Shown one piece after another: positions 1 to 64,000 of a stretch of 64,000 nucleotides of DNA. Position 1 is the first letter of the stretch. Each line of letters opens with the position of its first letter. Source of the stretch: Phanerodontia chrysosporium (taxonomy: Eukaryota > Basidiomycota > Agaricomycetes > Polyporales > Phanerochaetaceae); NCBI GenBank assembly GCA_001910725.1, contig MJGA01000002.1:2046001-2110000 (forward strand). Reading direction: 5' to 3'. The notes under the pieces are model-generated. The model ran no database searches, was not told where the DNA came from, and saw only the letters and a program-made list of their open reading frames with translations. Position numbers and translations under genes: made by a program.

Positions 1-201
1 CCGATATCCGCGGCGACGGCGGGGCACGAGGGCAACGCCCGCGCGAGCGACGTCTCGGCCCCGCACGGTCGCTCCAGCACGACCACCATGGGCACCGCCG
101 ACGGATACCCTGTAGCGTACGCGGCAACGACCGCGGCGCGAACGGCGGGTACACTGGGTACAATACCCGGGGTTATGCTTGATGGACTCTCACTGCAATG
201 T
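1..201 (+). CDS. possible 3' end of a gene cut by the window edge
   Basis: Frame 1 is open from the first base to a TAG at 199-201. The encoded tail is rich in Ala, Thr and Gly and matches no family I recognise. GC-rich codon choice resembles real exons nearby, but about 66 codons could be open by chance at this base composition. It could equally be downstream non-coding sequence. Confidence 0.2.
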
Positions 202-588
202 TAGATGTATTATTTTCGCACTATTCACGCACGTGCACGCTTTCTTGTTGATTCCTGCAATGCTTTGTTACCCGTTCCTGTAGAATACCTGATGTATAAT
301 GCTAGCCATTATATAATATGTAGCAGTATCTCCCAAGCCTTCGCTGTAGTGGGAGTGCGGTCGACTGTTGACTTTGGCAATTTGGGAGAGAGTCGTCGGA
401 GATGCCACGTGAAAGGATTGTGATCCGGGGTTACCATCAAACTGCCGGAGCGCCCGCTGTGCCCCTTCAAAGCTTCACGTCGAGCCTCCGTGTCGCGTCT
501 TGCGCACTTCCACCGACCTTCTCTCTCGACTCCTCCTTTAACCTCACGTCCTACATCTTGCAGACACATCTTCCATAGTATCTCTGAC
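202..588. other. intergenic, upstream of VPS51
   Basis: No gene is supported here. The stretch is AT-richer than its flanks and holds the presumed promoter and 5' leader of VPS51. Pyrimidine-rich sequence (about 500-560) precedes the start codon, as is common in fungal promoters. No clear TATA element. Confidence 0.4.
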
Positions 589-1383
589 ATGTCCAAGGCA
601 TCCAGCCCGCCGTCTACCCCAACGCGCAGCACCCTGTCGCGGCCGCCATCCTCGCCGTCGCCGCTACGCCCGAACTCGCCCACGACGCCGCGCTCCGTGT
701 CCGGGCCTGCGACGCTCCCGAGCCGGCGCGCCTCCGCACACTACGGGCAGGCGCCCCCGCTGTCGCCCACACCGCCGCCAGGCGGCGGGCAGAAGACGCG
801 GGCGCGGGACCTCCTGCGGAAGCACTACGGCCTGGGCGTGGGCCCGCCGGCGCCCTCGGGCGGGAGGAGCGCTGCGGACCCGATGGACTTGGGTGAGCCT
901 CGCGTCGCTTGTTGTGCGCGCATTGTGCCGAGGGGCTCACGGCGTGCGGGGCAGACTCGACGGCGTTTGACGCGAAGGCGTACTACGAGCAGCTCATCAC
1001 GACGTCGTCGCTCCCGACCCTCCTGCGCAAGGAGAATGAGCTGCTAAACGGTGCGTGGGGCTCTTGCGGAGCGTGGCGTGTCTTGGCTGACGTATGCTGC
1101 AGAGATCAGGGAGTTGGATAGCGAAAGGCAGTCGTTGGTGTATAATCACCACCATGAGCTTATCGCCGCGAGTGACACCATAGCAGCAGTACGTCCAGCC
1201 CACAATTTCGACTCAATATTTCTTGTTGAAGGTTTATCTATTTAGATGAAGGCTCGCGCAGAGAACCTCGATGCTGAGATGGACCTTTTGAAGGCTGCCT
1301 TCTCAGAGATCTCACGCTTATCTGCTGAAGTCGCAGTGGAACGCGCTGACGTTGCAAATGCAGCCTCAACTCAACGAACTTGA
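589..1383 (+). CDS. VPS51: Vps51-family subunit of the GARP tethering complex
   Basis: Exons 589-892, 955-1050, 1103-1188 and 1246-1383 join in phase to give 207 residues. The N-terminal 75 residues are Ser/Pro-rich and disordered. Then comes the family signature: an LLRKHYGL motif, a DPMDLDS-type acidic step, the LPTLLRKENELLNE block, IRELDSERQSLVYNHHHELI and a short coiled coil ending at the stop. Vps51 tethers endosome-derived vesicles at the trans-Golgi through Vps52/53/54 and the SNARE Tlg1. The length fits short fungal Vps51 rather than the long animal protein. The three introns are 50-62 bases with clean GT-AG ends. The start was chosen as the first ATG in frame with the conserved block. 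Confidence 0.88.
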
Positions 1384-1930
1384 ATGTGAAGAAGGTCACA
1401 TGTGGGATCTATTTGTTTTTATGCTGGGATGGGAGCAATCGGTAAACTATTTAGAGATCTGTAATAGTAAACGGAATAATCATGTTTTATACTAGACCGT
1501 CCTCGCCTGCAAGGACAAGACAGCTCTAGTGCAACATTGGTATGCTCCGGCCCATACACCTCCTACTAACTTAACCATTAGGTTCGGTCGGTCCCCATCA
1601 GCATCAAGGAGCTACTCATAGCGCCTCAGCCAGAGCGGAGCACAACAACAAAGATACAGTTTGTCCCGTGACGACCACGTTCCGTGCTGTTCGCCCCGTT
1701 GAGCGCGAAGGACGACGTCTGTGGGAGGAATCCCAGGACCAAATTGAGTTCCATTCCGTTCTTGAGTACGTTGGCACTGCCGCAGCACGAGCACGTCACC
1801 CACTTGCTGATGCCTGTATAGACCCGCTCTCTGGCGCCATCGCAAGGTGGACGTGACCTGTCACTCGACACTCACCGGGACTGACTGAATCTCGCCTGGC
1901 CTGGCCCCGTAGAAGGTCGCGGAGCAAGGC
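1384..1930. other. intergenic, no gene seen
   Basis: Only short overlapping frames occur on both strands and none has intron structure or family similarity. It holds the 3' end of VPS51 and the promoter of the DUF6535 gene. Confidence 0.4.
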
Positions 1931-4668
1931 ATGGATCACCAGACCTTCGGACTTAATGTGGGCGAGACGCCACTGGCCAACGCGAGGGCAAAGGTACGTC
2001 AGCGATCTCATGCGATTCAGAATGGTATGCAAGATGAATTTGAACAGAGTGCGTCAGGCGCCACCCTACACGGATGGGAGGGCATCGAGGAGCATCTCAT
2101 GAACAATGATGAAGGCAGGATGAAGGGGTACTCTGAAGACATTGACAATCTTCTCTTCTTCGTTAGTCTTATCTTCATATTCTTGAATGCTGCTCATCGT
2201 GGATCTTTGTCAGGCGGGTCTCTTTTCTGCAATCCTGACCGCTTTCGCCCAGCAGTCCTACCTACTCCTCCAACCGGACTCCATGGAGACCACCAACCAA
2301 CTCCTCGCGTACAGCCTTTCCGACCACGTTAGGACTACCTCCGCCAACCGCCGGGTTATGGCGAAGGTGACGAGCATTTTGGCTGCAGAGGACTCATTCA
2401 CACCCTCCACATCCGCACGATGGATCAACGCCTTGTTCTTCATCAGTCTCGTCTTGAGCCTCGCGGCCGCGCTCCTCGGCATCCTCGCAAAGCAGTGGCT
2501 GCGCGAGTACATGCATTGGAACTCACCATTGTCCCTGCCTCGCGAGAACATCCTCGTGCGCGAGATGCGCTTCGAGGCCTGGCAAATGTGGAACGTCGCA
2601 GCGACGATCTCTGCTATCCCTGCGCTGCTCGAAGTCGCGATGATCTTGTTCCTGATCGGCATGGTCACCCTGCTGTGGACCCTGGACGACGTCGTGGCGA
2701 TCGCGGTCACAGTCGTGGTCGCTGCGTTCCTCCTCGTTGTCGCCGTCTTCACCGTCCTTCCCGTGTTCTCGCACCGCTGTCCGTACAAGTCGCCGACGGC
2801 ATGGGCGCTGGTCACCACGTTCCACGCCCTCTCGGTGTCCACAGTCTGGGTCAAGAACAACATGAGGATCATGTGGCGTCGCTGGCGACGGCTGGCATCT
2901 GCGCATCGAGAGTGGTCCTTCCAGGAGATCTTCAAGGAGGTGGTCCGCAGTGACTCGATGTCCGAGCGCGATTATCAGTTCGTGCTGTGGCCCTCGGCGC
3001 TGCCGAAAAATTGGAGAGAACGCGACCTCAAAACCTGTCGTGCCACCGAAGTTCGGGTTAGGGAATGGTGGTCCAGACGCATAGATGCCCTTCCTTCGGC
3101 AAAGCTGGAGCTTGCAAAGGAGAAAATTCATCTCGGACAGGACGGAGAGCTCATGGAGACCCCACGGCCAGATGAGGTCCCCGATGAAGCTGCGCGAGAG
3201 CTGGTTACAACGGTTACCGAGACAGCCTTCCTGTTGCGCGCGTTGTCCTGGGTGCAGAGGTCCTCCCAGGACGTACGCGTCGGTACCTACATCGCGCAAG
3301 CCGTGGAGTCCATTCGACGGGACATCAGCAAAGACGCTGCAGCGCGCTGGTCCTCGGGCATCTACGCGACGGCCAACTGGTGCATTATCGCCTCCCTGCA
3401 AGACGGCACCATCTATCAGCCGCACCTCGCGCTGTTCCACGGAAAGGTTGGCCACAGCCGTACGAGCATCACTGACGTACGCGCTGGCCTGAATGTCTCT
3501 ATGGCCGGAGACCAGCTCAGACTGCCTTCTAGTGATGGAAGAAGCTGGCTCGAGGCAAGACGTACGCGGGGGTCAGCGGACGGCGTCCATGCTATGCTTG
3601 CGCGAATGCTAGCTGTGGACTTCAATAGGTTCTCAACCGATGTTACGGGTCCAGATTCGACGCTCCGAGTGCGCCGCATGATGGAGCTCTATGCTGTTGT
3701 CTCAGAGCACGATGTTTCTGTGCCGTCACCAGTGACAGAACACACTTGGGCGGGCCTGCGTCCTTTGGTGCACGCGCAACCAAGATCATGTCCGGCTGGT
3801 GCTCGATCCTTGATTTTCTACATGGCATGCCAGCTCTCGCGGGTGACCGTCGACGCAGAAAGCAAGAAACTATGTAAGTATTTTATGACCGTCTACTGCT
3901 GTACACCTGCTGATCGCTATCAGTCACCTGTCGAGGATCGACGCAATTGAAGGACTATGAGAAGCTGCTGTTACACTACTTCGACAGCAATCCCAAGTTA
4001 TGGAGCGTCGACATGCTCGACATGTTCGTGCATGCAGCCTCTGGCTGGCTCCACAAGCAGAAGTTTCTCCCGCCATCGGACGAAGTATCTAGGATCATCC
4101 GGAAAATGATCCTGGCCAGTGACGCCCTGCTGCAGCGAGGCCCCCGCACTGGCACGGCGTACGGCATGTTGACGACGAGGAATGGCTCTACGGCCTATCT
4201 GTTCACATGCACAAGGAGCTCTCCCCTGCACATCGACCCCCCTTACGCACCCTTCTTCACATCTTCGAGAAACTCTTCCTCCGCGACGCCCTCCTCGGCG
4301 ACCCGAGCCGTATGTCTGCATATCTGCATGACGCGATGCAAACGCTCCACAACGATATCACGAAATGCAAGGAAAAGGATTGCCGCTGGACCTCACACAG
4401 CTGTGAAATGAGCGAAGACTACCTAGACTGTCCTCTCCTCCGGAAACCCGGCTCCGCCAACATCGGCCCGCTGCCGCACGAGTCGGACGCAGCGGCTCAC
4501 GCGGGGGACGAGGAGACGAATCTCTTCAGCGACTGGGTGGGCAAGGACGAACGCCTGCTCCCGAGCATATCGCGTGCGCCGTCCGGCGACGGCGACGGAA
4601 GCGGCGCGGGCGGACATGCGCGGTCTGCGAGCCTGGCCTCGCGCCCGCTGCTCTTCGACTCGCCGTAG
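1931..4668 (+). CDS. DUF6535 multi-pass membrane protein (one frame break)
   Basis: Exons 1931-2161, 2214-3873 and 3924-4668. The first exon ends in a WEGIEEHLMN-type lead and the second begins AGLFSAILTAF, which together form the DUF6535 domain, followed by hydrophobic segments around residues 80-100, 155-180 and 225-275 and the conserved KQWLREY motif. The family is restricted to and amplified in Agaricomycetes; its function is unknown. Past residue about 690 the frame must move at the CCCCC run at 4141-4145; adding one base there joins the two open frames into one 878-residue protein ending at 4668. I read this as an under-called homopolymer, not decay, because the C-terminal frame stays open for 170 codons. 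Confidence 0.8.
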
Positions 4669-5024
4669 CAATCGGTCGACGCGTCAAGCGGCCCGTGGCT
4701 TTCGAGTGCGGGCACGCTTCTGAAGAGTCGCCGCTGCCTCGCGCGCCGGCACGCGTCGCTTCGCGGAGCCGACCAGCCCGCCGATACGAGCGGCGTGCTT
4801 GGCGCTGCAGGACTCGGGCGACATGTTGGACGAGTCGACCTTGGCGAGCCCGAGCCTGCGCGATGTGGCGGAGCTCTTCGCGCCGGATGGGCCTCCGGAC
4901 GAACAGCAGGGAGATATGCTTTTGGCATCGTATGACGGAGTGCTAGTAAGTCTGGGAAAGGGAAAGGTCCGGACGGTGGCAGAGACAGAAAGCGACAGTC
5001 GTACACAATATGATACACCATCCG
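4669..5024. other. intergenic, possible non-coding tail
   Basis: Two short plus-strand frames (4677-4930 region and 4799-5032) look weakly coding and acidic, but neither has a convincing start or splice connection to the DUF6535 gene. The stretch separates two convergent genes, so it probably holds both 3' ends. Confidence 0.3.
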
Positions 5025-5982
5025 TTAAGTAGGTACATGTAGTGGATACATTGGCGATATCCTCATCTTAGTGCTGCTCAACGCTTCTGCAGCTTGCCCA
5101 TCGACATATACATCAAACTTCTCGTCGTAGAATGCGACGAGCCCCGCGATCTGAATGCATTCCGGGTTTGGGTTGCGGTACCACCATACGCTGTCCTGTT
5201 CTTCCTTGCCGTCTGGTAGCCTGACGGTGTAGTAGTTTGCAACACCCTGCCATTAGTCACCTTAGTAATGCAGTACCGTTACGTGAGATACTGCGCAACC
5301 GTACCTTGTACGGGCACTCAGTCGTCGTCTGCGACTCTACCAGGAGCTGCATGTTGCAGTCCGCCTTAGGAATGTAGGTACGCCTGCGCAGGCTGGTCTC
5401 GATCAGGAATCTAGGCCTGGTCGTCTCCGCAAGGACGTGGCCATTAAATTCAACTCGCACGCGGCGGGATGACTGCAGAACATCCACACGCTGATAACAT
5501 CATTGCGTTCAGCACGCGGATGGGAAGGTCAGGCCTTCAGGAGGCACCCACCTTGTATGGATCCTTTGGATGAACAAAGATCTGCTCGTCCTCCTCGAAC
5601 CAGGCGTCCATCGCGCCAAAAAGGATGGTCATAAGTCCCTTTAATTCTCCGTCAGTGTACTTTGTTGCTGCTCCCACAGCTCTGTTGTTTCCGACAACAA
5701 CGTCGAAGACTTCATATTTGTGATCTTGGGTGAAGTCAACCGAGCGCGAGAGATATTTGTCGGGAACGTCGTCTGCATTGAAGAAGTAGACAGGATAGTA
5801 GGGCTTGAGCCAGCTATACAGTACATCCAATTGGTCAAATGTACATGAGAGGATATAGAACGAGCATACACAAGCTTCGCGTCGTCTGTGTCGACGATGT
5901 ACTGCCCGCCGAAAAGGACTCGGACGCGCTTTGGAGCGTCCTCGATGTGGGGGAGCTTGAGGGCGATGGTGTTGGTGGACAT
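5025..5982 (-). CDS. protein with two DUF427 domains
   Basis: Minus-strand exons 5870-5982, 5552-5813, 5305-5490 and 5025-5246 join in phase to 260 residues. The first half starts RVRVLFGGQYIVDT and reaches WLKPYYPVYFF, then YLSRSVDFTQ; the second half repeats the pattern with RRVRVEFNGHVLAET, FLIETSLRRRTYIP and a closing VAFYDEKFDVYVDG. This is the tandem DUF427 arrangement common in fungi and actinobacteria, a small beta-barrel-like fold of unproven biochemistry. The last exon reads through to TAA at 5025-5027; an overlapping frame ending at 5078 is a shadow. It shares a 250-base upstream region with the divergent gene at 6234. Confidence 0.85.
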
Positions 5983-6233
5983 GGTGGTTTACGAAGAAGT
6001 GAGAGGGGCGCACCTGACTAACCAGCTCGGTCTGAGCATGGACGCTCGCGAAGTGCACGACGCAGCTGACATGACGATGATAACGGCGTCTCCCTTAATG
6101 GGCCGCGGTCACATGACCGGTGTCTAACGCGTGGACCGGCATCTTCCTGCCGCCCACAGCCATTGCGCGTCTGCCTCCGTCTCTTTCACGACCACCACCA
6201 CCCTTACACGCCATCCACGACTATAGGCACAGC
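5983..6233. promoter_or_regulatory. bidirectional promoter region
   Basis: This 251-base gap separates the divergent starts at 5982 (minus) and 6234 (plus), so it must hold both promoters. Pyrimidine-rich sequence lies just before the plus-strand ATG. No TATA box is obvious. Confidence 0.4.
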
Positions 6234-8716
6234 ATGGCCCCTCGGTTTGGAGACGATGAGGTGGTCCCAACCAGCGACGACGAGGAGATGCAGCAGATGC
6301 ATTCTGATCCGCTGAACTTGCGCGACGACGACGCCCGTGAGTATTCGCGATTCCTCTCTCACACATGCCCTGTGGAACAGTATGCAGGTACACCACAGTT
6401 AGCCACAGGCTTAGACTCGAATATTAAAGCAGCGGGAAGCGCGGGTCCTTCTCAGCCACCCATTGCCTTTCTGGCCGAAGCCACCGACAAGTCATCAGCC
6501 ACTCCGCCCTTGTATAAAGCGAAGGGTGTGTCGGGCACCACGGACAACTCTTCTAATCAGACGGTCAACACAAGCGGTACCTTTGGCTCATCATCAGTAG
6601 GCCCTCATCCTGCCATCGTCTCTGCAGTCACCCCCGCCGCTCAGCAAGCCGCACCACCGCGTCCCAAGCCAAAGCCCCGCCCAGCATACAAGATTCGCCC
6701 TCCCGTCGAGGACGGGGCCGCACAAGTAGCAGACACATCTATCTCTACGATCAGTAACGTCCTTACCCCCGTCGTCCCACCTCCCCAATTGCCTTCAGAC
6801 CCGATCGAAACTGTCACTTCAGTCTCCAGTGCAAGCAAAGGGAAGTCAAAGGCAACAGAAGAAGACATAGAGTCCTTCTCGCTGGACATTGCTGAACGCG
6901 CAAAGGTTCGATCGCGAACCAAGAAGCCTACAACGGCACCCGTAGTAGATCCAAGCGATATCATTGAGTTGACAGATTCTGAGGACGAACTGCTGCTGCC
7001 CTCTTCCAAATCCAAGTCGAAAGATATGCCACGCAAGCCCGCGACTTCGAAGGCCACGAAGGCCGCTGCCACCAAGAAGACAGCTGCGGACAGATCACCC
7101 GCCAAGAAAGCAAAGACTAGTGGCCACCAGTCAGAACCTCCGGACTCCACCCCAGGTACCATTCCCGTGCTCACCTCCGAGCCCGCTCAAAGTTCACAAT
7201 TACCGCCATCGGATCCGCCACTTCCATCTTCCGCGAATCCGCCGCCGACATCTACGCCTGCGGGAAATCCCAGCCCTCCGCTTTCTCCTGTACCTGCGCC
7301 GCCTGCGCGCAAACGCAAGCGGCCAGCTCGTGCAGAATCTGATGAGGAGGATGAGTCTGCTCTTCCGAAGTCCCGCTGGTGACGGCGAAATCAGCGGAGC
7401 TCATGCCGCCGCCTCCGCCCCCGGCGTTCTTCGCTGCGTCGTCTTCCCCTGCAGGTCCTTCTAGTGGCTCGGGTTCCAGAGACGTCTCCCAAGCTGCAGC
7501 CTTGGCCGCTCCGGAACCAAAGGGAAAGGGCAAGGGCAAGAAGAAGGCTGCAGATGACGAAGAGGACGATTGGACCTTTGAGGATTCAAAGCCGAAACCC
7601 AAGGGCCGTGGTCGCAAGAAGAAGACAGAGGAAGAAGAAGACGAGGACTGGGACGACAAGCCTAAGCCCAAGGCGAAACGTGCTCCTCGCAAAAAGAAGG
7701 GCGACACCGAGGCTGCTGATGGACGGACCCTTCCGTTGCGCAAGGCGCAAACCGCAAGAAGGCTCCTGCGCGAGGGCGCGGAAGAAGGCCCAGGCTGTGG
7801 CAGCAGACACCGAGGGTGGAGAAGAAAGCGCCATAGCTGAGCCTGAGCCAGCGGCAAAGAAGGCTCCTGCCCGAGGCCGAGGTAAGAACAAGGTGGAAGT
7901 ACTCATCGAGGTCCCAAGTCCAGACAAGCGGGCCTCAAAACCCGGCAGCAGCGCACAGGCTACAGAACCGTCAGCGCCGGCGCTCGCGATCGAGCCCGGG
8001 CTCCAGCCGGAGGAGTCTGAGCTATCAGCTCTCGAATCTGATGTCGAGGGGAAGAAGAGAGCTGCTAATGCTGGAGTGACCACCCCGAGCCTGACCAAGC
8101 AGGCTCGGGCGGTGCGAAGGCCCCGAGCAAGGGCAAGAAACGCGCCCTGGTGCTCTCGGAAGATGAGGAGGACCAGCCCCCGTCGTCGAAGAAGGCGAAA
8201 GGAAAGGCCAAGGCTGCCGCTTCCTTGTCCGACGATGAAGAAGACAACGCGTCCCTAGCGAAGACTTCTACTCCCGAGGAAAGACAGACCCTCTCGTCTA
8301 AACCGCCTTTGCCTCGCACTCCTGCCCCAAGACCCTCAGCCGCCCCGTCCTCATCAGCTGCATCTGTGCGCTCAAGATCGCACACGATACCCAGGACGAA
8401 GGGGGTGCCCATGTCCGAGCTCATCCGTCGCGCGAGCCAGGCGCAGGGCTTGCCCACCAATGTGCACTCCCCTCTGATCAAGATGACCAAGTCTGCGCTA
8501 AGCAAGATCGCGCCGCTGCACCCGAACAGGCGGTCGCCGCCACCGCCGCCTCCGCGCCTGCCCCCGCCGAAGAAGACGAAGAAACAGCTCGAGCTCGAGG
8601 AGAAGTGGGAGATGGAGCTCGAAGAGGAGGTCGAGGGCTGGCACTCCCTGCCAGACGCAGAGCGCGCGGCGTTGCGACGCGCGAAGATGGACGCTTACTA
8701 CGGATTTGACGACTGA
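6234..8716 (+). CDS. long basic low-complexity nuclear-type protein (several frame breaks)
   Basis: The protein is acidic at its N-terminus, then rich in Ser/Pro/Lys with repeated KPKPKGRGRKKK, KAPARGRG and acidic DEEDD patches, and ends in a conserved-looking block (MSELIRRASQAQG, IAPLHPNRR, PPPKKTKKQLELEEKWEMELEEE, DAYYGFDD). The AT-hook-like RGRK tracts and charge pattern suggest a chromatin or nucleolar protein, but I do not recognise a family. A 51-base in-frame intron (6340-6390) is likely. The coding frame steps four times, near 7370, twice at 7700-7790 and near 8100; each step is repaired by adding one base, giving about 811 residues. The sum of exon lengths plus four is divisible by three, which supports that reading. 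Confidence 0.65.
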
Positions 8717-8820
8717 GTTCGGACACGGCACATACTCTGCAGCACTAATGTAACGCATAGGCGTGAATGGGGAGATTATACTAGCTGTACTCTATGTTAC
8801 ATCACATGGTAATGGTGGGC

Positions 8821-11777
8821 TCACGCATCTCGCAACGTGAGGAGCAGCTCGGGTTTAGCACCGAGTCTGAGTCCAGCGAACTTCACGGGCACTGTCATGC
8901 CCATTTTCGGGAGCGTCTCGTGCGAATGCAGCCCGCGGGCTTCGAGGATAGCGGGGATGCCAAGCTTAGGAATCAGAACACGGACGAGGCTCCGGCGTCT
9001 TGACGCGTCGTAGTTGGCCTGCCGGAGGGAAAGGGCCTCTAAATCGTCGAACACGTTCGGGGCCTCAAGGTTGCGCGGGTCTGCGCGCCACCGCTCGATG
9101 AACTTGACTGCCCAGAAGAGCTGGTGCTGCCGCTCGAACACACGGAGCGCGAGCTCCTTCGAGCGCATCTCTTTCGCGAAGGCCGTCATCCACGCGTGGC
9201 TGAACAAGGGCTGGGCGGGCTTGCCTCCGGCCGCGAGCGCGTGCTTGATCTGCCAGTGCAAGACGAGGTCGGCATACCGCCGTAGCGGAGACGTCACTCG
9301 GGCGTAGCCCTCGCCGTCGGGTATATTCATGGCCCAGTGTCCCTTGATTTCGACCTCGTTGTCGCCTCGGGGGAAGCCGACATTTCGTTTCAGGATTTCA
9401 TCGAACGGTACGAGAGTATCAGGCTCGCGCATTGCCAGCAGTTCGGCCATGACCTCGTCCGTGGTGATAGGGGCAGTGGATGTACGCCGGACGGCAGGGA
9501 TGTCGTAGTCGCGAAGGAAGCGCGACGCAACGCGACCGGCTGCTTTCATCGCCTCAGCAACCATTCGCCGTGAACCAACTTCGTGCTCCTCCATGCGCTC
9601 AACCTCGTACGTTAGCTGAGGGAAGCCCTCGTACTGTACCGGGTGCGTCAGGTCTGTCGGATTTGGTGGAGGTGGGGTGGGGCTCATGGAGACCCTTGCC
9701 GAAGACGGGGAGAAGACAAATACGCCTGATAGGAAACGCTTAGCCACGAACTTCAAGCCGATGGTATGAAGAATACGGAGTTCCTCTATTTGCGCAGGTG
9801 GAAGGGTGGGTAGGTCAAGTGGAGTGCCTGCGGCCAATCGAGAGCCGAAAGGGAGGTCACGTGGGCGAGGAGGCAGTCCCAATAGTTTGTCGACCTGGTC
9901 GTACTTCAAGACGTGCACGTTACGGAGAAGTCCAGCGCGAACTTTATAGTCAGTGATGTCCCCTATGTCGTCGACTTTGAAACTGAAGGAGAGAACATGT
10001 TCCGGCAGCCCCTTCTGTGAGCTCGTGCCAAGACTGAGCCCGTCGTACATGAATGAAGACGGTATCATCGGTTTTGTTTCGTGGATATCGTATGAGGTAG
10101 TATATCGAAGACGCGCTTCACGCGCCAGGACATGGTTGGGGTGTATCTTGAGTGTCGGGTCGGCAACGTGGACATGGACCCAGTATGAGCCTGGTTCGGA
10201 GGGAATAGACTCGACCGATACCGCATCATCAAGTTCCTCCGCATTAACATCGTCTATGACGAAGGCATGCAGATCCTTGAAGTCGTGTCGTACATGCTCA
10301 ACAATGTCATGCGGATAGAACTCATCGGCGCGTAAATTTGCACCAGAGGAGGTCGTAATAGAGGGTGCTGGGAGATTCGACGCCGATGGGACATGATGCA
10401 GCGACCTCGCTTTGACTATGGGATCATCCCACGGTGCGACGATGCCTAGCTCAATGAGGAAATTGTGGACGAAGGCCAGATCGACCGTTTCGCTAGTCAG
10501 ACCCATCCGCTTGATGACAGTTGCGACAGGAACAATGTATGGATCCTTCTGCGTCGAACGCGTCGGCCGGACGAAATCACGGAGAACACGCAGAATCCTT
10601 TGTTCTTCCTCGGTGAAGACAGTAGACTCGTCGACGTGGGCTGCGGGGGAAGAAGAGGTGTTGGACCGTTCCCGGTAGGCCGCGATCCTCTTGTGTGCCT
10701 TCGCGTAAAAGCTCTCTAGCGTGGGATCACGGAGGGCAAGCATCCTCGTAACGGCTTGTAGGTCCTCGATAGGCTTTCGCGGGCGAACCCAAAACTTCTG
10801 TAGATCCAAGAACTCGCTTGTGTACGCAACAAAGCGTTGGTGGTTAGCCATGAGGAACTTGTGCACGCAGAGGCGCGCAACTGTGCCTTTGCCACCTATT
10901 GCTCTTACGATCTCTTCAGTTGTGACTTCTTGCCAATCCTCAGAGTTGGCCCACGGGGCATCTTCGAGGACACGATGGATCTTCATCGAGATGTTGTGGT
11001 AGTTGGTTTCAATCTCCTTCTCGAGGGAGCGTATCTCCTTAAGGATGGCGACTCTTGCTGCAATAGTTCGAGGTGGTATTGGTTCTTCTTCATCTTCAGG
11101 GCCTATGGCCATCATAGCCATGGGTCGTTTCACCAAGTCTGGTACGGCAAAGGTAATGTCTCCTGGGACATGTACCCAAATTTCTCCCGTGCTGGAAAGA
11201 CTTTGAATGCCGTGGTCGTTGCCGGTTTGCTGGGAATGCAGTATGACACCGTGCGTGACAATCATGTTTCTGCGAACACATAATGTGAGCACAGGCCTCG
11301 CGCGAATGTGCACAGGACTTACCGTCTTACTTCAACAAAGGTTCCTGGACGAAGCCTCTCTGTTTTGGGAGACTCCATATCTGGGACGTCCATTTCAGGA
11401 GAATCTTGAAAGAACTGGAGCTTCGTCTGGCTCGCTACTTTTGACTCTACGCTAGCTTGGAGAGTTTTGTAGTCCTCTGTGGACTTCGGCTTGCTTATAG
11501 CTTTGTGACGCGCCTGGACGACGGCCTCAACCCCGCGATAGACCTCTCGCGACGCCTGTTGGGTTTTTCTCGAACCCGGCCTGTGTAAGCCATCTAAGGG
11601 CCCTAGGTACTGTGCACTCCTGGGCGGAGGCGGTAGGTCTGCATTTCGCTTTTGTCGGACATCCCTACGAGGTGCGGAACGACGCGGACTGTCCGGGACA
11701 TTTTCGTGGAAAGTTCGTAGGATTATGCGGCTTCCATGTGAGCGAGACGAGATGCACTGCAGCGACCGACAATGCAT
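8821..11777 (-). CDS. DSS1: mitochondrial RNase II-family exoribonuclease (Dss1/Cyt-4)
   Basis: Exons 11323-11777 and 8821-11269 encode 967 residues. The N-terminus (MHCRSLQCISSRSHGSRII) is Arg/Ser-rich without acidic residues, fitting a mitochondrial presequence. The RNB catalytic core is clear: AFVIDDVNAEELDDAVSVE supplies the metal-binding Asp cluster, followed by VHVADPT, GLSLGTSSQ and the C-terminal ARVTSPLRRYADLVLHWQI block. Dss1 with Suv3 forms the mitochondrial degradosome that removes introns and aberrant RNA. Length matches fungal Dss1/Cyt-4. Its start faces the gene at 11923 across 145 bases. The single intron (11270-11322) has a GTAAGT donor. Confidence 0.92.
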
Positions 11778-11922
11778 CGAGAGGGATAGAGGAAGGAGGG
11801 GGAAGGAGAAGCTTGGGCGCCAAAAAGTTGGCCGACCGCCGCGGCGTTTTGCTTCGGCCCTCTTGGACTTTTACTCCTGCTCTGACTTGCTATACCTTTA
11901 CTACTCACTCACGCTCGCGAAA
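11778..11922. promoter_or_regulatory. short divergent promoter
   Basis: Only 145 bases separate the DSS1 start (minus) from the start at 11923 (plus). A CT-rich tract and a CTATACCTTT stretch lie within it. Coordinated transcription of the two genes is likely but not shown. Confidence 0.45.
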
Positions 11923-13106
11923 ATGTTCAAACGCGTGCAAAAACGGGTCCGCAAGCAACAAAAAGAGGAGGAGCTTGGCTTGGACAGTGAGATGAAGGAG
12001 GTGCTGGGCTTACAAGACACCGATTCGGAGGAGAGCGATTCGAGTAGCTCTGAATCCGGTTCAGACAGCGAGGAGGGAAGTGAAGATGAGTCTTCTCCTG
12101 TCAACAGAGAAGATGTAGAGGAGGATGAAGACACTGAGGAGGACGAGGAGGAGGACGACGATACCGGAAGCATCGGTGGGGAGGATGAGAGCGAATTCCC
12201 TCCCATGTCTGTCACCGAGGCCGTCAGCGATCCTCTATACTATCTGTCTACGGACTCGGACGTGCGGGCATGTATTCTCTGCCCAGGAAAGTTATTGAAG
12301 AACACAAGGATGGCGGACGTGCACAAGTCATCGAAGGTAAGTGTGATATCTACGAACTCAAGTTCTCTTAGTTCAAACAGTTGATAGCTCTTAGGCACAT
12401 AATCGACGGTTCACGCGGTTCGTCGATCTTGTATCGAAAGCGGGTCCGGATGGCGATGTTCGCGACCTTATTCGCCAATTGAACGACGAGAGCAGGGCCC
12501 AAGTCGAGCCGAAAGCGAAGGAAGGAGGGCTATCCAAGCGTGCAGAAAAGAGGGTGCGTTTGTAACTTCAATTTATCGCGACCACGCTGACTGGTTCAAT
12601 AGAAAGCTAAGCTTGCTGCTGTTAAAGCTCGACGCGAAAGGCACAAAGAAATCGTGAAGAGGAAGCGGAAACAGGCGAAAGCTAAAGCCTCTGCCGGTGC
12701 ATCCAAACCTTTGGCGACAGCTTCAGACGAGCCGGCACGCAAGAAACGCAAGATGGACAACGGCGGCGCGGAGGAGCCGGTTGTCAAATCGGATAACAAT
12801 CCCATCGCCCAACAGTCTAAGGCGAAGGCGAAGGACTCCAAGCCCACCAGAAATCCAGAGCAGAGCAAGGTACGGGATGCAGGCGACTCTGCGAAGCCCA
12901 CGAAAACGGAAGCTGGCGCGCAGGACAAACAATCGCCAGCTGCTCCTCGCAAGACCAACACGAAGTCCACTCCGAAGGTAGGGAAGACGGCGGAAGCATC
13001 CCCGGCGCGGGTTGCGCCTACACCGGTTCAGTCTAAGGAGCCGTCAAAACCCGCCTCGACGGCGGGGAAGGAGAAGAAGAAACGAGAGAAGAAAATCGTT
13101 GCGTGA
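11923..13106 (+). CDS. nucleolar-type acidic/basic protein with a C2H2-like finger
   Basis: Exons 11923-12336, 12395-12553 and 12603-13106 join in phase to 358 residues. The protein opens with a basic coil (MFKRVQKRVRKQQKEEE), runs through an extremely acidic Ser/Asp/Glu tract (about residues 30-95), then shows CILCPGKLLKN...HKSSKAHNRRF, a CxxC-x12-HxxxxxH arrangement resembling U1-type zinc fingers of ribosome-assembly factors. The remainder is Lys/Arg/Ala-rich with KRAEKRKAKLAAVKARRERHKE and KKRKM tracts typical of nucleolar proteins. Such proteins usually act in rRNA processing; the assignment to any named factor is not possible by eye. Confidence 0.75.
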
Positions 13107-13283
13107 AGCAATCAAACTGCACACTCCCGCGTCAGGATAGTACCTACATGTCCGCGCATCCATTCTACATCCTACTACATAAATATTGAGTGAGTGTGAA
13201 AGTATCGACCAAATAGTCTCGACCAGATGGAAGTGGGCATCCAAGGAAAGCAGCGAAAGCAATAGTTCAATCGTGGATTAACC

Positions 13284-14971
13284 TCATAACCTTTGTAAGA
13301 GTTTGTCCGTCATCTCAATAACCTGTACGCGAAGTGACATCGATCGCAGGTCGCGTGTGAAGCAACAGTGAGACGTACCTGATGAATATCGGGCCTATCT
13401 TGCGGATTCACTTTGAGCATTGCGTCAATTAGGTCTTTGAGACCTTGTGAATACTGCGAGCTTGGGTGCTTGTACTGTGCGTTCATAACGGCCATTGCTA
13501 TTGAGCCACCCTGCTCTGTCGTCTGCGTGTTCTCGAACGGAGAGTGAGAGTACGCCAGAGCGAATAGCGTGCAGCCCAGGGACCAAATGTCCACCTTCTC
13601 GTCGAGGGTGACGCCAGTTTTTACGTCAAACAACTCGGGTGCTCGGTAGGCCATGGTACACTGCTCCGCAGCGATATCTTGCTGCAACAGCGCCTGAGAA
13701 CGGTTCTCAATCTTGATGCGCGCCTTCATTGCGCTACCGAAGTCCATGAGAATAGGCCTGCCGTCGTCTGCAATCATGACGTTCCTATAACAGTGTTAGC
13801 CACGGCAACAAACTGCAGAATGACGGACATACCCAGGCTTTAGGTCTCGATGTGCGTACGGTACCAACTCTGTCTCACCGGGTGCTGCGCCGTTCTCTAC
13901 ACCGCTTTGCTGAATACGTGAGAGCTCTTCGTCGCCGTCAAAAATAGTCTCGTCCACGCCCTGACTTCTACTCATTAGGGGAACGGACGATCCACTTCCT
14001 GGCCCGTGGTATGAGTAGCCGCCTTCGGCATCACCCTCAGGCTGAGGAAGCATCGTGTCATCCTCGTCGTCGGAGTGGCCATTATCCGCCGTGATATTCC
14101 GCTTGGGCTGCTGCGGTCGCCGGTCGGCCGATGATGACAGGTTCTCCCGGGATACGCGAGGGTTGGAGGGGGAAGCGATGGGAGCGCGGTAGTCGTGCAT
14201 TGCTCGTACAGCCTCGCAGGTTCCTTTGAATAAGCGCAGCATCTCCTTTTCGGAAAAGTGCGTTCCGTTTATTGAGTTAGCGTTTATGGCATCTTGAAGA
14301 TTGCCTCTCTGAAGGCGTTTGAGTTGACGATACCACAGTGAAGTCAAGGGGCTGACCTTGTAAAGAGGTAGGAACAGATATACTACTTGTCCGTCCCCGG
14401 CGGGGTCTTGCACAACCGCTGAATCCTGAGCACCACAATCAGTGTGTGTATGGATATACCGAGTGTCAGGTACACACAAGAATCCGAATAATATTCGGGT
14501 GTCTAAGTGCTGAAGGTTCAGTCCTGTTGCTCCGGTCTGGGAAAGCGGTGTCACTTACTTGAATCGCCTGTAAGCTTCAACTTCACGCATAGCTTGCCGA
14601 ACATCCTCATTCCCACCGGGACACCGGATCTTCTTGAGGCGAATTGTCTCTATAGCGTGTGTGTCAAGGGGGAGGGTACGAATGTAATGGCGTAGTATGC
14701 TCACTCCGCTGTGCTCATCCTGAGCCAAGTATACGAAGGAAAAACCACCTTCTCCCAACACCTTTACTATCTTGACTATTTCCGGTCGTCAGCGTGAGTC
14801 TGACAGTGCAAAGCATGCCGCTTCAAAGTGTGATTGCGACTAACACGTTCGCCCGTTAATCTTGATTTTGGCGGACTGTTGGCAGATGCAGGAGGAGAGG
14901 GCCCAAAAAGCGTCTTTGGCCTGAAACTTCAGGCTTTCGAGGGTGTGCGCAAGCTGTGGTGGTAGGGCCAT
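13284..14971 (-). CDS. ENV7: Env7/STK16-type (NAK family) serine/threonine kinase
   Basis: Eight exons: 14845-14971, 14705-14775, 14559-14647, 14478-14502, 14357-14425, 13833-14308, 13379-13784 and 13284-13322, all in phase, giving 433 residues. The glycine loop is VLGEGGFSFVYLA, the beta3 Lys lies in IRLKKIRCPGG, then HPNIIRILD, YAHRDLKPGNV (catalytic loop), LMDFGSA (a DFG motif) and YRAPELF. This is the NAK/STK16 pattern; yeast Env7 is palmitoylated at the vacuole and restrains membrane fusion, and CxC residues near the N-terminus (SSCICQQ) could be acylated. A roughly 110-residue acidic, Ser-rich insert sits between helix E and the catalytic loop. A 25-base micro-exon carries the HPNIIR motif. 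Convergent with the gene at 11923. Confidence 0.88.
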
Positions 14972-15563
14972 GGTTGTTGTTGAGGGGAAGATACGTCAGG
15001 AACTGTGAACGCGACTCGGGATCTTCCCCACTGCACAGGCCGCCGGTCCCGGGCGTCTGCATCCGCGCCGACACGGAGTTTGCCACTACCCCTGCTTTTG
15101 GCAAGTCTTGTCGTTCACGCTTTACATCGACCCATTTTCGACGTGGTATACGACGAGAGTGACGAGAACACGGGCGCATGCGAGACGCCTCCGGGGTAGA
15201 TTGACTCAGTCGACGCGGAACTGCACATCTGATGCTACGGGACTGTGCTGAACACATTCGGCCTGTTACTGATGTGAACTGCTCGTACGACATCTGACAC
15301 CGATGCTGGTAGAATAGGTACAGCAAAATAGTCGCTTTATGGCGAAGCTAGACCGTGCGGTGGTGTCGAGAACGGAGGAGACGCGACGGCGAGAGCGTCT
15401 GCGCGGAAAGAGAGTGCTTACGTAATAAGGATATCCATCGTTCGATGCGCGAGTCTGGGAAATCACGTCTGGATCATAAAATAAATAGTCTCCACGCGAT
15501 AGGTCGTGTTCCCAGCTTGCTCTCGCCCCCTCACTCTGAGCAGCCGTCGTCCTGCACCAAGCC
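14972..15563. promoter_or_regulatory. divergent intergenic region ENV7/ERG11
   Basis: The 592 bases between two divergent starts hold both promoters. An AT-rich TATA-like stretch (ATAAAATAAATAG) lies near 15477-15490, about 75-85 bases before the ERG11 start. No gene is supported inside. Confidence 0.4.
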
Positions 15564-17519
15564 ATGTCTCTCAGCCAGTACGGGCCCATCGCGGGCCTCG
15601 TCGGCCAGGCCTACGACGCCCTGGCATCCATGTCCACCTCACGTCTCGTCCTCTTCCTCCTCATCAACATTCCTATCCTTTCTGTTGTGTGCAACGTCAT
15701 CTACCAGCTGGTGCGTATGCGAACTTGAACATCCGTTTACGCGTGCTCAACGTCTCTCAGTTGCCCAAGGACAAGTCTCTGCCTCCCGTGGTCTGGCATT
15801 GGTTCCCGTGGTTCGGCTCTGCAGCGGCATACGGAGAGGATCCTATCAAGTTCTTCTTTGACTGCAAGGAGAAGGTGTGTCATCTTCTGTAACCTTTCGT
15901 GCTCGTACTAACAATGTACAGTACGGCAATGTGTTCACGTTCATCCTGATGGGACGCAAGGTTACGGTCGCGCTCACGCCAGCTGGCAACAACTTCATCA
16001 TGGGCGGGAAGCACACGACCTTCTCTGCTGAGGAGGTGTACGGGGTGCGTTTCGTTCAACGCACGCCCATTCTGCGTGACTGACGCGTTTAACAGGGTTT
16101 GACGACCCCCGTCTTCGGCAAGGACGTCGTATACGACTGCCCGAACGAGCTGCTCATGGAGCAGAAGAAGTTCGTTAAGTTCGGTCTCTCAACAGAGAAC
16201 TTCCGCCAATACGTCGGCATGATTGAGGAGGAGGTTCTCCAATTTATGCGGAACGATGCTAGCTTCAAGATTTACCAGATGAACGACATTAACGAATGGG
16301 GCGCCTTCGATGTTCTGAAGGTCATGTCCGAAATCACAATCCTCACCGCTTCCCGGACACTGCAAGGCAAGGAAGTTCGCGCAAACATCACCAAGGACTA
16401 CGCTCAGGTCTACAACGACTTGGACGGTGGTTTCACTCCCTTGCACTTCATGTTCCCCAATCTTCCTCTCGAGTCGTACCGTAAGCGCGACGCCGCGCAC
16501 AAGAAGATCAGTGACTTCTACATTAGCATCATCCGCAAGCGTAGGGAGAACCCTGGCCAGGTTCGTATCCTCCAGAATGTCAGCAGCAGTTTTCTGACTA
16601 GTTGTTTAGGAGGAAGAGCACGACATGATTGCGGCTCTCATGAACCAGAAGTACCGTGTCGGTCGCCCACTTAAGGATCACGAAATCGCCCACATCATGA
16701 TCGCTCTTCTCATGGCTGGTCAGCACACAAGTTCCGCCACCGGCTCCTGGGCACTGCTGCACATTGCCGACCGTCCGGATGTCGCGTGAGTATTCTCATT
16801 GAATACGTGTACAGTTCCCTAACGCGAACATTCTAGTGAGGCTTTGTATGAGGAGCAGGTCAAGCACTTCCGTCAATCTGACGGCTCCTGGCGCACTCCC
16901 GAATACGAGGAATTGAAGGAGCTTCCTGTCCTCGACTCAGTCATCCGTGAGACTCTCCGTATCCACCCGCCCATTCACAGCATCATGCGTGCCGTACGTG
17001 AGGATGTCGTCGTCCCGCCTACACTCGCTGCTCCGTCGGAGGACGGTCGCTACGTCATTCCCAAAGGCCACGTCGTACTGTCGTCCGCAGCCATCAGTCA
17101 GGTTGATCCGATGCTTTGGAAGAATGCCAACGACTGGGATCCCTCGCGCTGGTCAGATCCCGAGGGTGTCGCTGCGCAGGCGTACAAGCAGTACGACGAC
17201 GCCGAGGGCGCTAAGGTTGACTTTGGCTTTGGTCTCGTCAGCAAGGGTACCGACAGCCCGTATCAGCCTTTCGGCGCCGGTCGCCACAGGTGCATCGGCG
17301 AGCAGTTCGCATATCTCCAGCTCGGCACGATCATCTCGACCTTTGTTCGCCATGTCGAGATGCGTCTGCCTGAAACTGGTGTGCCTCCGCCGAACTACCA
17401 CGTACGTTCCCATACCCGTATATTGAGGCTGGTTTGTGCTGACGTGGCATCTGCAGACGATGATCACACTCCCGAAGGCGCCTCGCAACATTCTCTACAG
17501 GCGGCGTAACTTCGACTAG
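15564..17519 (+). CDS. ERG11: sterol 14-alpha-demethylase (CYP51)
   Basis: Seven exons: 15564-15710, 15761-15874, 15922-16044, 16096-16560, 16610-16785, 16837-17401 and 17457-17519, giving 550 residues. A hydrophobic ER anchor (residues about 28-48) is followed by CYP51 landmarks: YGNVFTFILMGRKVTVALTP, the B' region TTPVFGKDVVYDCPN, I-helix AGQHTSSATGSW, ETLRIHPP (ExxR) and the haem-binding FGAGRHRCIGEQFA with its Cys ligand. The enzyme removes the 14-alpha methyl group of lanosterol or eburicol in ergosterol synthesis and is the azole target. Length and intron sizes (47-55 bases) are normal for the family. Confidence 0.97.
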
Positions 17520-17783
17520 AGGCTTGTAAATCATACTCATCGTACATTAGTGTTGTATACCCATCTAGAGTATGGACTAATACTGCCGCATCTAATGGAT
17601 CCTTGCTTACTGGCATATCCAGTCTTGCTACCCCACAGCAGCGCCGAGAATTGCCCCATGTTAGCACAACAGAGGAGGCCCTAGAGAATAAATTAGATGT
17701 ATGTGTAATGAGGTATTCCGAGCAGAGTATCTGTCTTGTTATGAGATGCGGTATGTGATATCTTCTCACTAAACTCACTGAGA

Positions 17784-19433
17784 TTATGGAGATGGAGAGA
17801 AGGTCAACTCTCGTCCAGAAAGGAAAGGTGGCCAAGGCGGTGCGACCTCGGTCGAAGATAGCTGAGGACGAGCATACCACGGCTTGCGGGGAGGTGTCCG
17901 TGTGCCAACGGGAGTGCGCCGTATGAGGGGTGGATCGTCAGGCGAGGAAATCCTATCCACCGGAGCAAAAGGTATATGCGATCCGTCGTATGAGGTATCT
18001 ATGAGAGGACCGTTGTAAACCGCAGGCGGAGACGGAGAGCTATCCGAAAATGTGGAGCGTAGGAATTCCTGATAATCGTTGCGCGGATTATAAGCTGAGG
18101 GGCTACTGAGCGGCGCCCTAGGAGAAAGAGATATTGCCGGAAGTAAAGGTATCGGTGTTGGATCATACGTGCTGCTACCTTGTCCATTGAGAATTGCGAG
18201 TAGAGAAGAAGTATCGTCTGTTGAGCACAGCGAAAGTTGTTCGTGGGACTGCGCACTGAGATGCAGAGGTCTGAAAGCGCCTCCTTCAGGGGAAGGCATG
18301 AAGGCATGCATATAAGGTTGTTCAGACGCGAAGTCGTTCGTGCAGATCTGGTCTTGTTGATTTGGCAGGTGTGGAGAAGCCTTGTTGCCTACCCGCAGCT
18401 GGGGTGAAGTGTAGAACCCGGGGCCCGAAGATGACATAACGAACTCCTGGGCGAGAGGGTTTAGTTCTCGACGTGAGGGTACTTGACGCGGTATCGGCGG
18501 TGTAGCGCGTGATGCGGGTAGAGGTGAGGGAGATCGAAGACGACTGCTTTCGGCCCAAGCGTCTCCAAAAGCGGCATCAGTGATCTGCATGCCTGCAGGG
18601 ACTTCATTCGGGGTATGGGGCCGAGATTTACGCTGGGTGATGCCGACGTTACTACGTCGTGCATGGTAGCAGGAATCTCCACCACCAAGGAGACGTGCTT
18701 TACTAGAAGGCGTGTGCGCATCCCTGGAAGGCATATAGCGGTCGTATCTGGAGGCAAGAGCGAAGGCATCGGGAGAGAAAGTTTCGTTTCCTGGATCGGC
18801 CAGTTAGTATTCTCACAGTGAGCAGCACCGGTCAGGTAGAGACTCACTGGTCGTTCACGATTCAAATACATTCCTGAATGATGCCATGTCAGCACTGGTT
18901 CTGGTTCACGTTGGTCGTATTTTGGCAGGGCAACGTCGCAGCCTTCCTCATGGTCGCCATGTGGGAGACCGTCTTGGGTCATTGTGTCGAGCGAATCTAA
19001 GATGCCATTGTCGTCTTGTTGGTTAACTGCTATACGCGATGAATGTCTCGTTCACCAAATCTTGCCTATCTGACTTGCCTGTAACCTGTGATGAGATGCA
19101 CAAGCCCTCGTCATACCCTATCCCAGGCTTGAATTCCACGCCAGCGCCACACGAATTAACCTCGTCGTTAGATTCCGCGGCAAGTGTCGTCTCCTCATCA
19201 GTACTTTGCGATTCTTCGCATTGAGATGGACAGCATGAGAAGTTGAGCTTGCGCAGAGTATAAGGCACGACCGCCAGATACGTGGGGTCTTCGCCGGCGT
19301 CATCGCCGACACGCCGCTCAAGCACAAACAATGGTGTTACAAGAGGCTTTGCAAGAAGCTGAGTGAACAGCAAGTAAGCATGAGCGGTAACTGAGACGTC
19401 TAAGTACACGAACCGGGCGTAATCCTACGAGAA
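17784..19433 (-). CDS. Ser/Pro-rich protein of unknown family, exon structure unresolved
   Basis: Three long minus-strand frames belong together: 19023-19433 (after a CTCGTAG acceptor, encoding a DYARFVYLDVS start and TPLFVLERR), about 18850-18985 (MTQDGLPHGDHEEGC, EPEPVLTWHHSGMY) and 17784-18735, a Ser/Pro-rich tail ending WPPFLSGRELTFSPSP. A 62-base intron with a GTGAGT donor fits between the last two, but the phases do not agree, so either an exon edge or a missing base is involved. I do not recognise the family. The disordered C-terminus suggests a regulatory or scaffold protein. Confidence 0.45.
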
Positions 19434-19974
19434 CTGTAGCAAACTTTGCTTTGGTATCATACAACGGCAGGATCCCACCGGCCGCGCAATGCTGTATAAC
19501 CGGAAGGTCAGCAAGCCATGTCCCTCACTAGTAGCTCTGTAGAGCGTTTCCAGCTACTCCTAGTTCACGTCCTCGGGCTCAAGTCGTACCTGCATTGAAA
19601 TCCCCCTCACAGACTTCGCGACGACAGACAATGGAAACGTGATTTGGACGCGACGACGCTATCGATGGCGGTGACTGCGCGGAGTGATGAGACACACGAC
19701 ATAGGCGAGCAGCTTGTGGTGGTGAATTAAGCTTGTTGCAGCACCCGTCCTGTTGCAGGGACAGGGCACGGGAGATGGGCGTCGTGGTGAGAGGCGAGGG
19801 AGCGAGACATCGACCGCAACCCAGCGAAGTACACGTTCCATTTCGGGACGCGTGCTGTTGCTGAGCGCTGATCGGCTGATCCGCCATTGGGCGTCTCATC
19901 CCCGAAGCGCCGGCGTCAACGTCGTCACTCGCGCGGCCGCGCATGAGCTGCGTCCGTCCACATCTCTGACCACC
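19434..19974. other. intergenic, divergent promoters
   Basis: The region lies between the unresolved minus-strand gene and VMA9. Short frames on both strands look like shadows. It probably contains the missing 5' exon(s) of the minus-strand gene and the VMA9 promoter. Confidence 0.35.
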
Positions 19975-20306
19975 ATGGCCTCCGCCACGCCAACCGTCCT
20001 CGTCTTGGGCCTTGTAATCGTCTTAATGGCTTGCTCTTGGTTCTTTACGCCCAAGGGAGGAAACCAGACGTAAGTCACTGTTGACAAAGTTTCCGAGACT
20101 ATCTGAACGCTGCGGCTCTCCCCAGACTCATCCGGACGAGCTTGATGCTCGCTCTTGCGTGCTGCTACCTTATGTGGATGGTCACCTACCTCGCTCAGGT
20201 GCACCCACTTGAACGTGCGTATTCCATTGCTTCTCGTCTCACTGTGGTCCTGATCTGGACGTCAGGACCGCGGAGAGCGCCGTCCGCAGGAAGCGAAGGA
20301 CTCTGA
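19975..20306 (+). CDS. VMA9: V-type proton ATPase subunit e
   Basis: Exons 19975-20069, 20126-20214 and 20266-20306 encode 74 residues. Two membrane segments flank the hallmark sequence: TVLVLGLVIVLMACSWFFTPKG, then NQTLIRTSLMLALACCYLMWMVTYLAQVHPLE. Subunit e is a small proteolipid-associated part of the V0 sector needed for V-ATPase assembly in fungi. The NQT sequon after the first helix is the site glycosylated in some homologues. The C-terminus (RPRRAPSAGSEGL) is close to the family's usual length. The gene is too small and too broken by introns to appear as one frame. Confidence 0.92.
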
Positions 20307-20446
20307 AGTTGTACTCTTCGCCCTAGTCCCTCTCGGTACGACGCTTCTTGCCTTGATATCTTTGAACGTTCTAATCCGCACGGTACAGGACGCTGTATTG
20401 CATAGATACCATTTTGTTCTCGTTCATCTGCATGCCCCGGAATATA

Positions 20447-21955
20447 TCAACAAACGTCTTCGCCCCACCCAGTGCCGCTGGAACAACCATCTGCCCAGCC
20501 CGCCACACCCCAATTATCCTCGCCGAATGTCTGCGACGCGTCCACCCAGTCCATCTGCTCCTCTTTGGCGTCCATGGTCGTCGCCTGCCACGCTCTACAG
20601 TCGTCGGGCGGAGTCTGCACCTCATCGCGCTCTGAATCAGACGTCGTCCCACTTTTGATTGTTACGTATGGTTCCGTATCTTCTTCCGGCGCATTGAGGA
20701 CGATGTCGTGGAATACGACACTCCACTCGAGCACCTTCGTCCCATTACAACTGACTGACAGGCTAGGATCTTCTTCCAGGGCCTGAATGAGTCGCCCCAT
20801 GTCACCTCCGCAGACTTGATCTACACCGTCAAACCAGAGCTGGTGGATTGTAACGCCTGCTTCTTGCCACTGCTGCATCTTCTGCTTAACGAGCCGCTAA
20901 TGTCCGTGAAAATAGGCTCGCCCATCATCTCGAATGCATTGTGACGAAGACTGGTGACCAAGGTGTGTGCAGGGCGTGCGCTTGCCTTGTGCAATGCGCC
21001 TTGGCTCTTTTCTGCTCTGGACCTCACCGAATGCTCGTCGTCTCGTCTCCGGAATGCCGCAACCTGACTTGCTGACCCGAGGTCAGCGTCACGCCCCCAT
21101 TTGTCCGTTTCTTGCGCTCTTCCGACACCAGAGATCTCGACATCGTATCCCCAAGTAGACGCAGCGGCCTCGCACCACTCCCGGAACTCCTGCCTTGTCC
21201 ACTCAAACTTGTGGTCGTTGTGGCGAAATATACGGCTCGTCCGGCCAGTAGGATCCGGAAAGCCTCTCCGAGCAGTGAGCGGGGCGTCCGGTGCGGTAAA
21301 TCGCGCATTGAAGTCGTAAGATGGCGTTGTGATGAGCAGGAGGCGGGGGTGGTACACGCCAAGGAGCATAGGAGCGAATTCAGGCAATATGTCCTCAGGG
21401 AGGTGCTCGATCCTGGGATGTCAGATGAGCGTGACCATCTGCGTACGTCCCAGAAGCAGACGAATAGTCCAACATACACTTCTGTAGAGATCATGCACTC
21501 CGCACCGACGAACGCGGCATTGAAGCATTCAAGGCCTCCGTGCCAGAGGCTGACGTGCAACGGTTCCCAGCGTGTCATCCATGATGTCTCCGCGCGCTCA
21601 GCCGCCGCAGAGGCAGCATAGTCGAGCTCGCTCGCTGATACGTCGAGGCCGTGGATCGACCGGATGTGGAGGAGATCTTCTACAGGCAGAGGCGAGCCAT
21701 CCTTGCAATCCAGGCGCAAGGGACCGAGCCATGGTGCCGGATTGCAAAGGCAGGCGATCGTCTCGCCTTCTCCACATCCGATGTCGACAACCTATGGGTC
21801 ACCGAGTCAGAGCGCTATTGCTAGACGGATGGCCACATGCCAACCTCTGTAACACCTTCGCGGCGCATCTGTTCGAAGACCCAGCCTCGCCGCTGTACGT
21901 AGAGCGGAGGATGGAAGGTGACTGGGAGCTCCTCAGTCACGTCCTCGTCGACCAT
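20447..21955 (-). CDS. HEN1: HEN1-type small-RNA 2'-O-methyltransferase
   Basis: Exons 21845-21955, 21478-21791 and 20447-21412. The S-adenosylmethionine-binding motif is VVDIGCGEGE, followed by GLDVSASEL. The HEN1 signature follows: TEVIEHLPED (the ExxEH-like metal ligands), LLITTPSYDFNARF and FRHNDHKFEWTRQEF with its conserved His. HEN1 methylates the 3'-terminal 2'-OH of small RNAs to protect them from tailing and decay. Only the catalytic domain is present, as in bacterial, fungal and animal forms; plant dsRNA-binding domains are absent. The frame steps once near 20890-20895; adding one base restores 463 residues ending in an acidic Trp-rich tail. Convergent with VMA9. Confidence 0.85.
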
Positions 21956-22212
21956 TCTGCTCTCGCGTGATGAAGATGAAATGGTTCAGGTGATGGCGAG
22001 AGCGAAGAAGGCGACTGCCAAAGACGGACAAGAAACTTCGTATTTCCCACAACAACCGAGTTAAATAGACCAGGGAAAGAATGACGAACGGTTACACGAC
22101 GAGACAACTAGTACGTACATTTTACAGGTCTATACAAGTAGCGAAAGGAAAGTTAGTTACTAGATCCATTGGTATCCATATAGAGATGTAGATAGGCAGC
22201 AGAAAGCTATTC

Positions 22213-23571
22213 TTATATGAGTCCGGCTGCTCTCAAGTCCCGCGCCAGCCTCGCTTCCGCTTCACTCATAGTATGTGGCTCACCCTGGTCCTCGTGGTGT
22301 GCATCGTCTGGTCCAAAGCTGAACCAACTGGCTATGGCGTGCGCATTCGCGTTCGCAGTGTTATCAGGCTGTGTCGTGGGTGGTGGGCAGAGGACCGAAT
22401 TGAGCGTTCCCAGCGTTTTACGCGGAAGTAACCAGCGAAGGAGGACAACAACAGGAACCACCCTTTGGCGCAGAATTAGCGAATTACCCTTCGACCGACC
22501 GGTGCGACGTACCCAGGGTCATCAGCAGGAACGCTACCCAGTCCCGGGAGGTCAGGTCCGCGTCCAATGGCACCTCCACGACAGTGCCATTCTGGTACGT
22601 TGTGGATGTGAACGAAGCATGGTCCGCTTCTACAGCCATAGTGACGTTCGCCCAGGCGGGCGCAGGCGCAATCTCGCCTGCGAGCTCCTCCGCAGTGCGC
22701 CGCCGTGATTGAAAACCAAACTGAATGAGCGTGAGGCCTAGGCCGACCCGCGAGCCGTATTTTGCGGCATGTGTTGTATGAAGTAGGTACGTGAAGAGGA
22801 ATCCGATGAACTGGAAGAAGTAGGAGATGAATATGTTGGCGAAGAAGAGGTACCAGGAGCCGGTCGGCAGATCGTCCACTATCATGTCGGCGTTAGGATC
22901 CAAGCTCGATGTGACAGTGGTCTCCCAATACGGCGGGACAGCGTCTGCCTGCGCTTCGTTGTAGGACTACAAGGATCTCTGGTCAGGGGAGGTCATGCAA
23001 GTTATGGTGGAGGATGACTGACCGGTGGTGCCTGGTTCTTGGCCTCTTCTGGGACCATGTATATGCTGCCGTCCTCGTTACGCACTTGGACCGCCCTGCC
23101 AGGCTTTGCCGTAACATTTGCGAAGACTCCGTCGTTCTCTACGCCCCCGCCCACAGCCCTCTGTGACACTGCGTCTGTCGGTACCCGCTGATAGTGCTGA
23201 GGTAGCAGAGCACCCGCTATCCGCCTGAAGAATGACGGCCGGGAGGGATTCGGTCGCACGGGGGAACCTGGAAGCACACCATTGGAGTTGCCAATAGCGT
23301 TCTGGAACACAGCAGACTGGTCGGGAGGCGACCCTGGTGGGGGCAAATCGTAATCGTAGTCGCGCTCGAAGTCGTACGTTGGAGGCGTCGCTACGGACAA
23401 CTGTGGCCGCCCCTGGTCGACTGCACAGGCTGGTGAGGCTTGCACTAGAGGTGTGGACTCCGAGTGATGGTCGTCTTCATCGTCATCTAGCTGGAACGCT
23501 TCGTGCATCTCACGCTCAGCGTCCGGTACTGAGCGCGGGTTAGGTAAAGGGGCGTATTGAGCAGATGGCAT
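22213..23571 (-). CDS. BSD2: Bsd2/Ndfip-type adaptor for Rsp5/NEDD4 ubiquitin ligase
   Basis: Exons 23023-23571, 22513-22966 and 22213-22462. The first exon encodes a cytosolic, acidic, Pro-rich N-terminus whose end, joined to the second exon, creates a PPSY motif for WW domains. Then come GSWYLFFANIFISYFFQFIGFLFTYLL, a second helix near KYGSRVGLGLTLIQFG and a third (LGWFLLLSSFAGYFRVKRWERS), the three-helix Ndfip/Bsd2 layout. In yeast Bsd2 recruits Rsp5 to metal transporters such as Smf1 for vacuolar sorting. One base must be added in the CCC run near 22390-22400 to reach the acidic C-terminus (MSEAEARLARDL); the total is then 417 residues. Confidence 0.88.
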
Positions 23572-23927
23572 GGCGGAGAGAGAGGGCGTCGAGAGTATGC
23601 GCAGAGTGGATATAAGTTAGCGCAGAAAGACAAGAAGTCCGGGGAACATAGGTAGCGTCCAAGATGGTGTGTAAGTGGAAAAGGCAGCGGTGCGCTAAAT
23701 CGAGCCCAGCCTCTCCGAGAGCGCCGACGCCAAGATGCATTCACAACATCCAGTCGGCCGCGCCCACTCGATAATATTGTTGCCAACGTAGCGACGAGAG
23801 ATGATATAAGAGTGAGTCAGCAACCGTGGCGAGAGAAAACTCGAGGAACACAAGGGTCCGGTACACACAACTATAATACAAGAAAGCATGAGGTGCAGCG
23901 CGGTTCAGTGCGTAATTGTTCCAGCCA
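23572..23927. other. intergenic, BSD2 promoter
   Basis: The stretch between the BSD2 start and the end of the C3HC gene holds no supported gene. It contains the BSD2 promoter on the minus strand. Confidence 0.35.
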
Positions 23928-25989
23928 TCATCCGAGTAAACCCTTCACATATCGCAAAAGGTCCCGGCCCTGTGCATGCAAGCTGGCGTCAGATCACTGA
24001 CTGAGCATCAAGAAGTGATACGTACACCTCGAGCTTTCACGCCCTCTACCATGGCGTCCACCTGGTCCAGCTCGGGAACTTCACCATCGATACCGGGATT
24101 AGAGGGTTCGGAAACAGTCCGTGACTCCGCAAGACTTCGAGATCGTCCTAGTCTCTGCTTCTGCGTGGCGCCATGTCGCAAGACCATTGACATGACGGCC
24201 CTCCAGCCCTCAATAGCTTGGCTATTGACATATGCCGGTGAACTAGACTTCAGTGTGTATGGCTCGGTTCGCGCCAGTGGTGTCTGGTGGTGCAAGGTAG
24301 GGGCAACAGGGGGAGAGGGAAGGACTGTGGACTTCACAACATATGGGCAGTACGAGCGATGTTCCTTCAGGACGTCCAGTTGTCTTCTAGGCTGAGAGTT
24401 CGTCTCTCCAGCCAATGACGGGCCAGAAGGCATCGGGACCGTCTCGTCGGTGGCCCGTGGTTGAGGAATAAATGCCCACAACCCGATTCGACGCTGGCAC
24501 AGCGGACAATAGAGCAGGGTGCTGTCTGGTTTCGCCCTGGTGATGGCGGACGCGCTGGCGCTGGCGATACTCATCGTGCTAATACCTCTTACGCTGAGCG
24601 ACGGTCGAGGACTTGATGGCACGGGTGTGGAACTGCGGGATATTGACGTGGCATGACTCAGTTCGAGGGCCGCCCGTCTAGGCGTAGACGGGGCCACAGA
24701 TGCAGACCGCGAGATCGAGGTAGCCTGCGGAACATTTGAAGGGGCTGTCGGCAAGGCTATAGTCCATCCGAAAAGTGCGGTTAAGATTGCAGTTTCGGAT
24801 GGCTCAGGCGACTCGTCGATCTCCATGTGATCTGCACTTGCAGAATCATCATTAGGAAGAATGTCTTTGTGCAGCTTAAAGGAGCGTAGAACACCGAGCA
24901 GAGCCTGCACTTGAGCAGCCGACTGAGGCAAACATATGAGAATCTGCAGCTACATACAAGCAGCCTACTTACGAGTGGGTGCTTGATCTGCACATCCTTG
25001 ACGACGAGATCCAGTTTCGCCGCTCTAGCTTTCAGTTCTCTCGTCATGGCTGACGGAGACTGCAGAGGAACGCGATATATCGAATCTAGCGGACTCTTCA
25101 GTTAAATATTCCCAACAAGAAGCTCCCCACATACCCTCGCATTGTTGAGTCTTCCAGGGGCATCCATCCTTGTGCATTTCAACGAGGTTCGCGCGCATCT
25201 TCTCGACGAGTGCGGCCGCTGTGCATCGACACGGTGTTGGTAAGTTGTCGTCTCACCTTGTGATGCACATACCAGCATCTCTGTTCATTCCGTGGCTATT
25301 CGCGACAACCCAAGATACGCCGCAGATACCGCACACTAGCCTGTCTTTCCCTTCGTTGACCCAGCCACACTTTGCCGCGGCCACTGCATCGATTGCAGCA
25401 GGCTTGTTTGCGTACGTGGTGAGCTTATAGGTAGACAGACGGGAGAGGAAGGACGCTGTTGAGGATGGGCGATATTCCGAAGCGGTAGAGTGGGCGGACA
25501 AGACTGAGAGCGAAGGTGCATGTCCAGGCTTGAATGGTATTGTCTTCCGCGTTTTCGTGGCTGCGCGGTTCAATATGGACACCAAGTGGGGGGCAGTCTT
25601 CGACAAGGTGTCGAGTCGTGATGTTGACGTTGGTCTATGGGGAGACAGCTACACGTCTGCATAGGATTGGAGATCGAGCTTGCGAAACGTACTCCTTCGA
25701 GTCTTTCTTGATGCCATACTTCGCCAACGTCGAGTACAGAGACCGAGAAAGCTTGGTCCGTTTCGAGGGTGGAGGGGTATCAGATAACGCAGATGATCCT
25801 ACTGCCTCGTCCAATCTGTGAATGGCATCCTCAAACTTGCGCTGTGTTCCTAGAGGTTATACCATACCCACAAGCGTGACACGAATGAGAACACACCTTA
25901 AACCCTCTGTCCGTTACAGTACTGCTCTCTTGGCTGACTATATTCGACTCGCTGGATATGCGAGAGCTTTGTGGAGTGAAGGTCGACAT
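23928..25989 (-). CDS. C3HC zinc-finger protein (NIPA/Rsm1-like)
   Basis: Seven exons: 25897-25989, 25693-25841, 25273-25634, 25135-25218, 24973-25049, 24026-24922 and 23928-23969, all in phase, giving 567 residues. The N-terminus has RGFKRKFEDAIHRLDEAV; the C3HC domain reads RLSTYKLTTYANKP, AKCGWVNEGKDRLVCGICGVSWVV and, across two introns, LVEMHKDGCPWKTQQC. A second Cys/His patch (LLYCPLCQRRIGLW, HRSYCPYV) corresponds to the Rsm1 half. The C-terminal GRDLLRYVKGLLG is also family-like. Homologues act at the nuclear pore basket or in mRNA export (S. pombe Rsm1) and in an SCF ligase (animal NIPA). Start chosen at 25989 because it yields a clean GTGTGT-donor intron into the conserved frame. Confidence 0.87.
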
Positions 25990-26684
25990 GAAGGGTCTCG
26001 CAAATGTGGACGTTCAGTGTTGCCCCGTATATACACAGCACGCGTCCAGCTCCTAGGGCGCCTATCACGATGCCGACTCGCTCCTGGCGCCACACGCATG
26101 GCTCGCTGTGCCTGCCTTGCGCTTGTCCGTGTTCTTGCTCACTATCTCATCCAGACGTACTATGTGGTGTATTGTACCCCATATTACAACACAGAGCATA
26201 GCTCTAGCGCAACAGGCATCTCGTCAAGTTGCGTGAGTCCACTGTTGACGGGCCATGGCCATCTCGACAAGAGAGGTTGCAGCCTAGTTCAGCACCCTAA
26301 GCTCGACGTTTTCTGTCGCGGATGACATTCCCTAGCTGTTGAGCTTTTCAATAGAGCCAGGTCTATAAAGCGATGATCATGCACAGTTCAGACCATCAAA
26401 ACCACCTTTCACTGTACGTCCACTGTTACTCGCGATCCTCGGGGAAACACTGACATTTGGTATCTCTCGGCATCTAGCCCTTCCGCTGCGCATACAGTCA
26501 CAAGGGCCGACACGTACTCCGTCTCTACAGCACGCGCGGCTTACGCTACCGTGGGTTGCTGATTACTGAGAGCTACTGCTCCGAGTAATGGCCAGCAATT
26601 GCACGAGAGCGGGCATAGCTCACCGAGTCTTATGTGCATATATTACTCGGTGAAAGACATGGTAGACGTGGACATTCGTTGAAC
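25990..26684. promoter_or_regulatory. intergenic with TATA element upstream of the CBM1 gene
   Basis: No gene is supported in about 700 bases. A TATAAAG sequence at 26363-26369 with good AT context is the best core promoter, but it lies some 315 bases before the CBM1 start, so a spliced or long leader would be needed. Frames of 65-167 codons here lack family features. Confidence 0.35.
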
Positions 26685-27110
26685 ATGTTTGGGCTTCTCG
26701 CTCTCGCGTTGGCGGCCTCTGTCGCTGCGGGTGTTGCCAACCCTAGTGCTTCAACGATCGTCCCTTCTACGACAAGTGAACCCTCCGCACCTAGCCCCAC
26801 CTTCACCGGTGTGCCCGAGGTGAATAGTATCTCACTTACTCTGAAGAGCTTCACTTATAGCTCTCTTCGACAGTATCATCAGTGTGGAGGTGCGCAAATG
26901 TCTCGCGGCTGTTACTAATGTTGTCGGAGCATAATATTATGGAAGGGATCGGCTATACAGGCCCGACGGTGTGTGCGGCTGGTCTGGAATGCATAGTATT
27001 GAACCCGGTCAGTCGGTTCTTTCGGTTGTTCTATGGAGTCTGACCTGAAAAACCACCTCTAGTATTTCTCCCAATGCCACCCGCCTGGCTGGGTGCCAGG
27101 TGACGACTAG
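26685..27110 (+). CDS. small secreted protein with a CBM1 cellulose-binding domain only
   Basis: Exons 26685-26819, 26874-26889, 26946-27007 and 27063-27110 encode 86 residues. A signal peptide (MFGLLALALAASVAAGVA) precedes a Ser/Thr/Pro-rich linker of about 25 residues and a C-terminal CBM1 module: YHQCGG, IGYTGPTVCAAGLECIVLNP, YFSQCHPPG. All four cysteines and the terminal aromatic residue (Tyr) of the cellulose-binding face are present; the first aromatic is Tyr. No catalytic domain is attached, so it is either an expansin-like helper, an adhesion or cell-surface protein, or a fragment of a lost glycoside hydrolase. The second exon has only 16 bases. Expected location: extracellular. Confidence 0.85.
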
Positions 27111-27338
27111 CCTGTGCGCACAGGCAATCGAGAGCCTGATGGGTATTAATAACACGTGTGCATTGTTCACAACGATTCGCTCGCTTCCAGTATGCATATG
27201 GCATGTTCATACGTGAACAGAATAGCAGTCTACTCGTCGTATTCCACAATCGAGAACTAGTAATACTATTGCCTTCACTACTTCAATATGACGAGCTCTA
27301 CGTGGACCTCTTCCTAGCCCCTCCAAATCAGCTACTGC

Positions 27339-30300
27339 TCACGGCATGAGCACACGTTGTACGCGTCTCAGACGTTCCTTGACATCCAATCCTTTCAAAA
27401 TTCCCACAATGACCCGCGCGCCCTCGGCATCTCCTCGCAAATATAGCGCCTTGATGAACATCTTGTACAACGGCCGCACGTGGATCGAATACGAGATGGG
27501 CGACGTGACCTCTGGCATTTGGAACTGGTCAGGGCTCTCGGACTGTGTCCTGAAAGGCCCAACGTTCGGGGGAAGGAATCGCCTGCTGGGTAGCCGCTGC
27601 GAATCATGCGATTGAAGAGGGCGCGTACTGCTTGACTGTCCACGGCCGTGGTCCAATGGAGGATCGCTTTGAGGAGAATATTGACCGTGACCCGGTCCGG
27701 TACAAAGCCTTGTTCGTCACGTAGCTTCTTGAAGACCTCGAGTACGCGACGTACTCGTCGCGCTTGTCGCTTTCCTCGGTGAGCAAAGTTGGCGTGGATA
27801 ATAGAGTTGCCAATCGCGGTGCGGTTTCGTTCGACCACTTGATTCGCCACAGTTAGATACGATATCTTCGAGGCTGGTAACCGCTGGGACAGGAACTTCG
27901 AGAGAAGGTTAACCTCGGCAGCAGACTGGACAGCCGCCCACAAGGCACCAGTCTTCGGCGGTCGAGAAGTCTTCTTCAATCCGTTGCGGAGTAGACGCAG
28001 GGCGCGGGCGGAAAATGTTCCTTGCCCGGCTGGAGGCCACGGATGTCTTAACATGGATGCTGCAGTCTTGTACGCTCCGGTGCGAACAAGCTCCAGCAGG
28101 AAGACACGCTGCGTATCCACATTCACGAGTCTTCCTCGGATCAGCAGGCGGAGCGCTATTCGTGGCTGGCGCTGCCAAACCAACTCTTTCGCAGCAATGG
28201 TCAGGAACCGCGCTGAGAAGAACGTCGGCCAGAACCTCTGTATACTCGCGACAAGGTGAGGAAGCCAGGGAAGACGGCGCACCATGAGGGCGGCCAAGAG
28301 ACTCTCCTCGAAGCCTTTCGGAGGTTCAGCAGGGGCCCGAGTAGTCCGAACTAGTGCGCTAACAAACTCCGCAAGGGGTCTTGGCGTGTCGAGTTCCCGC
28401 GATGGATCCACTGCGCATTGAAGGAGAACGGTCAGAACGTCCAGTTTGTGCTCAATCTGAAGTGAGGGATCTTCGGCGTAGCGGATGGCGTCCAACAGAT
28501 TTCCGCGCGCAGCAACACGAACGGCGAGTTCGCGTATGACCTTGGAGTCGAGAATGGTGTGAGACTGCCGCGCCCAGGCATACACCTTCATACTTAGCGC
28601 GATATCAGTTGCAAGGAGCTGTAGGAGGACATCCTGAACGACGAGGGAACGGGACGCAGGGCGTAGGTAGGGAAGGACCACCATGAAAATATGCCGGATA
28701 TCGTGGCCATGGGCGATGGTAGTGGTGCAATATTCCACGGCGACTTCGCGAGCTCCGAAGAAACTGTGCGCTTTCAAAAAGGGCCATGAATTCTCCACAA
28801 ATGTGAGGTGTCCAGTGCGTCTAGCAATCCCTAGAAATGACGCGGTGATGGCACTGGCGACGGGTGAAAATATTTGGGGCTCCTTGGATTGCGCAGCCGT
28901 CCATTTGTACCACAGCGCTGAGAGTACACGGCGTACCACATCAAATTCGGCGGCGTCTCGACTGTCATAGGGATCCATTGTAGTCTTCGCCTGGAGGGCA
29001 TTTTCCACCCGAGACAAAATGCACATCGCTCTCCAGCTCCACGACCCGTCAGAGTGAAGGTCCAAGTCAAGGTCCTCCATACCTGTCAGCGAATACCTCC
29101 TGGAATTGGCGAGGAACAACAACTGCGTCCATACGACGTCGACGGATCGGTCATGAGACGGGTCCAGCGAGAGCTCCGAAGTGATCGCTTCCAAGGACCA
29201 ACGCAGAAGATCTGGATGGGCGCCGACAACGGGACTCGGTAGCACCGCATTGCACGCGACAGCGCTGGTGATAGAGTCGACCAATTTGTCTACGGTGATG
29301 TAGAGGGTATCATCTGAGGGAACGAGGGTATCGGGAGAAGGTCGTTGAGCGGCACGAGCCAATGCGCTGTGAGCTCGTGAAGATAGCGATCTGAGAATCT
29401 TCATCTTCAGGTCTGGGGAGACAATGCGTGAGGCTACCACGATTAATCGCCATAGGTAGTCGAGCATTCTCGTGTTGATATACGGCAGCCGATCCATGAT
29501 GTCGCAAGTCGCGTAAACAGCTTCACTCACGCACTCAGGGAAGTGCAGAAGAGCTTCGAGGTATGGCAGGTGCAAAAGAGGGTGGAATGGGCTGGACCGG
29601 ATGGAAAGATAGTGGCGCCGGGCACCCTGGAAGGCACGCATCGTCTTCGTGGAGAATTCTACGCGAGCAAAATGAGATACAGACATGGCTGACGGGAAGC
29701 AGCTACTGACCGCGAGTTGCGCCAGGACGATCTGTTTCCTTCATCTCATTCAGTTTCGCATGCATCCCATAGAAGTGATCACTCCGGTCTAGCGTACGCA
29801 GGAGGCGATGTTTCTCAGCGACCAGTTCGCCGACCAGAGACCAGTAAGAGCGACAGGGCTGCGCTTTGCTCGGGATATGGACAGCCAACGGATGCGAGTA
29901 AATAGATTGGTAAGGTCCTTCGGTGGAAGATAGTGAGAGGGTGCCGAACAGGCTGATCAAAGCACTGAATTCTGACGCGGTGAGATCTTGCAGCAGCGTG
30001 TAGGCCTTAGCTGAACGGTACATTGAGCGAATCGTATTAGCAGTGTATACAGTTGGATTAGATCGGGTGAGGTTGTCGGGTGACAGTAGTGCCTTCAACG
30101 CCTGGACAGCAGAGGTACCCGACGAGGTCGATTCGGAACTCGAGGAGGTTGCCGGACGTCCTGGAACAGCAAGATAGTGCGGAGACTGGGAGATGAACTC
30201 CGGAGTTGGGGGTTGTGCAGAGTCGCCGTTAGATGGGAGACAGACGTCCGACGAGCCTAGGGAGCTGCCACGACCGAGACTAGGGTTGTCGCGTCTGGTA

Positions 30301-30542
30301 TGTCCTACATACTGGCCGATCTTGCCTTCGCGGGATGATACAGTACAGTCCACGTTGTTGTACAGAGACCGGGGACTTTCAAGAGCTAGCTTGTTCGTGA
30401 GATGCGTGGAACATGGCGCACTGTACCACGAATCAGCATACACTACAAGCACTTGGAATTCGCACACGACTGACCGTATGTTGAACGAGGCGCAGCCCCG
30501 CCCGCCCATCGCACGGACGGCTGGCAGACCCCATCGCAACAT
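27339..30542 (-). CDS. large pentatricopeptide-repeat protein, probably mitochondrial
   Basis: Exons 30475-30542, 29711-30420 and 27339-29658. The N-terminus (MLRWGLPAVRAMGGRGCASFNIR) is basic and lacks acidic residues, fitting an organelle presequence. The body is a long all-helical repeat protein; the C-terminal part shows recognisable PPR units such as VPDRVTVNILLKAILHW...AVRALFNRMIRSG and PLYKMFIKALYLRGDAEGARVIVGILK. PPR proteins bind organelle RNA and steer processing, stability or translation. A frame break at the CCCCC run near 27570 is repaired by adding one base, giving 1032 residues; the joined length is then a multiple of three. Divergent from RPP0. Confidence 0.75.
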
Positions 30543-31141
30543 TCCATTGCATGAACGGCTTCTGAACAGAGTGCGGTGCTCGCGGTTCGTGCGCTGCGCG
30601 CTTCACCTCAGGCAGTCGGGAAAAGACGTGGCGCGTCCCACGCAGGCGAGTGACAGACGGTATCCAAGACCGCGCAACAAGACTCAGACACACAACGTGC
30701 AGACTGCAGAGATGTGTTCGGCGCGTCGCCCGGTGGCGAGGAGGTTGGGGGCGGCGCCGACGTCGCGTGCGCACGCGCCGGCGAGCTCCCGGGACGATAA
30801 GGGAACCCCGGCAAATTCCGAGGCACGTGCGAACTCAATTTTTGGTACTATACGCCACCGTTTGCCGCCAGGACCGAAGCAATTTCGACGCCGAGAGGGC
30901 TCAACCCGTTCACCGCCAAACGAACAGTCGCCTTGAAAAATCCTTTGGCACCACAGGTGGGTGAGTGCGCTGCCGTGCTCACCGTGCTGTCGAGGAATAA
31001 ATTGCTGAATAAACTGCAGAGGTCAATTGGGAGGCACTGAATCAACTTACGACACACCACACCAAGCAACACTTGTGAGTCTTCCGTTAGGCTCTCGCGA
31101 CATGCCAGGGCCTTACGCTTGGGTGCAGACAGTAAAACACA
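30543..31141. promoter_or_regulatory. divergent promoter region PPR/RPP0
   Basis: About 600 bases lie between the PPR start (minus) and the RPP0 start (plus). Frames here are shadows of GC-rich sequence. An AT-rich stretch with AATAAATTGCTGAATAAA lies near 30995-31013, about 130 bases before the RPP0 start. Confidence 0.4.
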
Positions 31142-32361
31142 ATGGGTGCCACTCGTGCGCAGAAGGAGCTCTACTTCCAGAAGCTCAAGGAGCTTATTGC
31201 GAAGCACCGTGAGTGCTGCACGCCTGACAATGACAGAAACCGGACTGAACGCGTCCTCGGCTAGCTTCCATCTTCGTCGTCAACGTCGACAATGTCGGTT
31301 CCAACCAGATGCACCAGATCCGTGTTGCTCTCCGTGGCAAGGGTGTTGTCGTCATGGGCAAGAACACCATGGTCCGCCGTGCCCTCCGTTCCATCCTCAC
31401 CGAGTACCCCCAGTTCGAGAAGCTCCTCCCTCACGTCAAGGGTAACATCGGTTTCGTTTTCACCTCCTCCGACCTCAAGGAGGTTCGTGACCTGATCACC
31501 GCCAACAAGGTCGCTGCCCCTGCTCGTGCTGGTGCCCTCGCTCCTCTTGATGTCACCATCCCTGCTGGTAACACCGGTATGGAGCCCGGCAAGACCTCCT
31601 TCTTCCAGGCTCTCGGTATCCCGACCAAGATTGCCCGTGGTACCATTGAAATCGTCTCCGACGTTCAGGTCGTCACCGCTGGCACTCGCGTCGGTGCCTC
31701 TGAGGCTACCCTGCTGAACTTGCTCAACATCTCTCCGTTCACCTACGGTATGACTGTTGTGCAGATTTTCGACAACGGCAACGTCTTCTCCCCCAGCGTT
31801 CTCGATGTTTCCGAGAAGGAGCTCCTTGACCGCTTCACCTCTGGTATCACCACCATTGCCGCGATCTCGCTCGCCATCAACTACCCCACCATCGTCTCCG
31901 TCATGCACTCTCTTGTCAACGCCTACAAGAACCTGCTCGCGGTCTCGATCGCCACCGACTACACCTTCGAGGGCTCGGAGAAGGTGAGCCTTCCGTCCTC
32001 CTATACAAATGTGGTCCTACGATGTTTCAACCAATCACACACTGAAAATACTGAGCGTCTCAAGGACGCGTGCTGTAATATTCTTTATTCTCTGACGGAT
32101 TCGACTCTGGCTCTTGTTCACATAAACCTGTATCCGCTGACATGTTCTCCTATAGGTCAAGGAGTACCTTGCCAACCCCGAGGCCTTCGCGGTTGCGGCT
32201 GCCCCCGCTGCCGACGCCGCCCCTGCTGCGGCTGCCGCTCCCGCTGCCGAGGAGAAGAAGGAAGAGGAGGAAGAGGAGGACGACGACATGGTATGTTTAC
32301 GATGTCCGTATGAACATACAATCGCTCATTGGATCTCTAGGGCTTCGGTCTCTTCGACTAA
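31142..32361 (+). CDS. RPP0: 60S acidic ribosomal protein P0 (uL10)
   Basis: Exons 31142-31208, 31265-31983, 32156-32290 and 32341-32361 encode 313 residues. The protein starts [19 protein letters not shown], continues [22 protein letters not shown] and [12 protein letters not shown] (rRNA-binding uL10 domain) and ends in an Ala-rich hinge and the EEDDDMGFGLFD tail that binds elongation factors. P0 anchors the P1/P2 stalk of the large ribosomal subunit. Codon use is strongly biased to C-ending codons, as expected for a highly expressed gene. The third intron (31984-32155, 172 bases) is three times the local norm and carries a perfect 5-bp hairpin at 32055-32069. The last exon has only 21 bases. 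Confidence 0.97.
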
Positions 32362-32584
32362 GTTCGATCTCTCTCCCATACCACTCGTACCTCATCGTTC
32401 GTGTAATGCTTTGTATTCTAACGCGAACGTCATGCATGACTGTACTCTTAACCTGACTCGTGTGATGCGTGAAGGATCGGTTATGCTGCTTTGGATCGCA
32501 GACTAAGTCAACGTGGTTGTGGCAGGGGCAGCTGAATCGCACGGCCATTTCGCATCACAGGTAGCACATATATTGACATGTTAT

Positions 32585-33375
32585 CTATATGCTTTCTGAA
32601 CGCTCTATACGTGAACACGCTTGACTGAGCTCCAGCTCGTCTCCAGTCCAGGTGACGTAGTCTTCACCGCTCGTGAATAGTGCTCCAGAGCTGACGTCGC
32701 TAAAGTCGCGTACGAGTTCTGGCGGCGCAGCTTGAGACTCTCCGGCAGGAAGGCCCATCGACGAGCCGCCAACGGGGCTGAACTTCGGCGCAGATATCGT
32801 TTCGTCGTATTGGACTGAACGGTGCGGCCTTGTGTGCATTTCACGCAGGTCAAGAAGGAAGCGAGAGAGAAGAATGGACGAGATCCTGGAGTGAGTGATT
32901 GGTCAGCATCTCGACCTGGCGGATACACATCAGGATCGAGGTGACGTACAAGAGAGCGTAGTTGTTCAGTACGAGGCTGTATACACCCTTTGCACCGTGG
33001 CGGTTAGAGACTGGACGTGGATAGACGAAAGCATAACCGAGTTCACGAACCTGAGGGAGCTGTAGTGCACATTGCCTGTCAAAATGGGTTCATAACGCAA
33101 ACGCCACATTGAAGTACGCACGTAATAGAGGATGATGACGACCACCTGCACGGCGGCGACGGTGCTAAACAAATATGTTATGCTACTTCCGGTGCACCAG
33201 ACAGTCCTGAGGCTTACAAGAAGTATATTAGGCCTGGCTGATGTCAGCTGCGAGCACTGGAATATCAGTGAGACCCGCGTACCTTGGTTGACGATCAACG
33301 TCAGTAGACCGTGGTCTGTAAATATCTCTATCCCTCCGTGCCGAACGAGGATTATAGTCTTATAAGCGAGTACGG
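32585..33375 (-). CDS. 3' half of a DUF6533 membrane-protein gene split by a transposon
   Basis: Exons 33283-33375, 33218-33233 (16 bases), 33122-33164, 32950-32987 and 32585-32885 join in phase. They encode AVLAYKTIILVRHGG, GLIYF, TVAAVQVVVIILYY (a membrane helix), GVYSLVLNNYALL and ISSILLSRFLLDLRE followed by a cytosolic tail. This is the C-terminal half of the DUF6533 layout (kinase-free seven-helix-like basidiomycete membrane proteins of unknown role). There is no N-terminal half here; the matching 5' part lies at 47698-48500, on the far side of the Plavaka element, and ends in the same codon phase. The intron 32988-33121 is longish and may hide another small exon. Confidence 0.6.
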
Positions 33376-33404
33376 CTGTGTAAGTATTCAGTACAACATA
33401 TCCA

Positions 33405-33416
33405 CATCAGGAAAAG
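33405..33416 (+). repeat. left terminal inverted repeat candidate of the Plavaka element
   Basis: CATCAGGAAAAG here is the exact reverse complement of 47659-47670. The match falls at the predicted insertion point in the host intron, which makes chance unlikely. Beyond the 12 bases similarity fades on both sides. Confidence 0.6.
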
Positions 33417-33443
33417 CTGACGAGGGTTTGTAGTGCTCTGTAT

Positions 33444-33530
33444 ACTCGGTAGCACAGGTAGGCCCATTGCAAGGTACCCCATTGGGTAGCAGTCAGTAGC
33501 TTCCTCTCAATCCTCGTAGCATGAGGTAGC
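33444..33530 (+). repeat. left subterminal GTAGC motif array
   Basis: GTAGC occurs at 33449-33453, 33486-33490, 33496-33500, 33516-33520 and 33526-33530, the last four spaced 10, 20 and 10 bases. The reverse motif is clustered near the right end. Phased short motifs near the termini are typical of transposase-binding sites. Confidence 0.5.
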
Positions 33531-33620
33531 TCCACAATGATCACTCAGTAATCAAGGTAGTGCTTCGTAAGCATGGAAGGCGACTACTGCGAACTAGCAT
33601 TTTGAGTTGTAGCAGGTTTG

Positions 33621-33680
33621 TATCGAGTGTTATCGAGTGTTATCGAGCGGTATCGAGCGTTATCGAGCGTTATCGACGGG
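33621..33680 (+). repeat. 10-base tandem repeat, six copies
   Basis: Six consecutive decamers of the form TATCGAGYGT (last copy degenerate, TATCGACGGG) lie inside the transposon, between the left end and the DUF6532 stop. One unit per helical turn places every copy on the same DNA face. Confidence 0.9.
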
Positions 33681-33768
33681 TATTAAGGCAGAAATCTAGT
33701 ATTAAATCGGTATACACTTCGTCGAACACATTGCGGAACGATAACGATTACTGTAATAACGCGAACGA

Positions 33769-35868
33769 CTATTCTTGCACCGTAGGTGCGCGAGAGTCCG
33801 CCTCGAGTCGTGCCTGCTCGCGTGCATGGCGCCTTGCCACAAGTTCGGCGCGGGCACGGTCCTCAGCTCCCCGGGAGAAGCGAGCAATGGCGTTTCCAGT
33901 TGGTTGGACTTCACTCAGTTTCCTAGCGTTCACGTTCACGTCAGTCATTCATCTCAAGAGGAACAAAGGCGAGAATGACGTACAGGACTGCATTGAAGAT
34001 GTCCCTGCGCACCTCTCGAGTCTCATCGGGATCAAGAGTAGACCAGTGCTTAGCCCAGTCGAGATGGTTGGTATAGTGCCGGGAGTATTCACTCTCCGAG
34101 AACTCGATGGAGCCATCTAGCCGGCCTTCTCGGTAACTATCGAGGTGGAAACGGACCTATGAATGTCCTTTGGGGTGAGAAGCACGAAAGGGAGAGATAG
34201 ACGAGCACGTACTATCGTGAACAACAGTGCGAGAGTCGGGAGCGGGATGGGATTCAGTTGGTCTTGATGAAGAGATCCGACATCGCGGGAATTGCGAAAT
34301 AGCTGGTCACGGAGAGCTACTGTGAACATCTCGTGTTCGCCATAGCCGCTGATGTGTTCGTCATCTTGCCAGTCCTGCGAGACGACTACGTCAGATATAT
34401 GCTTGTATCTGCGGTTACGACAGACCTTGTGGCAATAACGTGGCGGAGAGCCTTCAGTGAGTTGCCGAACGGCAGCTCGATTCCGTTCGACAGCGGCTGC
34501 GTCAGGATTTTCGGCGATCTTGAAGGTATCGGGCACACGAGCACGTAGCTTGTCCTTCAAATGACCACGGAATGCTGATCCATAGCCCATGATCTAGGAA
34601 GATAAGTCAGTGACGTGGTGTAAATGATAAGGGCCAAAGCTGACTCACAATACCGGTAATTCGGTAGGAGTCATCTGGACGGTATCGCTTCTGGTGCTCA
34701 CTACAGACGGACGACCACGCATCCTCTGCCCAGAGCTTCTGTTGATCCGCTGACGGAAAGGCGTTGATGGTGACGAGCTTGAGGCAGTAGAGGTTGATTG
34801 CCTTCGAGATAAACTTCTTGAACCATTTCTCGTAGTCGCCTTGTTTTGCACGCACGGATCCAGAGGGCATCTTGCCGTTGATGTACGGAACAGTGTCGAA
34901 AGGCCGTTCAAGTGTAGAGGCATAGGGTAGTTCGGCGTGACGTGGGCGTTTGTGAGCTGAAGCCTGAGTTTCGGAATCAGCAGAAGGTGACCTCGGACGG
35001 CCTGAGCAATGGCGACCTGCTACGGATTGGGTAGTCACGTTGTTTTGTAAGCTAATATACTTCATCGTGGCATGTAAACCTTACCTGCACAGCTACTACG
35101 TCCGGGGCTTTGACTTCCTGGTGTTAGACTGTCCGGCAGAGGGCTTGTTGAGCTCGAAGACCGAAACAACGGTGACTCGGCGTGGATGGTACGAGAGGGG
35201 CTGAATGGCTGAATAGGAGGCGATGGTGTGCAAGGTTGACTGTCGGGAAAGAATAGAGAGTCAGCAGAGGGGTCGTGCCCTCCGACCTCCTCAGATGAGA
35301 TGGTCACCGTGGCCTGGGGTGTATCACGGTCACACGAGCTGCCTCGACCATCTTGTACAGTCATGGTCGTACTGCCTTCGTGGAAGGGACTTGCGTGAGG
35401 GATCAGATCACCCCGCCGAGCCATGATCCTCTTCTGTACTGGCGCAGGAGTTGCCCGTGCGGTCTCTCCAAGGCTGCGAAACTGCCGAGGAATGGTTAGT
35501 CTAGGATTGCATGCTACATCGAAATTACATGCCGCTGGGTGACCAGAGACTGCGTCGAGATCCGTGTCTTCGGATTCCACGTCGTTGTCTTCGATCGGTG
35601 AGTTTTCGTCCTCCGACTCGGCCTCCCGTTGCTTCGCCTTGTTGAGCAGCTTGTTAAGCTCCTCTCGCGTTTTCGTTGCCTCTGCGAGACGCTTTTTCAG
35701 CTCTTTCGTCAAATTGTCGTGCTCTGGTCGCATGCAAGCATCATATATCAGTATAATAGATTCAGACTGAACGGTGAGATTACCTGTCTCTGCAGCTTTC
35801 GTTGTTTTCTTCTTCTTCCGACCTGATGTTCTGCGGCTCTTGGTGGACGGTTTGGATGTCTTGCTATT
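33769..35868 (-). pseudogene. DUF6532 gene, main part (exon 1 split by the retrotransposon)
   Basis: Exons 35784-35868 (rest of exon 1), 35529-35723, 35086-35481, 34649-35016, 34213-34593, 33984-34156 and 33769-33922. The N-terminal half is basic, then Ser/Pro-rich and disordered; the C-terminal half is the DUF6532 domain: YEKWFKKFISKAINLYCLKLV, AFPSADQQKLWAEDAWSS, GYGSAFRGHLKDKLRARV and a tail ending APTVQE. DUF6532 is a large Agaricomycete family of unknown function. Together with 43969-44072 the exons add to 616 codons with no stop or frame break, so the only damage is the insertion. The interrupted promoter side now reads retroelement LTR. Confidence 0.8.
35864..35868. repeat. target-site duplication, left copy
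   Basis: CTATT directly precedes the left LTR and is repeated directly after the right LTR at 43969-43973. Five bases is the usual Ty3/gypsy duplication size. Confidence 0.9.
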
Positions 35869-36468
35869 TGTCACAGTTTTTCGTCTTAACCCTTAGGGTT
35901 AGGGGCAGCAGGTGACAGAAGCGATTACTCCGAACTGTGACATGCAGAAGCGCTGGAGTGACAGCCCTAGGCTCGGGGCTGGTCACGTGATACGGCGGTC
36001 ACGTGATGCGCACACGTGCGGTATCCCAGGGTCACATGGTCGAAGGTCTAGAAGCAGGCAAGGGTCTGGAAGCGCCGAGACACTCCGGAATGGACTAGAA
36101 AGCCCTGGAGGTCTCTGGACAGGTCCGGACAGTGCTGGAACGTTCTGGAGGTTTCTGGGACATCGTAGGAACATTTAGGAACGTGTAGAAGAATGTAGGA
36201 ATGCCTGTAGGGCACTAGCCAATAGCGTAGTAGGTATTAGATAGCTAGGACCCTGAACACCGGTCTCTGGGGACCTGGTGCACATGTATATAAACCCTGA
36301 GGGCTGGGGGTGCCTCCCCAGCTTCAATCTCATCGCATCTCACCTCTCTAGCCTCTATACCTCGTCTTCAAGCCTGGCTACACCCTTTGTAGTCCAAGTA
36401 AACCTTTGCCAGTGAGTATTGCTGGTTGGTTTGGTGTATAGGCGCTAGGGCAGCGCATTTTTGTGATA
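35869..36468 (+). repeat. 5' LTR
   Basis: The repeat begins TGTCACAG and ends TTGTGATA, so the termini are TG...TA with imperfect inverted ends (TGTCACA/TGTGATA), not the canonical TG...CA. U3 runs to about 36317 and contains telomere-like TTAGGG units at 35887-35904, two TCACGTGA palindromes (35983-35990, 35999-36006) and a GAACGTTC element at 36138-36145. The TATA box is at 36287-36294. Confidence 0.97.
36287..36294 (+). promoter_or_regulatory. LTR TATA box
   Basis: TATATAAA lies 31 bases before the inferred RNA start at 36318. The same sequence recurs in the 3' LTR at 43787-43794. Confidence 0.8.
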
Positions 36469-36470
36469 GA

Positions 36471-36483
36471 AGATTGAAGCTGG
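36471..36483 (+). promoter_or_regulatory. primer-binding site, self-priming type
   Basis: AGATTGAAGCTGG, two bases past the LTR, is the exact reverse complement of 36318-36330, which is where the RNA should begin given the TATA box. This is the arrangement by which Tf1-type elements prime reverse transcription with their own cleaved 5' RNA end instead of a tRNA. The two-base gap fits removal of two bases by integrase. Confidence 0.75.
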
Positions 36484-36774
36484 CCAACCTACTCCACCTG
36501 TGGTGGCCTAGGTTATTGCTTTGGGTTCTGGGGGCTTGTTTGAACAAGTGCTTTTGCGCTTTGTTCAGTTTTCTGCCGATCCACAGGCGTAAGTGGGCAC
36601 TATAGTACCTTTTTAGGTACAGACAGGGGAACGTGGTGTAACCCACCTCAGAGGGCTTTGCCTGCGGACGAGTAACCCCTGTTGTAGTGCTGGACTAAGG
36701 GTGTAATACCCTGTCCAACCAGTTTTAGCTGCGTGGCGTGGAAACCCGCAGTAATACCCCTTTCTCTTCGTTGA

Positions 36775-37590
36775 GGGTTGGCTGGCAGGAAAGCCTTGCG
36801 CTTTGCCTGTGTGGAGAAGTTTTCTGGCTTGTGTACACAGGCTGACCCGTGTTTACTAGTGCCTAAAGCTGCTAGGAACCGTTTTGTCCTTGCTAAGGAC
36901 GAGAGCTCTGGCAAACCCTTGCTTGAGCGCATCAAGATCTCGAACCTTCACCGCTTCAAAGACGTTGGGAAGCCGCGCCCTGCGTACAAACCTCGCACTA
37001 CACCCTACACCCCTGTCCCTGGTCGTCGTGAAAGGCTTGCTCGTGAAGCAGACTTGAACGACTTCAAGCACCAGCTTCAGCTCGAAGACTATCGCAACGA
37101 ACAGCGCAAGCGCCGCCTACTCGATCGCATCGCGAACGCCCCTCCCCCTCTCCCCCTCATCGAACGTATTGAACCTCCCCCTACTCCCCCTATCGAAGTC
37201 AAACCCATTCCCAAAGACCTTCGCTTTCACACCAACACTCAGGTCCATCAGCTGCGCGACTACGGACGAAAGTTCAACGGCGCCCTTAACCACTTGGGTC
37301 CGTTCTTTCAGAAGCTAGACGAGCAGCGTTTTCGAGTTGGGTTGACTGAACACGAGCTCTACACCTTGGGCTTGTTCAAGGAGAGGTTCGACAACATTCG
37401 CAAACACCTTCAGACCATCGTCGAGACGAAGGAGTACACCACGAGGGAGTGGAAGAAGATTTCGAGGGATTTGAAGAAGGCAGGCGCACATAGCTTCGCT
37501 GAGCTTAAGCCACGCTTCGCTGAGCATTGCAGGGAGCTGATTCAGGAGTTGGGTGAAGATTGGTTGTTTTTGGAGAAGAACCTCGATTAG
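36775..37590 (+). CDS. retrotransposon ORF1, protein-like but without any ATG
   Basis: The frame is open from after a TGA (36772-36774) to TAG at 37588-37590, about 271 codons, with no methionine codon at all. The product looks like a real protein: a Pro/Arg-rich part (KPRPAYKPRTTPYTP, PPPLPLIERIEPPPTPP), a long basic helix (FKHQLQLEDYRNEQRKRRLLD) and a helical C-terminus (LTEHELYTLGLFKERFDNIRKHLQ...). I recognise no domain. If translated from the LTR transcript it needs a non-AUG start; splicing cannot supply one because the leader has no ATG either. It ends 29 bases before gag and uses a different frame. It may be an unusual Gag-like or accessory protein. Confidence 0.6.
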   Translation, partial: GLAGRKALRFACVEKFSGLCTQADPCLLVPKAARNRFVLAKDESSGKPLLERIKISNLHRFKDVGKPRPAYKPRTTPYTPVPGRRERLAREADLNDFKHQLQLEDYRNEQRKRRLLDRIANAPPPLPLIERIEPPPTPPIEVKPIPKDLRFHTNTQVHQLRDYGRKFNGALNHLGPFFQKLDEQRFRVGLTEHELYTLGLFKERFDNIRKHLQTIVETKEYTTREWKKISRDLKKAGAHSFAELKPRFAEHCRELIQELGEDWLFLEKNLD

Positions 37591-37619
37591 TTTTTGTATC
37601 TGCGCGTTTTTGAATCAAG

Positions 37620-39200
37620 ATGTCGCTCAATTCAAATCCTGTTGACTTTGGTTTGCGTTCTGCTGCGAGTTCAAGTGGTATGGACCCTTGGGGAGCGTTA
37701 GAACTCGGCTCTATGGCTGAGGGAGGCCCTACCCCAGTTTTGGCCGCTGCGCCACTTTCGACCTCTTACGAAGAGTACAGCCAGTCATGGGTACAAGCCG
37801 CTCAGGAAGGACTGACTCCTGGCGACTTCAAGGCCCTCGTTGACAGCCTGGGTAACTGGGTAAAGGCTGAGATAGCTCAAGTAAGGTCGGAAATGGGTTC
37901 AGAAGTCCTTCGCTTGAAGGAAGCCCTTCGCAAACGCAAAACCGAGGCCAAGACACTTCAGGAGCAGATAGACACTCTTGAGCAGACTAGACAGCACTTG
38001 TCTGCGCAGATAGCAGAGGCTCAGAACCAAAATCGCGTTTTGCAGAACGCTATGCAGGTGCTGAAGCAGGAGAACGAGAGCTTGAAAGTGTTGGTTCAGC
38101 AAGGCACTAGTGGAGGCAACGTTGGGTTGTCTCAGTCTTTGTTCCCTACCATGAAGGAGCCTGACACCTTTAATGGTGATAAGGCTAGTAAGCTGGATGA
38201 CTGGCTCGAGTCGATGGCACTCTGGTTGCGCCACCGTGGCGTAATGGACGACGAAAAGAAGATAGAGACGGCGATGACTTACCTGCGAGGTTCAGCAAAG
38301 AAGGTCATGCAAGAGTACTTCGACAAGGTGGCAGACTCAAAGCCCCTTGGTACTTGGACCAACTTTGTGAACGAACTCCAGAAAGGATTCCAACAGACCG
38401 ACAAGAAGGACAGGGCAAGGGCAGAGTTTGAGCAGCTTGTCAGCAAGAAAGGAACGAACGAGAAGACTTTCAATGAGTTTGCTGCTCGTTTCCGTTCGCT
38501 GGCTCGCCAAACTGGCTTCTCCAACGAGGAACTGTTGGTCAAAGCCTATGCCCATACCCCTCGTGCCGCCGCCGATGTACTGGCAGCCCGTGGTCGTGCT
38601 CAGTGGGCTACGACCTGGGATGGTTGGTTGAAGGATGTTCAGGAGATTCTGCAGGATCAACGTCTCTTGACGGGCACCGTACTCTCTGGACAGCCTCAGT
38701 CGTCGAAAGACCCTGACGCTATGGATGTCGACGCCTTGAAGAAGGGCTCAGCCCAGGGTAAAGGCAAGACAGCCAAAGTTCAGAAGGTTGCCATGTCGTT
38801 CGAGGAGGCGAAGAAGAAAGGCTGCTGCGCCCAGTGTGGAGGCAAAGGCCACATCGCCAAGGAGTGCCCATCGAAGAAGAACAACTCAGGTTCTTCGACG
38901 TCGTCGAGTAAAACCACCAATGCACCGGTGGCCAGTTCGTCAAAGGCTTCGCCTTCAAAGGGAAAGGAGAAGGATAAGGGCTCTCGCCACACGAAGAACA
39001 GCGTGCGCGAGGTGTACGCCAGCGACTCGGAGAGATTCCAGGAGGTAGCCTCTGACGAGGAGTCGAGCTCGGATAGCTCAGAAGAAGAAGATACCCCCAA
39101 GACCAAACAAAAGAAGAAGTCGTCTTCAAAGGAGAAGGCGCAGAAGATTAACCGCGTGGTGTTCTCAGACGATGAGGATTTTCTGCAGGGACCAATGTAG
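37620..39200 (+). CDS. gag: retrotransposon Gag
   Basis: A 526-residue product from the first ATG of the transcript. Residues about 75-160 form a strong coiled coil (EIAQVRSEMGSEVLRLKEAL and following). The Ty3-type capsid core follows: PDTFNGDKASKLDDWLESM, TYLRGSAKKVMQEYF, FVNELQKGF, RARAEFEQL and FNEFAARFRSLARQTG. A CCHC zinc knuckle (CAQCGGKGHIAKEC) lies at about residues 402-416, followed by a Ser/Lys/Glu-rich tail. Gag forms the virus-like particle and binds element RNA. The stop lies just inside an overlap with pol. Confidence 0.95.
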   Translation: MSLNSNPVDFGLRSAASSSGMDPWGALELGSMAEGGPTPVLAAAPLSTSYEEYSQSWVQAAQEGLTPGDFKALVDSLGNWVKAEIAQVRSEMGSEVLRLKEALRKRKTEAKTLQEQIDTLEQTRQHLSAQIAEAQNQNRVLQNAMQVLKQENESLKVLVQQGTSGGNVGLSQSLFPTMKEPDTFNGDKASKLDDWLESMALWLRHRGVMDDEKKIETAMTYLRGSAKKVMQEYFDKVADSKPLGTWTNFVNELQKGFQQTDKKDRARAEFEQLVSKKGTNEKTFNEFAARFRSLARQTGFSNEELLVKAYAHTPRAAADVLAARGRAQWATTWDGWLKDVQEILQDQRLLTGTVLSGQPQSSKDPDAMDVDALKKGSAQGKGKTAKVQKVAMSFEEAKKKGCCAQCGGKGHIAKECPSKKNNSGSSTSSSKTTNAPVASSSKASPSKGKEKDKGSRHTKNSVREVYASDSERFQEVASDEESSSDSSEEEDTPKTKQKKKSSSKEKAQKINRVVFSDDEDFLQGPM

Positions 39201-42200
39201 AGTCTGCGACATCTGGTCCGTTTTTAGATTTCCTTTACCCTCCCGACTCAGTAGAATGTATTAGATCAGTTTTGGAATCGAGAAAAGTCTCTAGTTTGCC
39301 CTCTAAATCGAGCTTTATCGTTCCAGTAACTTTGAGTCAGGGTAAGGAAATCAGAGTGCAGACTACCGCGCTGGTTGATTCAGGGGCCTATGCTGTGTTC
39401 ATTAGCCATCGCTTCGTCAAGAAGCATAAGCTGAAGACGAACCAGCTGGCCAGGGAGATACGCGTTTACAACGCGGATGGCTCCAGGAACAAGTGTGGCA
39501 GTATTGAGGAGTATGCTTGGCTCGACGTAGCCGTAGGGGACCATATCTCCAGACAAGCATGCCTCATTACAGATCTGGGTGGAAAGGACATGTTCCTCGG
39601 CTTTAGCTACCTGAAGAAGCATAATCCTGAGATAGATTGGGATAAGGGCGAGTGGAAGTACTCCAGATGCCCAGATTCTTGTCGCTTTACCAGCCACAAG
39701 GCTCAAGTAGCACAAGCAGAGCTCGAAGAACATATGGACGAGGACTTCGAGGAGGAAGAAGAGGAGCCTTGGCTCCAGTGGGTCGACCCTTCCACCCCAG
39801 ATGGCCGCGTTTTGGCATTAACTTGCCGGAAGATCGCAGCGATGTGCAGTATTCGTTCGCTGGAAGGAATCGAGGGCTGGGAGCAGCTTGTCCCTGCACA
39901 GTATCAAGACTATGGGGACGTGTTTTCGAAGCGTGCAAGCGAACGGTTACCCGTACGAAAGCCTTACGACCACGCTGTCGAGTTTATCGACGGAGCTACC
40001 CTACCTCGACCAGCTCGTAATTACTCGCTGTCGCCAGAAGAGAGGAATTCTCTGGACGAGTGGATTCAGGAGAATCTCGCCAAGGGATACATCAGACCAA
40101 GTAAATCCCCGCTGGCAGCACCAGTCTTTTTCGTGAAGAAGAAGGACGGTTCATTGCGCTTGGTGCAGGACTACAGAAAGCTGAACGAAGTCGTTAAGAA
40201 AGACCGCTTCCCTATACCCAAGATCTCAGACCTTATAGATCGACTATCTAAGGCTAGTATATACACCAAGATTGACCTTAGATGGGGGTATAACAACGTC
40301 AGAATCAAGGAAGGAGACGAGTGGAAGCTGGCCTTCATCACACCTTTCGGTTTATACGAACCTACAGTGATGTTCTTCGGCCTCAGCAATGCACCAGCAA
40401 CCTTTCAGCGCATGATGAACCATATTCTCGACGATCTGATTCGAGAAGGGCATGTCATGGTCTACCTAGACGACATTCTCATCTTCACGAATGACTTGGA
40501 CCACCATCGGCGATTAGTTCGCGAGGTATTGCAGCGGCTACGCGACAATGACCTGTTCGCTAAGCCAGAAAAATGCTTCTTCGAGACGGATAGCATTGAA
40601 TACCTCGGAATGATCATCAGCAAGGGGTCGGTTCAGATGGATCCATCGAAGGTAGATGGCGTTTTATCTTGGCCCATACCCAAAAGGGTCAAAGATGTCC
40701 AGGCTTTCCTGGGTTTTGCTAACTTCTACCGACGGTTTATTCGAGATTTTGGCAAGATTGTCCGCCCATTGTCAGAGCTTACCCGCAAAGGCAAAGAGTG
40801 GGAATGGGGGCCTGAGCAGCAGGATGCCTTCGATACACTCAAAAGAGCGTTCACTACTGCGCCTATTCTCAAGATTCCAGACGACGAGCACCCTTTTAGG
40901 CTCGAATGCGATTCGTCAGACTTTGCTACGGGGGCTGTACTTGAGCAATTGGGCGAGGATGGCCTTTGGCACCCTGTCGCGTTTTACTCCAAGGCGCTAG
41001 GCGTACACGAGCGCAACTATGAGATATACGACAAGGAGATGCTAGCCATCATCCGCGCACTGAAGGAATGGCGCCACCACTTGGAGGGACACCCTCTACC
41101 ATTCGACATATGGTCAGATCACCAGAATTTGACCTATTTCCGCAAGGCGCAAGACTTGACGCGACGCCAAGCACGTTGGAGTCTTTTCCTCACACGTTTC
41201 CACTTCAAGTTGGAGCACAAGCCTGGAAAGACGATGAAGCGGGCTGATCCAATGTCCAGGAGGCCAGATCATGAATTGGGGGTGGATTGCGACAATCGTG
41301 AAAAAGTCCTTTTGAAGCCAGAATATTTCGCGATTCGAGCCATGCAACCAACCCATTCATCGATAGTGGACGATAGCAAACTGCTAGAAAGGATCAGAAA
41401 AGCCCTGCTGGACGACGAAGTCACCAAGTCGTACAAAGACCTGATGTTGAAAGGACCAAGAGAGTTCGGGAAGGACTTAGCGGAATGGCACCTCGAGGAC
41501 GGGCTACTACTGCACCGAGGCAAGGTGTATGTGCCCAAGGACGACAAGATTAGGGCGGATCTACTCAAGTTACACCACGACTTCCCTGGGGCTGGACACC
41601 CTGGACGATGGAAGACGTTGGAGTTGCTGTCGCGCAACTACTGGTGGCCAGGAATGTCGGTTTACGTCAAGAAGTACGTCGCAGGCTGCGAAGTCTGCCA
41701 GTCGCATAAAAACGTCAACCAGAAGCCTGCTGGCCTGCTACAACCGAACGAGGTTCCGTCGGAACCCTGGGAGATAATCTCATGCGATATGATCACGGAC
41801 TTGCCTGAGTCGGACGGTTACAACGCTATCTTCGTAGTCGTTTGCCGCTTAACCAAGCGAGCACATTTCCTCCCCATCACCAAGGAGTTTTCAGCCAAGG
41901 ATCTGGGAAATTTGCTCTATGAGCGTGTTTGGCCTTTGCACGGCCTACCCAGACAGATCATTTCGGATAGAGGAACACAGTTCGCCGCGAAACTCTTCCA
42001 GGAATGGTGCAGACTCCTGGGGATCAAGTCAGCAATGACTACAGCGTTTCACCCTCAGGCAGACGGTCAGACTGAGCGAGTTAATCAGTCATTGGAGCAG
42101 TATCTGCGCTGCTACACAAGCTTCAGGCAGGACGACTGGGCGTACCTTTTGCCCTCTGCCGAGTTTGCATACAACAACCAGGCGCATGAAAGCACCAAGA

Positions 42201-43333
42201 ACTCGCCATTCTTCGTCGAATATGGCCGTCATCCACGCATGTTCCCAGAGCAGGACCGTGTTACAAGGTTGTCAGAACTGGACGACTGGACGAAGCTTAG
42301 ACAGGAGGCCCAAGATCAGGCGAAATCCGCGCTCATGCTGGCTGCAGAGCGAATGAAGTGGTACTACGACCAGGGTAAATCAGAACCCTTGTTCAAGGTC
42401 GGAGACCGTGTTTGGCTTGACGCAAAGGATCTGAACCTTCGGGTTCCCTCCAAGAAACTGGCACCAAAGCGAGTAGGCCCTTACGAGATCGTAGAGCAGC
42501 TGGGACCGGTCACCTTCAAGCTGAAGTTACCAGCCCATGTGAAGGTTCACCCGGTCTTCCACGCAAGCAAGCTCACGAAGCACGTCGAGGATGAGGTTGC
42601 CAATCGCACGCGCAAACCCCTACCACCCATTCGTGTGGGTGATGACGAGGAGTACGAGGTCGAGCAGATCGTAGATGCACAGCCAGACTCTAAAGGCCGT
42701 GTTATGTACCGAGTACGGTGGAGAGGCTACGATGAGCATAGCGACACATGGGAATACTTGCCCAATCTCAAGCACGCTATGGCGAAGGTCAAACAATTCC
42801 ACAGGAAATACCCAGATGCGCCGAAGGCAATTTCCCTTCTGCAACGCCACCACGACGAGGAGGATGAGTTTTTCGTGCGCGAACTCGCGCTACTCCAATC
42901 TTGGGGAGCAGACGACCAGTTCGAGGTCGAGCTCATGAACAAGGACGCAAAACTCCCCTCACGTGGCTCGCCAGAAAGCGCAGGGTTGGATCTTTTCATC
43001 ACGGAAGACCTTACGCTCAAGCCCCATGATCGCAAGCTAGCGTCAACGGGCCTTCGAATGTGTACTCCACCAGGTACCTACGCTCGAGTCGCACCACGGA
43101 GTGGCCTCAGCCTCAGAGGCATCGACATAGGAGCAGGCGTTATTGACCGAGATTATCGAGGAGAGCTCAAAATTCTACTCATCAACAACTCGCCCGACAC
43201 CTTTACATTCCACAAGGGTGATCGTGTCGCTCAACTCGTGCTCGAAAGAATCTCCTACGCCGAACCAACTCCGGTCTCTCGCCTCGACTCAACCATTCGC
43301 AGCAGCGATGGTTTTGGCTCCACTGGTATTTAG
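39176..43333 (+). CDS. pol: retrotransposon Pol: protease, RT, RNase H, integrase, chromodomain, dUTPase
   Basis: The frame is open from 39176 (after TGA 39173-39175) and overlaps the gag end by 25 bases in the -1 frame; there is no early ATG. Order: protease (ALVDSGA near 39373), reverse transcriptase with VYLDDILIF (near 40463), RNase H (LECDSSDFATG, near 40903), integrase zinc finger HHDF...CEVCQSHK (41572-41710), DDE core (CDMITDLP, SDRGTQF, HESTKNSPF), a chromodomain (YEVEQIVDAQ...YRVRWRGY, about 42655-42810) and a C-terminal dUTPase (about 42912-43333) with all five motifs: SAGLDLF, PRSGLSL, IGAGVIDRDYRGE, GDRVAQLVLE and DGFGSTG. No stop or break is present. Expression needs -1 frameshifting in the TTTT tract, unless the assembly lacks one T there, in which case gag and pol are one ORF. 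Confidence 0.95.
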   Translation, partial: GFSAGTNVESATSGPFLDFLYPPDSVECIRSVLESRKVSSLPSKSSFIVPVTLSQGKEIRVQTTALVDSGAYAVFISHRFVKKHKLKTNQLAREIRVYNADGSRNKCGSIEEYAWLDVAVGDHISRQACLITDLGGKDMFLGFSYLKKHNPEIDWDKGEWKYSRCPDSCRFTSHKAQVAQAELEEHMDEDFEEEEEEPWLQWVDPSTPDGRVLALTCRKIAAMCSIRSLEGIEGWEQLVPAQYQDYGDVFSKRASERLPVRKPYDHAVEFIDGATLPRPARNYSLSPEERNSLDEWIQENLAKGYIRPSKSPLAAPVFFVKKKDGSLRLVQDYRKLNEVVKKDRFPIPKISDLIDRLSKASIYTKIDLRWGYNNVRIKEGDEWKLAFITPFGLYEPTVMFFGLSNAPATFQRMMNHILDDLIREGHVMVYLDDILIFTNDLDHHRRLVREVLQRLRDNDLFAKPEKCFFETDSIEYLGMIISKGSVQMDPSKVDGVLSWPIPKRVKDVQAFLGFANFYRRFIRDFGKIVRPLSELTRKGKEWEWGPEQQDAFDTLKRAFTTAPILKIPDDEHPFRLECDSSDFATGAVLEQLGEDGLWHPVAFYSKALGVHERNYEIYDKEMLAIIRALKEWRHHLEGHPLPFDIWSDHQNLTYFRKAQDLTRRQARWSLFLTRFHFKLEHKPGKTMKRADPMSRRPDHELGVDCDNREKVLLKPEYFAIRAMQPTHSSIVDDSKLLERIRKALLDDEVTKSYKDLMLKGPREFGKDLAEWHLEDGLLLHRGKVYVPKDDKIRADLLKLHHDFPGAGHPGRWKTLELLSRNYWWPGMSVYVKKYVAGCEVCQSHKNVNQKPAGLLQPNEVPSEPWEIISCDMITDLPESDGYNAIFVVVCRLTKRAHFLPITKEFSAKDLGNLLYERVWPLHGLPRQIISDRGTQFAAKLFQEWCRLLGIKSAMTTAFHPQADGQTERVNQSLEQYLRCYTSFRQDDWAYLLPSAEFAYNNQAHESTKNSPFFVEYGRHPRMFPEQDRVTRLSELDDWTKLRQEAQDQAKSALMLAAERMKWYYDQGKSEPLFKVGDRVWLDAKDLNLRVPSKKLAPKRVGPYEIVEQLGPVTFKLKLPAHVKVHPVFHASKLTKHVEDEVANRTRKPLPPIRVGDDEEYEVEQIVDAQPDSKGRVMYRVRWRGYDEHSDTWEYLPNLKHAMAKVKQFHRKYPDAPKAISLLQRHHDEEDEFFVRELALLQSWGADDQFEVELMNKDAKLPSRGSPESAGLDLFITEDLTLKPHDRKLASTGLRMCTPPGTYARVAPRSGLSLRGIDIGAGVIDRDYRGELKILLINNSPDTFTFHKGDRVAQLVLERISYAEPTPVSRLDSTIRSSDGFGSTGI

Positions 43334-43354
43334 GCTTCACCAGGAGGTTCAGCT

Positions 43355-43368
43355 AGAATTGGGGGTAA
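43355..43368 (+). promoter_or_regulatory. polypurine tract
   Basis: A purine-rich AGAATTGGGGGTAA directly abuts the 3' LTR, the expected place for the plus-strand primer. Confidence 0.65.
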
Positions 43369-43968
43369 TGTCACAGTTTTTCGTCTTAACCCTTAGGGTT
43401 AGGGGCAGCAGGTGACAGAAGCGATTACTCCGAACTGTGACATGCAGAAGCGCTGGAGTGACAGCCCTAGGCTCGGGGCTGGTCACGTGATACGGCGGTC
43501 ACGTGATGCGCACACGTGCGGTATCCCAGGGTCACATGGTCGAAGGTCTAGAAGCAGGCAAGGGTCTGGAAGCGCCGAGACACTCCGGAATGGACTAGAA
43601 AGCCCTGGAGGTCTCTGGACAGGTCCGGACAGTGCTGGAACGTTCTGGAGGTTTCTGGGACATCGTAGGAACATTTAGGAACGTGTAGGAGAATGTAGGA
43701 ATGCCTGTAGGGCACTAGCCAATAGCGTAGTAGGTATTAGATAGCTAGGACCCTGAACACCGGTCTCTGGGGACCTGGTGCACATGTATATAAACCCTGA
43801 GGGCTGGGGGTGCCTCCCCAGCTTCAATCTCATCGCATCTCACCTCTCTAGCCTCTATACCTCGTCTTCAAGCCTGGCTACACCCTTTGTAGTCCAAGTA
43901 AACCTTTGCCAGTGAGTATTGCTGGTTGGTTTGGTGTATAGGCGCTAGGGCAGCGCATTTTTGTGATA
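43369..43968 (+). repeat. 3' LTR
   Basis: Identical to the 5' LTR except for G instead of A at 43689. Offset between the copies is exactly 7500 bases. Confidence 0.97.
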
Positions 43969-43973
43969 CTATT
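43969..43973. repeat. target-site duplication, right copy
   Basis: CTATT follows the 3' LTR and matches 35864-35868. Confidence 0.9.
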
Positions 43974-44072
43974 AGGATCTGATTTGCGTGTAGGCTCGGA
44001 GCGTTCAGACTCAGCCTCTGAGTTGGAATCCGACGAAGGCTGATGACGCTTCTTCCGAGTTGCTTTTGGCAT
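43969..44072 (-). pseudogene. DUF6532 gene, severed 5' end of exon 1
   Basis: ATG at 44070-44072 (minus) starts MPKATRKKRHQPSSDSNSEAE and runs into the target duplication with the codons for SDPN. Counting the duplication once, the frame continues directly into 35863 as SKTSKPSTK, so exon 1 was 184 bases. The remaining gene is at 33769-35868. Confidence 0.8.
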
Positions 44073-44310
44073 CTATACCTATCTGAGAATAAAGGATAAT
44101 CAGCAATATGTCAGTAAAACAGGCCAGCAGCGGTGAAGGGTAAAGAGAGGAGTATGAGGTGGTTGCAGCGAGCAAGGGACAAGCGTTACCAAGACGGGAT
44201 GATGGTTGTAATTCGGGAAGATTAGTCCTCGGGTAGTCTAGGGCAGAACAGTTAGCGGAGACTCGATATTGCGCGGTTTCTTGCCTTACCCCACTTCACA
44301 CCTCCGCAAC
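44073..44310. promoter_or_regulatory. divergent promoter between DUF6532 and transposase genes
   Basis: The 238 bases between two opposed start codons must serve both transposon genes. Intact and uninterrupted by the retroelement, so the transposase promoter was not damaged. Confidence 0.5.
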
Positions 44311-47300
44311 ATGCCTCGTCAAGAAAATACCTCGCCCAGTGTTATACAGCATACATCTTCCTGCAATAACTGCGCACGCATATTTCGTAGCACTGCTGCA
44401 TTGAAATCACACATCCGTCAGTCTCCGAAATGTCAACAGGCCTTCGATGAGCGCACCGCAGCAATGCAAGTTGACGAGCCGGCACCAGACCTGCTTCCAA
44501 GCTCCACAGACGACCTTGAGGAAGGCAGAAATGCGGACCACCACCGGACACCTGAGCCGCCATCTAAACGCGCTAGGGTGGAGGATGTTCCTGACGAGGA
44601 TAGCCCTTTAGAGGCTGGAGGAATCCCAAAGAAGCCTTGGATCGATCACGCACCAGGTCTTCGAGTCAGGACCAAGGGCAAGGGGTCCAATCTTTTTGAA
44701 GCCATCGATCTCAGGCAGACAGAGAAGGGAAGCGTGTGGTCGCCGTTCGCAGATGAAGAGGAGTGGCAGTTGGCTCACTGGTTGATGACACATGGTACGT
44801 CGCAGAGTGCAATTGATGAATACCTGCAGCTTCCCATTGTAAGTGATATGCTAGCTCGAAGTGGGCATAAGTGAAGCTAACCTTTACGCGTCCTCAGACA
44901 GTGAACCGCACGAAGGTCTCGTACAAGAATAACCTCTCTCTGCGGCAGAAGATCGATAGCCTGCCTAGGGGAGCGGAGTGGAAATGCGAGACGTTCACCT
45001 GCACAGGAGACGTCATAGATAAGAAGACAGGGCTGAAGAAAGTACAAACCTTCGACTTATGGAAGCGCGACCCTGTGGAATGTATCAAAGAGCTTCTCAG
45101 TAACCCAACATATCAGGAATATATTCGGTACGCGTCGGAACCACAGTTCGAAGATTTCGAGGGGACAAAGCCAATAGTCGATGAGATGTGGACAGCTGAG
45201 TGGTGGCCAGAGATTGAGGTTAGTGTCCTAAGCATGTATCGCTACACAGATTTGCTCACCGACTGGTGCGCAGAAACGACTTCCCGCTGGTGCTGTTGTT
45301 GCGCCTGTCATTCTGTCGTCCGACAAGACGCAGTTATCAGCCTTCAGTGGTGATAAAGCTGCTTGGCCTGTGTACCTTAGCCTGGGCAACATCTCGAAAG
45401 ATATTCGACGCTCACCATCCTCCCATTCCATGATTCTCCTTGGCTATCTGCCCGTCACGAAGATGGCTTGCTTTACTAAGGGTGCACGTCAACTGGCATG
45501 CTATCAACTGTTCCACGACTGCATGCGGGCACTGTTGCGACCTCTCGTGAAGGCTGGGCTCGAGGGCGTGGACATGGTATGTGCGGATGGCTTTATCCGT
45601 ACCGTATATCCCATTCTTGCAGCCTACATCGCCGACCATCCGGAGCAGTGCTTGGTAGCCTGTGTGAAGGAGAACCGCTGTCCCAAGTGCCTTACACGTA
45701 GCCAAGACCGCGGTACAGGGATCGGGAAGCACGCACGTTGGCGCAACCACAAGCAGACGGCAGAGAAGTTGAGGAGAGCAGTGAAAGGAGAGGCGCCCAC
45801 TGGCTTTGATGAAGATGGCCTGCGCGCGGTCAACCCCTTCTGGTCGCAACTTCCCCATGCCGACATTTTCACTTGTATAACACCCGATATATTGCACCAG
45901 CTCCACAAAGGGATGTTCAAGGACCATGTCGTGAAGTGGGCATCTGCTTGCGTTCCGAGGGGCGACAAGGAGGTCGATGCGAGGTTCAAGTGTATGCCGG
46001 CACATCCAGAGCTTCGCCATTTTCATCAGGGCATCTCGCTTATTTCTCAGTGGACGGGTACAGAGCACAAGAACATGGAGAAGGTGTTTCTAGGCGTTAT
46101 TTCTGGTGCGGCGCCTCGCGAAGTCATTCTTGCCGTGCGCGGACTCCTGGACTTCATCTACTACGCCCACTTTGAGTCACACACTGAGGCTTCACTCTTG
46201 TCTCTCGATGCCGCCTGGTCCCAGTTTCACAAGTACAAGTCGTCATTCATCAAGCATTACACGCTATCGAAAGCGAAGCCGAAAGCGTGGGCGAACTTCA
46301 ACGGGATCCCGAAGCTTCATGCCATGGATCACTACCTCCGATCTATCCGGCTGCTGGGATCTGCTCCGGGTTACAACACTGAAGGTACGGAACGTCTCCA
46401 CATCGACTTCGCAAAGAACGCCTATCGTGCAGGGAACAAGAAGGACTACATCAAGCAGATGTGTCAATGGCTAGATCGACAGGAGGCCGTCCACCGCTTC
46501 AAGATCTACTTGGACTGGCGACAAGGGCTACCCTCTCGGACCCCAGAAGCTGAGCAAGTACTCAACGGCATTGGTAAGGACAGGCCGAGCAACACTGCAG
46601 CTCAAGACACGCCGGCGCCGGAGCAAGAGGACTCTTTTCGCATCCCGTCGTGCACTGGTATCAATGCTGGCTGCGATTACAAGTTCGCTAAACGCCCCGC
46701 CTATCCTCGAATGAAAGCATCCGAGGTTTCTGAGGCCTTCGGTGCTCCCGATCTTTCATGGTACCTCGAGGAATACTTGCGAGCAAAGGCGTCCTCCGCT
46801 CCGAGCGCCGTCGTCGACTCCATGCCCGAACTCTCGGCGATGTCCCCAGATACTCGGATCGGCGTGTACAAGCAGGTGCGCTTCAGCTTGCCTGCCATGT
46901 GTCAGGTGTCAAGGCACGTCGTTCTCGACGCTGTACATGCCACTCCGTCCAAGGGAAACGAAGTCGGCGGTGTGGAGATAGAGACCAAATCCGCGCAGTT
47001 CTCAACCGTCCTTGCCTATCGGCATTTACGGCCAACAGAGGGTAACGACACTCGGACACGCGACGCAGCGCAAGTGCGTGCTGAAGGTATGACCACTAGC
47101 GATACATGTTGGATATCGGGAGAAGCTCATACCTGTCATCTCATAGACCTTTCCGTAGGGCGTGTCAAAGCGATATTCAATGCGCCGGATGCATGGTTAC
47201 AGCTAGCCCCACTCCCTCTCGTCTATATGGAGTGGTTTACGCCGCTGAATACCTTCGATTCAGATATGGGTATGTTCACTGTCACGGAGTCCATGTCTCG

Positions 47301-47502
47301 CACGTACCGCGGCTATCGCAGCATATCCGTCATATCTATCACGGACATTGTTCGCACCTGTCATCTCATTCCTCGGTGGGGCAAGCGACTGGATCCTGCG
47401 TGGTCTCAGGATGAGATCTTCGAATTATGTAAACACTTCTACCTCAATCCCTACCTCCGTCATTCTGACTTCGTATTGCTTCGGTTTTTACACAAAGAAT
47501 AG
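44311..47502 (+). CDS. Plavaka-type (KDZ superfamily) transposase
   Basis: Exons 44311-44838, 44898-45218 and 45274-47502 join in phase to 1025 residues without a stop. A zinc-finger-like CNNCARIFRSTAALKSHIRQSPKC lies at residues about 18-41. The transposase body includes VILSSDKTQLSAFSGDKAAWPVYLSLGNI, the recurring first catalytic-region motif of Plavaka proteins, then LLGYLPVTK, GFIRTVYPILAAYIADHPEQCLVACVKENRCPKC, the DILHQLHKGMFKDHVVKW block and LHAMDHYLRSIRLLGSAPGYNTEGTERLHIDFAK. The transposase would excise and insert the element through an RNase H-fold active site. The gene is intact, so this copy may be autonomous. A start 14 codons upstream at 44269 lacks an ATG. Confidence 0.9.
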
Positions 47503-47574
47503 TCTTTACACCATCTTGTGACATGTCTACCTCTACACACAAGTACTCCGAAGTGCGACGTAGACCCTGCATTG

Positions 47575-47651
47575 GCTACCTACCACTACCGAGTCTGGGC
47601 GGGAGCTACCGGCTCTCCAGGTCTCGGGTAGCAGATGGCCGCCTACGTAGC
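47575..47651 (-). repeat. right subterminal motif array (GCTACC / GTAGC)
   Basis: CTACC occurs at 47576-47580, 47586-47590 and 47606-47610 (spacing 10 and 20), followed by GTAGC at 47628-47632 and 47647-47651. GGAGCTACC at 47602-47610 is the reverse complement of GGTAGCTCC at 33525-33533 in the left array, and CTACCGAGT of ACTCGGTAG. Confidence 0.5.
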
Positions 47652-47658
47652 TGACCGC

Positions 47659-47670
47659 CTTTTCCTGATG
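47659..47670 (-). repeat. right terminal inverted repeat candidate of the Plavaka element
   Basis: CTTTTCCTGATG, reverse complement of 33405-33416. It sits 26 bases inside the host intron counted from its donor at 47697. Confidence 0.6.
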
Positions 47671-47697
47671 CATCTATCATTGAATGCCGTGACGCAC

Positions 47698-48500
47698 CTG
47701 CAGTGAGGACATCGAATGCAGCTAGAAGGAAGAAGGTAAGGACAGTGGCTAGAAAGAATCTGTCAGCACTGTGCGATGATGCACGAGGAGATCATTTTGC
47801 ACATCTGTGGGATCAGGATGTGAGCTAATCAGTCGAGGATGGGAGATCAAAGAGACACTTGCATCGGATTGGAGGACGTGGAGCAGGAAACTTGAATATC
47901 TTGCCACTGCATACGCCAGGATGTGAAGATATGTTGCAAGATGATGATAGGGACCCACAATATCCAATCCAATTGTCGATGCCCCGACGGCTCCGACCAC
48001 TGCCGCCAACACGAAAGCGGTACGACTGAGGTCAAGGATGGCATAGATGCGCAGAACAAAAGATGCTACAACTCTGATGTCAATAACACAACTCTAACAG
48101 GCTCCAGGGACCAACCTGTGATGGCTATCCTGGTAAGTAGGATCGAAAAAGCCCATGTAAACCTGTACAGGGCATCGCAGCTGATTGCCAGGCCGGTCGA
48201 ACGTATGCTTAGGCTCCGACATTTCTGATAACAACGGAGGATAACGTACTGTGATGTCGCATATCCCGAGGCGTACACATTAAATATTTGAAACGCGATG
48301 ACAGGGTAGCGGAGGAAGAAATAGATCGCAGTCGACGCGCGCCACTTCTGGCGCCACACGAGGTCGACCTCTCGCGACACGTTCAGCGACAGATCGTACG
48401 CGAGCAGAGCTGGTCGTGCACAACCATCAAGATTTCGTTGAAGGCACCGAACGTGGGAAGGACGTACCGAGCCTCGAATACGCCGCGCACTTGTTGACAT
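47698..48500 (-). CDS. 5' half of the DUF6533 membrane-protein gene
   Basis: Minus-strand exons carry the DUF6533 start: ALLAYDLSLNVSREVDLVWRQKW (about 48280-48420), a CDALY fragment (near 48170), VVASFVLRIYAILDLSRTAFVLAAVVGAVGA (near 47950-48050) and ATVLTFFLLAAFDVLTA ending at 47698 with a GTGCGT donor. Phase and content fit the exon at 33375 across the transposon. The exact exon limits between 47760 and 48450 were not resolved, and at least one frame step (near 48070) needs one extra base, so some decay or sequence error is present. The family is basidiomycete-specific with unknown function. Confidence 0.55.
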
Positions 48501-49608
48501 GGCTGGTGGCGGGGGTCAAATTAGCACGTGAATAGGGTCCTCTATGCACACGAGGCGGACCTTTCCATGGCGGCATGTACGACATGCTGGATAGCCACCT
48601 GGGTGGCCATTGTGCTCTGCCGGTCTCGCAAGGACGGGGGAGGGCGATCTCTAGAGATACGCCAGGCTTCGCGTTATATCGCCCGGTGAGGCTCGAAGGC
48701 ACTGCGTCCACGAATAGCGCAAGGCACACCTATCACTTCTTAAACACTCGTGGGAGCACTGGTGTCATGCCATGCTTTGCTGGGCATGACAAGGGTGACG
48801 GGCTACCCCCGGATGTAACGCAGCGGGGACATGGGCATAGACGGCAGCACACCCATTGGCCCGGCCCCGACAGCCAGGGTCGCCGCCGGGAGAAATTTAG
48901 GGCAGAGCATAGCAACCAACGATTGGGGCGACTGAGCCACGTCGTTAGTAGAGGTCGTGCGCGCGCGGAGTAACTCAGGGTGAACACGAACCTTCGTTCT
49001 CACCGCGCGAAGGCTGTTTGGCTGTCTACCATGCGGTTCCGCTCGGCATCGCTGATATTTCGTCGAGAAGGCCATTCCAACCTGATCGCTGCGTGGTGGC
49101 TGGTGGTGGATCGATGATACGTGATATGTTCAACATGGACGGGGGTTCTATGCGACATCAGGACGCGAGGAGGTGCATGCATGTCATTTTGACATATACA
49201 CTGCTTGCGGGGATAGCCTAAACCTTGTAGTGCAGGGACATAAGCAGACTAGGCTGTTTCTTAGTAGACTGATATCGCACCTTAGAACAGGTACGTGACA
49301 TGGACGAGCAATGCAAGACGAACTCTGATCCACGTGAGCAAGGTAGAGACTCAGGCCCGATCTCGGGAGCAGGGCAGCTCATATAACGAACCACATACAC
49401 ACAGATAATCATTCCAAATGCCCTATAGGCCAGGAACTACACATACAGTGTAGAAGTACGCGCTGCACAGCATTATAAGTGAGAATAGTGTAGAAGTGTC
49501 CCGGCCGGGTATCGGGAGGAGCGGTGTGGCCTTCACGTAGGAGTACGAGGAGCTGCCTACAGTGGCATAGAACAAGGTTCGGGCGTGACAGTCGCAGATT
49601 TTTGACCA
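48501..49608. other. intergenic, no gene seen
   Basis: More than 1 kb without a supportable gene. The longest frame (48575-48973, plus, 132 codons) is Arg/Gly/His-rich with no splice structure or family match. The region separates the DUF6533 start from the convergent end of the secreted gene. Confidence 0.4.
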
Positions 49609-50731
49609 TTAAACGAGGACAAGCGTCAGGTTCTGTGATGTAGTGAGTGACAAGCGGCGAACAAACAAATGAGGAACATACCATTTCAAGGATAGTTTCA
49701 GAGGGATCAACAGCTTCCTTGAACTCTGATATGTCCCCAGTAAAGAAGAGGACGTTGTTGGAAGGCGAGTACGCTATGTGAGGAATTTGCTCGCCTACAG
49801 GACATAGTTAGACACCGCGGGTAGGGCATGGCCATTCTTTACTCACCACCACGACTGTTGACCCAGTGAGGAGTAAGAGCTCCAGTGGAATCATCCATGC
49901 TCCAGATAGCACTCTCGACAGTGTTAGTGATCTTCGTGAGCCAGGTGAATGAGCTGTCTTGACTGCATGCAGGCTTTCCAGGAAGGGCTAGAATATGGTT
50001 TAGGACGAGCCTTCTACCAAGAGACAGGATCCACGTACTAGCAGTGACACCTCCGAGGTACGCGTAGTTCGACGAGCCAGGGAGGAGATCAGCCGAGATA
50101 CTCTGGAGACCGGTAATACCACCGATATAAGGGTACAGGGCGTTCGGGTCCTGAGAGAGCTAGAGTGAGCGCGCGTTCCCGAGTGCAACCCATTCATACG
50201 TACGACGGTGACAATGTCGAAGCGTTCGCCATCACAGAGGGCCTGGACCTGCATCGCGTCCTCCCTCTTGGGAGAAAACCCGTACTGGCCGAAAAGAGTC
50301 GTTACATTGGCAAGGTAGCCCTTCGTAGTGCCGTCCAGAGACGTGATCTCGATGATACCGGTGCGTGGGGTGCAGAAGGACGATCCTGCATTCTGCGGAG
50401 TAGGTGCAGGACTGTTGGCGCCAACAGGGGTGGGGGAAACGCGCGCGACCAAGCGACCTAGAGAGCCATCGCGTGAGAAGTGAGATGAGACCATTTCGCG
50501 AATGGAAATTGAACTTACCGTCGCGTCTGTGAGGGGGTTGGGGGGCAGGCCGCGAGCCATGCGCTGCGCGTTGGTCATGTGACGGCGCGAGTGAGTGGTG
50601 AAGGCAGGGCTGGGAGACGGCGTCGCGACATCGCGGGCAGCAAGGGCAGCGGTGCTGGGCGCGGCAAAGCTGCTTGTTGCCAGGAAGGCCGAGAGGAAGA
50701 CAACTGCAAGGACGCGTGCGAAGGACTGCAT
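49609..50731 (-). CDS. secreted protein of unknown function (one frame break)
   Basis: Exons 50519-50731, 50204-50457, 50039-50150, 49847-49987, 49682-49794 and 49609-49632. A signal peptide (MQSFARVLAVVFLSAFLATSSFAAP) is followed by the MTNAQRMARGLPP motif seen at the N-terminus of many Agaricomycete secreted orphans, then a globular part with CTPRTGIIEITSLDG, SNYAYLGGVTA and VLFFTGDISEFKEA. Adding one base in the run of six G at 50540-50545 makes exon 1 end in the right phase and gives 285 residues. Function unknown; no catalytic motif seen. Expected to be extracellular or wall-bound. Confidence 0.7.
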
Positions 50732-51749
50732 TGTCGGGGAAGTGAGCGCTTTCGAGGGGGAAAGGTAAAGACAGTGAGGGTCAAACGAGTGTCGGGCTGA
50801 ACACGAAGTCCAGAGAGAACAGGTCGCAATACAGAGGCAGCAATGCGCTGTGAGGGCGGGCACTCACGTCGCGAGGTTTATATACGACCGCTCGTGAGAA
50901 GCATCGCTTGGGGTTTGATGCATCACAATAATTCCGTGCAGTTGCGCGCCTTGGCTGTCTAACTACTTTTGGGGGCGCGATGAAGTCATAACTCGGCTGA
51001 AAAATACCTGCAAAATGTTCAACTCGTGTCGCGGTCGCCAGGTTCTCGTCTGCAACCTCGTTGGAACGGCAACGCCCGGGACGCCACCAGGTTGCCGCCC
51101 AAACATTCCTGTGGGAGTCAGTGCGCACCGTAACTGCCGTCAGCTACGTGGGAATACGCAACCCTCTGACTGCAACATCCATCTGGAGCGTAGCAGCAGG
51201 AGTGGCCACGAATGGTTGCACGTCTCCTAGGTGCGCTCACCTTGAATAAAGACACCTTGGATCAACCAGGGGCAAGAGGATGACGCATTCCTCAGACCTG
51301 CAAGGTAAGGGTTAATCCAATTCACACGTAACTCTGTTTCTTACATGTGATAGCACCAACGGCTCCTGCAGGTTACGTCTACGCAGCGTCAGCCTCTGGC
51401 TGCCCAGAGCTGGAGCGGAAGCTCGCAGATCCCCGAGTAATCAACGACAAAAGGGATGTCTGCGATGTCGTTGCGCAGTCGAAAAAAAGGCCTGCCGTAG
51501 GTGTGAACGTGCGTACAGATTGGCTGCACATTCGTGGAGGACAACCTTCGCAAGGACCAAGTCGGAGAGGTGCAGACGAGGATCGTGCGCAAAAGAGCAA
51601 GAGTGCGGGCCGGCCTTCCAAAAGTGGAAGTGCTCGGGTGATTTCAGCCAGCGATGTTCGGCGTTTTGTCGGCTGTGACATCATACAAAACAGGGATCCT
51701 CCAGCATCGCTCGCTCCTTCATCCTCCTCCTCCACCGCTGTGCACGACG
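50732..51749. promoter_or_regulatory. divergent intergenic region, TPS1 promoter side
   Basis: About 1 kb between divergent starts. An AGGGG stress-element-like pentamer occurs near 51280; such short motifs are frequent by chance. A CT-rich tract precedes the TPS1 ATG. No gene supported. Confidence 0.35.
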
Positions 51750-53669
51750 ATGGCGACAGAGTCCCCCAAGCTCGAGTCCAACGGCCAGCAGGGCCATCTC
51801 ATCGTCGTCTCCAACCGTCTCCCCATCACCATCAACAAGGATGCCTCGGGCGAGTACCACTTCAAGATGTCCTCCGGCGGTCTCGTCTCAGCTCTCAGCG
51901 GCTGCAAAAAGTCCATGTCCTTCACTTGGATCGGTTGGCCAGGCTTCTTCATCCCACCAAAGGACCGCCCCATCGTCGACAAGCGTCTTATGGAGGAGTA
52001 CTCGTGCCAGGCTGTCTACCTCGACGACGACGTCGCCGATCGTCACTACAATGGTTTCAGTAACTCCATCCTCTGGCCCCTCTTCCACTACCACCCAGGC
52101 GAGATGAACTTTGAGGAGGAGAACTGGCAGGCCTACAGACAGGCCAACTACGCGTTTGCCGAGGCGATCATGAAGCAGCTCACCCCTGGCTCCATGGTCT
52201 GGGTCCAGGACTACCACCTCATGCTCCTCCCTATGCTCCTTCGCGTCCTCAATGACGGCGTAAAGCCCGGATCAACCGATGTTGAGCGGATACTGGAGGG
52301 GATTCAGAACGAAGACTCCAAGCCGGCAAAGGTACCGAGGGTGAAGGTCGGCTTCTTCCTCCACACCCCCTTCCCCTCCAGCGAGATCTACCGGTGAGTT
52401 TCCGTCCCCCGTTCCCCTCCGGTACGCGGCGCCCGTACAACACGTTGACTTATACTTTCTGTGCAGTATCCTCCCCGTGCGGAGGGAGATCCTGCTTGGC
52501 ATCCTCTACTCGGACCTCATCGGTTTCCACACATACGATTACGCGCGTCATTTCCTCTCGTCATGTACCCGCATTCTTGGACTACCGACGATGCCTAATG
52601 GTGTCGAGTTCGCTGGCCGCCTTGCTCATGTCGGCACGTTCCCCATCGGTATCGACCCCAGCTCCTTCACTCAGGTACACTCCGTCCGAAAATTGACTGA
52701 TTGCGTCATTGACACATCCCCACAGAACCTGAAGAAACCGAACGTCCAAAAGCGCATCGAACAGCTGGAGAAGCGCTTCGGTGATGTGAAGGTCATTGTC
52801 GGTGTCGACCGCCTCGACTACATCAAGGGTGTTCCGCAGAAGCTCCACGCGCTCGAGCTCTTCCTCAGCCAGCACCCAGAATGGATCGGCAAGGTCGTTC
52901 TCGCCCAGCTTGCAGTCCCGTCCAGACAAGACGTGGAGGAGTATCAGAACTTGCGGGCGACCGTCAATGAGCTCGTCGGCCGAATCAACGGACGCTTCGG
53001 CACCGTTGACTTTATGCCAATTCACTTCATGCACAAGAGTCTGCCCTTCGACGAACTCTGCGCTCTGTATGCTGTCAGCGATGTCTGTCTCGTCACTAGT
53101 ACAAGAGATGGTATGAACCTGGTAAGTCTGGCGGCAGATGTCGTGGCGGCTCGTCTAACAAGTGCTTTAGGTGTCATACGAGTACATCGCTTGCCAGCAA
53201 GAGAAGCAAGGTGTCATGATTTTGTCGGAGTTCGCTGGTGCTGCCCAGAGCCTCAACGGATCGATCGTCGTCAATCCTTGGGACTCGCAACAAGTCGCAG
53301 ATGCTATCTACGAGGCTGTCACAATGGAGCCCGAGATACGAGCTGAAAACCATCGCAAACTTTACAAGGTATGTCGCTCTGGCGTCGCGCGAGACGACGC
53401 GTATTTACATTCACTTTTAGTACGTCGAGAAATACTCTGCAGCGTTCTGGGGCACCTCGTTCGTGAAGGAGATGACGAAGATCCCGAACCCAGAGGACGT
53501 GAACAGCATGGAGGAACTCAAGGAGTACGCCCACAAAGGCGGCCAAGCTGAGCTGAAGGTCGCGACCGAGGACGCTGGTGGTCTTGACCTCAACAAGAAG
53601 GCAAATGGCACCGTTAACGTCCCTTTGACGCCGACAGAGCCTGCCATGGTAGACAACAGCGCAGCATAG
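51750..53669 (+). CDS. TPS1: alpha,alpha-trehalose-phosphate synthase (UDP-forming)
   Basis: Exons 51750-52393, 52467-52674, 52726-53121, 53171-53368 and 53421-53669 encode 564 residues. GT20 landmarks: LIVVSNRLPITI, MSSGGLVSALSG, WIGWPGFFIP, WPLFHYHPGEMNF, VWVQDYHLMLLP, FFLHTPFPSSEIYR, GVDRLDYIKGVPQKL, TSTRDGMNLVSYEY and LSEFAGAAQSL. The enzyme makes trehalose-6-phosphate from UDP-glucose and glucose-6-phosphate, controlling stress sugar and glycolytic influx. The C-terminal 60 residues beyond the catalytic core are low complexity. All introns are 49-73 bases with GT-AG ends. Confidence 0.97.
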
Positions 53670-53974
53670 GTGAGCTGGCAGAGGCAGCTCGTTTCTTGTA
53701 TACCTCCTTCAGGGCTGCCCACATACATGATCTCCACCGCTCATACATGACCCGGACGAAAAGCAACGAAACCATGCTCGGCAGTTGCTAATCTCCATCT
53801 TCCCCCCCCCCTGCATACATAGATGCCCTGTTGGCATATGCCTTTTGTATTATTCCTAACGCGTATTCCATGCGTATGTATTCTCTTTACACGGCAACTC
53901 GCTCTACACACTGTACATAGCATACGACTTAATGTATCAACTCGGATGCTAGGAGTATTTGCAATGTTCGACGC
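53670..53974. other. convergent 3' regions with a ten-C run
   Basis: Holds the 3' ends of TPS1 and the S28 peptidase gene. A run of ten C lies at 53802-53811; such runs are hard to call and vary between strains. No gene. Confidence 0.5.
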
Positions 53975-56019
53975 TCATCTCGACGTGGGAGGCTTGAAGT
54001 CTTTCAGCCACTCAAGCACAAACTCGACCTCTTGCTGGTGGATCGTCCGGATGTTTTCCGGCTCCGCACTATGGTTGGAAATGCCGTTCTCGTCGTAGTG
54101 GTGCACAGCAGCTGTGGTGACGATCCCCCGTAAGCGACCTCAGGCACAGCGCCGATCAACATAGCAGAACAAGACGCACAAGGAATAAGCTTGAACGGCC
54201 GCAACGTCGTGTCCGGCCGCGACCTCGCGATGTCGCTGTGCGGCGTGTTCGGGCGCCATGGGTCGTCTGCGGCGCGATCTATAAGCGTCGGTGCATCGTT
54301 ACCATACATCCGCGACGCACCTTGACCGTCTATGATCGCGAGTCGGTCCATGGCAATGTTGAGGCCGCCGAGCGCGTTCACCGCAGCGACGTCCGGCTGG
54401 GGCGGGACGGTGAAGTGCTCGCCGGGAGGGAACGCCTCGCGTGAACGCAGTGAGGATGCGTAGCTGGGGGTAGGTAGAGCTGAAAGCACTCACGAACTTG
54501 CAGATCAGAGACGCGTAGTCGAGGTCGAGCAGTTTTGAGACGATGCGCGGGTGTCCGGCGGGCGGGGCAGTCTTTGGTCGGCGTGGTCAGTACGAGGCCT
54601 ATGGAGGGGTGGGGAGTGCGTACGAAGAGGAACCCAAACTGGGTGCAGACTTGGAACTGCCACGAACGCCAGGTCTGCGAAAGATCTGTAGCTTGATACT
54701 GACTGGCGTTGAAGCTACCGAAGCACTAGGAGAGGATTGAGGTACGCTTGCTAGAGAGAGGATATCATCACTTACGTCGTCCTGCGTCCTGGTAGCTGGG
54801 CATCTCGACGCAGATGTCTGCAGTACATGTTGTATCAGTCACGATGAGGTCGAACGGATCGATGGTACTCACCCGGTTGATGTAAGCCGCATACGTGATA
54901 GTTGCGTTGTTCACATGGATTCCTTTCGCGATCTCTACCGTCTTTGAGGTTGGGCTGCCGAGGAAAGTACAGAAGTTGTCGAAAGAAGGGGAGTTGACAG
55001 CCGGATCCCAGTTTTTGTTTTGCCATGCGCCCAACGGGCCCTGACCGACTGATTAGCACACGATGAGCTGCGTAGCGCAAGAGCAACGCACCGATATGAC
55101 GGAGACGAAATCTTGATTATGCGTGACGTTGGGGAGACCAAATAGAGCCTTGATAGGCTGCACCGCTCGTGGATTCTCCAGCAGGTCGTCCACCTCCTTC
55201 ACTGTGGTCTCGATCTGCTGCACGCAGTCGGAAGGAGCGAATTGGCGAATAATATCGTAGTACTGCCAGTCAACCACCGTAGCGTACGTGACTCCACTGG
55301 ATGCAATCGCGCCGAATACGATATCCGGGTATCGTACTCGCATGTGCGCCGAGCGTGCGCCGGCGTAGGACCCCTGCGGAACATTCAAGTTGAGCCTACG
55401 CCCAAAAGATAGCACATGGTTACGCACCCCGTAATAAATCCAGGGGGTCCCCGGCGCGGTCAAATCGTCAGATATGTTCGCAAATTTCACATTAGACATG
55501 AAGTTCGCTGAGTCCGCCAACGCTTGATCGATGTTCAGCCATCTATGAGGCTGGTATTGAGCTACAAACAACATATTCTGATTGTTGAAACAAATACCTC
55601 ATCGAATCGGTGGTAAAGTTCTGTACGGGGATGGATTGGCCATAGTACCGATGCTCGAGTACAACACCCAGCCCGCCCGTCGCATTCGCTAAGATATCCA
55701 CGATGCCGGTGTCCATGTACGCCAATCGACCAGTGCCGGAAGATTCACCGCTGTCGAGGATGATGACGGGTCCGCCGGCTTTGTAGTGCCTGTCGCTGAC
55801 CCAGTATCGCTGCTCCCATGTAACTCCGGTGTCGCTGAAGTGGTCAAGAGGCTGCGTAAATGTGAAAACAGGAAAGCTCGGTGTGGCCGCCGCGGCGAGT
55901 GGTTTTGTTCCTGAAGGGGCCTCGGGGAGACGTTGTAGGTTGACCCATGTCGCTCCAGAATGCGAGAGCGCGTGGATTGGCAAGAGCAATGCGGCGACGC
56001 TCGCGAGAAGAGCAAGCAT
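53975..56019 (-). CDS. secreted S28 serine carboxypeptidase (Pro-X type)
   Basis: A multi-exon gene starting at ATG 56017-56019 with a signal peptide (MLALLASVAALLLPIHALS). Family landmarks in order: FTQPLDHFSD, WEQRYWVSDRHY, VIILDSGESSG, VVLEHRYYGQSIP, the nucleophile elbow GGSYAGARSAHMR made across an intron near 55380-55420, FGAIASSGV, WQFQVCTQFGF, AIIDGQ...DPWRPNTPHSD (Asp) and AVHHYDENG (His). S28 enzymes cleave prolyl bonds in peptides at acidic pH outside the cell. Sequons (NAT, NFT, NVT) suggest glycosylation. I see no break; the stop is TGA at 53975-53977. About ten introns of 45-75 bases. Confidence 0.88.
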
Positions 56020-56559
56020 GGTGGCTGCAGCGTGAATTGAACTGGCACTCTCGCGAGTGTACACGCGAGCTGAAGGGATGCCTTCGCCATATCTATATTT
56101 CGGAGTGAAGGAAGTCGACCGAACAGGACATCACTTTCGCCGCGATATCTGGCGGAGAAGCACGTTCACATGTCCATGCTGGTCTTCTACGGGGCCGTTC
56201 ACATTGTCCACAAGGACCGCAGCAGCGCAAGCAGAAGTCGTCGTGTACGTAGAGCACATGGAGAAGGACACCGCAACACATGAAGATGTCCCGCGGCGGA
56301 CCGTTTACCTGCAGCTCATGTTCAGCAGGATCGTCATAAGACATGACCTTACCGATAGAAGAAAGTCCTTATCGTACGAAGGTAACGGAGAACGTGCCCG
56401 TATACCGTCGCAACGCATACCGAGTTCTTAACTGAAGACGTTGCTGCCTTCCATGCACAACCGTGACTGGTTGAAGCAACATCATTACAATCGGGGTCGC
56501 CGGGGAAATGGAGCCGTTAGGTACGAGCAACAAGGTTATAACACGTAACGTATTAGCAT
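56020..56559. other. intergenic upstream of the S28 gene
   Basis: Holds the S28 promoter and the flank of the tRNA gene. A plus-strand frame of 124 codons (56057-56431) has no features of a gene. Confidence 0.35.
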
Positions 56560-56633
56560 GGCCGACTAGCTCAGTTGGTTAGAGCGTGGTGCTAATAACG
56601 CCAAGGTCGTCGGTTCGATCCCGGCGTTGGCCA
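56560..56633 (+). tRNA. tRNA-Ile, anticodon AAU
   Basis: A complete 74-base cloverleaf: acceptor stem GGCCGAC/GTTGGCC with discriminator A, D arm GCTC-AGTTGGTTA-GAGC, anticodon stem TGGTG/CGCCA around loop CTAATAA, and T arm GTCGG-TTCGATC-CCGGC. Anticodon AAT (read as IAU after deamination) decodes isoleucine. A and B boxes (TAGCTCAGTTGG, GGTTCGATCCC) are intact and there is no intron. Confidence 0.97.
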
Positions 56634-56634
56634 C

Positions 56635-56640
56635 TTTTTT
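56635..56640 (+). terminator. RNA polymerase III terminator
   Basis: A run of six T directly after the tRNA gene on the transcribed strand. Confidence 0.85.
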
Positions 56641-56902
56641 CCTTCCTCAACGTCAGACAATCGTGAAGGTACCGTTCAGCTCCTAGGTTTACGTTCACTG
56701 TTTTGAGGGTTTCTGGGTACTTTTATCTTTCGCAATCGTTCCCTTCAGTGCAGATGCTCACGGTAGCATGCGAGTCTTTGGTATGAATTTTTCGGCGTCG
56801 CGACTCGCGAGCTGAAAGCGGTGGTACCTACCGCCTGCATGCCAGGCACTCAAAAATAAGCCCGTACACAAGCTACTGTACAATCGGTTGTAGTGGAATA
56901 TC

Positions 56903-58451
56903 TCAATCGAACGAGCCCATATCGATGCCGTAGAAGAAATGCTGAAATGACGTTCAGTTGTCGTGCTGCCGATGTGGCGACAAATCACGTACTTTATACA
57001 AGCTCATTACTTTGACGACCCACGCTTCAAGGTGGAAGATCTTCTTGTTTCCCACACGCATGCGGACCTCGTACACGGCAGCCCAGTGCATAATCTCGGC
57101 CTTCAAGCTCTCGTCGACCTTCTCAACTACTCGTGCTGCGATAGTCTGAGGCAGAGTAAGCATGACAGCGATGCGATTTTAGGTCGTGAACCAACCTTGA
57201 GAATGACGGTAGGTGGTATACAATGAGTGAGGAGCTCATATAGTTTTGTTCGGACATCCATCACTCGCTGCGGTGACTGCTCCTGAATGATCATGTCTCC
57301 TACTTTATTGCAGTAGGTCTCCCAGTCTGGTTTGGCGATTGGCCCGCTGAGGCTTCCACTGAATAGTCCCGGGGTCAGCATGCGCTCTGCCACCAGCAAA
57401 GCTTTACTGCATACGTTTGCATTTTCAGCGCCTCAAAGACGAGAAGAGCTTTCCGTAGATTGCCTTCTGCGTCTTGCGCAATCTCCTGGATGACGCTTTC
57501 GTCATCTATCCGGAAGTTCTGGCGAGATGCAACGTGCTTCATCACCGTGATCATCTACGGTGCGCGCTTTAGCATCCGCGGTGCATACACCAGGAAGGAC
57601 CGTACCTCTTCTTCCGTAGGAGCCGCCACACGCACGAGAAGGCAACGGCTCTTGATGGGGCAATCAGCTTGCTTGTGCTGTTTGCACAAAGGATGATTCG
57701 CATGTTCGACATGTATTTCTCCATGGTTCGACGAAGGGCAGCCTGCGCATCGCGGGTAAGGGAGTCGGCCTCGTTGATGACAACGACTGTAGGCAGGTTG
57801 GATTCTGTCTGTTCCGTACCCGAAGTCAAGGGGTGGCGCACCTTTGAACCTATGCCGCGCGTTGATATCTACTTGTTGTGTTTGGGCAATCTCCTTGAGA
57901 AGTTCCTGAATCACTACTCTGTCGTAGTTCCCAACTTCACTAGAGACTGTTAAGTCAAATGGCAGACTAAGGGAACGGCAACACATGCGCACCTCGGTGT
58001 GATCTCAAGGTGGAAATTACTCTGCACGACGTTCACGTCGAGCTTTCGTCGTGACGGCGTCAAGAAAACCCTCTGGTCTATCTTGAGCTGTAAGAGGGGA
58101 GCAGCATAAGTAACAGTTTTTGTATATAGCGGTAAACGCACCTTCTCCACGCCCTTCCCAAACAACTCCCTCAGCGTGCATGCAATGCGGGTTTTCTTTC
58201 CAGCCCCTGACGGCCCATAGAAGAGCATGTGTGGGAAGTCTCCTGAGGCCGCCTATAGCAGTATTCATTGAGGTGGCTGAGTTGGTGCGAGATCAAGTAT
58301 GGTACACACCAAAGACCGCAGACGGGCAGACAGGCCATGGTGGTAGTGAAGTTCCTCAAGAGATTTCGGCCGGTACTGAACATCTTGCATCTTAGAGCAA
58401 ATCTATCTAGCTTATTACCAAAACACTCACGCAGTCTACCCAAAGAGACAT
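56903..58451 (-). CDS. RFC5: replication factor C small subunit (Rfc5; human RFC3 type)
   Basis: The gene starts [20 protein letters not shown] across an intron, then [20 protein letters not shown] (Walker A, a GKK variant), [76 protein letters not shown] (degenerate Walker B NEAD) and the SRC motif in [10 protein letters not shown]. The C-terminal collar domain ends [12 protein letters not shown] at 56903. The degenerate ATPase motifs are typical of this one clamp-loader subunit. RFC loads PCNA at primer ends in replication and repair. About nine short introns; all junctions I checked are in phase. Confidence 0.9.
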
Positions 58452-58891
58452 CGTGAACGGTTGATACGGAGTTGGGTTTACGGAAGAGGTGGAGGTTGAG
58501 CAGGACGCGTCCTGGCGCCCGCGCCTGTAAGTAGGTTGTGACGTGACAGGTCGCGCCATGTCACGTCCATGCGGTCCAGTGTGCCAGTGCTCGCTGTCGG
58601 AGGTTGTCAGCCTCTTGGTTCACAAGCTTAGGTTTTTATTCGATAAACTACTTCCCGACTCCAGATATCAGCTCGTCCCCGTGCGAGCCGTAATATCAAA
58701 CGGAGGCCCATTGCTCAAGCAAAGCTTGCATCTGTTCTTAGGACCGAAAAGCCTCTGCACGGTGGCCAACTTGAATTGATGCACAAGCACAAGCCCTCCC
58801 GAATATTCGAATATTCGCCACACTGTGATCCATTTACAATTACATTCCCGTTTAGTTGTGGATATAGAATATCGGCGCCACGCAAATCTGA
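58452..58891. other. intergenic between RFC5 start and CAP2 end
   Basis: 440 bases with no supported gene; contains the RFC5 promoter. An AT-rich stretch with CGAATATTCGAATATTCG lies near 58800-58817, an imperfect palindrome. Confidence 0.35.
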
Positions 58892-60010
58892 CTACCGCTT
58901 GATGAAGCCGACGAGCTCCTTCTGCAGCTCGCGTTGTCTCCGCGCCTTCTCGAGGTCTTCTAGACTGCGAAGCTCAAATACAACGTCTCGTGTCTTGCCA
59001 AAGTATACCTGCAATATTTGTCAGTATCGTGAATGAGGTAGGGTGCGTGTGGAAGTTAGGACGGACCTCCTGTAAGAGGTTACGCATCTTGATCTCCATG
59101 TCCTCAATCATCCGACCGATGTTCGTGATATGCGAGTTCTGGTCCTGCAAAGAGTGATCTTGCTCCGTCTGCGGAGATGTATCAGCAGCCGAATAGGATA
59201 CACTGTACAAATGACGCACTTGTCTCGTCATGCTTCCGCTAAGCGTGACCTCCCCGTCTCGTTTCGCCTCGATCTTGTCATCCTTGGCTTTCTGAGCGAC
59301 GCCACGGTTCACCATAGAAAGCATGATCGTCGACGTCAGCTTGTAGTGAGCCTGCCGTCCGCGTTCAGCGACCTCGAAGACGTGGATGGAGTCCCATGCA
59401 CCCGAGGGCTCAGATGGTGAACTAGAGGTGAGGGCTGTGGGTCACAGTAAGGCAACAAAGTAGCACAAGTAGATGCATAGACTGACACTTCTTCAAGAGC
59501 ACTACACCAGCAAATCCGCCGTCCTCGAGGTCCCAAAGGAATACGGATGAGACACCGCCTTCATAGTACCTGAAGTACAGTACTAAGTAAAATTAGAGGT
59601 CTTCAATAGCCATTTATTGACTTACATCTCCCGGTAGGTGTCAAAGGCCTCGTTGGCAATGATCTCGAGTTTCCGCAGCTTGGCCGAAGGCACGGTACCG
59701 TCATCCAGCGGTGGGTCGTACTCGTTCGACCATGGCGACCTATCCGTCATCCACCTCGTCACAAACCGCTGACAGCGCACAGTCCACATAATACTCACCG
59801 ATAGCTCTCACCATCCCTGTTGTAATCGCACGCGAGGTACTCCCTGCCCGTCTCTCGATCGACCATCACCTTGAGCGGCTGGTCAACGCTGCCCAGGAGG
59901 TCATCGGCGTAGTCGGGACACATCCCAACGAGCGCAGCCACGTTCTCCTCCACATGTGTCGGCGGGAGACGGCGCATGAGGTCAAGCATCGAGTCGACGA
60001 GGTCTGTCAT
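58892..60010 (-). CDS. CAP2: F-actin-capping protein beta subunit
   Basis: Start at 60008-60010. Exon 1 (59799-60010) encodes [36 protein letters not shown] and [14 protein letters not shown]; exon 2 (59626-59739) [18 protein letters not shown]; exon 3 (59489-59569) [27 protein letters not shown]. Later exons give [28 protein letters not shown], a helix ([28 protein letters not shown]) and the actin-binding tail ending VGFIKR with stop at 58892-58894. CapZ caps filament barbed ends together with the alpha subunit. Length (roughly 290 residues) and all blocks match the family. Confidence 0.93.
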
Positions 60011-60246
60011 GCTGGGCAGCCAGATACGGTGACGTCTGGGTGAGGATAGGAAGGTGGGAAGGCAGGAAGCTTAAGGAGGGTCTACAACCGGAGATGCAAG
60101 GCGCTGTCAGCGTTCCGTGGATGAGATCTTGAGCGAGGACGAGTGCAAAGCTTACAGCGAGCGTTGCCGCGTCGACTGGTCGAGATGGTGAGTGGCAAGT
60201 GCGAAGCGCCCATAGATCGGAGACGCAGTACGCTCGAGCCGCAATC
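60011..60246. promoter_or_regulatory. divergent promoter CAP2/ASA1
   Basis: 236 bases between opposed start codons. No TATA box is evident. Confidence 0.4.
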
Positions 60247-61752
60247 ATGCCTGCCAATGCTCTACCACCACCTTCTGCGCCTACACATCTCATACGCGCA
60301 CACACCGCTGCAGTCAATGTACTGCACTTCTCGCCAGACAATGAGCGGCTGTACTCTGGGGACGCAGAGGGAAATGTGATCATGACCTCGACGCGCTCAT
60401 TGCGTCCCCTCGCGAACTGGCGAGCGCATACGAATAGTATTCTGGGCCTGGAAGAGTGGGGGGAAACCATAATAACGTGAGTTCATACTCTCCCTCGTCT
60501 GCCCGACGCACTGAAACGGAATTTCGTAGACATGGCCGTGACAACAAATTGCACGTATGGCAGCTTCCCCTCGATCCCGCCCGGAAGGTCGGCGAGTCCG
60601 CAACGACGCCTGGGCTCTCCAAGCCAGAGCTGCGTTATTCCATGGACGTCAATGCGTTGAACTATTGTCGCTTCTCCCTTCTCCCTCTGCCTGAGAATAC
60701 GGAGGCGGGAGAGCCGGTGGCTCTTCTGGCCATACCTAATCTCGTCGAATCCGCCTTCGTATGAGCCGTCCCTCCTATCCCAGTTGCCGGTAGAGACTGA
60801 TGCAAGAGTTTGCATCTAGGCCGACGTGTGGGAGCTGCCGTCCAGAATCGGCTGCATGCTGCCATAGGCAAGGACGGGCCAAAGCAGCCGTCCGATTCTG
60901 ACGGACGCGACCCCATAAATCCTATCGGTGCGTTTCGTTTGGTTAGCACTCCTGTGTAGTCCTTACCATGTCCCTAGGTATTATTATGTCTATGCACCTG
61001 TTCTATAGCCCTCTGTCACCGGAGAGCGGCCAGAGACAGCTCCGGCTCCTGTGCGGCTACGAGAACGGAAGTGTCACGCTGCGCGGATACCGACATGATG
61101 ACCGGCAGAGGCCGTCCGTCGAGGGCATAGGCTGGGACACACTCTGGAGCGTCAAGCTGCATGTAGAAAGCGGTATGTATCTACCGTACGCGTCGAGTGT
61201 GGAGTGGCGGCTCATCCGCACTAGTCATGGCCATGGCCGTTAACCGGACAAACACGCTCGCCCTGTCCGTCTCTGCCGACCACATCGTCGGGCGGTACGA
61301 CCTGGACGCGGCGGCCGACGGGCAGGATCCTGCGCGCGTCAGGCGGCATGCACCGTGCACAGAACGAAAAACCCCGGGAACGGCGCGGTCTGCATCAGGG
61401 ACGACGGGCGGGTCTGCGCCGTTGGCGGCTGGGACGGGAGGTGTGCCTCTCCATTTGGAAACGAGGTGCTCGTCGTGTTTCGTTCTGACGCGCCCCGCCC
61501 TGCAGGGTCCGCCTATACTCCACGAAGACCCTGAGACCCCTGGGCACGCTCGAGTACCACAAGAAGAGCTCCCAGGCCGTCGCCTTCGCGCGCTACCAGC
61601 ACGAGCGGCCGCGTGCGGTCGCAGACGCAGATGTAAACGACGACGACGAGTTCTCGGAGGAGGAACAGGCGGCGCGGCGGCGCTGGCTGGCTGTCGGAAG
61701 CCAGGACGGTCGGGTCTCTGTGTGGTCGCTGATCTCGTTTGAGAGGTCGTAG
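60247..61752 (+). CDS. ASA1: ASTRA-associated protein 1, WD40 protein (two frame breaks)
   Basis: Exons 60247-60476, 60530-60758, 60820-60927, 60978-61172, 61225-61440 and 61506-61752. WD repeats are visible: LIRAHTAAVNVLHFSPDNERLYSGDAEG at the start, HGRDNKLHVWQLP, LLCGYENGSVTLRGY, LSVSADHIVGRYDL, VCAVGGWDGR-VRLYSTKTLRPLGTLEYHKKSSQAVAFA and a terminal LAVGSQDGRVSVWSL. Asa1 belongs with the TTT/ASTRA module that helps mature PIKK kinases. The frame steps near 60850 and near 61350; adding one base at each gives 408 residues and restores the conserved CTVHRTKNPGNGAVCIRDDG block. Confidence 0.85.
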
Positions 61753-62296
61753 CGACCCGTGGGCGGCTCGCCCGCCGCGGTGCTGTCGCGAGAACGTTCT
61801 GTGGACGCTTCGACTTCTCAGGCACTAGTACCTAACGGTCTGAACACGCGTAACTTGCAAAGGGCCGTGCTGTAGAATCTGCACGCTGCAGGACGCGGCC
61901 TTTCTGCCGTAGGGGAGACGTGGCTCGTCGAGAGCGCACCGTGGCATGTACCAGCCGTGTACAATGATCATTCGGCGATGACCGTGAGATAGAGGTCAGG
62001 CATGCGGGGACCCGTGCTGGGACGTGTGATGCCACCCTTCGAGCTACCAGTGCGCAATCCATCAAGATTAAAGCTTTCTAATGTACACAGCATACTTGCG
62101 TCAGCTGGTCGCGCGGCGATACATATCAAGCGTCCGGAGAGTAAGCTTCCCATCGACCAGGAAGTATTGCATGAGAGAACGAGGAGGCAAAAGGAGGCAT
62201 CTGTCGTAAAGCAGGGATCGACAGGGTCGTGTGCGCACTCGAGACGGGTGTAGCAACGACGTGATGCACCCCGTTGGCGGGGAGGGCCCGCGCTGC
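61753..62296. other. convergent intergenic region
   Basis: Holds the 3' ends of ASA1 and the cyclophilin gene. Frames seen here are short and overlapping with no splice signals. No gene. Confidence 0.4.
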
Positions 62297-63254
62297 TTAC
62301 CGCCCGACGAGTTGCGCGTCTGCAATAGGGTTTGCATGGATGGTGACCTGGTGACAAGCAGTGCGGTCAGCCTCCCGTCGGGAGCCAGGCATGACAATTG
62401 GGAAAAGAGTCAGGGTCCGCCGGAGCAGACCCCGTCCGAGACGGTGAGGAGCCCCGGTGGGAAGCCGAGCGAAACGCGACCACACGGTGGCAGCCCGGGA
62501 TGGGACTTACGTGAGTCAGCTTTATCTCGTTGAGCGGCCTGTTTTTTGCATTGACCGGGACGCGCTCCATCGCGTCGAGTGTCGAGTCGGCGCCGTCAAT
62601 GACCTGCGACGCGGTGAGCTCGGGTCAGCCAGATGGCACGTGGTGGGAACGTGCCTTGCCAAATATTGTGTATTTGCCGTCGAGGTGGGGCTGCTTTGCA
62701 TATGTGATGAAGAACTGCGACTTGTTGGTATCAGGCCCAGAGTTTGCCATCGCTAGGATACCGCGATTATTGAACTGCGGGAAGGCACATGGGATCAGTA
62801 AGGCGCTGCGCAAGCACGCGGTGGCGAGAGAGGACCTTGAGAGTGGACCTGATCTCGTCTGGGAAGGGCTTCCCCCAGATGCTCTGTCCGCCCTTGCCCG
62901 AGCCGGACGGGTCACCGGTCTGGATCATGAAGCCCTTGATGTTGCGGTGCCAGATGCAGCCATCGTAGTATCCGGAGGCGCAGAGGGCGAGAAAGTTCTG
63001 GGAGAGAGAAGGTAAGCAGGCGAGCATGCAGGCGGGGGCAGGACGGGTGGACCTCGAGTTACCTCCACAGTTTTCGGAACCGCTTCGCAGAACAATTCGC
63101 ACTGTCAACGCATCGGGTCGGAGACGGCACCGGGGACGCTGGGGGGCAGGAGGAACATACCTTGAGGTCGCCGAGGTTGGTGTGGAGGGTGACGGACTGT
63201 GTGACCCACTGAGCATGCGGGAGGGAGGAGGAGGAACGGAGAGGAACTGACCAT
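62297..63254 (-). CDS. PPIL3/Cyp10-type peptidyl-prolyl cis-trans isomerase
   Basis: Exons 63252-63254 (ATG alone), 63161-63196, 63063-63101, 62836-62997, 62655-62774, 62511-62603 and 62297-62347 give 167 residues. The cyclophilin core reads [98 protein letters not shown] and [12 protein letters not shown]. The Arg of [13 protein letters not shown] and the FF/ITY pair of the active site are present; the Trp that binds cyclosporin is replaced by His in PHLDG. PPIL3 proteins associate with the spliceosome. The fifth intron (62604-62654) starts GC rather than GT. Confidence 0.92.
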
Positions 63255-63575
63255 GGCGGATGGAGGTGGAGAGACAAGCAGAGGCCCGCGCCGGCCGAGT
63301 GCGCCACGAAGCTCCTGCTGGCGGCTGATCCGGCGGGACGGTTGCCAAAAGGGGCAGGAGGCAGCCGTGCGCGTGCCAGACTGGGCGAGATATCCACGTC
63401 CCCCGTCGTCTTCCATCACTTCGAATTTCGTGCGCTGTCTGCTCGACTTCCCATATAGATGTAGCCCGCCCTTCTGGGCTCCCGTCTTCTGTTTCCTCTC
63501 CCTTACCACCACCATCACCGCCGCTCCCCGCGTCCCCCGCGTCCACGACGGCACCCACGCCCTCGCCCCGACGCC
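63255..63575. promoter_or_regulatory. divergent promoter, cyclophilin/G-alpha
   Basis: 321 bases between opposed start codons; CT-rich in its right half, leading into the G-alpha ATG. Confidence 0.4.
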
Positions 63576-64000
63576 ATGATTTCCGCCCCGCGCCCTCCCT
63601 CTGTGCGCAGCATCGGCACCGACTACGGTGACCCAATCTCTGCTATCCTCCGCCCGCCCGTCGGCGAGTCCGAGAGAGACCGCCAGCTCAGGCTCCAGCG
63701 CGAAGCCGAGGCAAAGCGGATCAGCGACGCCATTGACGAGGAGCTCAGGGCAGAGGAGAAACGCTACAGAAAGCGCAAAGAAGATGTCAGGGTATGTTCT
63801 GTTTCGTTCACGCGACACGTATTCCGTCTTTTGCCCCTGCGTGCTACGTAGCGCGCTTGACCTACGGACGGGATGCGCCTTTTGAGATACGCTTCCTTGA
63901 ACACGAGCTGACTATTCGGCGTATCTTAAAGCTTCTCCTGCTCGGCCAGGCCGAGTCTGGCAAGTCCACACTACAGAAGCAATTCCAGCTCATGTACAAC
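63576..64000 (+). CDS. heterotrimeric G-protein alpha subunit, 5' part
   Basis: Exon 1 is 63576-63791 and exon 2 starts at 63932 and runs off the window. Exon 1 encodes an unusual N-terminus ([20 protein letters not shown], then a charged helix [38 protein letters not shown]) in place of the short MGxxxS myristoylated start of classical G-alpha. Exon 2 begins with [23 protein letters not shown], the P-loop with GxxESGKST, invariant in G-alpha and its Gln-for-Ala variant. The lack of an MGxxxS start suggests one of the divergent, expanded basidiomycete G-alpha proteins rather than Gpa1. The 140-base first intron is long for this window. Confidence 0.88.

Follow-up and report, generated by a model that had tools for sequence, protein, structure and literature searches.

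A predicted leader intron that may create the start codon of an accessory gene in an AUG-free retrotransposon leader

Introduction

Retroelements must split a single transcript among the genome, the Gag message and other messages. The elements copia, BARE1 and Bagy2 produce spliced subgenomic RNAs, from which Gag or env is made (PMC3735527, available sections). In rice tungro bacilliform virus (RTBV), P4 is made by splicing a leader uORF, which has its own start, onto ORF IV (PMC5902531, available sections). Among basidiomycete elements, PosPlaTy3-4 of Postia placenta is a dUTPase-bearing Ty3/gypsy chromovirus, and a figure legend in the survey covering the dUTPase elements of this fungus states that some fungal elements carry an additional ORF of unknown function (PMC2864245). 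The available sections of that survey give no position for the extra ORF and mention neither a leader intron nor an AUG desert. Extra ORFs in LTR elements are also treated in PMC5408684 (in its available portion), and the available portions of PMC3248453 and PMC2774666 add nothing to this comparison.

The element described here lies in a 64,000-nucleotide stretch of Phanerodontia chrysosporium DNA (hereafter the window; assembly GCA_001910725.1, contig MJGA01000002.1, positions 2,046,001 to 2,110,000), and all coordinates are those of the window. It shares with PosPlaTy3-4 a chromodomain and a C-terminal Pol dUTPase (PMC2864245, available sections). Like copia, BARE1 and Bagy2, it would make different proteins from spliced and unspliced RNA, with only the unspliced form expected to replicate, if the splicing predicted here takes place; in contrast to those elements, the splice lies in the leader, where it would create a start codon and remove the primer-binding site. 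The resemblance to RTBV P4 is that leader splicing would supply the start for a separate ORF; however, the window leader has no uORF, and the AUG is present in neither exon alone. In the open-access literature on splice-created or split start codons, AUG-free leaders, extra fungal ORFs before gag, self-priming and subgenomic RNAs, no retroelement was found that combines a splice-created start codon with an AUG-free leader.

A further possible likeness is to self-primed elements of the Tf1 type, in which the RNA 5ʹ end is complementary to a site adjoining the 5ʹ LTR; the match here is 11 of 11 bases, given the 5ʹ end proposed below. Tf1 is not known to have a leader intron or an accessory ORF before gag.

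Organization of the element

The window element is a Ty3/gypsy chromovirus (Metaviridae), and all of its features lie on the plus strand. It is bounded by paired 600-bp LTRs (35869–36468 and 43369–43968) that differ by one mismatch, and the target duplication CTATT flanks both sides. The gag gene (37620–39200; Retrotrans_gag, 4.3e-08) is followed by pol (39176–43333), in which Pfam recognizes protease, RT, RNase H and integrase in that order, a chromodomain, and a C-terminal dUTPase (PF00692, 7.6e-38, pol-frame residues 1257–1384) that places the element among the dUTPase-bearing ones. The start of pol overlaps the end of gag at 39176–39200 in a different frame, so Gag-Pol would need frameshifting or some other device. 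The ORF singled out in the earlier note has 127 matches in the same 39-Mb genome, many of them full length and nearly identical, others fragments. Three near-identical copies (G000:C13:553440, 562051 and 570663) share one orientation and a spacing of 8.61 kb, perhaps through tandem duplication of one insertion. Downstream of the window element, in the same orientation, are a weak zinc-finger frame (44242–44874) and a Plavaka transposase frame (45232–47502; 1.7e-91).

A TATA box (TATATAAA, 36287–36294) lies within the 5ʹ LTR. Bases 36320–36330 (AGCTTCAATCT) are complementary at 11 of 11 positions to 36471–36481, a site that starts two bases inside the LTR end. This complementarity presumably reflects self-priming of the Tf1 type, which would make 36471–36481 the primer-binding site and would place the RNA 5ʹ end at 36320, about 33 nt past the start of the TATA box. 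A related family in the same genome, family B, has the same layout by eye, with 11 of 11 complementary bases at the same offset (locus L080).

An ATG-free leader

The plus strand contains no ATG between those at 36284 and 37620, a gap of 1336 nt. On neither strand does the window have a longer one; the next on the plus strand measures 644 and the longest on the minus strand 551. The ATG at 36284 sits just before the TATA box, upstream of the proposed RNA start, and that at 37620 begins gag. Thus, the ATG desert that the earlier note described from TATA box to gag is real, as is its corollary that gag offers the first AUG of unspliced RNA. The expectation of about 20 ATGs given there (1302/64) was too high; base composition predicts 18.6 and dinucleotide composition 9.3. 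Even so, none of 3000 dinucleotide shuffles of 36320–37619 was free of ATG. Taken separately, the intron predicted below is ATG-free with a shuffle probability of 0.0093 and the stretch between the start of exon 2 and gag with one of 0.0033; for exon 1, at 92 nt, the probability is 0.61. On the minus strand, the same stretch is not ATG-poor, with 12 CAT.

Within the desert is a methionine-free open frame of 271 codons (36775–37590). Out-of-frame ATGs are likewise absent from its coding part, ORF1, where 1.8 are expected when ORF1's own amino acids and codons are shuffled (P=0.097) and 3.8 under pol codon usage (P=0.009). The deficit in the codon shuffle is only suggestive.

A predicted intron and a probable split start codon

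Donors matching GTRNGT occur twice in 36320–37625, and there is only one acceptor of the form CTRAY..YAG. The first donor, GCCA/GTGAGT at 36412, lies inside the 5ʹ LTR, and the acceptor, CTGAC...TTTACTAG/TGCC, ends at 36859. Together they delimit a predicted intron of 448 nt (36412–36859; GTGAGT...CTGAC...CTAG), preceded by exon 1 (36320–36411). Introns of basidiomycetes are usually shorter, 448 nt being long for this group. Candidate introns of host genes in the window, picked out by the same pattern, look similar, one being 16786–16836 (GTGAGT...CTAAC...TCTAG). Joining 36411 to 36860 gives GCC-ATG-CC in frame with ORF1, the A coming from exon 1 (36411) and the TG from exon 2 (36860–36861), with a purine at −3. 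Exon 2 of ORF1 runs from this TG to a TAG (36860–37590), and the joined frame encodes 243 aa. In the joined leader, the first ATG opens ORF1 and the second is that of gag. Out of 56 donor–YAG pairs, two give an ATG at the junction, and only the pair 36412/36859 also opens a long frame; the second GTRNGT donor, at 36589 within the intron, would give no junction ATG. The intron holds the presumed primer-binding site and no ATG.

From these signals, the leader probably carries a fungal-type intron whose removal creates the ORF1 AUG. The view of the earlier note that ORF1 could be made only by non-AUG initiation or another unusual mode is therefore probably wrong, since the leader's one branch point and acceptor, paired with the LTR donor, give an in-frame AUG. 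The same note had counted a spliced 5ʹ exon supplying an AUG against its reading, and this is probably what the leader contains, though neither exon supplies the AUG alone.

On the reading put forward here, transcription would begin near 36320 in the 5ʹ LTR, and splicing would occur but be partial. On unspliced RNA, scanning ribosomes would find no AUG for 1.3 kb and would initiate at gag; this RNA would retain the primer-binding site and could serve as genome. Removal of 36412–36859 would join A36411 to TG36860–36861, forming an AUG (GCCAUGCC) about 91 nt from the cap. This split AUG would open ORF1, a 243-aa accessory protein, and the spliced RNA, having lost the primer-binding site, would be a dead-end message. 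An AUG in any frame of the intron or ORF1 would intercept ribosomes on unspliced RNA, hence the desert. That a splice-made AUG sorts one leader in this way, into an ORF1 message when spliced and a Gag message or genome when unspliced, is judged likely from the sequence. If true, it divides the transcript by means of a few bases and explains why a 1.3-kb, partly coding stretch is free of AUG in all frames. Searches for integrated intronless copies found none, whether with the junction of ORF1, that of family B or that of exon 1 with gag; this is what one would expect of spliced RNA that cannot be primed, and equally of spliced RNA that is never made.

Conservation across genomic copies

Of 79 loci, 68 were compared, including the window copy (L016), each aligning over at least 2200 of 2415 reference bases. 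The eleven excluded comprise eight dUTPase loci, two loci with broken leaders (L075 and L076) and L079; the sample leans to intact copies, most diverged or frameshifted ones being absent from it. The donor is kept in all 68 copies (67 GTGAGT and one GTAAGT), each time preceded by A. The branch point and the AG/TGCC acceptor are kept in 67, the exception, L072, being a deletion. Conserved splice signals of this kind are what a spliced subgenomic RNA would require.

The earlier note took ATGs scattered through related leaders as a sign against its reading. No ATG is found in 36320–37619 in 63 of the 68 near-full-length copies, and five copies have them: there is a single ATG in L047, another shared by L066 and L070, and three and seven, respectively, in the decayed copies L078 and L074. 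An ATG at 36310 in L044 and L073 lies upstream of the proposed RNA start. Two copies outside the 68 were read in part; six ATGs precede gag in L084 and none in L083. These two also belong to a set of eleven genome copies with a 180-aa frame in place of full ORF1, and both carry one-base deletions in or near a C-rich tract; such copies could stem from sequencing errors, from slippage or from the spread of a defective form.

Variants were counted after L016, L078 and L074 were dropped, leaving 65 copies with 346 distinct variants. CpG to TpG or CpA changes dominate the variation in 36286–38700 (0.39–0.42 per site, vs 0.11–0.13 for the same changes elsewhere), as with cytosine methylation. When CpG is included in the mutation spectrum, ORF1 has a pN/pS of 0.38 downstream of the split codon and gag one of 0.37; read in its other two frames, ORF1 gives 1.61 and 2.39. 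The first 28 codons of the open frame, which fall within the intron, look neutral, with a pN/pS of 1.37 from 13 variants only (10 nonsynonymous and 3 synonymous). When L074 and L078 are kept, the values are 0.47 for ORF1, 0.46 for gag and 1.17 for the intronic part. The contrast between the intronic part and ORF1 indicates that translation of the protein starts at the split codon or close to it rather than at the start of the 271-codon frame. Accordingly, the test of selection proposed in the earlier note bears out ORF1 as a real protein-coding gene, constrained in one frame only and with homologues elsewhere; of the 271-codon frame itself, the existence stands, but only the last 243 codons behave as coding sequence.

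These values leave little room for the possibility that ORF1 is not a gene and the desert a product of chance or composition. Such a view could draw on the lack of a known domain or fold in ORF1. It is largely refuted by purifying selection as strong as that on gag and confined to one frame, by homologues at 33–70% identity and by the shuffles, and it can be given hardly any credence.

An alternative that accepts ORF1 as a gene is non-AUG initiation on unspliced RNA, for example at the GTG at 36859 that straddles the acceptor. This in-frame GTG sits exactly where conservation starts, and one homologue (P0001) is recorded with V at the split codon. However, its context is poor (ttactaGTGcct), and other in-frame TTG or GTG codons lie upstream at 36778, 36796, 36811 and 36829. 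Non-AUG initiation also leaves unexplained why a donor, branch point and acceptor are kept, and why an AUG-creating acceptor is found exactly at the start. It is thus considered quite improbable relative to a start codon formed by splicing.

Avoidance of new ATGs

If unspliced RNA is the Gag message, variants that create ATGs should be scarce in the leader of living copies. Such variants were counted as distinct variants, conditioned on mutation type and on whether they are synonymous. In ORF1 there is 1 vs 6.70 expected (P=0.0006), while in gag there are 11 vs 11.01 expected. Even the sole ORF1 variant of this kind (37165) yields an actual ATG in none of its 4 carrier copies. Over the whole leader, 3 are found vs 11.02 expected (P=0.0008), and over exon 1 plus intron, 2 vs 4.32 (P=0.14). 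In the minus-strand control, CAT-creating variants in ORF1 number 6 vs 6.90 expected; in exon 1 plus intron they number 1 vs 4.83 (P=0.012), and in the leader 7 vs 11.73 (P=0.047). Because the control is also low in exon 1 plus intron, the intron deficit is not specific to ATG. Adding the two decayed copies, L074 and L078, brings ATG-creating variants to 12 vs 16.99 in total (P=0.047) and to 8 vs 10.14 in ORF1 (P=0.20), a weakening that is expected if purging stops once a copy dies.

Avoidance of ATG is therefore well supported in ORF1 of live copies and, by composition, over the leader as a whole; in the intron by itself, it is plausible but not separately proven. The proposal in the earlier note that AUG is purged from the leader while it stays coding is upheld by the contrast between ORF1 and gag.

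The ORF1 protein and its homologues

ORF1 is a protein of 243 aa without an internal methionine. Sequence searches returned 21 homologous proteins, 14 of which were aligned with the window protein and that of L080; the fungi named are the polypore-type species Obba rivulosa, Rhodonia placenta and Phanerochaete sordida. At the split codon, 12 of the 21 proteins have M-P or V-P as their first residues (P0001, P0002, P0003, P0005, P0007, P0008, P0010, P0012–P0015 and P0018). Among family-B-like homologues, P0020 starts with M-P, and P0016 and P0022 with M-K. Others start off this pattern, P0006 two residues and P0011 nine residues before V-P, and P0009 about nine residues later; P0017, P0019 and P0021 are shorter. 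In records of the ena and lgn kinds, the initial M may be an ATG or a GTG written as M, and such starts are not evidence of splicing.

Internal methionine is nearly absent from nine A-like homologues (1 in 2109 residues), whereas six family-B-like ones have 24 in 1099. P0006 and P0008 have 2 in 405 residues, and P0013–P0015 with P0018 have 11 in 933; these groups were set by eye, and the sequences are related. The scarcity among A-like proteins indicates that the lack of in-frame ATG spans that group, down to about 40% identity. No relatives were found in a viral contig collection queried with ORF1, gag and a piece of RT, or in a scan of a genome contig collection. By eye, ORF1 was not recognized in L082, a locus chosen to represent the leader of a third family.

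An AlphaFold2 model of ORF1 built from 16 sequences (mean pLDDT 75.5, pTM 0.47) is of low confidence in its N-terminal part and helical in its C-terminal domain. Foldseek gave no match at E <= 0.001 among the 43 matches listed for the PDB and the 55 counted for BFVD. Against Pfam and PDB sequences there were only weak matches of the low-complexity, helical kind, and no recognized domain or fold. The modeled layout, with an unstructured N-terminus and a helical C-terminal domain, would perhaps suit a role in particle assembly or RNA handling. ORF1 thus represents a conserved protein family without a Pfam match, which gene callers would miss or whose start they would misplace. It is more probable than not that the arrangement is a switch belonging to a lineage, in which a single splicing event both forms the AUG of an accessory gene and eliminates the primer-binding site, the whole leader is purged of AUG in every frame, and the accessory family, with no known fold, extends across wood-decay fungi.

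A related family without the desert

If gag is translated from unspliced RNA, the purge is predicted in relatives that do the same, and none is needed where gag is reached by splicing, as may be the case in family B. Two copies of this family were read (L079 and L080). The ORF1 homologue is present and the desert absent: from the proposed RNA start to the gag ATG, the L080 leader has 25 ATGs. The homologue has its own ATG (L080:1766), and its frame is broken in L079. A donor, CTACTAAG/GTAAGT, lies inside the LTR, and CTAACATACCTTTTGACTAAG/AAACAATGG stands immediately before gag in L080 and, by eye, in L079. An AAG acceptor is unusual. Judging by these motifs, family B may splice the LTR donor straight to gag (L080:892–2679), removing ORF1. 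A simple interpretation is that the leader of family B tolerates ATGs because its Gag comes from spliced RNA, and that the leader of the window family, which relies on unspliced RNA for Gag, does not.

The junction in family B also bears on an alternative in which most messages lose the window intron and Gag is made by reinitiation after ORF1, by leaky scanning, or through a second splice just before the gag AUG. The ORF1 AUG would still be made by splicing in that case, and at the position of the family B junction the window has TCAAG/ATG. However, the window lacks a canonical branch point and acceptor before gag, and mostly spliced messages would leave the absence of ATG from the leader, and above all from the intron, without a reason. 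This alternative appears unlikely, though less so than non-AUG initiation, and partial splicing, with Gag made from unspliced RNA, is preferred.

Rfam gave no match up to E=2 in window positions 36250–37700 or in L080 780–2700. In the window intron, the stretch 36469–36780 is more stable as a folded RNA than all 100 of its shuffles (z −3.95), and a stretch of the family B leader folds no better than shuffles (z 0.01). The introns of the two families can otherwise hardly be aligned, yet 23 bases (TGCCGATCCACAGGCGTAAGTGG) are identical at 36574–36596 and L080:1399–1421. This common stretch, which contains the second donor, GTAAGT, may be a packaging or structural element.
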